A program made the translations under genes and the position numbers. From Thiobacillus sp. (GTDB lineage: Bacteria > Pseudomonadota > Gammaproteobacteria > Burkholderiales > Thiobacillaceae), in the NCBI GenBank assembly GCA_024709165.1, contig JANJXF010000155.1, positions 1 to 34,679 on the forward strand: 34,679 bases of DNA, in the 5' to 3' direction. The notes beneath the pieces are model-generated. The model was not told where the DNA came from. It was given only the letters and a program-made list of their open reading frames with translations, and ran no database searches. Of the stretch, positions 1 through 34,679 are shown piece after piece (the stretch's first letter is position 1; the number at the start of each line of letters is the position of its first letter).

Positions 1-1
1 G

Positions 2-1090
2 GCGATCAGCGGCAGCGCATTCGCTGACACCTGCATGGTGTCGCCTACCTCGAAGGAGCAAGTCTCCGGCCGCTTCGGCAAATTCCGGGAAGGCGGTGCC
101 GCCAACTTCGGCTCGGGCAACGCCAAGCCGCACATGCACGACGGCCTCGACTTCTCGACCAGCGGGCAGACCGCCCCGCTCTACGCCACGTCGGCGGGCA
201 CCGTGACGTGGGCCAAGTTGCGCGGCAGCGCAGGCAACACCGTCGTCATCAAGCGGGACAACGGCCAATCGGCCGTGTACTACCACTTGTCGTACATCGC
301 GGTGAAGGAGGGCGACAAGGTGCAGGCCGGGCAGGAGATCGGCCGTGCTGGCAGTACCGGCATGAAGCCGGGCGGCGCAGTCCACCTGCACTTCATCTAC
401 GGTGTGCCGAACTCGGATGACGCTCGCGCCAAGACTTTCTCGGCCGACGCCAACAAGAACCCGACGTTCAACCCGGCGCAGTTGCCGAACGCAATCACCA
501 AGCAGAACTCGGCTTTCAACTACGCCACCGATCCATCGCCCTACTTCTGCAAGACGTTCCCGATCCAGAACGACGGCCTGTACCCCGTGCTGGGCAGCGA
601 CACGATGGCGCAATACAACAAGCTGTTCGGCGCGGCCCCGCCGATGGGCGTGCCGCCGTCCACCCAGTTCGACCCGGTGCAGGTCGCCGCAGCCAACGGC
701 GACGCCTTGCAGGCGGCCTCCAAGGGCGCGACCTCGATGGCGAGCGTGCTCAACGACGCGGACGGCTACGGCTCACTGCCGTCGCCACCCATCGGTGACT
801 ACGAAACCATGTCGCCCGCCGAGATGATGAGCACCGAAGCTATGCGCCGCTTCGCGGACTCGGAATGGAACAAGTCCATCACGCAAGTCAGCAGCCGCGC
901 TCTTTGGGTGGACTACCTGCGTGCGATGGGTGTGTCTGCACAGCTCAACGCAGCGATCCGGCAGAAGAAAGAGCGCATGGAAGCCTTGATGGCGCTCTAC
1001 ACCTCGCAAAAGCTCGTCGCCAAGCGGCAGCAGGTGGATGCGGCCCGTGAGCGGGCGCAGCGCGCCGACGTGCAACGCTCGATCCAGTGA
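2..1090 (+). CDS. M23-family metallopeptidase, 5' end outside window
   Basis: This is a zinc-dependent peptidoglycan endopeptidase of the LytM/M23 type. Counting from the first ATG at 35, the metal ligands are visible as H35-x3-D39 and the H117-x-H119 motif, with a further His at 84 in YYHLS. The frame is open to the window edge, and the residues before that ATG (…GSAFADTC) look like the end of a signal peptide, so the true start lies upstream and the protein is probably exported. After the peptidase domain (about 25–125) comes a low-complexity linker, then a helical, charged C-terminal tail (about 265–351) likely to form a coiled coil. Its place in a plasmid-like element suggests a role in opening the cell wall for a conjugation machine. 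The peptidase assignment is firm; the transfer role is inference. Confidence 0.85.
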   Translation, partial: AISGSAFADTCMVSPTSKEQVSGRFGKFREGGAANFGSGNAKPHMHDGLDFSTSGQTAPLYATSAGTVTWAKLRGSAGNTVVIKRDNGQSAVYYHLSYIAVKEGDKVQAGQEIGRAGSTGMKPGGAVHLHFIYGVPNSDDARAKTFSADANKNPTFNPAQLPNAITKQNSAFNYATDPSPYFCKTFPIQNDGLYPVLGSDTMAQYNKLFGAAPPMGVPPSTQFDPVQVAAANGDALQAASKGATSMASVLNDADGYGSLPSPPIGDYETMSPAEMMSTEAMRRFADSEWNKSITQVSSRALWVDYLRAMGVSAQLNAAIRQKKERMEALMALYTSQKLVAKRQQVDAARERAQRADVQRSIQ

Positions 1091-1108
1091 CATCGGAGGG
1101 TCAAGATC

Positions 1109-1597
1109 ATGATCCTTTTCTTCGACTTCGAGCGGCTGCTGTACGGGCAGACCATCGGTGACATCGGGCCTGCTGCCCGGCTGGCCAAGGTGTTGATGCC
1201 CTATCCGCAGGTGGATCTCGTGCTCACGCGGTGGCGGATCGGAGCAATGCGATCAGTCGATGACGTGCGCGGTGAGGTGCCCGAACTGGGCAACCGGATC
1301 AACGACGTGGCGCACCGGTCCGTGCGCTCGGATGAGCAGCCGGAACGCGAGATCACCGGCACGCTTCGCCGGACGCGGCAGCTCTACTGGGCGGCCGTGG
1401 TGCCGAACTGGGATGCACAGGGCTACATCCAGAAGGCGACCCGCTCGGGTGCGCCGCTGATCCTGTGTCCCTGCGGTTTCGATGAGGAAGCTGCGCAGCG
1501 GCTGCACGCCGCCTTGGCGCGTGTTGTTTTCAATGAGGAGCTGGTCAGCGGTGTTCGCCGTCCGCTCCATCAACTGGGGGAGGCCTTGCCATGCTGA
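1109..1597 (+). CDS. Hypothetical protein, possible degenerate HAD-like fold
   Basis: The product has 162 residues. A GGAGGG ribosome site lies about 9 nt before the ATG. I do not recognise a named family with certainty. The opening MILFFDFERLLY resembles the first strand of HAD phosphatase-like proteins (ILFLDFDGVL), and residues 20–60, including PQVDLVLTRWR, resemble the second conserved block (VEIVISSSWR) of small HAD proteins. The catalytic DxD has become DFE, so phosphatase activity is doubtful. Its stop overlaps the next ORF's ATG by 7 nt, so the two are probably co-translated. The gene lies 18 nt after the M23 peptidase and is probably in the same operon. Confidence 0.65.
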   Translation: MILFFDFERLLYGQTIGDIGPAARLAKVLMPYPQVDLVLTRWRIGAMRSVDDVRGEVPELGNRINDVAHRSVRSDEQPEREITGTLRRTRQLYWAAVVPNWDAQGYIQKATRSGAPLILCPCGFDEEAAQRLHAALARVVFNEELVSGVRRPLHQLGEALPC

Positions 1598-2184
1598 TGC
1601 TGATTGAGCACGATTCGATTCTGTCCACGCCCGAAGCACGCCAGAGTTTGGCGGCCTTCGTCGCCAACCGGCCGAACATCAACGTAGCGGTGTTCCACTC
1701 GGCCAAGCTCTCGGCCGCTGAGGTCTGCGAGGCCTACCCACCCGAGCTTCGCGAGCGCCTGATGCTGACGCCTGACACTCCGCGGGAGCGCGACCTGCGA
1801 CTTTGGCTGGGCTATGAGGCTGGATGTGTCTATGCAGCTCTGAGGCACACCGGCACGCTGGCTCAGTGCGAGGCCGTCGTGTGTCTGGTGCCTCCCGCCT
1901 GGGGCGACAGTGCCCGTGAGCAGTTCGGTGCGAAGCGAGTGGTCGTGATTGGTGAGCCTTTCAGCGCGGAGGCGGCCCGCCGCCTTGCTCGAAGCCTCTC
2001 GACCTACCGTCGCACGCCGGTCGAACCGTTGCCGCGCAGCTTGTCCAGCAAGGCATCGGTTGCGTCGATGGCAGCGACCTCGGCAGGCGTGAAAACCTCT
2101 TCACGCGGCAAGTCCTCGGGCCAGTCGATCCGCTCGGCCTCGCTCTCCCAACGCGTGGCCAGCTCGCACAGCATCTTGGGGTAG
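1591..2184 (+). CDS. Hypothetical protein, second possible HAD-like relic
   Basis: The product has 197 residues. The ATG sits inside the end of the preceding ORF (7-nt overlap), which suggests translational coupling. Like its neighbour, it opens with a hydrophobic strand (MLMLIEHDSIL) and has a second block (INVAVFHSAKLS) placed where small HAD-like proteins carry their second motif, but the nucleophile pair is missing. The last ~60 residues are rich in Ser, Arg and Ala and are antisense to the 99-residue gene on the other strand. They read like read-through into that gene, so the natural C-terminus may have been lost. The function is unknown. Confidence 0.55.
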   Translation: MLMLIEHDSILSTPEARQSLAAFVANRPNINVAVFHSAKLSAAEVCEAYPPELRERLMLTPDTPRERDLRLWLGYEAGCVYAALRHTGTLAQCEAVVCLVPPAWGDSAREQFGAKRVVVIGEPFSAEAARRLARSLSTYRRTPVEPLPRSLSSKASVASMAATSAGVKTSSRGKSSGQSIRSASLSQRVASSHSILG

Positions 2185-2303
2185 TGCTGGAGCAGTTCAG
2201 ACCCTGGCCCGGCGACCTGGCAGGCGTCGATAACCTGCTGCAAGCTCGCGGCCGTCAGCCGCAGGTCGGCGATCAGCGCCTCGATTCGGCTCGGCCTGTT
2301 CAC
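2004..2303 (-). CDS. Hypothetical protein coupled to kfrA
   Basis: The product is 99 residues, mainly acidic and helical, with no recognised domain. The start is GTG, and its GTGA overlaps the kfrA stop codon, a typical translational-coupling arrangement, so it is the second gene of the kfrA operon. Its 3' 181 bp run antisense to the end of the convergent ORF at 1591–2184. By position it could be a small partner of the KfrA-like protein (IncP-type plasmids carry further kfr genes after kfrA), but I see no sequence likeness that proves this. Confidence 0.65.
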   Translation of the reverse strand: MNRPSRIEALIADLRLTAASLQQVIDACQVAGPGSELLQHYPKMLCELATRWESEAERIDWPEDLPREEVFTPAEVAAIDATDALLDKLRGNGSTGVRR

Positions 2304-2959
2304 TTCTTTCCTCCCTTGACTGAGGGCGCACCAGCGCCCGCCGAAGCGGTCAGTCCTTGAACGGTGCGTTGCAGGGCATCCAACTGCCCCTGCAAGCCCT
2401 CGACGGCCTTGGCCGAGGCCCGAAGCCCAGCCAACTCCTGATCGCGTGCTGCCAGGGCGTTCTGCGCCTCCGCAAGCTGGGCGTCGAGCCGTGCCACCGA
2501 CGCCACCTTCTCCTGAATCGTCGCCTGCTGGGCCGCCGTGCTCATCTCAAGCTCGCGCACACGCTGGGTGAGCGCGTCGATTTGGCCGATCTGCTCTTGC
2601 TCGACGCCTTCCAGCCGGGCGACTTCCGCCTCGGCACCGGCAAGCAGTCCCTCGGCCTTGTCGCGGGAGGCTTCGGCCAGCGCGAGCGGCTCAGCGACGG
2701 CCGCCTTCGCACCATGCAGCGCATGTGCGTACAGGGTCTGCACGAAGTCCCGGCCACGCGCCTCGATGTCGGCGGGCAGATCGACGGCGGCGATCTCGCC
2801 CTTGCGCTTGGCCTCCCACGCTTCGAGGTGCCGCTTCACGGTCGTGTACGAGCCGCCCGTGCGCTCCTGCACGAGCGTCATGCTCGGTTCCTTGCCATCG
2901 GCAACGAGGGCGTCTGCTGCCGCAAATACGGCCTCCTGTGTCGCTACCGGCTTCGCCAT
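2300..2959 (-). CDS. kfrA: KfrA-like plasmid DNA-binding coiled-coil protein
   Basis: The product has 219 residues. Residues ~5–50 form a helix-turn-helix of the KfrA N-terminal type (AAADALVADG … TGGSYTTVKRHLEAW). Residues ~80–205 are Ala/Glu/Gln-rich heptads, a long coiled coil. KfrA proteins of broad-host-range plasmids bind operators at their own promoter and aid stable plasmid maintenance, with the coiled coil mediating multimer formation. An upstream in-frame extension to 3190 is rejected: the ATG at 2959 has a strong AGGGGAG ribosome site 5 nt away, and the extension would cover the promoter and operators. It is followed by a coupled 99-residue gene. It is probably autoregulated through the three boxes at 2975–3012. 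Confidence 0.85.
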   Translation of the reverse strand: MAKPVATQEAVFAAADALVADGKEPSMTLVQERTGGSYTTVKRHLEAWEAKRKGEIAAVDLPADIEARGRDFVQTLYAHALHGAKAAVAEPLALAEASRDKAEGLLAGAEAEVARLEGVEQEQIGQIDALTQRVRELEMSTAAQQATIQEKVASVARLDAQLAEAQNALAARDQELAGLRASAKAVEGLQGQLDALQRTVQGLTASAGAGAPSVKGGKK

Positions 2960-2974
2960 GTCGCTCCCCTTTGC

Positions 2975-3021
2975 ATTACGATAATTACTGTAATTATCGT
3001 AATTACGATAATAGGAAGCAA
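2975..3021 (-). promoter_or_regulatory. kfrA promoter with three operator boxes
   Basis: On the minus strand a -35 (TTGCTT, 3016–3021) and a -10 (GATAAT, 2993–2998) are exactly 17 bp apart. Over them lie three copies of an 11-bp box, ATTACGATAAT: forward at 2975–2985, reverse at 2993–3003 and forward at 3002–3012. Adjacent boxes form a 25-bp palindrome (2977–3001) with one central base and a perfect 20-bp palindrome (2993–3012). The A+T-rich boxes stand out from the GC-rich surroundings. Repression by the KfrA-like protein is the natural inference. Confidence 0.8.
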
Positions 3022-3164
3022 GGGGACGTGATGGTGGTGTCGCCCGTCGCTTGCGGGGTGCGGCCCCTGCAAGGGGCGCCCGCCGATGGCGAGGTTTTTC
3101 ACCGACTTTTGGTGCTGCCGCATAAATAGATGTGAGGCGACTGCCCAGAAAGGAGGTGAAAACA

Positions 3165-3275
3165 ATGGAAATCATCGTCATCAAGCACAACGGCTATCCG
3201 TTCTGCAACAACGAGAACGCCGTGCTGCTCGCAACGGGCATCACGCACCACATCGTCCTGTTGCTCAAGACGTAA
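3165..3275 (+). CDS. 36-residue ORF with very strong ribosome site
   Basis: This short ORF (MEIIVIKHNGYPF…HHIVLLLKT) is preceded by a near-perfect Shine–Dalgarno sequence (AAAGGAGGTG, 3149–3158) six bases before the ATG, much stronger than most in the window. It lies divergent to kfrA, between the kfrA operators and the origin. Seven bases after the stop, a 9-bp stem-loop begins (3282–3306). The peptide has one Cys (C14), a His pair and a hydrophobic end, but no recognised domain. It could be a small regulatory protein or a leader peptide controlling downstream transcription. The ribosome site is clear; any function is a guess. Confidence 0.55.
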   Translation: MEIIVIKHNGYPFCNNENAVLLATGITHHIVLLLKT

Positions 3276-3281
3276 GCCATG

Positions 3282-3306
3282 CGCCCTCGGACTAACGCCG
3301 AGGGCG
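3282..3306 (+). other. 9-bp stem-loop after the small ORF
   Basis: CGCCCTCGG (3282–3290) pairs perfectly with CCGAGGGCG (3298–3306) around a 7-nt loop. No T-run follows, so it is not a classical terminator. It may protect the 3' end of the small ORF's mRNA or act with that ORF as an attenuator. Confidence 0.5.
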
Positions 3307-3521
3307 TCCATCCGGCCCGCATGTTGGTGATGTCGAGCGCCGAGGCGAGGCGGAGGCGTCGTGGCGGCCGGGCCACTCCCATGCCTCAAAAGCGCCTTGC
3401 TGGGCCTCTGCACCTTCGCGCACGTCCGTTTCGAGCAGGGACGGCGGCAGGCCCTCCCTTTTCTAAAGACCAATCGGCCTGTGCGCATCACCAGATGGTT
3501 CACCGGGGCATACCGTGCTTG

Positions 3522-3546
3522 GCCCTGAGTCCGGGGGACTCAGGGC
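3522..3546. repeat. Perfect 11-bp inverted repeat, 3-nt loop
   Basis: GCCCTGAGTCC (3522–3532) and GGACTCAGGGC (3536–3546) are separated by GGG. It is not followed by a T-run. It lies 18 bp from a second stem-loop and may be part of a structured regulatory or transfer region. Confidence 0.6.
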
Positions 3547-3564
3547 TGAGGCGGTAGCGTGAAG

Positions 3565-3587
3565 AAAATCGGCCCAAGCCGATTTTT
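3565..3587. terminator. Bidirectional terminator-like hairpin
   Basis: AAAATCGGC (3565–3573) and GCCGATTTT (3578–3586) form a 9-bp stem with loop CCAA. The T-run on the right and A-run on the left make it a plausible intrinsic terminator in both directions, insulating the origin from transcription out of the kfrA side. Confidence 0.6.
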
Positions 3588-4024
3588 AGCGTAGCCCGCC
3601 GAACACATGCCACGGCGCACAGGTCGTCGAACACCACCAGGCGGCTTGCCCGCCCTTCAAGCAATGTTGCCCCGCAGGGGCCACGATTTGGGGGAGGGGG
3701 AGCCGACTTGATCGGGGGAACCCCCGTAGGGGGTGCCCCCGCCGAAGGCCGCAAGCGGCAGCCGGGCACTGGCGAGGGAAGGATGGCAGCCCAAAGGGGC
3801 GAGACGCCGTAGGTGGCTCGACGCGCAGCGCAACAGCCTTGCCCGCAGCGTCAGCAAAGGGAGCCGCCCGTGTGAGTTTTCGAGTTAGCGTCGAGCGGCA
3901 TCGGTGCGGACGTGGCGGCACCGACCAAGGGTAAGTCTTAAAGGATAAAGACAAGGATAAAAGGATAGGGGTGTAAAAACTCGCTGTTTTTTGCTGTCGT
4001 ATCAACGACATAGCAGACCCCGCC

Positions 4025-4320
4025 CGCGACCCATTCCACCTGCTGCACGTCGAAAGGAGTCCGAAAATTCGTCGACTTATGCACAGCTTTTGCGGCCAGC
4101 AAGAGCTTCCGGCGAGACCTGCGACCCATTCCCCCTGCGATTTCAACGACCCGCGACCCATTCCCCCTGAACTCCTCCGCGACCTGCGACCTATCCCCCT
4201 TGTCCGGCTATGGCACCCGCGAGTCAAACCCCTCGTCAATAGTCGTCCCGCGACCTATCCACCCTGCGACCTGCGACCCATTCCCCCCGATGCTCTGTCT
4301 CACCCGCGACCTATTCCACC
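4025..4320 (+). repeat. Seven iterons, core GCGACCYATTCCMCC
   Basis: Copies start at 4025, 4120, 4152, 4185, 4249, 4272 and 4305. Each has GCGACC followed by CATTCC, TATCC or TATTCC and then CCC or ACC. Extra half-copies (GCGACCT) abut the copies at 4185 and 4272. Spacing is irregular (23–95 bp). The last copy spans the repA stop codon. They are probably binding sites for the RepA initiator. Confidence 0.8.
4077..4085 (+). promoter_or_regulatory. DnaA-box-like site
   Basis: TTATGCACA differs from the consensus DnaA box TTATCCACA at one base. It lies between the A+T-rich repeats and most of the iterons, where iteron origins usually place it. Confidence 0.55.
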
Positions 4321-5567
4321 CGTGGGCGAGGCAGGTGAAGTGTGCTCGCCACGACGTTGCCGGCACGTAGCCACCCGGCACCCGATCCGCCGGTTGACGA
4401 TGGCTGGGTGGCATCTCGTTGGGCGTCACTGCGGCGGCGGTTTGCGGCTTTCTGTTCGGCCGAGAAATCACGGGCAGCTTTGATCGTGTAGGTCACATCC
4501 TCGATTTTGTTGCGGCCGCCTCGGTGTTCTTTCTTGTCGATGCTGTGCAGTGCACCCAGCGATTTCAGCTCATCCCATGCTTCATCAAGTGCCGCGACAG
4601 CATCTCGGACTCGCCCGTAGCCATTCAGCAGTGCGCTGTCGCGCTTGATCGTGCTGAAGCGCATCTCAAACCCGTCGATCATTGATGCCTGCGTGTACTT
4701 GAGGACAAGTTGGCAGAGGAGCCAGCGAGCAAGCTGCGCATCACAATTCATGAGCCGTTGATAGTTGAACTGCCGATAGGTCACCTCATCGATGCTGCGC
4801 GTCACCAGCGGATGGAACTGGGCGAGCCAGCGGGCATCTCGATCAGCTTCGTAGTCGCTGCGGCTCACGCCCGCGAGTGCGGTCAGGTAGGTAGCGCGAG
4901 CGAAGCCTTCTTCGCCGTCAGTGCCCTTGGCGATGATCTCGATGCTGCTGAGCGAGAGGATGTCCAGTCCTTCGACCAATTCGTCGTATCGCAAGCTGTG
5001 CCCCTGCTGCTCCAGCTCTCGCCGGAGACGATGCAACGAAAACCGCACCCCGCTGCGATAGTCCGGTCGGTCAAAGAAGCCCGCCTGCTGCTCGGTGGCC
5101 AACTTCCGCAGGGCGTGTTCAATCAGTTCTTCGCGGGCGCTTGGGTAGTAACTGATGCGGCGGCCATCCGCCGCACGAACTCGTGCGGGATAGATCAAGG
5201 CAGTGAGCTGTCGCTGCCTGTAGTGAAACGGAACCTCAAGAACTTCGAGGAATCCTTCGGGTGTTCGCATGCTGTTCATGCGTGAGCGGGAGATTGTGTA
5301 GCGCGGTATGCAGTCCCACAAGTCGCAAGCGTTCGACAACGCGCTGCGCTGCTGATCCGTGTTCGCCAGAAAGGTCTGGAAGAGGCACAACTGCCGGGCC
5401 TCGAAGGCCCCATCGGGCAGTGGGGCGACAGCGCGACGGCGCGTCGCCTTGGCTCGCTTCCGGCCTTGGCCCGAGGGTGGCGCTGTCGTGCTCTCGGGCA
5501 ATGAGAGACTGGCTTGATGCTCTGCGCCTGGATCGCCCGATTTGCGATCCGTGTCCGGCGCGATCAC
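4311..5567 (-). CDS. repA: Plasmid replication initiator RepA (RPA family)
   Basis: The product is 418 residues from a GTG start. It resembles the replication initiator protein A family: a conserved opening (QLCLFQTFLAN … CDLWDCIPRYTISR), then tandem winged-helix-like regions (YYPSAREELIEHALRKLA; FSLHRLRRELEQQG), and a C-terminal half with FNYQRLMNCDAQLARWL. Such proteins bind iterons and open the plasmid origin. The open frame extends to a TTG at 5636, which would overlap alpA by 73 nt; I prefer the GTG at 5567 because its GTGA overlaps the alpA stop, indicating coupling. The stop codon lies within the last iteron, so initiator and origin form one cassette. The N-terminal ~55 residues are low complexity. 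Confidence 0.8.
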   Translation of the reverse strand: MIAPDTDRKSGDPGAEHQASLSLPESTTAPPSGQGRKRAKATRRRAVAPLPDGAFEARQLCLFQTFLANTDQQRSALSNACDLWDCIPRYTISRSRMNSMRTPEGFLEVLEVPFHYRQRQLTALIYPARVRAADGRRISYYPSAREELIEHALRKLATEQQAGFFDRPDYRSGVRFSLHRLRRELEQQGHSLRYDELVEGLDILSLSSIEIIAKGTDGEEGFARATYLTALAGVSRSDYEADRDARWLAQFHPLVTRSIDEVTYRQFNYQRLMNCDAQLARWLLCQLVLKYTQASMIDGFEMRFSTIKRDSALLNGYGRVRDAVAALDEAWDELKSLGALHSIDKKEHRGGRNKIEDVTYTIKAARDFSAEQKAANRRRSDAQRDATQPSSTGGSGAGWLRAGNVVASTLHLPRPRVE

Positions 5568-5797
5568 GAGCGAGCAGATGTTGAGCGAAGGTCGGCCTTT
5601 TGCATCAGCCAGGCGGAGACCTCCGCTTCGATCCAACCCACGGCGCGCACCCCGAGACGGACAGGACGCGGGAAGCTACCCTCTCGGATGAGAAAGTAGA
5701 TGCCTGATTTCGTTAAGCCGGTTCTCTTCTCGACCAGTGACCGACGAAGGATGACGACATCCTGTTGTTCTTTGTTGTTTTCCACTGTGAACCTCAC
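5564..5797 (-). CDS. AlpA-family DNA-binding regulator
   Basis: The product has 77 residues. It has the winged helix-turn-helix signature of AlpA/excisionase-like proteins: VEKRTGLTKSGIYFLIREGSFPRPVRLG followed by VGWIEAEVSAWL. AlpA proteins activate integrase genes or direct excision of prophages and islands; some only regulate neighbouring genes. The GTG at 5797 is taken as start, and a second GTG at 5785 with a GAGG ribosome site is equally possible. Its stop overlaps the repA start, so it heads the repA operon. Control of replication or of integrase expression are both plausible. Confidence 0.8.
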   Translation of the reverse strand: MRFTVENNKEQQDVVILRRSLVEKRTGLTKSGIYFLIREGSFPRPVRLGVRAVGWIEAEVSAWLMQKADLRSTSARS

Positions 5798-5893
5798 CGC
5801 ACCTCGATGAACGATGCGATCACAGTAAAAGCGGGCCAGAAAAGCAGAGAGAACGAGTTTCGACCGCTTCGCCAGCGGCGGATCACACGGTTG

Positions 5894-6703
5894 TCAGGGA
5901 ATGCTATTCATTAAGGTAGGGAACCGTTTCTCCCAATACGCGACGAGTTCCTGCTGCTTGCGCGCCTCGCGCGCTTCGACGCCAGCCAAGGCGGTGAAGA
6001 AATCAGCGGGCAGGTCATCCGGTGTGTCCAACCAAATCCCACCGGCAAGCAACTCATTGGCGGCTTCCCATGCGTTCACCATCTCCACTATGGGATGAAG
6101 GCGCATTTGCACTCGTTGCAGCGATCTCACCAGGGCGCGGGTCCGCTCCTCATCTGGCAAGCAAGCAACTTGCTCAATGGCCCGCTGCATGAGCGCGGCC
6201 GTCCACCGCGCCAAGATGTCGCGCATCTTGTGGAACTTCATTGGCCGCCCGTCCTGCGGCAAGCCTCGCATCTGCGGCCTCGCTGGCAACTCAGCGGGGC
6301 TTTGATCTTCGTCCGAGTTCAAGGGTGGCAAAGGCGGGGCTTGGATGAGGAAAGGATCGGTGACAGCGAGTTGTCGGATCGCTTCCTTCTTACCGTACTT
6401 GCCGTACCACGTGCGCCATTCCCTCTTCTCGTGAACGTCGCGGCCCCGGTGTGCGACATAGGCCCGCCACTGGGCACCCAAGTTGTCGCCGTCCAGGCGT
6501 GTCGTACGCGCAGTGCGCGATGACAAAAGCTGTAGCTCAAGCTCGCTTTGGGTCACGCCTTCCATGCTGCCCTCGATGTAGCGGAGAAGCTCAGCTACCA
6601 GCGGGCCAGGAATGCTTCGATGGTGGTTCTGCCGCGCCTCGGCACGGTAGGCGGCCTGATAGCGAATGGCCTCAAAGACAAGTGCTTCGTCAATTGGCGG
6701 CAT
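5894..6703 (-). CDS. Hypothetical protein translationally coupled to the integrase
   Basis: The product has 269 residues, with the start chosen at an ATG (6703) that overlaps the last 14 nt of the integrase gene. I do not recognise a family. It is soluble, rich in Arg, Glu and Trp, with predicted helices at both ends (EALVFEAIRYQAAYRAEARQ; EAREARKQQELVAYWEKRF) and a Pro-rich linker in the middle (about 118–145). No membrane segments, metal motifs or P-loop are visible. Its coupling to the integrase suggests a role in recombination or its control. Confidence 0.65.
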   Translation of the reverse strand: MPPIDEALVFEAIRYQAAYRAEARQNHHRSIPGPLVAELLRYIEGSMEGVTQSELELQLLSSRTARTTRLDGDNLGAQWRAYVAHRGRDVHEKREWRTWYGKYGKKEAIRQLAVTDPFLIQAPPLPPLNSDEDQSPAELPARPQMRGLPQDGRPMKFHKMRDILARWTAALMQRAIEQVACLPDEERTRALVRSLQRVQMRLHPIVEMVNAWEAANELLAGGIWLDTPDDLPADFFTALAGVEAREARKQQELVAYWEKRFPTLMNSIP

Positions 6704-7928
6704 CGCTGGTACTCCCTGCGTGAGCCAAGGCGGCAAGATGGTCGGCCCATGCCTGCATGATCTCGCGCCGCTCGTTTAACAACAGGGCCTTGTTGTACGT
6801 AGCCCGCACCCGGTTGCTTTCAACATGCGCCAGTTGGCGTTCGATGGCGTCCGGTCGGAAGCCCTGCTCGTTGGCCCATGTTGAAAAGGTGGTGCGCCAG
6901 CAGTGCGGTGTCGTGCGCTCGCCGAGGTTCATGTCCCGCATCGCGTAGGTCAGCCGGTTCGGTGTCGTGAAGCCTTCGCCGCTACGATGTGGAAACAGGT
7001 AGCGCCCAGCCCCAGTGATGGGGCGTAGCTCTTCAAGCAGCTTTAGGACTGGCTCGGAGAGCGGCGAAACGTGGTCGCGCCGCGCTTTCATCTTGGCTGC
7101 CGGCCGCCGCCATAGCTTCCCCTCGGCGTCGAACTCGCTCCACTCCGCATCGGCAGCCTCGCCGGGGCGGCAAGCGGTGAATGCAATGAGGCGAAGACAA
7201 AGGGCTGTCTCGGGATAGCCTCTGTAGGCACGCAGCGCGCGATAGAAGGCGCGAATCTGGTCGGCCGTCAGCACGGCCTTGCTTTGGCTCGACGGAATTT
7301 TCAGCAGGCCACGCAGACCGGGGATGGGATTGGAGTCAACGAGTCCCCTCACGACTGCGTGCTGGAAAATCGCCGACAGGTCTCCTTTGACGTGGATGCC
7401 CGCCCAAGCACCGTATGCCTTGCATGCCTCCAAGATTGGCCGGATTTCTTTGGCGCTAATCTCGGTGATGGGTAGCTCATCGAGCTTGGGGGCGAGGTAC
7501 TTCCGAATGCGGGACTCCTTCGCCCGGTAGGAGCCCAGCGTATAGCTCGCCTTCACCTCGGCCAGATATGCGGCGGAGACCTTGGCAAACGAGATTTCCT
7601 GGGCCAGCGCCTCGGCGTGCTTGCGGGCTGCTGCGGCGTCGATGTTCCGTTGCCGCTCGTCCTTGCGATGCTGAGAAGGATTGATGCCTTGTTTCGCTAG
7701 ATCACGAGCTGCGTCGCGAGCAGTGCGCGCGTCGGCTAGGCCAACCTCTGGATAAGAGCCGATAGCGAACAGGTTCTCCTTCCCGTTGAGCCGGAACTTC
7801 CAGCGCCACAGCTTGCTGCCTGAGGGCTGAATCAACAGAAAAAGACCGCCGCCGTCGCTGAGCTTGTAGGGCTTCGCGTCGGGCTTGGCGGTCCTGATCT
7901 TGGCGTCGCTGAGAAGGTCTTTGGGCAT
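6690..7928 (-). CDS. int: P4-type tyrosine integrase
   Basis: The product is 412 residues from an ATG with GGAG 10 nt upstream; a longer frame to 7967 is not needed. An N-terminal arm-binding domain (LSDAKIRTAKPDAKPYKLSDGGGLFL) is followed by a core-binding SAM-like domain (about 100–190) and the catalytic domain with the conserved R (TACRPGEA), K (KMKARRDH), HxxR (HCWRTTF), H (QLAHVE) and Tyr (RATYNKA). It catalyses site-specific insertion and excision of the element. Its 5' end faces the ychF side, as is usual for an integrase beside its attachment site. It appears intact. No tRNA lies at this junction; the nearest (tRNA-Gln) is 3.5 kb away. Confidence 0.93.
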   Translation of the reverse strand: MPKDLLSDAKIRTAKPDAKPYKLSDGGGLFLLIQPSGSKLWRWKFRLNGKENLFAIGSYPEVGLADARTARDAARDLAKQGINPSQHRKDERQRNIDAAAARKHAEALAQEISFAKVSAAYLAEVKASYTLGSYRAKESRIRKYLAPKLDELPITEISAKEIRPILEACKAYGAWAGIHVKGDLSAIFQHAVVRGLVDSNPIPGLRGLLKIPSSQSKAVLTADQIRAFYRALRAYRGYPETALCLRLIAFTACRPGEAADAEWSEFDAEGKLWRRPAAKMKARRDHVSPLSEPVLKLLEELRPITGAGRYLFPHRSGEGFTTPNRLTYAMRDMNLGERTTPHCWRTTFSTWANEQGFRPDAIERQLAHVESNRVRATYNKALLLNERREIMQAWADHLAALAHAGSTSDAAN

Positions 7929-8013
7929 CCTGGGTCTCCGTCGAGAGAGTGGCGTACCCCCACTCATTTCGGCTCATACCCCAAAGACTACCCCAATTTT
8001 TACTGGAATGCCA

Positions 8014-8115
8014 TGAACACTACTGAACCTCGCTGAACATTGATTCCGCAAAAAACAAAAGCAAAATCAACATGTTGGCGCGTTATTGTGGTTCATTGAG
8101 GTTCAGCAAGGTTCA
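8014..8115. repeat. Two inverted triplets of GGTTCA boxes; candidate att/arm sites
   Basis: TGAACM boxes start at 8014, 8024 and 8034 and GGTTCA boxes at 8090, 8100 and 8110, each set with an exact 10-bp period. The two sets are mirror images about 8064.5. Segments 8021–8038 and 8101–8118 match as an inverted repeat at 17 of 18 positions, with an A-rich spacer. The array fills the gap between the integrase start and the ychF stop. Binding sites on one face of the helix for the integrase arm domain or an AlpA-like protein are the likely meaning. The exact core crossover cannot be set without the other element end. Confidence 0.6.
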
Positions 8116-8125
8116 GTAAACGGAG

Positions 8126-9217
8126 TTAGACGTTGAACAGGAAGTTGAGCACATCGCCGTCTTTGACGACGTAGTCCTTGCCCTCCGCGCGCATCTTGCC
8201 GGCTTCCTTGGCGCCCTGTTCCCCTTTGCAGGCGATGAAGTCGTCGAAGGCGATCGTCTGCGCGCGGATGAAACCGCGCTCGAAGTCGGTATGGATGACG
8301 CCGGCAGCCTGCGGCGCAGTATCGCCCTTGTGGATAGTCCAGGCGCGCACCTCCTTGACACCGGCGGTGAAGTAGGTTTGCAGGCCCAGAAGGTCGTAGG
8401 CGGCGCGGATCAGACGGTTGAGGCCTGGCTCGTCCCAGCCCAGTTCCTTCAGATATTCCAGGCGGTCTTCCGGCGACAGTTCCTGCAGCTCGGCCTCGAG
8501 TGCCGCACACACCGGCACCACCGGCGCGCCTTCCTTTTCAGCATGGGCGCGCAGCGCATCCAGCATGGGATTGTCGTGGAAGCCCTCTTCACTGACGTTG
8601 GCGACATACAGCGCCGGCTTGGCGGTCATCAGACACAAAGGCTTGATCGCTGCCAGACCCTCGGCGTCGAGCCCCGCAGCGCGCGCCGGGCGGCCTTCGT
8701 TCAGGGTGGCAACCACTGGCTTGAGGGCAGCGACCATTTTCTGCGCCTCCTTGTCGCCGGCGCGCGCCGGCTTTTCAAAGCGCGCCAGCGCTTTTTCGGC
8801 GCTGGCGAGGTCAGCGAGCGCCAACTCGGTGGCAATGGTCTCGACGTCGGAGACGGGATCGACCTTGCCGGCGACGTGGATCACGTTGTCGTTGTGAAAA
8901 CAGCGCACCACGTGACAGATCGCGTCGGTCTCGCGGATGTTGGCGAGAAACTGGTTGCCCAGCCCCTCACCCTTCGATGCGCCGGCCACGAGGCCCGCGA
9001 TGTCGACGAATTCGACGATCGCCGGCACCACTTTCTGCGGCTGGATGATCTGCGCGAGCTGCGCGAGCCGCGGATCGGGTACTTCGACGACGCCGGTGTT
9101 CGGTTCGATGGTGCAGAAGGGATAGTTTTCCGCGGCGATGCCCGCCTGGGTCAGCGCATTGAAAAGGGTGGACTTGCCGACGTTGGGCAGGCCAACGATG
9201 CCGCATTTGAGGCTCAT
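8126..9217 (-). CDS. ychF: Redox-regulated P-loop ATPase YchF
   Basis: The product is 363 residues, the usual length. It is an Obg-related ATPase that associates with ribosomes and affects stress responses. Visible are the P-loop GLPNVGKST near residues 8–16, the switch [20 protein letters not shown], and NVSE in place of NKxD, the change that makes YchF prefer ATP. The C-terminal TGS domain ends in [10 protein letters not shown]. The start is set at [11 protein letters not shown]; upstream in-frame codons are not conserved. It is the last gene of the pth–ychF pair (14-nt gap), and the element ends next to its stop codon without visible damage to the reading frame. Confidence 0.96.
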
Positions 9218-9231
9218 GGGATTTCCTGGGG

Positions 9232-9813
9232 CTAGGGACGGGGGATTGAGGGTTTCGTGTTGGCACGCTGGATCGCGGCGTTCCATTCGCCCTTTTCGAT
9301 CATCGGCAGGAGGCCGAGTGCGCGCTCGATGGCGGCGTCGATCTCGATCTGCTCCTCGCGGCGGGGCGGCTTCAGCACGAAGTTCACCACCTCGTTACGG
9401 TCACCGGGATGACCGATGCCGATACGCAGGCGCCAGTAGTCCTGGGTACCGAGGTGGGAACTGATGTCCTTCAGACCGTTGTGACCGCCCATGCCGCCGC
9501 CGAATTTCAGGCGCAGCTGCCCCGGCGGGATGTCGAGCTCGTCGTGCACCACCAGGATTTCCGCGGGCGCGATGCGATGGAAACGCGCGAGCGCGCCTAC
9601 CGCCTGGCCGGAACGGTTCATGAAGGTCTGCGGCAGCAGGATCCAGCGTGGCCCGTCGCGGCCGAGCAGGCCGTGAAAGCGCGATTCGTGCGCGAGTGCA
9701 AACCCGCGCACCTGCGCGAGACGTGCGCAAAACCAAAACCCGGCATTGTGCCGGGTTTCTTCGTACTCGCGCCCGGGATTGCCGAGACCGACGATGAGGC
9801 GCGGTGCCGTCAT
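9232..9813 (-). CDS. pth: Peptidyl-tRNA hydrolase
   Basis: The product has 193 residues. It releases peptides from prematurely dropped peptidyl-tRNA in the cytoplasm. The family signatures are present: [18 protein letters not shown] with the catalytic His (H22), the FMNRSG block, and HDELDIPPG with the catalytic Asp, followed by [13 protein letters not shown]. Length and start match the family. It lies 42 bp after rplY, the usual arrangement in this group. Confidence 0.96.
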
Positions 9814-9855
9814 GCCGCTTGCGCTGCGCGGCCCACGAGGGACCGCGCTCCGGCA

Positions 9856-10464
9856 TTACGCCGCGGGTGCCGCGGGAGCTTCTTCGGCGCCGCCGCCCTT
9901 GGGCGCGCTGATCGCCGCCACGGCAGGGTTCTCCGCCTTGAGGTGGGCGACCAGTTCGACGCCGGCCGGCAGCTTGAGATCGTTGGCGTGGATCGAATGG
10001 CCCACTTCGAGCTTGCCCATGTCGACTGCGATGAACTCGGGCAGGCTGCCGGGGAAGCACTGCACGTCGAGTTCGTTGACGATGTGGTGCGGCTTGCCAC
10101 CGCCGAGTTTCACACCCGGCGCGGTCTCGGCGTTGAGGAAGTGCAGCGGCACCTTGACGTGGATCTTGTGGTCCTTGTCGACGCGCTGGAAGTCGACGTG
10201 CAGCACCTGCTGCTTGTAGGGATGCCACTGGGTGTCGCGCAGCAGGACCGATTCCTTGCTGCCGTCGACGGTGAGCGTCAGCACGGATGCGTGGAAGGCT
10301 TCCTTGCGCAGGGCGTGGTAGAGGGCGTTGTGATCCAGCTCGATCTGCATCGGCGCGGCGGCTCCGCCATAGACGATACCGGGGACCTTGCCGGCGTGGC
10401 GCAGGCGGCGGCTCGCACTCGACCCTTGCGCATCACGCTTGAAAGCAATGACTTCGATTTCCAT
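9856..10464 (-). CDS. rplY: 50S ribosomal protein L25 / general stress protein Ctc
   Basis: The product is 202 residues, the long Ctc form: an N-terminal L25 domain (about 1–90, with [10 protein letters not shown] and HVDFQRV) that binds 5S rRNA, and a C-terminal TL5-like beta domain (about 95–185). The tail is Ala/Gly/Pro-rich. It follows prs after a terminator-like hairpin and precedes pth, a conserved order. Confidence 0.95.
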
Positions 10465-10484
10465 GAGATTTCTCCTGAGTTGAC

Positions 10485-10508
10485 AAAAAAGCCCCCGCGA
10501 CCAGGGGC
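10485..10508 (-). terminator. Intrinsic terminator between prs and rplY
   Basis: On the minus strand a GCCCC/GGGGC stem (10504–10508 with 10491–10495) is followed by six T residues. The short 5-bp stem suggests partial read-through into rplY. Confidence 0.6.
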
Positions 10509-10520
10509 ATTCGGGCAGCC

Positions 10521-11471
10521 CTACTCGATGAAGAGCGAGCTGACGGAATCCTCGTTACTGATGCGGCGGATCGTCTCCGCCAGCAGTTCAGCCACCGACA
10601 ATTGCCGGATTTTCTTGCATGCGCGCGCGTCGTCGCGCAGCGGGATGGTGTCGGTCACCACCAGTTCGTCGAGCGCGGAATGCGTCACGCGCTCGGCGGC
10701 CGTGCCCGACAGCACCGCATGGGTGCAGTAGGCCATCACCTTCTCGGCTCCGTGCTCCTTCAGCGCGTTGGCCGCCTCGCACAGGGTATTCGCGGTATCG
10801 ACGATGTCGTCCATGATGATGCATGTGCGGCCCCTGACGTCGCCGATGATGTGCATCACTTTCGCCACGTTGGGCTTGGGGCGGCGCTTGTCGATGATCG
10901 CCAGATCGCACTCCAGGCGCTTGGCGATCGCCCGCGCGCGCACCACGCCGCCGACGTCGGGCGAAACCACCACCAGGTTCGGATGATTGCGCTTCCAGAT
11001 GTCGCCCAGGAGGATCGGGCTGGAATAGATGTTGTCGACCGGGATGTCGAAGAAGCCCTGGATCTGGTCCGAGTGCAGGTCCATCGTCAGCAGGCGGTCG
11101 ATGCCGGCACCCTGCAGCATGTTGGCCACCACCCTGGCCGTGATCGCCACCCGCGCCGAGCGGGTGCGGCGATCCTGGCGCGCGTAGCCGTAGTAGGGGA
11201 TAGCCGCGGTGATGCGCGCGGCCGAGGCACGCTTCAGCGCATCGACCATCACCATCACCTCCATCAGCGTGTCGTTGGTGGGCTGACAGGTCGACTGCAG
11301 CACGAACACGTCCTTGCCGCGCACGTTCTCCATGATTTCGACCATCACCTCGCCGTCGGAAAAACGCGATACGGTGGCGCGCCCGAGATGGATGTTGAGA
11401 TGGCGCACCACGTCGCTGGCCAGACGGGGGTTGGCATTCCCCGTGAACACCATCAGGTTGTCAATGGACAC
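10521..11471 (-). CDS. prs: Ribose-phosphate pyrophosphokinase (PRPP synthetase)
   Basis: The product is 316 residues. It makes PRPP from ribose 5-phosphate and ATP for nucleotide, histidine and tryptophan synthesis. Visible are the N-terminal [12 protein letters not shown], the catalytic and Mg-binding [17 protein letters not shown], the flexible loop KRRPKPN, and the PRPP-binding loop [17 protein letters not shown] start at 11471 is chosen: it has GGAG 7 nt upstream and gives the standard length, whereas the longer frame begins at a TTG inside the tRNA-Gln terminator region. Confidence 0.95.
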
Positions 11472-11511
11472 GCGAGTCTCCGGCGACGCGGCGCTGGCGC
11501 CGACACACAAG

Positions 11512-11537
11512 AAAAACAGCCGCCACCGGCGGCTGTT
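11512..11537 (-). terminator. Intrinsic terminator after tRNA-Gln
   Basis: AACAGCCGCC and GGCGGCTGTT form a perfect 10-bp stem with loop ACC; on the minus strand it runs directly into a T-run. It separates the tRNA transcript from prs. Confidence 0.8.
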
Positions 11538-11548
11538 CGCTCAATAAC

Positions 11549-11623
11549 TGGCTGGGGAGGTAGGGATCGAACCTACGAATGTCGGAATCAAAATCCGATG
11601 CCTTACCACTTGGCGACTCCCCA
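11549..11623 (-). tRNA. tRNA-Gln (anticodon UUG)
   Basis: The 75-nt gene has a 7-bp acceptor stem TGGGGAG/CTCCCCA, a T-arm with GGTTCGATCC and an encoded 3' CCA. The anticodon loop TTTTGAT is closed by TCGGA/TCCGA and reads UUG. It lies between ispE and prs, the conserved betaproteobacterial position. Confidence 0.97.
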
Positions 11624-11634
11624 ACGGGCACTGT

Positions 11635-12468
11635 TCAGGCGCAGCAGTCGTACAGCGGATGCCGGTCGAGCCCCTGCGCCACAAAACCCTGCATCGTTGC
11701 AGGCAGGCGGGCGAGCACCTCGCGGGCCGCCGCTTCCGTCCCGAACGTTGCGAACACGCAGGCACCGGAACCGGTCATGCGCGCCTCGCCGAACTGCGCC
11801 AGCCACTCGAGATGACGCGCGACGTCCGGGTAGCGCTGCACGACCACCGGCTGCAGGTCGTTCCGACCCATGCCTGCGGAAAAGGGCGCTATTTTGAGGC
11901 GTGGCGTGTCGCGTGTCAATTCCTGCGCGGCGAAAACCTCTGCGGTCGGCACCGCCACCGGCGGCGTCAGCACCACGTACCAGGCCGGCGGCGCGCTCAC
12001 CGGATGCAGAATCTCGCCGATCCCTTCGGCAAACGCCGTCTGCCCGAACACGAACACCGGCACGTCGGCGCCGAGTTGCAGCGCAAGCGCCTGCAGCTCG
12101 GCACGGGACAGATCGACCCGCCACAGGCGGTTGAGCGCCAGCAGCACGGTGGCGGCATCCGAGCTGCCACCGCCGAGGCCGCCGCCCATCGGCAGCACCT
12201 TGTCCACACGGATGCCCACCCCCGCACCGGCCGGTGCGTAGGGTTGCAGGAGACGCGCGGCACGCACGGTGAGATCACGATCTTCCGGCACGCCGCGCAG
12301 ATCCGTCTCGCGTACCACCCGGCCGTCGTCACGCAGGGCGAGATGCACGGTATCGGCACGATCGATGAAGCGGAACACGCTTTGCAGCAGGTGATAGCCG
12401 TCGGCGCGACGGCCCGTCACGTGAAGAAAGAGGTTGAGTTTGGCGGGAGCGGGAAAGGTCTGGCTCAT
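11635..12468 (-). CDS. ispE: 4-diphosphocytidyl-2-C-methyl-D-erythritol kinase
   Basis: The product is a 277-residue GHMP kinase of the MEP isoprenoid pathway; it phosphorylates CDP-methylerythritol at the 2-hydroxyl using ATP. Seen are the N-terminal substrate motif [21 protein letters not shown], the ATP-binding loop [14 protein letters not shown] and the C-terminal [10 protein letters not shown] motif. The start codon shares ATGA with the lolB stop. It lies directly upstream of tRNA-Gln on the same strand. Confidence 0.96.
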
Positions 12469-13025
12469 TCGCCTTCCCAGCTGTCCGCCACGAGGCGGAT
12501 CTCGATTGCTTCGCGGGTGACCCTGAGCTTGCGCGGATAGCCAGCGGAGTGCTCGGCATACTGCTGGTATTCGATGATCCAGCCGTCCTGCCTGAGTTCG
12601 GTGAGACGCCCGGAGCCGTCACGGGTGGCTTCGAACCCGCGCGCCGGATCGGGACGCGCCTGCACCCACCACGCGAGTCCGGTCACCGGCAGGGGGTAGC
12701 CCAACGCCTCGCGCGTCAGCGTATCGACGTCCGACGCACGCCGGAGCGGCTGTTTCGGCAGTTCCAGCACAGCGCCGTCCGCATCGAGCGCGATGCGGAC
12801 CACCGCCTGTCCGAGCGGGGAAGTCAGCAGAAGTTCGTCATTGGCGCCCCGATGCTGCCAGCGCAGCGTCCCGGAAGCCCGCTCCTCGCCGCTTTCCACG
12901 CTGAAGCGGCCCTGCAGCGTCCAGCTTTCCGCCGACGGCGGCACGCTACCCGGTGACCGGGATGGCGCGCTCGCGCAGCCTGCCAGCGCGAGCGCGCACG
13001 CGGCGAGAAACTCGCGCCGTCGCAT
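12465..13025 (-). CDS. lolB: Outer-membrane lipoprotein receptor LolB
   Basis: The product has 186 residues. LolB accepts lipoproteins from the periplasmic carrier LolA and places them in the inner leaflet of the outer membrane. The N-terminus [17 protein letters not shown] is a lipoprotein signal with lipobox LAGC. The mature part has [10 protein letters not shown], an aromatic-rich beta region and a C-terminal RLVADSW. The ATG at 13025 is chosen for the signal peptide and for its ATGA overlap with the preceding TPR gene. It is coupled at both ends, to the TPR gene and to ispE, giving one outer-membrane/isoprenoid operon. Confidence 0.92.
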
Positions 13026-14809
13026 CAGGGCTTGAGCCGGCGCAGGGTTTCCAGCAAGACTTCGTTCTGCGGGTGACTTTGCAGGCTCGTCTGCCACAGC
13101 GTGCCGGCTTCGTCCTGGCGTCCGCGCGCCCACAGCACCTCGCCGAGATGCGCGGCAATTTCCGGATCGGGACGCGCCTGGTAGGCGCGCTCCAGAAATT
13201 CCTGGGCACGCGCAAGGTTGCCGGCGCGGTATTGCGCCCAGCCGACACTGTCGAGGATGAAAGCATCGTCCGGAGCGAGTTTCAGCGCGCGTTCGAGCAG
13301 TTCGATCGCCTCGGCAAGGCGCGTGGTGCGGTCCGCCAGGGTGTAACCGAGCGCGTTGTAGGCGTGCGCGTCGTCCGGGCGCAGCGCGATCACGCGGCGC
13401 AGGTCAGCCTCCAGTACGTCGAGCCGGTCAAGCTTTTCCGCGGCCATCGCACGGTCGTACAGCAGTTCGGGCGAGTCGGGATAACGCTTCAGCCCTTCGG
13501 ACAACACGTCGAACGCCGCCTGCCGCTCCTTGCCGTCGCGCAACAATTCTGCCTGCACCTGGACCAGACGCACGTTCTGCGCGTCGTTGGCGCCCTGCGT
13601 GGCCGCGAGCAGCGCCCGCGCCTCGTCGCGCCGTCCCGCCGCGGCCAGCAGGGCCGCCTGGCGTGCGCGTGCCGGCACCAGGTAGTTGCCCGCCTCCACC
13701 TCGGCGTAATGCGTCGCGGCGGCGTCGCTCTGTTTCAACTGCTCGGCCGCCTGGCCGAGATAGTAGTGGAGGGTGTCGCGATCGCGCGGATCCGCGTCCA
13801 GCGCGCGGTTGAGCCAGTCGCGGGCGGCGACCGGCTCGCCCATCTGCAGCGCGAGCAGCCCTGCGGCGAAGCTGACTTCGGCGTTGCGCGGCAATTCGCC
13901 GGCGAGCCGTTCGAACTGTGCGCGCCCTTCGGCAAACTGGTTGGCGTTGACCAGTGCACGCGCATAGGCGAGCCGCACATCGCGCGCCTCCGGATGTGCG
14001 GCAAGGAAATCACGCATGAACGCCAGCGTATCTGCCGGGGACGTCTTGGCAAGAATCTGTGCACGGAGCAGCGCGCCCGGCTCCCAGCCCGGGCGCAGCC
14101 GGTTCGCACGTTCGAGCGCTGCCAGCGCCGCCGGCGTGTCCCCGGCACCCGCCACCGCCTGCGCCACGGCGTAGCGCGCCTCGGCGACCTGCGGATGCGC
14201 GGCCGCCAGCCGTTCGACCAGCGCCCGCGCCGCCGAAACATCGCGCACCTTGCCCAGCAGCGCGCTCAGATGCATGAAGCCCGCCGCCGGGTCCTTGGCA
14301 AGAACCTCGCGCAGCACCGGTTCGGCTTCGTCGAGCCGACCTTCGTTGAGCAACATCGCCGCCAGCGCCTGACGCGCGCGCTCCGATGCCGGATCGGCCG
14401 CGGACCACAGGCGCGTCGCTTCGAGCGCCGCCGCGCGGTCGCGCGCAAACACCGCCACCTCGGCCGCCCGCCGCGCGATACGCGGGTCGCGGGTTGCCTG
14501 CGCGAGGTCGAGATAGGCCGCGCTGGCGATTCCGGCAGCTCCGCGCTGGCCGGCCACTTCGGCAACCAGAAACTTGAACAGGATGTCGGGCGTGAGCGGC
14601 TGCGCCGGCAGGCTCGGCGCCGGCTCGGCAAGTTTCTCCACATCGGCATCGGCGGATTGCGGCGCATCGGCATCGGCGGATTGCGGCACCTGCGCGTGCG
14701 GCGCCGGGTTTTCCGCCGCGGCCGGCTGCGGCGGGTGCACCGTCTGCTGGGCGCACGCCGACGTCAACGCCAGTGCAACGCATAAAGGAAGGTATTTGAG
14801 ATTCGCCAT
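13025..14809 (-). CDS. TPR-repeat lipoprotein
   Basis: The product has 594 residues. It begins with a lipoprotein signal (MANLKYLPLCVALALTSAC, lipobox-like TSAC), followed by a Pro/Ala/Gln-rich linker with a short internal duplication, then many tetratricopeptide-like helical repeats (for example YDRAMAAEKLDRLDVLEADLR; NALGYTLADRT; WAQYRAGNLARAQEFLERAY). Such proteins act as scaffolds in the outer membrane or periplasm. The gene sits first in the lolB–ispE operon, as in many relatives, which fits a role in lipoprotein or outer-membrane assembly. No enzyme motif is seen. The start is set at the signal peptide, not at upstream in-frame codons. Confidence 0.87.
   Translation of the reverse strand: MANLKYLPLCVALALTSACAQQTVHPPQPAAAENPAPHAQVPQSADADAPQSADADVEKLAEPAPSLPAQPLTPDILFKFLVAEVAGQRGAAGIASAAYLDLAQATRDPRIARRAAEVAVFARDRAAALEATRLWSAADPASERARQALAAMLLNEGRLDEAEPVLREVLAKDPAAGFMHLSALLGKVRDVSAARALVERLAAAHPQVAEARYAVAQAVAGAGDTPAALAALERANRLRPGWEPGALLRAQILAKTSPADTLAFMRDFLAAHPEARDVRLAYARALVNANQFAEGRAQFERLAGELPRNAEVSFAAGLLALQMGEPVAARDWLNRALDADPRDRDTLHYYLGQAAEQLKQSDAAATHYAEVEAGNYLVPARARQAALLAAAGRRDEARALLAATQGANDAQNVRLVQVQAELLRDGKERQAAFDVLSEGLKRYPDSPELLYDRAMAAEKLDRLDVLEADLRRVIALRPDDAHAYNALGYTLADRTTRLAEAIELLERALKLAPDDAFILDSVGWAQYRAGNLARAQEFLERAYQARPDPEIAAHLGEVLWARGRQDEAGTLWQTSLQSHPQNEVLLETLRRLKP
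14641..14687 (-). repeat. 24-bp tandem duplication in the TPR gene
   Basis: A 23-bp identical segment occurs at 14641–14663 and 14665–14687 (24-bp period). It encodes two copies of PQSADAD in the linker after the lipobox, where length variation would be tolerated. Confidence 0.75.
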
Positions 14810-14950
14810 GTGCCTTGAAGTACCCGGGTATGGGCCAACGATTCTAAGCCTTCGATGCGCAAGCGCAAGCAAGGTTCATTTCGGCGAACGGCGGAGCATT
14901 TTGACCGCCTTCGTTCCCTGCCTGCTGTCGGCCCGCGCTACAATCTCCCC

Positions 14951-15763
14951 ATGCCCGAACTGCCCGAAGTCGAGACGACGCGCCTCGGCCTGCTTCCGCG
15001 CCTGCCTGGCCGCGTGCTCATGGAGGTATCAGTGCGGGATTCGCGCCTGCGCTGGCCGGTGCCGGACGATCTGGCCGCACGGCTGACAGGGCGCACGCTG
15101 GCGGGAATCGCGCGGCGAGGCAAATACCTGCTGTTCGATTTCGGCGGTGTCACGCAGATCGTCCATCTGGGCATGTCGGGAAGCCTGCGCCTGGCAGCCC
15201 CCGACGAACCGCCAGCGGTGCACGATCATGTGGACTGGCGTTTCGACGACGGCACCTGCCTGCGCCTGCGCGATCCACGCCGTTTCGGTGCGGTGCTGCT
15301 CGCCGGAAATCCCGCGCAGCATCCGCTGCTGGCCCATCTCGGACCGGAGCCGCTGGGCCCGGATTTCGCTGCAGCCTGGCTCCACGCCCGCTGCCGCGGG
15401 CGCAACATGGCGATCAAGCCTCTCATCATGGATGCTTCGGTGGTGGTAGGGGTCGGCAACATCTACGCCTCCGAAGCGCTGTTCCACGCCGGCATTCGTC
15501 CGGCCACGGCCGCGCGCCGCCTCAGCGGGCCCGCTTGCGCACGGCTGGCTGCGGCGATCCGCAAGGTGCTGACTGCGGCAATCGCCGCCGGGGGGAGCTC
15601 GCTGCGCGACTACGTCGCCAGCAGCGGCGAGCCGGGCCATTTCCAGCTGCACACCCGCGTATACGGCCGCGCAAATCTGCCCTGCCGAACGTGCGGGACC
15701 CCCATCCGGCGTATCGTGCAGGGGCAGCGCGCGAGCTTCTATTGCCCGGCTTGCCAGCACTGA
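14951..15763 (+). CDS. mutM: Formamidopyrimidine-DNA glycosylase
   Basis: The product is 270 residues. MutM/Fpg removes 8-oxoguanine and formamidopyrimidines and nicks the abasic site. The mature N-terminus PELPEVETTR carries the catalytic Pro and Glu. GKYLLF supplies the beta-loop Lys, GVGNIYASEALF is in the helix-2-turn-helix, and a C-terminal zinc finger CRTC…CPAC closes the protein. The ATG at 14951 is certain because the Pro must be residue 2; upstream in-frame codons are ignored. It is divergent from the TPR gene across 141 bp. Confidence 0.97.
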   Translation: MPELPEVETTRLGLLPRLPGRVLMEVSVRDSRLRWPVPDDLAARLTGRTLAGIARRGKYLLFDFGGVTQIVHLGMSGSLRLAAPDEPPAVHDHVDWRFDDGTCLRLRDPRRFGAVLLAGNPAQHPLLAHLGPEPLGPDFAAAWLHARCRGRNMAIKPLIMDASVVVGVGNIYASEALFHAGIRPATAARRLSGPACARLAAAIRKVLTAAIAAGGSSLRDYVASSGEPGHFQLHTRVYGRANLPCRTCGTPIRRIVQGQRASFYCPACQH

Positions 15764-15829
15764 CCGCCGACACTCAAGTTTGCGGGTAACATGCCGTAAT
15801 TAGACGATGGTCCGACTTGTGAATGCCTC

Positions 15830-17794
15830 ATGACGCTCACCACGCTGATTGACGAATTCGAGCAGTACAGCGCCTGGCGCGAGGCGGTGTACGTGCGCGT
15901 CGAATCCCTGCGCGACTGGCTGACGACCCAGGAACTGGGCGATGCCGAGTCCGACCGCCGTCTGGAACAGGCGCTCGCGCGTCTGCAGGACGACACGCTC
16001 AACGTGGCCTTCGTCGCGGAGTTCTCGCGCGGCAAGTCGGAGCTCATCAACGCCATCTTTTTTGCCGACTACCGTCAGCGCATGTTGCCATCCTCGGCCG
16101 GCCGCACGACCATGTGCCCCACCGAGCTGTATTTCGATCCCCTGCGACAGCCTTCGCTGCGCCTGCTGCCGATCGCCACCCGCACCCGCGAAGGCAGCAT
16201 CGCCGACTTCAAGCGCGATCCGGACGCATGGGAGGAGTTTCCGCTCAACCTCGATTCGGCGGACGCAATGAGCGCGACGCTGATGCGGCTCACCGAGCTC
16301 ATCGAAGTGGACGCGGCGACCGCCGACGCCTACGGACTGTTCGACCCGGAAGACGCGGACACCGCGCGCAGCCTCGCGCGCGACGGCAAGATCGGCATTC
16401 CGCGCTGGCGTCACGCGTTGATCAATTTCCCCCATCCGCTGCTGAAGCAGGGCCTGGTCATCCTCGACACGCCTGGCCTGAACGCGATCGGCACCGAACC
16501 CGAACTCACGCTCAGCATGCTGCCCGGCGCGCACGCGGTGCTGTTCCTGCTGGGCGCCGACACCGGCGTCACCAAATCCGACATCGAAATCTGGCGCCAG
16601 CACATCGCGCCCCTGCAGGGCGCAAGCCGCGGCCGTCTGGTGGTGCTGAACAAGATCGACGGTCTGTGGGACGAATTGAAGACTGCGGACGCCATTGAGG
16701 CAGAGATCACTCGCCAGGCAGCAACCAGCGCAGCGCAGCTCGACCTGCCCCCAAGCCAGGTGTATCCGGTATCGGCGCAAAAGGCGCTGGTCGCCAAGGT
16801 GCGGGGCGACGCCGCGCTGCTGGCGAAAAGCCGTCTGCCGGAACTGGAAGCGGCACTTTCGCAGGAGCTGATTCCCCACAAGCAGACGCTGGTCGCCGAA
16901 TCGACCCTGACCGTGGTGGAAGACGTGGTGTTGAGCACCACCGAGCTGCTGGAAACGCGCCTCGCCACCCTGCTGGACCAGATCGACGAGCTGGCCGGGC
17001 TGCGCGGCAAGAACCGCGACGTCATCCAGCACATGATGATCAAGGCCAACGAGGACAAGCAGCAATTCAACCGCGGGCTCGAACAGTTCAACGCCCTGCG
17101 CAACGTGTTCGCCACGCAGGTCGAGGCGCTGCGCCAGCAGATCGGCATGCAGCGGCTGCGCCACGAGGTGCGACGCACCCGGCTGGCGATGGAGAAGAGC
17201 CATTTCACCGCTGGCCTGCGCGACTCGATGAGCGAGTTTTTCCGCCGCGTCGAGGGCACGCTGGCCGCGGCGTCGAGGACCATCGACGAAATCCGCGCGA
17301 TGATGAGCGCGATGTACCGCAAGTTCAGCGAGGAGTTCGGGCTGGCCGCGGTGAACATCCCCGATTTCAGCCTCGGAAAATATCGCAGGAAGATGGATCA
17401 GCTTCAGCACGGATTCGACGAGCGCTTCAACACCCTGCGCAGGATGCTGACCCTGGGCCAGCATCAGATCACCACGCGCTTTTTCGAGACGGTGGCGAGC
17501 GAGGTGGTGCAGGTGTTCGAGCTGGCCAACAGCGAGACGGAGGCGTGGCTGAAGGCTCTGATCGCACCCATGGAAACCCAGGTGCGCGAGCACAAGGCGC
17601 AGCTGGTGCGGCGGCTCGACAGCGTCAGCCGCATCCATGCCGCCACCGAGACGCTTGACGAGCGCATTGCCGAACTGGAAGCGACCAGCGGCACCGCCTC
17701 GGATCAGCTCGACAATCTGGCGCGCATCAACAACCGCATCGTCAACGCCCTGTCGGGCGACTGGACCGGGCTGCAGCTGGCAAAGACCGCCTGA
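15830..17794 (+). CDS. Dynamin-family GTPase
   Basis: The product has 654 residues. The GTPase domain occupies about 50–345: P-loop AEFSRGKS (63–70), switch I threonines in GRTTMCPTEL (91–100), DTPG (213–216) and NKID (274–277). The first Gly of the usual GxxxxGKS is Ala here. Residues 360–640 are long helices with coiled-coil character, as in the stalk and assembly domains of dynamin-like proteins. No clear transmembrane segment is visible, so membrane contact would be peripheral. Bacterial dynamins remodel or repair membranes, and some act in phage defence; the role here is unknown. It stands alone on the plus strand, 67 bp after mutM. Confidence 0.85.
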   Translation: MTLTTLIDEFEQYSAWREAVYVRVESLRDWLTTQELGDAESDRRLEQALARLQDDTLNVAFVAEFSRGKSELINAIFFADYRQRMLPSSAGRTTMCPTELYFDPLRQPSLRLLPIATRTREGSIADFKRDPDAWEEFPLNLDSADAMSATLMRLTELIEVDAATADAYGLFDPEDADTARSLARDGKIGIPRWRHALINFPHPLLKQGLVILDTPGLNAIGTEPELTLSMLPGAHAVLFLLGADTGVTKSDIEIWRQHIAPLQGASRGRLVVLNKIDGLWDELKTADAIEAEITRQAATSAAQLDLPPSQVYPVSAQKALVAKVRGDAALLAKSRLPELEAALSQELIPHKQTLVAESTLTVVEDVVLSTTELLETRLATLLDQIDELAGLRGKNRDVIQHMMIKANEDKQQFNRGLEQFNALRNVFATQVEALRQQIGMQRLRHEVRRTRLAMEKSHFTAGLRDSMSEFFRRVEGTLAAASRTIDEIRAMMSAMYRKFSEEFGLAAVNIPDFSLGKYRRKMDQLQHGFDERFNTLRRMLTLGQHQITTRFFETVASEVVQVFELANSETEAWLKALIAPMETQVREHKAQLVRRLDSVSRIHAATETLDERIAELEATSGTASDQLDNLARINNRIVNALSGDWTGLQLAKTA

Positions 17795-17800
17795 GGACGC

Positions 17801-18070
<270 letters not shown>

Positions 18071-18553
18071 TCAGCTTGTGCTTATTTTCTCACGCAAACG
18101 CCGCGCCACCAATGGGTGCACGAAGGGTGTGACGTCGCCACCCAGCTGGGCGATCTCGCGGATCATGCTGGCGGAGATGAACATATACTGGTCTGACGGC
18201 GTAAGAAACAGCGTCTCGATGTCGGGCTTGAGATTGCGGTTCATTCCGGCAAGCTGGAATTCGTACTCGAAATCGGACGCGGCGCGCAGGCCGCGCAGCA
18301 CGGCGATGGCACCCTGTGCTGCGACGAAGTCGATCAGCAGGCCGGAAAAGCCTTCGACGCGCACGTGCGGCATATCGGCCAGCACCGCGCGCGTCATGTC
18401 CACGCGTTCGTCCATGCGGAAGAACGGCCGCTTGTTGCGCGATTCGGCGACCGCGACGATGACCCGGTCGAACAGGCGGCCGGCGCGCTGGATGAGATCC
18501 TCATGGCCGCGCGTGATGGGATCGAAGGTGCCGGGATAGACGGCTGTGAGCAT
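18071..18553 (-). CDS. coaD: Phosphopantetheine adenylyltransferase
   Basis: The product is 160 residues, the standard size. It catalyses the fourth step of coenzyme A synthesis, joining AMP from ATP to 4'-phosphopantetheine. The nucleotidyltransferase motif is TFDPITRGH, and [10 protein letters not shown] corresponds to the C-terminal ISSTxxR-type motif. The ATG at 18553 gives the family N-terminus [12 protein letters not shown]. It begins 2 bp after the rsmD stop, so the two are co-transcribed. Confidence 0.96.
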
Positions 18554-18555
18554 CG

Positions 18556-19131
18556 CTACTCCTCGACGAGCAGGGCAAAGTGCGAACGCCCCGCGCGCCC
18601 GCTGCGATGGATGATAAACCCCGGCGGCGCTTCGATGGGAGCCGCCTGCTCGACATAAACCAGCCCGCCGGGTCCGAGATGGCGGACCAGATCGGCAAGC
18701 GCGGGAGCCGCCAGTCCGCTGCCGAATGGCGGATCGACGCATATCAGGTCGAAGGTTTCACGACTGCCGGCCAGCCAGGCGAGCGCGTCGGCGAACACCA
18801 CCTCGACCGCGCCGGCGCCGAGTGCCGCACGGTTCTTTTCCAGCGCCTGGTGTGCCGCGCGGTCGCGCTCGATCATCACCACCCGCGCCGCGCCGCGCGA
18901 CGCGGCCTCGAACCCCAGCGCACCGCTGCCGGCGAAGAGGTCGAGACAGGTCCAGCCCGGCAGATCCTGTCCCAGCCAGTTGAACAGTGTCTCACGCACA
19001 CGATCCGGAGTCGGCCGCAACCCGCCGCTGCCGGGAAAATCGAGCAACCGGCGGCGGTACTGCCCGCCGATGATGCGCACCCGGTTGGCTGTGCCATGCG
19101 CGCGGCCCGGTGCGGCCTGCTTAGCGCGCAC
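18556..19131 (-). CDS. rsmD: 16S rRNA (guanine-966-N2)-methyltransferase
   Basis: The product is 191 residues. It methylates G966 of 16S rRNA with SAM. Seen are [32 protein letters not shown] motif [19 protein letters not shown] and catalytic motif IV DPPF. The GTG start lies inside the 3' end of the preceding M16 gene (11-nt overlap), indicating coupling. The rsmD–coaD pair is conserved. Confidence 0.95.
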
Positions 19132-20428
19132 CTTCGCCCCCGACGACGACCGTGATCATGTGCTCGGGGTCGATACGGCGAGCGAAGGCGGTCTTCACCG
19201 CGGCGACATCGACCGCGTTGACGCGATCCACCCAGGTATCGAGATAATCCAGCGGCAGCCCGTAGAAGCCGATCATCGACAGGTATTCGAGGATTTTCCT
19301 GTTGCTGTCGATGCGCAGCGGGAAACCGCCGGTGAGATTGGCGCGGGCCTGCGCCAGTTCATCCGCGGACGGCCCCTCGGCAACGAAGCGACGCAGGGTG
19401 TCACGCGCCACCGCCAGCGCGTCGGCGGTCTGCGCACCCTGGGTCTGCAGCCCGATCTGGAACGGACCGGCCATCGCCATGGGCAGGAAATAGCTGTACG
19501 CGCTGTAAGCGTAGCCCCGCTTGTCGCGCACTTCCTTCAGCAGCCGCGAATCGAAGCCGCCGCCACCGAGCACGTAGTTGCCGACGAAAAGCGCGAAGAA
19601 GTCGGGATCGTCGCGCGTCGTGCCGAGCGCACCGATGCGCACATGGCTTTGCGCGGAAGGGTGGGCGATGCGCGTCTCGCCCGCGGCGGGCGCCACCGGC
19701 GCGGCCAGCGGCGCAAGCACGGGGCCACGCGGCAACCCGGCCGCCAGTCGCGCTGCGATGGCTTCGGCTTCGGCGCGATCGACATCGCCGATCAACGCAA
19801 TCACCGCATTTGCGGCAGTGTAATGCCCACGGTAAAACGCCTGCAGATCGCCGCGGGTGAGCCGCGCGATGGCATCAGGCGCGCCCGCCTCGTCGCGCGC
19901 ATAGGGATGCGCGCCGTACAGGGCGCGATAGAAGGCCTTGTCGACTACCGTACCGGGGTCGGCCTCGGCCTCGCGGATGGCGGCAATGAGACGCAGCTTC
20001 TCGCGTTTCACCACACCGGCGGGAAACTCCGGGCGCTGCAGCACACGCATCAGGAGATCGAGCGCCTGGGTTTTCTCGCGCGTCGACGACAGCGTGCGCA
20101 GACTCACCGCCGCACGGTCGCGGTCGAAACTGCCCGAGAGCACCGCACCGACGTCGGCGAGGCGATGCGCGATAGCGGTCTCCGACAATCCGCCCGCGCC
20201 CTGGTCGAGCACGCCATGCGCCAACTGCGCGAGGCCGGATTGTGCGGCGGGATCACGCGCGCTGCCGGCGGGAAAGCTCACCGCGACATCGAGCATCGGC
20301 AGCTCGCGGCTTTCGACAAAATACACGCGCGCGCCTTCAGAGGTGCGCCAATGCTGGATCGTGACGGCAGCGTGAACGGCCAGCGGCAGCATGCACAGCA
20401 GCGCCGCGAGGAAACGCTTAATTGACAT
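19121..20428 (-). CDS. M16 peptidase-family protein lacking the zinc motif
   Basis: The product is 435 residues with a signal peptide (MSIKRFLAALLCMLPLAVHA). It has the M16/insulinase fold, but at the position of HxxEH it reads AQLAHGVLDQG, so the zinc ligands are missing. Later blocks are typical (YRGHYTAANAVIALIGDVD; GGGGFDSRLLKEVRDKRGYAYSAYSYF). In two-subunit M16 proteases one partner is catalytic and the other, like this one, supplies the R/Y pair that helps hold substrate. It overlaps the catalytic partner by 11 nt. It is probably a periplasmic heterodimer partner; the substrate is unknown. Confidence 0.9.
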   Translation of the reverse strand: MSIKRFLAALLCMLPLAVHAAVTIQHWRTSEGARVYFVESRELPMLDVAVSFPAGSARDPAAQSGLAQLAHGVLDQGAGGLSETAIAHRLADVGAVLSGSFDRDRAAVSLRTLSSTREKTQALDLLMRVLQRPEFPAGVVKREKLRLIAAIREAEADPGTVVDKAFYRALYGAHPYARDEAGAPDAIARLTRGDLQAFYRGHYTAANAVIALIGDVDRAEAEAIAARLAAGLPRGPVLAPLAAPVAPAAGETRIAHPSAQSHVRIGALGTTRDDPDFFALFVGNYVLGGGGFDSRLLKEVRDKRGYAYSAYSYFLPMAMAGPFQIGLQTQGAQTADALAVARDTLRRFVAEGPSADELAQARANLTGGFPLRIDSNRKILEYLSMIGFYGLPLDYLDTWVDRVNAVDVAAVKTAFARRIDPEHMITVVVGGEGAR

Positions 20429-21902
20429 GGCGCACTCCCGGCACGGCGGCGCGGCGCGGTTGCGCGTCCAGCGGCTGCGGATCGAGCTCGGCCAGGCTCA
20501 GACGGTCGTCGCGCAACCATTCGCGCGCGGCCGCGCGCACCTGCTCCGCGGTGACGGCACGCAGCTTGTCGACACGGCCGGCGAGCGCCTCCGGCGGCTG
20601 GCCGGCGGTGACGTAGTCGCCCAGTTGCATCGCCTGATAGAACAGCGAATCGCGCTGATACACCTCCCCCGCGATGACCTGCGCCTTCACCCGCGCGAGT
20701 TCGTCCGCACCGATGCCCTCGCGCTGGATGCGCGCGATCTCCTCGCGGATGGCCTTTTCCAGCACCGCCACCGACTGCCCCTGTGCCGGCGTGGCGTCGA
20801 TCATGAACATTCCCGGCCCGCGCGCCACGGCGTCGTACCCGGCACTGGCGTTGACCGCGATCTGTCGCGTCTTCACCAGCGTCTTCTGCAGGCGCGCCGA
20901 ATCGTTGCCGGAGAGCACGCCAGCGAGGATCTGCAGCGCATAGGGCACGGTGTCGCGTTGCCAGTCCCTGAGCGTGGGGGCATGCCAGGCCATGAGCAGG
21001 TATGGCAGCTTCGCCGGTGCCTTCACCACCATGCGCTTTTCGCCGACCTGCTCGGGTTCGGCCTGCGGTTTGCGCTCCGGCAACGGACGCGCGGGCAATG
21101 CCCCGAAATGCCGCTTGGCCAGTTCGACGACATCCTCGGCCCTGACGTCGCCGGCCACCACCAGCGTCGCGTTGTTCGGCGCGTACCAGCGCGCATACCA
21201 GTCGCGCGCATCCTGCGCGCTCATGTTGGCGAGGTCGTCCATCCAGCCGATGATGGGCCGACGGTAAGGGTGCGTCTGGTACGCGGTCGCCATGAGGCGT
21301 TCGTACACCACCGATTGCGCCTGATCGTCGGTGCGCAGGCGGCGCTCTTCCATCACCACCTGCAGTTCCTTGGCGAAGAGTTCGTCGCCGATGACGAGAT
21401 TGGCCATGCGGTCGGCTTCCAGTTCCAGCGCCAGCGGCAGGCGGTCCTTCTGCATCTGCTGGAAATACGCGGTATGGTCGCGGCTGGTGAAGGCGTTCTC
21501 GCGACCGCCCGCCGCCGCGATGCGGCGGGAGAATTCGCCCGCCGGCACGTTTTTCGTGCCCTTGAACATCATGTGCTCGAGTACGTGCGCAACACCCGTG
21601 GTACCGTTGAACTCGTCCATCGCGCCGGCGCGGTACCACACCTGCGACACCATCACCGGCGCGCGGCGATCCTCCTTGACGATGACGCGCAGACCGTTGT
21701 CCAGCGTGACGTCGGCAAGTGTCGCGTGCACGCTGCCGGAAGCCAGTACCGATCCGATCACGCAAACGGCCGCAGCGACGTGTCGCCCCAGTTCACGAAA
21801 CGGCAAGACGCCAGGGCCGTTTCCCTCTCCCCGGCGCATTCCCGCAAACGGGCAAGGAAGAAAACGAATCGCCGCACGGCGATTCACACGATGGCTGGAC
21901 AT
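20418..21902 (-). CDS. M16 zinc peptidase, catalytic subunit
   Basis: The product is 494 residues from an ATG with GAGGT 9 nt upstream. A long basic N-region leads to a hydrophobic export signal (HVAAAVCVIGSVLASGSVHA). HVLEHMMFKGT carries the inverted zinc motif HxxEH, and downstream ELQVVMEERRLR provides the third ligand Glu. Other family blocks are DNGLRVIVKEDRRAPVMVSQVWYRAGAMDE and WYAPNNATLVVAGDV. With the next gene, which lacks the motif, it probably forms a heterodimeric periplasmic protease. An internal Met at residue 22 is a possible alternative start. It is divergent from ftsY. Confidence 0.92.
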   Translation of the reverse strand: MSSHRVNRRAAIRFLPCPFAGMRRGEGNGPGVLPFRELGRHVAAAVCVIGSVLASGSVHATLADVTLDNGLRVIVKEDRRAPVMVSQVWYRAGAMDEFNGTTGVAHVLEHMMFKGTKNVPAGEFSRRIAAAGGRENAFTSRDHTAYFQQMQKDRLPLALELEADRMANLVIGDELFAKELQVVMEERRLRTDDQAQSVVYERLMATAYQTHPYRRPIIGWMDDLANMSAQDARDWYARWYAPNNATLVVAGDVRAEDVVELAKRHFGALPARPLPERKPQAEPEQVGEKRMVVKAPAKLPYLLMAWHAPTLRDWQRDTVPYALQILAGVLSGNDSARLQKTLVKTRQIAVNASAGYDAVARGPGMFMIDATPAQGQSVAVLEKAIREEIARIQREGIGADELARVKAQVIAGEVYQRDSLFYQAMQLGDYVTAGQPPEALAGRVDKLRAVTAEQVRAAAREWLRDDRLSLAELDPQPLDAQPRRAAVPGVRHVN

Positions 21903-21979
21903 GGTCGCACCTCAAATGGAAAGAGCCTGAATGATAAGATATGAGCCTGCATCTCCTGCCACGCTGACCGTTCCGATCC

Positions 21980-23053
21980 GTGTTTAGTTTCTTCAAGTCC
22001 AAACCCAAGCCGGCCCCCGAAACCCCTGTCGCCGACGCGGACACGTCCACGCCGATCGCGGAGGACGTTGCTGCCGCCGGGCCGGAGCCGGTGACCGCGG
22101 AAATCCCCGCGCCCGTCGAAGCAGCTCCCCCGGCACCGCGCCCGGGCTGGGCACAACGGCTCAAGGCCGGGCTCGCCAAGACGCGCGACCGCCTCGGCGG
22201 CCAGCTCGCCGGTCTGTTCGGCGTCGGTCGCAAGATCGATGCCGAACTGTACGAGGAACTGGAGACCATCCTCATCACCGCCGACGTCGGCGTCGACGCC
22301 ACCGAACACCTGCTCGACATCCTGCAGAAAAGGGTGCGCCGCGAGGGTCTCACCGACGCGTCGCAACTGCAGGACGCGCTCAAGGACGCGCTGGTCGAAT
22401 TGCTCCTGCCACTGCAGGCGCCGCTCGACGTCACGCCGCACAAGCCTTTCATTCTCATGCTGGCGGGTGTCAACGGCGCCGGCAAGACCACCACCATCGG
22501 CAAGCTCGCCAAGCTCTACCAGTCGCAGGGGCTGTCAGTGCTGCTGGCCGCGGGCGACACCTTCCGCGCCGCCGCACGCGAACAGCTGCAAGTATGGGGC
22601 GAACGCAACAACGTGACGGTAGTGAGCCAGGAAAAAGGCGATTCGGCGGCGGTGATCTTCGACGCGATCCAGGCGGCGCGCGCACGTGGCATCGACGTCG
22701 TGCTCGCCGACACCGCCGGCCGCCTGCCCACCCAGCTGCACCTGATGGAAGAAATCAGGAAAGTGAAACGTGTCATCGAAAAAGCCATCCCCGGCGCGCC
22801 GCACGAGGTATTGCTGGTGCTCGACGCCAACACCGGACAGAACGCGGTCACCCAGGTCAAGGCTTTCGACGACGCCCTCGGCGTGACAGGACTTGCGCTC
22901 ACCAAACTCGACGGCACGGCCAAGGGCGGGGCGATTGCGGCAATCGCCCAGGCACGCCCGATCCCGGTGCGTTACATCGGTGTCGGCGAAGGGCTGGACG
23001 ACCTGCGGCCGTTCGACGCGCGCGACTTCGTCGAGGCCGTGTTCAGCGCATGA
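21980..23053 (+). CDS. ftsY: Signal recognition particle receptor FtsY
   Basis: The product is 357 residues from a GTG start. It receives SRP–ribosome complexes at the inner membrane. An N-terminal Ala/Pro/Glu-rich A-region (about 8–55) is followed by the N domain (about 55–150) and the G domain: GVNGAGKTT (163–171), DTFRAAA (193–199), DTAGR (244–248) and TKLD (308–311). Its stop overlaps the ftsE start (ATGA). It is the first gene of the ftsYEX operon. Confidence 0.96.
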   Translation: MFSFFKSKPKPAPETPVADADTSTPIAEDVAAAGPEPVTAEIPAPVEAAPPAPRPGWAQRLKAGLAKTRDRLGGQLAGLFGVGRKIDAELYEELETILITADVGVDATEHLLDILQKRVRREGLTDASQLQDALKDALVELLLPLQAPLDVTPHKPFILMLAGVNGAGKTTTIGKLAKLYQSQGLSVLLAAGDTFRAAAREQLQVWGERNNVTVVSQEKGDSAAVIFDAIQAARARGIDVVLADTAGRLPTQLHLMEEIRKVKRVIEKAIPGAPHEVLLVLDANTGQNAVTQVKAFDDALGVTGLALTKLDGTAKGGAIAAIAQARPIPVRYIGVGEGLDDLRPFDARDFVEAVFSA

Positions 23054-23712
23054 TCAGCTTCAGCCAGGTCAGCAAGCGTTATCCTGGCGGACACGAAGCG
23101 CTCACGGGCGTCGATATCGCCATCGCGCAGGGCGAGCTGATCTTTCTCACCGGACATTCCGGTGCGGGCAAGAGCACCTTCCTCAAGCTCATCGCCGCCA
23201 TCGAGCGGCCCACCCGCGGCGTGGTCTCGGTAAGCGGGCAGAACGTCGGTCGCCTGTCGCGCCGCGCCGTCCCCTACCTGCGCCGCAACATCGGTCTGGT
23301 GTTCCAGGATCACAAGCTGCTGTTCGACCGCAGCGCCATCGAGAACGTCGTGCTGCCGCTCGACATCGCCGGCGTCGAGCGGCGCGAATCGATGAAGCGC
23401 GCGCGCGCCGTGCTCGACAAGGTCGGCCTGCTGGCCCGTGAAAAGGCCAATCCGGTGAGCCTGTCCGGCGGCGAACAACAACGCCTGTGCATCGCCCGCG
23501 CGCTGGTGGCGCGTCCCGCGCTGCTGCTCGCCGACGAACCCACCGGCAATCTCGACGCGGGCTACGCCGCCGACATCATGACCATGTTCCGCGATTTCCA
23601 TCAGGTCGGCACCACCCTGGTCATCTCCACCCATGACGACCGTGCCATCGCCGCGCTGGGCGGGCGCATCCTGCACTTCGACCATGGCCATATCGCGGAG
23701 GTCAACCCATGA
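23050..23712 (+). CDS. ftsE: Cell-division ATP-binding protein FtsE
   Basis: The product has 220 residues. It is the ABC ATPase that, with FtsX, links the divisome to activation of cell-wall hydrolases. Seen are Walker [10 protein letters not shown], the Q-loop in [11 protein letters not shown], signature LSGGEQQR, Walker [10 protein letters not shown] and the switch His in STHDD. The ATG overlaps the ftsY stop, and its own stop overlaps the ftsX ATG, both as ATGA. Confidence 0.96.
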
Positions 23713-24617
23713 CCGGCTGGCTGCGGCACCAGAAACGCGCGTTCATCGTTGCGCTGCGCCACCTGTCCACCCAACCGCTGTCGACGTTGCTGACCGCACT
23801 GGCGATGGGCGTCGCCCTGAGCCTGCCCGCCGGCCTCTACCTCGCACTCGACAATCTCGGCCGGCTTGCCGGCGAGCTGCCCGCCCGGCCGGAAATCAGC
23901 ATCTACCTCGCCGCCGACGCCAGCGCCGCGCAGAAAGCCGCCCTGGCCGAGCGCTTGAAGAAACCCGACATCGAAGGCGCACGCTTCGTCACGCGCGACC
24001 AGGCGCTGGCTGCACTTGCCTCGGAGCAAGGGCTCGCCGACCTCGCCGCCGGGCTGGCGGAAAACCCCCTGCCCGACGCCTGGATCGTGCGCCCGCGCGA
24101 CGCCACGCGCGACGCCCTCATCCCCCTGCACGACGAACTCGCAGTCTTGCCCGGCGTGGCCGAAACCCAGCTCGACAGCGCCTGGGCCGAGCGTCTGCAA
24201 GCGCTGCTCGCCATCGGCCGCACCGGCGTGTGGCTGCTGGCCGCACTGTTCGCCGTCGCGCTCGCCGCCATTTCCAGCAACGCCATCCGCGCCCAGGTGC
24301 TCGCCCGGCGCGACGAGATCCTGGTCAGCCGCCTGATCGGCGCCACCGACCGCTACGTCCGCCGCCCCTTCCTCTACCTCGGCGCCGTCCAGGGCCTGCT
24401 TGGCGGCTTCGCCGCCGCCACCGTGCTTGCCGGCGCCGGCGCCATCCTGCGCGGCCCCATCGAACAGCTCGCCACCCTGTATGGCTCCGCCTGGCGCCTG
24501 CATCCCCCCGCCGCGCCCGAAATCCTCGCCCTGTTCGTCTTCACCGCCCTGTTCAGCTGGCTCGGCGCCTGGGGGTCGGTGATGCGGACGCTGCGGCGGG
24601 TGGAAGGGCCGGGCTGA
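23709..24617 (+). CDS. ftsX: Cell-division permease-like protein FtsX
   Basis: The product is 302 residues. It is an inner-membrane protein with a cytoplasmic N-terminus, a first TM (about 25–48), a periplasmic domain (about 50–165; EISIYLAADA … DAWIVRPRD) and three further TMs near residues 170–190, 220–245 and 270–290. It acts with FtsE in septation. It ends the ftsYEX operon and is convergent with the cytochrome operon. In many relatives rpoH would follow directly. Confidence 0.95.
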   Translation: MTGWLRHQKRAFIVALRHLSTQPLSTLLTALAMGVALSLPAGLYLALDNLGRLAGELPARPEISIYLAADASAAQKAALAERLKKPDIEGARFVTRDQALAALASEQGLADLAAGLAENPLPDAWIVRPRDATRDALIPLHDELAVLPGVAETQLDSAWAERLQALLAIGRTGVWLLAALFAVALAAISSNAIRAQVLARRDEILVSRLIGATDRYVRRPFLYLGAVQGLLGGFAAATVLAGAGAILRGPIEQLATLYGSAWRLHPPAAPEILALFVFTALFSWLGAWGSVMRTLRRVEGPG

Positions 24618-24703
24618 GCGGACGCGCCGCCGCAACGACGGTCGCATTCGGTTCCCGTGCTGGTCGGCGCAGCTGAGCTTCCCCCTTGCGGAGGCATCCG
24701 CAG

Positions 24704-24736
24704 AAAAACGGCCCGCCGCGACACGGCGGCGGGCCG
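24704..24736 (-). terminator. Strong intrinsic terminator of the electron-conduit operon
   Basis: A perfect 11-bp GC stem (24709–24719 with 24726–24736, 6-nt loop) runs on the minus strand into TTTTT. It lies 28 bp past the porin stop and also separates the operon from the convergent ftsX. Confidence 0.85.
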
Positions 24737-24763
24737 GGCTTTGCATTCAGCGTGCCGTCCGGT

Positions 24764-27052
24764 TCAGAAGCGGTAGGACACCGACACGCCGACGAGGTGC
24801 GCCTTGTAGTCCGGGCTTTCCTGATTGGTGCCAATGACGTTGCCCATGGTGTTCGACAACACACCGTCATAGGCCCAGTCTTTCGAGCGGAAACGCTCAT
24901 ACACATACTTCAGGTTGACCGACACGTCCTTCTGCACCCAATAGCGCCCGAAGAGATCGATCCGGTCGAGCGTGGACGTAACATCGGGCAATGGCAGGGC
25001 AGGCGTGGCCCCGAAGGCCGCGCCGGTTGCGACATCGATCTTGCCCGTCGAATCCGCACGGGTCAAATCGCCGCCGAACTCGAACTTGCCGGACGGTTTG
25101 TAGCGCAAACCCGCGCCGACTGTGACGGTGCGATCCGACGTGTCGACCGTCCAGAACCAGCCCGGATTGAGGTAGTTTGCCTTCACCGCGCCCAGCTGCA
25201 CCGATTGCTGATCGCTTTCATATTTTTCGAGAGAGGCGAACAGGTAGGTCGTGAGCGCATCGCTGGCGGCAAAACTGGCATCGAAGTTCGCTGCCCAGCC
25301 CGTAGCCTCGCGCAGGCCCAGCTCGGACTTGTGATAGTCGTCCTTGTTGTAGTCCACACGGAACTGGAGATCGACCCGCTCCGCGGGCGAAACGTTGGCG
25401 TAGACGCCAAGCTTGTCGCGCTTTCTCGGCGCCAGGAAGAATTTCTTCTGCGTCGGCACGTTGTCCCACAGGCCGTCGTCGGTAGGGCTTATTGGGAGGA
25501 TGCCCGCGATATACGGCGCGTAAGTGTAACTGGCGAGGAAAGGCGCGCCGGCATTGTAGGCGGATGTCCTCCGATCCGAGTAGGCGTATTTGATGCCGCC
25601 ACCCATCGTCTCGCTGAACCGGTGGTTGATCCCTGCCTTGACCGTGTGCTCGCTCTCCCGGTCGATGGCTTCGAAGGTTTTCTTGACCCAGTCGTATTCG
25701 TAGCCGAACTTCAACTTCGTCGGCGCCGCCAGCCTGTAATCGAATTCCGCCGAGATCTGCTGCCGGGTGCTGCTGCCGGGCAGGTTGGTGCGTACCCGGG
25801 AACCTTCCGCAGCGGTGGGGACCGCGCCGGCGCCCTGATTCTGCGAATCTCCGCCGATATACCAGTACTGCGACTGAGGCGTGTCGTTGTCCCGATCGTC
25901 GTACAGGTAGGCGGCGTTGAATTGCAACGCGGGTGTCAGCCTGGAGGTGAGCTTGAGATCGGCATGCGTGGTCGTCACCTCGCCGTCGAGCGAGTTGCGT
26001 GGCAACGGCACGTTCACGGCAAGTGCCGGGTTGACCGAGTACGGCAGGTAAGGCTCGTTCTGGGTCGCGCGCCCAATGCTGAAGCTGCCGGAAATCCGGG
26101 TGTCCTTGGAGTAGCTGTAGCCGCCCGAGGCGTTGATCTGGTGGAACTGGTTGTCCGGTGGCAACCCGAGCTGACCGTAACCGAGCGGGTACCCGACCGC
26201 CGGATTGCCCCACGCCGTGCCTGCGGCATTGAGATAGGGATTCTGCCAGGCAAGTGCCGGATTGGCGTTCTTGAAGAACGATCCGTAATAACCGAACTGG
26301 AGCTGCAGCTTTTCGCCGGCATGACGGATGATGGCCTCGAACTGGTCGGTCGTATAATCGACAGGCTCGGGCAGAATCACCGCGCGCGGGTTGCCGCCAC
26401 TGTTTCCAATGACGGCGCCGATGAAGCGGTTACCCTCCTTGGTTTCGCGCTTGACATTGAGTGCGGCATCCCAACCGGGCACCAGCTGTTTGGTGAACCC
26501 CAAGCCCTGCGCCTTGCGCAGGGTTTCGACATCAAAGGAACGCATGCTGCCGTTGAGCTGCGTCATGCCTGCCGTGTTGTTTGTCGCGACCCAGGTACTG
26601 GGCAGCACCAGCAGGGTGTCGCCGGGATTCACGAAGGGTGTCTGGTAGCTGTCCGAAAACAATTTTGGCAGCTGACTGTATTCAAGACGCACGCCAAAAT
26701 TGCCTTGCCGGCCCGCCTCGACTTTCAGGCTGCGGGAATCCAGACCCAGATCGCGTCCCTCGAACGCAAAGTAACCCCCATCGTCCTTGTTGCGCTGCAC
26801 GCCGCGCACATTGGCGATCAGGTTGCTGCCTTCGTCCAGGCCGGTGAAGTCGCCATATTTGTTGTTGCCACTCGCCGACACATGGCCGTATCCCAGTTCG
26901 ACCTCACTGTCCGGATGCAGCAGGCGGCGGAGCTCTTCCTCTTCCTCGTCGTCGGCCGCCCAGGCGCTGGTGGTGAAACCCGCACCCAAGGCCAGTGCAA
27001 TGGCGACGGCCAGCACATTGTGTGCGAAACACTTGTCAATGTCGTGTGTCAT
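24764..27052 (-). CDS. mtoB: MtrB/PioB/MtoB-type outer-membrane porin
   Basis: The product is 762 residues. It has a signal peptide (cleavage near SAWA-ADDE), then an acidic stretch DDEEEEE, then many amphipathic beta strands with alternating polar and aromatic residues, ending in Phe (VSVSYRF), as outer-membrane barrels do. MtrB/PioB-type barrels form a sheath through which a multiheme cytochrome conducts electrons across the outer membrane. The gene for such a cytochrome lies just upstream (17-bp gap), with a GGGAG ribosome site before this ATG. No CXXC is present near the mature N-terminus, unlike Shewanella MtrB. The family assignment is strong; whether electrons flow in or out is not shown. 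Confidence 0.88.
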   Translation of the reverse strand: MTHDIDKCFAHNVLAVAIALALGAGFTTSAWAADDEEEEELRRLLHPDSEVELGYGHVSASGNNKYGDFTGLDEGSNLIANVRGVQRNKDDGGYFAFEGRDLGLDSRSLKVEAGRQGNFGVRLEYSQLPKLFSDSYQTPFVNPGDTLLVLPSTWVATNNTAGMTQLNGSMRSFDVETLRKAQGLGFTKQLVPGWDAALNVKRETKEGNRFIGAVIGNSGGNPRAVILPEPVDYTTDQFEAIIRHAGEKLQLQFGYYGSFFKNANPALAWQNPYLNAAGTAWGNPAVGYPLGYGQLGLPPDNQFHQINASGGYSYSKDTRISGSFSIGRATQNEPYLPYSVNPALAVNVPLPRNSLDGEVTTTHADLKLTSRLTPALQFNAAYLYDDRDNDTPQSQYWYIGGDSQNQGAGAVPTAAEGSRVRTNLPGSSTRQQISAEFDYRLAAPTKLKFGYEYDWVKKTFEAIDRESEHTVKAGINHRFSETMGGGIKYAYSDRRTSAYNAGAPFLASYTYAPYIAGILPISPTDDGLWDNVPTQKKFFLAPRKRDKLGVYANVSPAERVDLQFRVDYNKDDYHKSELGLREATGWAANFDASFAASDALTTYLFASLEKYESDQQSVQLGAVKANYLNPGWFWTVDTSDRTVTVGAGLRYKPSGKFEFGGDLTRADSTGKIDVATGAAFGATPALPLPDVTSTLDRIDLFGRYWVQKDVSVNLKYVYERFRSKDWAYDGVLSNTMGNVIGTNQESPDYKAHLVGVSVSYRF

Positions 27053-27069
27053 GTCGGTTCTCCCTGTGG

Positions 27070-28002
27070 TTACCGGGTATAACGCGCGCCGGACGGATGG
27101 TTGGTGCCATGGACCTGCGTGTGGCAGTTGAGGCAGGCACGGAGCAGCTGCTGTTGGGCCGGTGCAACCCCTCCCTGAGAGACAGGCAGACCCCGTCCGC
27201 TATAGGCAGTGCCCGGATGCTGCGTGAAATCGTGGCATTGCTGACACAGATAGGGTGGTTTGGTCTTCAGCAACGACGCGTGATTCGAGCCGTGCGGTGT
27301 ATGGCAGTTGAGACAGTTGTCGCTGGCGGGCGGATGCTCCCACAGGAAGGGACCGCGCTTTTCCGCATGACAGGTGTAGCACGTCTCGACCACAGTGCTC
27401 TTCGCCAGCTGTTTCGGCCCGGTGGAACCATGCGGATTGTGACAGTCGGAACAGACCACCTTGCCTTCCTTGATCGGATGGTGGGAGGCGCGGAAGGACT
27501 GGGCGCGCTGCTCTTTGTGGCAGGCGTAGCAGACTTCCGGCTGCGTCTGCTTGCTGAGCACCTTGTCGTGCTGGGTGTGCACCTGGTGGCAGGACGCGCA
27601 CGCAAGATTGCCATTGGCGTGCTGGCTGCTTGCCCAGTGCATGCGCTTGCCACCCTTGTGGCAGCCCAGACAGGCCTCGTTCTGCGCGGCGACCGGAGTG
27701 AATGATCCTCTCCTGAAGCTGCGGTCGACTTTCGGCCGATCTTTCAGCCCCTGCGGATTCTCAGCATGCAGGGTACTTTCGCCGTGACAGCCGACACAGC
27801 CCAGATTGCGCCCGTCTGCCGCCACGCCATGCCGGGTCTTGGCGATGGCGAGCACCGGAGCAGAGTCCGTTTCGTCGTGGCAGCGGGTGCACTTGGCATC
27901 GCCTTTGTAAATCACGTCGGCGGCTGCCGCGTCGACGACAAAGCCAAACGCCAGAAACATACCCAGCGTCCAAGTCATGAGTGAATGTCGCATGCCGATC
28001 AT
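27070..28002 (-). CDS. mtoA: Decaheme c-type cytochrome, MtrA/MtoA (DmsE) family
   Basis: The product is 310 residues from an ATG with a GGGGAG ribosome site. A signal peptide ends near VVDAAAA. Ten CXXCH motifs are present: CTRCH, CVGCH, CLGCH, CASCH, CYACH, CSDCH, CYTCH, CLNCH, CQQCH and CLNCH. The length matches MtrA/MtoA rather than the N-terminally extended PioA. These proteins sit inside the MtrB-type barrel as a heme wire across the outer membrane, used for Fe(II) oxidation (Mto, Pio) or metal reduction (Mtr). The next gene encodes the barrel. An upstream in-frame extension to 28095 is rejected because it lacks a ribosome site and precedes the signal peptide. Confidence 0.93.
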   Translation of the reverse strand: MIGMRHSLMTWTLGMFLAFGFVVDAAAADVIYKGDAKCTRCHDETDSAPVLAIAKTRHGVAADGRNLGCVGCHGESTLHAENPQGLKDRPKVDRSFRRGSFTPVAAQNEACLGCHKGGKRMHWASSQHANGNLACASCHQVHTQHDKVLSKQTQPEVCYACHKEQRAQSFRASHHPIKEGKVVCSDCHNPHGSTGPKQLAKSTVVETCYTCHAEKRGPFLWEHPPASDNCLNCHTPHGSNHASLLKTKPPYLCQQCHDFTQHPGTAYSGRGLPVSQGGVAPAQQQLLRACLNCHTQVHGTNHPSGARYTR

Positions 28003-28102
28003 GGTTCTCCCCTTTTTCAGGAACGCTCCTTCAAATCTTCCAACAACCCGGACTGCATCAGATGCCGCAAACTGCGCTGCACGTCCGGTCCTCAATTGAT
28101 CT

Positions 28103-28687
28103 TTAATTGATCTTTATGTCCTGCGGCCCCAGATCGCCTTCCGGTTCTTCATGGGCGATCGCGAAATGGCAGTCGATACACGCCATCTTCTCGGCCTTGG
28201 CCTTGGCATGACGGGACTGCGCCTTCTCGGTCGTATTCGCTTTATCCAGATCGTGGCAGGAACGACATTCGCGGGAATCGGTAGCTTTCATGTAGGTCCA
28301 CACGCGCACGGCCAGTTCGTGGCGCTTGGCCTCGAATTTCTCGCGGGTATCTATCGACCCGGTGACGAAGTGTCCCCACAGCTCGCGTACTGCACCGATC
28401 TTGCGGAAATACAGGGGAATCCCCACGCGCGGCACATGGCAGTCCGGGCAGGTGGCGCGCACGCCGGTACGGTTGACGTCATGAACCGTATCCTTGTGCT
28501 CGTCGGCCAGGTAGCTCATTTCGTGACAGGCTGTCGTGCAGAATTTCTCCGTACCGGTCAGCAGCAGCGCCGTGCTCGTCGCGCCCACGATGACCAATCC
28601 GATGGCAATCCCGCCGATCAGTACCAGTGCGGGGCCAAGAGGTCTGGCACACCAGCGTCTGAGCCGCTCTCCAGTTTTTTTCAGCAT
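28103..28687 (-). CDS. cymA: NapC/NirT/CymA-type tetraheme quinol-linked cytochrome
   Basis: The product is 194 residues. One N-terminal membrane helix (about 19–43) anchors a periplasmic domain with four heme sites: CTTACH (50–55), CPDCH (80–84), CRSCH (141–145) and CIDCH (170–174). The first is CX3CH rather than CXXCH, and is followed by Glu-Met as in NapC-type proteins, whose Met may ligate that heme. This family exchanges electrons between membrane quinol and periplasmic partners. Between a soluble cytochrome gene and a decaheme gene, it is the likely link of the surface conduit to the quinone pool. The symbol marks the functional type, not a proven ortholog. Confidence 0.88.
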   Translation of the reverse strand: MLKKTGERLRRWCARPLGPALVLIGGIAIGLVIVGATSTALLLTGTEKFCTTACHEMSYLADEHKDTVHDVNRTGVRATCPDCHVPRVGIPLYFRKIGAVRELWGHFVTGSIDTREKFEAKRHELAVRVWTYMKATDSRECRSCHDLDKANTTEKAQSRHAKAKAEKMACIDCHFAIAHEEPEGDLGPQDIKIN

Positions 28688-28712
28688 GCACCTTGCCCCC
28701 CCATGTCGAACG

Positions 28713-29054
28713 TCAGAGCGACAATATCCAGTCGATCAGATTCTTGATCTCCGCATCGCTGCCTTTGAGGATTTTGTGCTCTTCCTCCTTGCCCTCGACC
28801 TTGACCTTCGGACCGGTGGTCATGTGTGTGCGCAGCTTCTGTACCGCATCCGCCTCGCCCTTGCGCTTTTCCGCCACTTCCTTGTAGGACGGTCCGTCCT
28901 TCTTCTTGCTCAATGCGTGGCACTTGAAGCAGTCATTTTTTTTCAGCAGGGCCTTCGCAGCATCTTCATCGGCTGCGTGGACCGACAAGGCACCCGCCGA
29001 CAGACCGACGATCGCCGCGGCAAGAGTGATTTTCTTCATCAAAAGCTTGTGCAT
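28713..29054 (-). CDS. Periplasmic monoheme cytochrome c, MtoD-like
   Basis: The product is 113 residues, with a GGAGAG ribosome site before the ATG. A signal peptide (KKITLAAAIVGLSAGALSVHA) leads to a small class I cytochrome c with one CFKCH. C-terminal helix residues (EIKNLIDWILSL) match the usual last helix. Soluble monoheme proteins such as MtoD of Sideroxydans carry electrons across the periplasm beside MtoAB–CymA systems, and this gene heads such an operon. The mature part is very Lys-rich, which suits docking to acidic partners such as the porin's acidic N-terminus; that pairing is only a suggestion. Confidence 0.88.
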   Translation of the reverse strand: MHKLLMKKITLAAAIVGLSAGALSVHAADEDAAKALLKKNDCFKCHALSKKKDGPSYKEVAEKRKGEADAVQKLRTHMTTGPKVKVEGKEEEHKILKGSDAEIKNLIDWILSL

Positions 29055-29234
29055 CGGGCTCTCCTTGAAAAATGCAGCTGTCGAAGCGCATTCAGTTTTT
29101 TTATAGGCCAGGTTGCCTGACTTAACGATAGCGCCCTTCGTGAGGCAGTTCTTGTCTGGAAGGGAACGATCTTTTGCCCAGAAATGAACAGCCAGACAAG
29201 ACGACGCAAGCTTTCAGTCACGGCTCGCCCGGGC
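29055..29234 (-). promoter_or_regulatory. Probable promoter region of the electron-conduit operon
   Basis: The 180 bp between the AraC-type gene and the monoheme cytochrome gene is A+T-richer than its flanks and holds no ORF. On the minus strand TATAAA, inside a run of A, is a possible -10, with TCGTTA 17 bp upstream as a weak -35; a weak -35 would fit an activator-dependent promoter. A short CAGG…CCTG dyad lies in the spacer. No clear terminator separates it from the AraC gene. Confidence 0.35.
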
Positions 29235-30182
29235 TCAGCCCGCGCGAACTTCACATGGCGACAAGCCGAAATGTTTTCGGAAACTCCGCGAGAAATGCGC
29301 CTGATCGCTGAACCCCCAGGCATGGGCCACCTTGCAGATCGACAAGCGACATCCCGGCTGTTCGAGCTGCTCGCGGGCGCGTACGAGACGTTCCTTCTTC
29401 ACCCAGTTCATGAGCGAGAGCGGCTCGTCCTCGAAAAGACGATGGATGTAGCGCGGCGAAAGCTTGACGCCCGTGGCAATGACGTCGATGTGCAACGCGG
29501 GATGCCGCAAATGCGCGAGGGCGTACTGTTTGACCCGCTCCAGGTGATAGGCGCGCAGGCCCGGCGACCGGGGAATGTGACCGGGTTGCCGCGAACACAG
29601 GGCGGCACGCAGAAGTCCAGTCGTGAGAAAGGGCAAGTCTTCCGAGCCCGGTCCATGGAAGATGCCGGGATGTGCAGCAAGCGCGCGCAGGTGCTCTGCG
29701 AACACAGCGGGGGCACCCGCTTCGGTAGGCATGGCAACCCCGACAAGCCCCGACCAGTCCGTGATTGCCGGGGCGAGCATCGATTCCGGCACGACCATGC
29801 AAATCTGCCGGTAATCCTCGTGAAAGTGCAGGCTGTTGGCTGCGCCGACGCGATGAATGACAAGATCGCCAGGTCCGATAAGCGCTTCCCTGCCCTCGGC
29901 ACGCACGGTGCAACGGCCTTGCAGTTGAAGATGGGCGACGATGTTGGGTGCTCCCGAGCCGCCCTCGTGCCGTGCGCTCAGATGGGCGGTACCCGCGCCC
30001 TTGACGAGCACCAGGGGCGCGGCCGGTGCCATGTCGATTTCCATGTTGATGCCAAACGGCCGATGCTTTTCCGGCTCGACCCTGTATTCGGCACCGAACA
30101 ACGAAGCGGTACGATCCTGCCACCAGTCGACACGCTCGGCGGCGGCGATGGTGTCCGTAGTCAGCAACAAGTCCTCGAGCAT
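29235..30182 (-). CDS. AraC-family transcriptional regulator
   Basis: The product is 315 residues from an ATG with GGGGAG upstream; the longer frame would need a TTG. The N-terminal half (about 25–190) resembles the AraC-binding-like domain of the FeaR/TfdR-type activators (HLQLQGRCTVRAEGREALIGPGDLVIH). The C-terminal ~100 residues hold two helix-turn-helix motifs (DVIATGVKLSPRYIHRLFEDE; VAHAWGFSDQAHFSRSFRKHFG). It precedes the cytochrome operon on the same strand, so it is the first candidate for its regulator. The inducer is unknown; this N-terminal type often senses small organic molecules, so a link to the conduit is not certain. Confidence 0.88.
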   Translation of the reverse strand: MLEDLLLTTDTIAAAERVDWWQDRTASLFGAEYRVEPEKHRPFGINMEIDMAPAAPLVLVKGAGTAHLSARHEGGSGAPNIVAHLQLQGRCTVRAEGREALIGPGDLVIHRVGAANSLHFHEDYRQICMVVPESMLAPAITDWSGLVGVAMPTEAGAPAVFAEHLRALAAHPGIFHGPGSEDLPFLTTGLLRAALCSRQPGHIPRSPGLRAYHLERVKQYALAHLRHPALHIDVIATGVKLSPRYIHRLFEDEPLSLMNWVKKERLVRAREQLEQPGCRLSICKVAHAWGFSDQAHFSRSFRKHFGLSPCEVRAG

Positions 30183-30198
30183 GGAAATCTCCCCATCA

Positions 30199-30232
30199 CA
30201 CAATGAATGTTTTTTCGTTTTCCTTCATTGTG
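30199..30232. promoter_or_regulatory. Inverted repeat upstream of the AraC-type gene
   Basis: CACAATGAA (30199–30207) and TTCATTGTG (30224–30232) are perfect 9-bp arms with a 16-bp A+T-rich spacer. It lies 17 bp before the AraC-type start, where it could be an autoregulatory operator or a hairpin in the leader near the ribosome site. Confidence 0.5.
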
Positions 30233-30350
30233 GCTGGTGCGCTCCTTTGCCCATCCTGCACCAGCGCAGCGTGAACTATGCGAAGCCTGCGCTGCACTGT
30301 CAAGCGGTTGCGACAGCGGCAGGCGCAAGCACGAGGAACTCACGGCCGGA

Positions 30351-30377
30351 TTGGCACTCCGAGACCGAGAGTGCTAA
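30351..30377 (+). promoter_or_regulatory. CIRCE (HrcA operator) over the rpoH promoter
   Basis: TTGGCACTC–9 bp–GAGTGCTAA matches the CIRCE consensus TTAGCACTC–N9–GAGTGCTAA with one change and the exact spacer. A sigma-70-like promoter lies within it: TTGGCA (30351–30356) and TAAACT (30375–30380), 18 bp apart. HrcA bound here would block rpoH transcription until heat shock. Confidence 0.9.
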
Positions 30378-30405
30378 ACTTATTTTTCAGGAGGAAAATC
30401 CACAG

Positions 30406-31251
<846 letters not shown>

Positions 31252-31301
31252 GGTCTGTCAACAGGTCCTGATCCGCGCGATATCACCGACACCCCGAGAT
31301 C

Positions 31302-31322
31302 AGCCCCGCCGCGCGCGGGGCT
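31302..31322 (+). terminator. Intrinsic terminator of rpoH
   Basis: AGCCCCGC (31302–31309) pairs with GCGGGGCT (31315–31322), followed by GTTTCATTT. The T-run is imperfect, so efficiency is uncertain. Confidence 0.65.
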
Positions 31323-31413
31323 GTTTCATTTCCGCGAAACCCGATGGAGCGCTGCGAAGCCCATGCCGCGGCACCCGCCACGGCCGGACTGCGCACCGGC
31401 CGGGTGTGCCGGG

Positions 31414-31521
31414 TCAGAACAGCTTGGCGACGATGACCGAGAGGATGCTGAACCAGGACCACACGATCAAGGCGATGACGACGACCATGGGGAAGCCCTG
31501 GAAAGTGAGAAGGTGTTTCAT
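31414..31521 (-). CDS. 35-residue single-helix membrane protein coupled to ccoS
   Basis: The product (MKHLLTFQGFPMVVV…IVAKLF) is 35 residues with one membrane helix from about residue 11 to 32. Its ATG overlaps the ccoS stop as ATGA, the same coupling used between all genes of this cluster, so translation is likely. No named family is recognised. Tiny single-helix subunits are known in cbb3 oxidases (CcoQ, CcoM), and small assembly proteins accompany other heme-copper oxidases, so a role in the oxidase is a reasonable guess by position and size only. Confidence 0.65.
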   Translation of the reverse strand: MKHLLTFQGFPMVVVIALIVWSWFSILSVIVAKLF

Positions 31522-31742
31522 TGCGTGCGCTCCGTCGGGGGTGTGGGAATGGTAGGTGAATCGGGGGCCGCCTTCAAGTCGTGCGAGGGAAGCCTGGGGT
31601 CGTCGTCGTCCATGAGGATGCGCGCGGCGGGCCCTTCGAGGTCGTCGAACTGGCCACTGCGGATCGACCAGAGGACGCCGACGACGATGAACAGGACGAA
31701 CAGCCCCGACAGCAGCAGGAGGAAGACGAGAATGCCGCTCAC
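31518..31742 (-). CDS. ccoS: cbb3 oxidase maturation protein CcoS
   Basis: The product is 74 residues. It has an N-terminal membrane helix (about 3–26) followed by the CcoS hallmark SGQFDDLEGPAARILMDDD. The Pro/Thr-rich C-terminal tail is variable. CcoS is needed for insertion of heme and copper into the cbb3 oxidase. It overlaps the FixH-like gene and the following 35-residue ORF by 4 nt each. The usual preceding gene, ccoI (copper ATPase), is not here. Confidence 0.93.
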   Translation of the reverse strand: MSGILVFLLLLSGLFVLFIVVGVLWSIRSGQFDDLEGPAARILMDDDDPRLPSHDLKAAPDSPTIPTPPTERTQ

Positions 31743-32506
31743 TGGACGACGAGTTCGCGGGTGTCGCGGTAGCGTTCGGCGCCATCGCGCTGCAGGCGCA
31801 GCTCGGCAAGCCAGCGGCCGGCGGCGGGCAGTTCGAGGACGGCGCGATATTCACCGGGATTGATTGCGTTCAGCGCCAGGGTCTGCGCGGGCTGCGCAGC
31901 GCCCGGGCGCAACAGGCGCAGTTCGGCCGCGACGCGTTCGACGGGCAGGCCGGTGCGATCGCGCACACGTACCGTCAGCGCGCGCGAGGGGCCGTCGCTG
32001 TCGAGCCCTTCGAGTTCGACGCGCCAGCCGAGAACGGACTCGCGGTGCGCCTGCGAGAGTTCGGCAGAGACGCTCCGGGCGGCATCCTGGCCGTGGGCGA
32101 CCACGCCGGAAAAGCCGCTGTAGACCGAGTCGCCGCCGAGCCACCAGCGTGCGAGCGGCGCGGGCAGGCCACGCGTGGAAACATACAGCAGCCCGGCGTT
32201 GACGACGACGACGCCAGCGAGGAAAACCACCAGCAGCACCGGCACCCAGTGCACACGGGCGCCGCCCCGGCGCGCGCTGGTCATGGCGTTGAGCGCATAC
32301 GCGGCGGCGGCGAACACGGAGATGTGGATGGCCAGCACGTCGAGGCCCGGCCAGCGGGCCGCGGCGTGAACGAAATATGCGAGGAGCGGAACGAGCGCGG
32401 CGACCCCGGCGCGCAGGCGCGGCGCCAGGCCAGGGATGAAACCCGCAAGAAAATAAAGAAGCAGAACGCCGGCAAGCCCGCCGAACAGCGTGACCAGCGT
32501 GCTCAC
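31739..32506 (-). CDS. FixH/CcoH-like protein with N-terminal membrane extension
   Basis: The product is 255 residues from a GTG that overlaps the ccoG stop. Typical CcoH/FixH is about 150–170 residues with one helix. Here three hydrophobic segments (about 4–25, 30–50, 55–75) precede the FixH-like helix (WVPVLLVVFLAGVVVVNAGLLYVS) and a periplasmic beta-rich domain ending AGRWLAELRLQRDGAERYRDTRELVV, as in FixH. CcoH aids cbb3 assembly and stability. The extra N-terminal helices are unexplained. Placement between ccoG and ccoS supports the call. Confidence 0.78.
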   Translation of the reverse strand: MSTLVTLFGGLAGVLLLYFLAGFIPGLAPRLRAGVAALVPLLAYFVHAAARWPGLDVLAIHISVFAAAAYALNAMTSARRGGARVHWVPVLLVVFLAGVVVVNAGLLYVSTRGLPAPLARWWLGGDSVYSGFSGVVAHGQDAARSVSAELSQAHRESVLGWRVELEGLDSDGPSRALTVRVRDRTGLPVERVAAELRLLRPGAAQPAQTLALNAINPGEYRAVLELPAAGRWLAELRLQRDGAERYRDTRELVVQ

Positions 32507-33942
32507 GGACGCCCCCCCGGCACGTCGAAGTGGGCGCCGACGCTATGCGTCTCGTCGGGATGCGCACGCGGCGTGATGACGAACTCGACACGCGGTGTGC
32601 GTGCGGCGAGCGCGGGGTCGAGCCGCACGCTGGCCTGCACCAGCCCGCTGTGACCGGAGCGGACCGCGATTTCACGGAAATTGCCGAGGTCGACTGCGCT
32701 GTCCGGGATGCCGCGCACGCCGATGGCGAAGGTTTCCGTGCCGTCGCCCTTGTGGGTGATGCGGATCTGATAGCGATTGCGGATATCGCCGTTCGACAGC
32801 ACGACGAACAGCGGCTGGCGCACCTGGCTGACGACGACGTCGAAGCTGCCGCGGGTGGCGATGCTCCACAGCAGGAAGCCGGTCATGAGCACGAGCGCGA
32901 CGCCGTAACCGATCACAGAGAGGCGCTTCCAGTGCAGACGTGGTTTGGCCGGCGTCGCAGAAGCGAGGTTGCCTTCGGAATCGTAGCGGATGAGTCCGCG
33001 CGGGAAGCCGAACGAATCCATGATGCCGTTGCAGGCATCGATGCACAGCCCGCACGAGATGCACTTGTATTGCAGGCCGTCGCGGATGTCGATGCCGGCC
33101 GGACAGACCTGCACGCACAGGCTGCAGTTGACGCAGTCGCCGATGCCCTGCGCGTGGCGCTCGTCGAGGGTGCGCTGGCCGGCGCGCGCGGCGGCGCGCC
33201 CCTGCGCGCCTTCGCCGCGACGGGCGTCGTAGTGGACGGCAAGCGTCTGCGGCTCGTACATGACGCTCTGAAAACGGCCGTAGGGGCAGACGTAGGTGCA
33301 CACCTGCTCGCGCATGAGGCCGGCGGCAAGATAGGTGGAGGCGGTGAGAATGCCTACGGTGATGTACGCGGCGGGTGCGGCCTGGCCGGTGACGAAGTCG
33401 ACGACCAGCTGCGGCGCGTAGGTGAAGTAGGCGGCGAAGCTCATCCCGGTCCAGAACGACACCAGCACCCACAGCGCGTGGGTGCCGCCGACCTTGAGCA
33501 TCTTTTCGCGGTCCCACGCCTGGCGGTTGAGGCGTTGTCGCGCCGGGCGTTCGCCCTGGACGAAGTGCTCGATCCAGATGAAGCAGTCGGTCCACAGCGT
33601 CTGGAAGCAGAAGTAGCCGCAGAACGCGCGGCCGACCAGTGCAGTAGCGAGGAACAGGACGATCGCCGCGATGAACAGCAGCAGGGCGAGCCAGATGACG
33701 TCCTGCGGATAGACGGTGAGTCCGAAAATCAGAAAACGCCGTCCTGGCAAGTCGAACAACACCGCCTGCGCGGGCGCATCCAGCCGCGTCCAGGGCAGCC
33801 AGGGCAGCAGGAAATAAACCGCGAAAGCAAACGCGAACACCGCGGTCTTGAAACGGCGAAAAGGGCCCTTCACCGAACGCGTGAAGATCGGGATGCGTTT
33901 CTGGTAGAGCGCGGGCTGGCTTTCGGTATCGTCGTGTTGCAT
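32503..33942 (-). CDS. ccoG: cbb3 oxidase accessory protein CcoG (RdxA/FixG)
   Basis: The product is 479 residues. It is an inner-membrane polyferredoxin that reduces Cu(II) for cbb3 oxidase assembly. It has membrane helices near 35–50, 80–105, 155–180 and 190–210, FCGYFCFQTLWTDCF and CTYVCPYGRFQ cysteine pairs, two [4Fe-4S] motifs (CVNCSLCVQVCP; CISCGLCIDACN) and a C-terminal helix followed by an Ig-like periplasmic domain. It follows ccoP after an intrinsic terminator and is coupled to the FixH-like gene by a GTGA overlap. Confidence 0.95.
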   Translation of the reverse strand: MQHDDTESQPALYQKRIPIFTRSVKGPFRRFKTAVFAFAFAVYFLLPWLPWTRLDAPAQAVLFDLPGRRFLIFGLTVYPQDVIWLALLLFIAAIVLFLATALVGRAFCGYFCFQTLWTDCFIWIEHFVQGERPARQRLNRQAWDREKMLKVGGTHALWVLVSFWTGMSFAAYFTYAPQLVVDFVTGQAAPAAYITVGILTASTYLAAGLMREQVCTYVCPYGRFQSVMYEPQTLAVHYDARRGEGAQGRAAARAGQRTLDERHAQGIGDCVNCSLCVQVCPAGIDIRDGLQYKCISCGLCIDACNGIMDSFGFPRGLIRYDSEGNLASATPAKPRLHWKRLSVIGYGVALVLMTGFLLWSIATRGSFDVVVSQVRQPLFVVLSNGDIRNRYQIRITHKGDGTETFAIGVRGIPDSAVDLGNFREIAVRSGHSGLVQASVRLDPALAARTPRVEFVITPRAHPDETHSVGAHFDVPGGRP

Positions 33943-33961
33943 GGAGTCTTGCTGCGCCGGG

Positions 33962-33986
33962 AAAAAAAACCCCCGCAGAACGGGGG
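33962..33986 (-). terminator. Intrinsic terminator after ccoP
   Basis: On the minus strand CCCCCG/CGGGGG (6 bp, loop of 5) is followed by eight T residues. It would end or reduce ccoNOQP transcription before ccoG. Confidence 0.85.
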
Positions 33987-34011
33987 CTTCGCGTCGTGCC
34001 GTCGGTGCGGC

Positions 34012-34679
34012 TCAGGTGCCGCCGCCGAGCTCGTGTACGTAGACCGTCAGCACCTTGATCTGTTCCGGGGTCAGGCGGCCGCCCCACGCCGGCATCACGC
34101 CGCGGTTCAGTCCTTCGGCGACGACGCTGCGAATCGCCGCGACCTTGCCTTCCGGCGTCGGCGCGACGGGCACCCTGGCCCACAGCCACACGGCGTCGGT
34201 GAGGTTGGGCGCGCCAAGTTCCTGACGGCCGCGGGCGTTCTCACCGTGACAGATATGGCAGCCAGCAGTGTTGCCGTGGAACAGCTGGTCGCCCGCAGCG
34301 GCGAGCTTGGCGTCGTGGGCGATGCCGGACAGGCTGGCAACGTAGTTGGCGAGCTGGTCGATCTGCGCATCGGCGAGCGTTTCCCTGAACGCCGGCATGT
34401 AACCGCGACGGCCCTGCACGATGGTTTCGTGGATGCGGTCGTAGCCGCCGCCGTACAGCCAGTCGTCGTCGGTCAGATTGGGGAAGAAGTTCAACACGCC
34501 CTGGCCGCCCGACTGGTGACAGGGCGCGCAGTTGTCGAAGAACAGGGCCCGCCCGGCGGACAGGATGAAGCCGCTCATTTCCGGGTCCTTGGCGATCTCG
34601 TCGTAGGCCATGGAAGCGACCTTGTCGAAATAGGGCTTCTGCGCGACAGCGGCCTTGTTGAGGTCGCTCATCAACAGGG
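34012..34679 (-). CDS. ccoP: cbb3 oxidase diheme subunit CcoP, 5' end outside window
   Basis: About 220 residues of the C-terminal part are present and the frame is open to the window edge. Two cytochrome c domains are seen with CAPCH and CHICH, each followed by the family's NLTDDDWLYGG or APNLTDAVWLW and the Met-containing RGYMPAF and RGVMPAWGGRL. The N-terminal membrane helix lies outside. CcoP passes electrons from soluble cytochromes to CcoO and the CcoN heme-copper site. The Met at 34671 is an internal residue, not a start. Confidence 0.95.
   Translation of the reverse strand, partial: LLMSDLNKAAVAQKPYFDKVASMAYDEIAKDPEMSGFILSAGRALFFDNCAPCHQSGGQGVLNFFPNLTDDDWLYGGGYDRIHETIVQGRRGYMPAFRETLADAQIDQLANYVASLSGIAHDAKLAAAGDQLFHGNTAGCHICHGENARGRQELGAPNLTDAVWLWARVPVAPTPEGKVAAIRSVVAEGLNRGVMPAWGGRLTPEQIKVLTVYVHELGGGT

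Follow-up and report, generated by a model that had tools for sequence, protein, structure and literature searches.

The ftsX–rpoH interval of an autotrophic Thiobacillus probably houses an acquired, mosaic electron conduit of the Mto type. In the window, i.e., the whole analyzed stretch of 34,679 nucleotides, an AraC-type regulator, an MtoD-like cytochrome, a NapC-type cytochrome, MtoA and MtoB follow one another on the minus strand, closed by a terminator-like hairpin and oriented opposite to ftsX and rpoH (Table 1); cbb3 oxidase genes adjoin rpoH. The original prediction had placed an electron-conduit block here, and all of its parts were found; its limits (24704-30182) also hold, the hairpin fitting the left end and the regulator's ATG the right. 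The "strong terminator" it described agrees with the stem strength and place of the hairpin, but terminator-like sites are no more numerous than in shuffles (6 in 7.5 kb versus 6.5), so the call draws on strength and place. The search for sigma-70-like promoters returned 2 sites versus 1.2 expected.

Table 1. Features of the ftsX–rpoH interval and its flanks (positions in the window)
Feature	Position	Strand	Evidence
ftsX, left flank	23709..24617	+	TIGR00439 265.6 bits, cut-off 255
Intrinsic terminator-like hairpin closing the block	24709..24736	-	11 pairs, all G-C, T tail
mtoB, MtrB/PioB-family outer-membrane barrel	24764..27052	-	TIGR03509 2e-148; PF11854 6.7e-155
mtoA, MtrA/MtoA/PioA-family decaheme	27070..28002	-	10 CXXCH; TIGR03508 279.2 bits, cut-off 192.2
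NapC/NirT-type tetraheme, upstream-NapC clade	28103..28687	-	PF03264 2.4e-58
CX3CH replacing the usual CXXCH at heme I of NapC	28517..28543	-	codons F-C-T-T-A-C-H-E-M
mtoD-like monoheme cytochrome c	28713..29054	-	4xxl E 2.4e-29; EEEH stretch of MtoD
AraC/FeaR-like regulator	29235..30182	-	PF12833 2.9e-18, PF14525 2.3e-12; ATG at 30182
Sigma-70-like promoter before the regulator	30275..30303	-	TTGACA-17-CATAGT, 10/12
Inverted repeat in front of rpoH, rpoH's own	30351-30377		
rpoH, right flank	30406..31251	+	TIGR02392 409.7 bits, cut-off 323.1

The ten CXXCH motifs of the decaheme compare with a mean of 0.10 and a maximum of 2 in 5,000 letter shuffles, and its best solved relative is 6r2q_A (E 8.2e-70); the candidate start of mtoA, ATG at 28002, is preceded by GGGGAG. 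The neighboring porin exceeds the cut-offs of two family models (TIGR03509, 495.8 bits against 240; PF11854, 517.6 bits against 23) and is closest to 6r2q_B (E 2e-53); 6r2q_A and 6r2q_B are described as the MtrAB of Shewanella baltica (PMC10654088). With TIGR03508 likewise above its cut-off, the predicted MtrA/MtoA-type decaheme and MtrB/PioB-type porin are borne out as members of the MtrA/MtoA/PioA/DmsE and MtrB/PioB/MtoB families, respectively. Neither MtrC nor a HiPIP (PioC) is encoded among the block genes, as had been predicted. A six-frame count found no further open reading frame with at least three CXXCH motifs in the window, and the OmcA/MtrC model TIGR03507 had 0 matches in the genome, an absence that is provisional at 87% completeness.

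At the front of the block, matches to PF12833 and PF14525 confirm the AraC-type regulator; its best NCBIfam model is FeaR, at 107 bits and under the cut-off of 199. Among 98 other decaheme loci (best matches from a biased sample, some cut by contig ends, excluding the window and the two duplicate stretches L032 and L036), a blastp relative of the regulator occurs in two, those of the congeners G014 and G042. The best structural match of the monoheme cytochrome is 4xxl, ahead of an engineered c555 trimer (6.7e-19) and the next single-domain match (7.6e-9); 4xxl is MtoD, whose heme is bis-His ligated (PMC4412085). As a class I monoheme cytochrome encoded beside mtoAB, with bis-His ligation predicted by alignment, the block protein can be classed as an MtoD. 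A second monoheme resembling PmcA, described as the His/Met partner of ImoA in Sideroxydans ES-1 (PMC13390432), was not found in a search covering the block and made without PmcA's own sequence.

The NapC-type protein belongs to the NapC/NirT family (PF03264, 197 bits, cut-off 24), with one of its four heme motifs a CX3CH (CTTACH) and the other three CXXCH; the narrower model TIGR02161 was not reached (178.8 bits against a cut-off of 310.6). The label "tetraheme" is conditional, since the fourth motif has to be counted: of the 1+4+10 hemes originally proposed, the one and the ten stand, whereas the four depends on the CX3CH. In the NapC tree, which left out L043 and L094 for their long branches, the sequences of the window, G014 and G042 fall into one clade (100/99) apart from ImoA. 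Orthology with ImoA (CymA of ES-1) was rejected when these three sequences were joined with seven rows of the Sideroxydans-NapC clade (AU p 1.4e-56). The gene order differs as well, NapC preceding mtoA here and the Sideroxydans-type NapC being encoded after mtoB. Thus, contrary to what had been claimed, the block does not equal the MtoABD–CymA parts list, nor does it equal the complete ES-1 list of MtoA, MtoB, MtoD, ImoA and PmcA, because its tetraheme is not ImoA and it holds a single monoheme.

The CX3CH motif is common to the NapC of the window, G014 and G042; it was also seen away from the window's NapC clade, in G081, G069 and G209. Two loci, L096 and L214, lie outside the 13-row NapC clade even though their NapC is encoded ahead of the decaheme; in a second NapC tree they join that clade's side (95/88 and 87/72). 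Of the 14 loci whose NapC lies upstream of the decaheme, 13 also have MtoD upstream, and in G036 an MtoD–NapC pair occurs with no MtoAB within the 19 kb examined. As the two genes occur as a pair, MtoD probably partners directly with the window-type NapC, which it does not do with ImoA in Sideroxydans.

Among the congeners, the ftsX–rpoH gap measures 92-186 bp in 31 of 32 comparable cases; it spans 5,788 bp in the window and 8,391 bp in G010, where it carries hsdR/M/S restriction genes. The block is therefore an acquired one, at a site used more than once. Its GC content is 0.605, compared with 0.668 in the rest of the window counted from base 8001, and both counts bear out the view that an accessory block sits in a core locus. 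The proposed comparison set was Rhodocyclales; by its genus grouping the host is a Thiobacillus, and within this genus the block is not present at ftsX–rpoH in all relatives. Adjacency of ftsX and rpoH is common without being universal: in 6 of 40 intervals no rpoH turned up in the ~9 kb following ftsX, even though the contig extends further. No exact repeats of at least 8 bases are shared between the two edge stretches tested, and the block contains no integrase gene.

Judging from the families of its proteins, the block most likely serves to take up electrons from Fe(II) or minerals. Electrons from Fe(II) or from a mineral surface would cross the outer membrane along MtoA, seated inside MtoB, and be ferried over the periplasm by MtoD, a predicted bis-His monoheme. 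They could then pass to a high-potential sink, the cbb3 oxidase, and/or via NapC into the quinone pool, where they would serve nitrate reduction and, by reverse electron flow, CO2 fixation; the genome has matches for RuBisCO, SoxB and NarG. MtoA of ES-1 was reportedly detected with magnetite but not with Fe(II)-citrate (PMC12016527). As originally stated, the direction cannot be read from sequence, since MtoA and PioA are described as forming no function-specific clade apart from MtrA (PMC8805035). The opposite direction, in which thiosulfate or sulfide electrons would leave by quinol, NapC, MtoD and MtoAB for Fe(III), humics or an electrode, is a distinctly less probable reading that keeps some weight: the genome has SoxB, CymA is a quinol oxidase replaceable by ImoA (PMC13390432), and CymA-type homologues are reported from Fe(III) reducers and Fe(II) oxidizers alike (PMC6295460). 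Against it stand the lack of a further multiheme gene in the window and of an OmcA/MtrC match in the 87% complete genome, the potential measured for MtoD in ES-1 (+155 mV), which suits a high-potential sink, and the better acceptors offered by NarG and cbb3.

The history of the block within the genus appears to be mosaic. The core tree unites the window, G014 and G010 (100/100) and places G042 elsewhere, in agreement with the identities of FtsX/RpoH/CcoG (82/96/95% for window–G014, 66/84/76% for G014–G042). For AraC/MtoD/NapC this is reversed, with 85/85/88% for G014–G042 and 55/65/67% for window–G014, whereas MtoA/MtoB again bring the window and G014 together (81/68%, versus 59/32% for G014–G042). 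Third codon positions of G014 and G042 agree at 76-80% in the front half versus 47-62% in core genes, and those of the window and G014 at 55% in the back half versus 74-84% in core genes; since the back halves of the latter pair diverge more than their core genes, more than one transfer is needed. By sliding identity, the crossover falls where the signal peptide of MtoA ends. At the mtoA start, G014 and G042 have 47 exact bases in common, and from 16340 on no more than 14; the window and G042, taken as stand-in parents, have no more than 17 identical bases in common in the mtoA region, and no stretch downstream of mtoB common to the window and G014 was found. A single clade for the MtoA of the window, G014 and G042 was rejected (AU p 1.5e-5; 36 hand-picked loci plus the window). 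The regulator–MtoD–NapC half and the MtoAB half thus have conflicting histories, the switch lying where the mtoA signal peptide ends; a swap of the complete outer conduit, with the inner half retained, would fit this pattern.

One acquisition in an ancestral Thiobacillus, followed by vertical inheritance and mere movement within the chromosome, could account for the identical five-gene order in the window, G014 and G042 and for their shared CX3CH; it is improbable, as the similarities of the front half and those of the back half each conflict with the core tree, and do so differently, and decahemes over the cut-off occur in 6 of 56 genus genomes, many of them incomplete so that absences are not certain, and spread across several MtoA clades. 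The mosaic rests on three fragmented drafts, and the switch point in G014 could be an assembly chimera. A more general artefact, either a misassembly that placed a foreign block between ftsX and rpoH or chimerism of the loci in the relatives, is very improbable, because flanks and block are continuous with intact genes and the corresponding interval of G010 is occupied by another insert. Least credible of all is an extracellular reductase system of the DmsEF kind, suggested by the "DmsE family" name of TIGR03508: this model also matches decahemes of mto-type loci over its cut-off and so is not specific, the block has no molybdenum reductase, and grouping with the only decaheme met near a molybdoenzyme-like gene (L272, a long branch) was rejected (AU p 0.0024) in decaheme trees that included no authentic Shewanella DmsE (30 loci of the betaproteobacterial set, 31 having been picked and L094 lost to the length limit, plus 20 further loci).

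The apparent recombination of the two halves at the mtoA signal peptide suggests that the outer conduit is exchangeable as a unit. We tentatively propose that Mto conduits could consist of two exchangeable cassettes, in which an outer one, mature MtoA plus MtoB, would be replaced as a unit through recombination at the mtoA signal peptide, while the inner one, of regulator, MtoD and NapC, would be kept. The Thiobacillus-type inner cassette would have MtoD as direct partner of a NapC with a CX3CH quinone-side heme and a quinone interface unlike that of ImoA, possibly tuned for quinone reduction.

Thiobacillus denitrificans ATCC 25259 oxidizes Fe(II) and is stated in the cited passages to lack homologues of MtoA, MtoB, CymA(ES-1), PioA and Cyc2 (PMC3753534, PMC11963766). 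A congener with the whole conduit as a separable block makes a comparison with and without the conduit possible. The apparent swap of the conduit, with the inner half staying fixed, amounts to a natural experiment on the parts that have to fit each other, and the altered first heme motif of NapC can be used to test whether this heme influences the direction of electron flow. G034, titled T. denitrificans, carries its own MtoD–MtoA–MtoB locus with an MtoA of another clade; the conduit is thus not absent from all bearing that name.

Among known systems, the ImcH quinol oxidases of Geobacter resemble the block in an atypical CX3CH next to the membrane part; this motif is all they have in common, as ImcH mostly has three transmembrane motifs and 5-9 further CX2CH, and the cited passages report no mtrAB/mtoAB found beside it (PMC6295460). 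PioABC of Rhodopseudomonas palustris TIE-1, compared without the PioA sequence, likewise pairs a decaheme with a porin for electron uptake, but the block has no gene for PioC. With MtrCAB and CymA of Shewanella the block shares the MtrA/MtrB families and a NapC-family partner, whereas it has no MtrC; its decaheme lies across a branch (87/94) from six gammaproteobacterial rows with a neighbor judged MtrC-like by its ten hemes and 730-850 residues. A search for Shewanella MtrA/DmsE references with the 6r2q_A letters gave no match above 54% in 369 genomes of the class. For the Mto system of ES-1, Sideroxydans MAGs stood in, as ES-1 itself was not met when its MtoD letters were compared with 399 genomes (best match 83%). 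The block departs from this system in its order mtoD–napC–mtoA–mtoB, the AraC-type regulator in front, a NapC of a different clade whose heme I motif is CX3CH, and the missing second monoheme; like it, the block brings together relatives of MtoA, MtoB and MtoD with a NapC-family tetraheme and no MtrC.

The block is transcribed from the minus strand in the order AraC-type regulator, monoheme cytochrome, NapC-type tetraheme, decaheme and MtrB/PioB barrel, with a GC-rich hairpin and T tail after the barrel gene at its end. All five proteins were matched by Pfam; the decaheme and the barrel also scored above the cut-off in NCBIfam and matched chains A and B, respectively, of 6r2q, MtrAB of Shewanella baltica (PMC10654088). 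The decaheme contains ten CXXCH motifs, far above letter-shuffled sequence. The monoheme cytochrome matched 4xxl, the bis-His MtoD (PMC4412085), at 2.4e-29 and shares an EEEH stretch with it. Judged by family, the block is predicted to conduct electrons across the outer membrane.

Features of the Thiobacillus window around the ftsX–rpoH interval
Feature	Position	Strand	Remark
Probable integrated element	2300-7967		adjoins YchF-type GTPase gene
ftsX	23709-24617	+	left flank of block
Five-gene mto block	24704-30182	-	between ftsX and rpoH
Inverted repeat	30351-30377		before rpoH, rpoH side of block
rpoH	30406-31251	+	right flank of block

FtsX is present in 53 of the 56 genomes of the genus, and the interval was compared in 40 of the other 52 that carry it. 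Both flanking genes were matched in 32 of these 40; two of the remaining eight intervals ran into a contig end, and six had no rpoH within the fetched stretch. The gap between matched ends is 92–186 bp in 31 of the 32 genomes, 8,391 bp in one genome, G010, and 5,788 bp in the window. The G010 interval (stretch L044, 1752–9626) holds type I hsdR-, hsdM- and hsdS-like genes, a GmrSD-type gene and a 5'-nucleotidase. A core tree of 33 rows grouped the window, genome G014 and G010 at 100/100, and the same slot thus holds mto genes, nothing and restriction genes, respectively, across three sister genomes; it is possibly an insertion hot spot in this clade. The inverted repeat has one mismatch, and 0 were found in 100 shuffles. 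We take it to be CIRCE-like, with HrcA as a possible controller; as it is kept on the rpoH side, rpoH probably retains its own control despite the block. Similar inverted repeats are visible ahead of rpoH in congeners.

A decaheme above the TIGR03508 cut-off was found in 6 of the 56 genus genomes, the window included; genome G011 gave no TIGR03508 match. The five-gene order was seen in three of the genus genomes (window, G014 and G042); in G014 the block occupies another site, flanked by a nap/flavocytochrome region on one side and genes for cytochrome maturation on the other (names from ORF reading). The survey covered 98 further decaheme loci; being best hits, these are a biased sample, and contig ends truncate some of them. 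MtoB was present at 96, and 70 had MtoD no more than 3 kb away on the same strand; NapC lay upstream of the decaheme at 14 and downstream at 30, and was not seen at 54. Relatives of the AraC-type regulator occurred at two loci, those of G014 and G042. One stretch of G014 (L214, 398–2389) carries MtoD–NapC and, after them, a ten-heme protein of very divergent sequence, with no MtoB match within the 14 kb fetched, and is perhaps another conduit type.

The history of the block appears mosaic. The core proteins of the window and G014 are close, those of G042 distant. For AraC, MtoD and NapC, identity is 85, 85 and 88% between G014 and G042, and 55, 65 and 67% between the window and G014. For MtoA and MtoB the window and G014 are the closer pair (81 and 68%), G014 and G042 sharing 59 and 32%. 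Along 100-column windows, G014–G042 identity is 64–93% from the araC start to the MtoA signal peptide and 38–76% thereafter; G014–window identity rises from about 40% at the signal peptide to 68–86% through most of mature MtoA. A single MtoA clade of the window, G014 and G042 was rejected (p 1.5e-5). MtoA of the window and G014 forms a group (98/96) with three MAGs, two of Gallionella/Gallionellales and one betaproteobacterial; for MtoB, too, these rows lie nearest to the window, in a group of five at 100. At third codon positions the window and G014 agree at only 55% in MtoA and MtoB, against 74–84% in their core genes, so simple vertical descent does not account for these back halves either. 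On these sequence comparisons, the simplest account would be transfer between Thiobacillus lineages with replacement of the conduit half; the pattern may otherwise reflect assembly chimeras.

The source draft (2.65 Mb, 219 contigs, 87% complete; the window is contig 213) is probably a MAG and belongs to Nitrosomonadales, Thiobacillaceae; the nearest decaheme locus by named record is that of Thiobacillus sp. RS343_metabat.bin.5. A profile search of this 87% complete draft matched RuBisCO, SoxB and NarG over the cut-off and gave no match for OmcA/MtrC. FixH and cbb3 subunit III are encoded beyond rpoH, the gene between them presumably being ccoG. The probable integrated element encodes a DNA-binding protein of plasmid type (KfrA_N) together with an integrase of phage type that carries Arm-DNA-bind_3. 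By inference only, electron uptake is the preferred direction of the conduit, because the host is an autotroph without an MtrC match, with NarG and cbb3 as sinks; trees are described as not parting MtoA and PioA from MtrA by function (PMC8805035).

The NapC upstream of the decaheme belongs to a 13-row clade at 100/99 (46-row tree), which remained separate after 12 other Thiobacillus NapC rows were added. At two loci (L096, L214) NapC lies upstream of the decaheme yet falls outside this clade. The block tetraheme is not ImoA: a tree constrained to unite the three Thiobacillus rows with seven from the Sideroxydans-type clade was rejected (p 1.4e-56). The first heme motif of the window NapC is CTTACH (CX3CH), that of G014 and G042 CTTSCH and that of genome G081 CGTACH; CXXCH occupies this position in the remaining 35 of 38 distinct NapC rows compared. 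When 399 genomes of the order were searched by pattern, CX3CH turned up in 5, in four NapC-like proteins and one that is not. CX3CH NapC proteins on L275, L277 and L278 (genomes G081, G069 and G209) form a second group with this motif; a small monoheme cytochrome lies downstream in G081 and G209, and none was seen within 3 kb downstream in G069.

MtoD also lies upstream at 13 of the 14 loci with NapC upstream of the decaheme, and genome G036 (L213, 8287–10734) carries the MtoD–NapC pair without MtoAB in the 19 kb fetched. Behind the G036 pair come a further cytochrome c gene and an ORF of 262 aa that Pfam did not match.

Mobile, modular mtrCAB has already been described (PMC8805035), as have iron-oxidiser Mto clusters of mtoABD plus CymA or MtoC (PMC5566968). 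Two papers state that T. denitrificans lacks such homologues (PMC3753534; PMC11963766), and according to a 2018 paper Thiobacillus had no reported EET pathway (PMC6172326). In our literature search, with most subscription journals outside its scope, neither an mto block in Thiobacillus nor the upstream NapC clade nor a conduit swap was found described.

The CX3CH motif of the window NapC recalls the ImcH quinol oxidases, for which an atypical motif of this form is described next to their membrane part (PMC6295460). In Sideroxydans lithotrophicus ES-1, MtoA is described as detected during growth on magnetite but not when Fe(II) was supplied dissolved as citrate (PMC12016527), ImoA as interacting with PmcA and not with MtoD, and MtoD (+155 mV) as a proposed feeder of a high-potential sink (PMC13390432). 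The window block differs in lacking ImoA and a second monoheme, its MtoD being paired with another NapC; MtoD would therefore either serve an oxidase branch alone or partner the block NapC. The gene pair at 13 of 14 loci and its occurrence without MtoAB favour MtoD as a putative partner of the block NapC.
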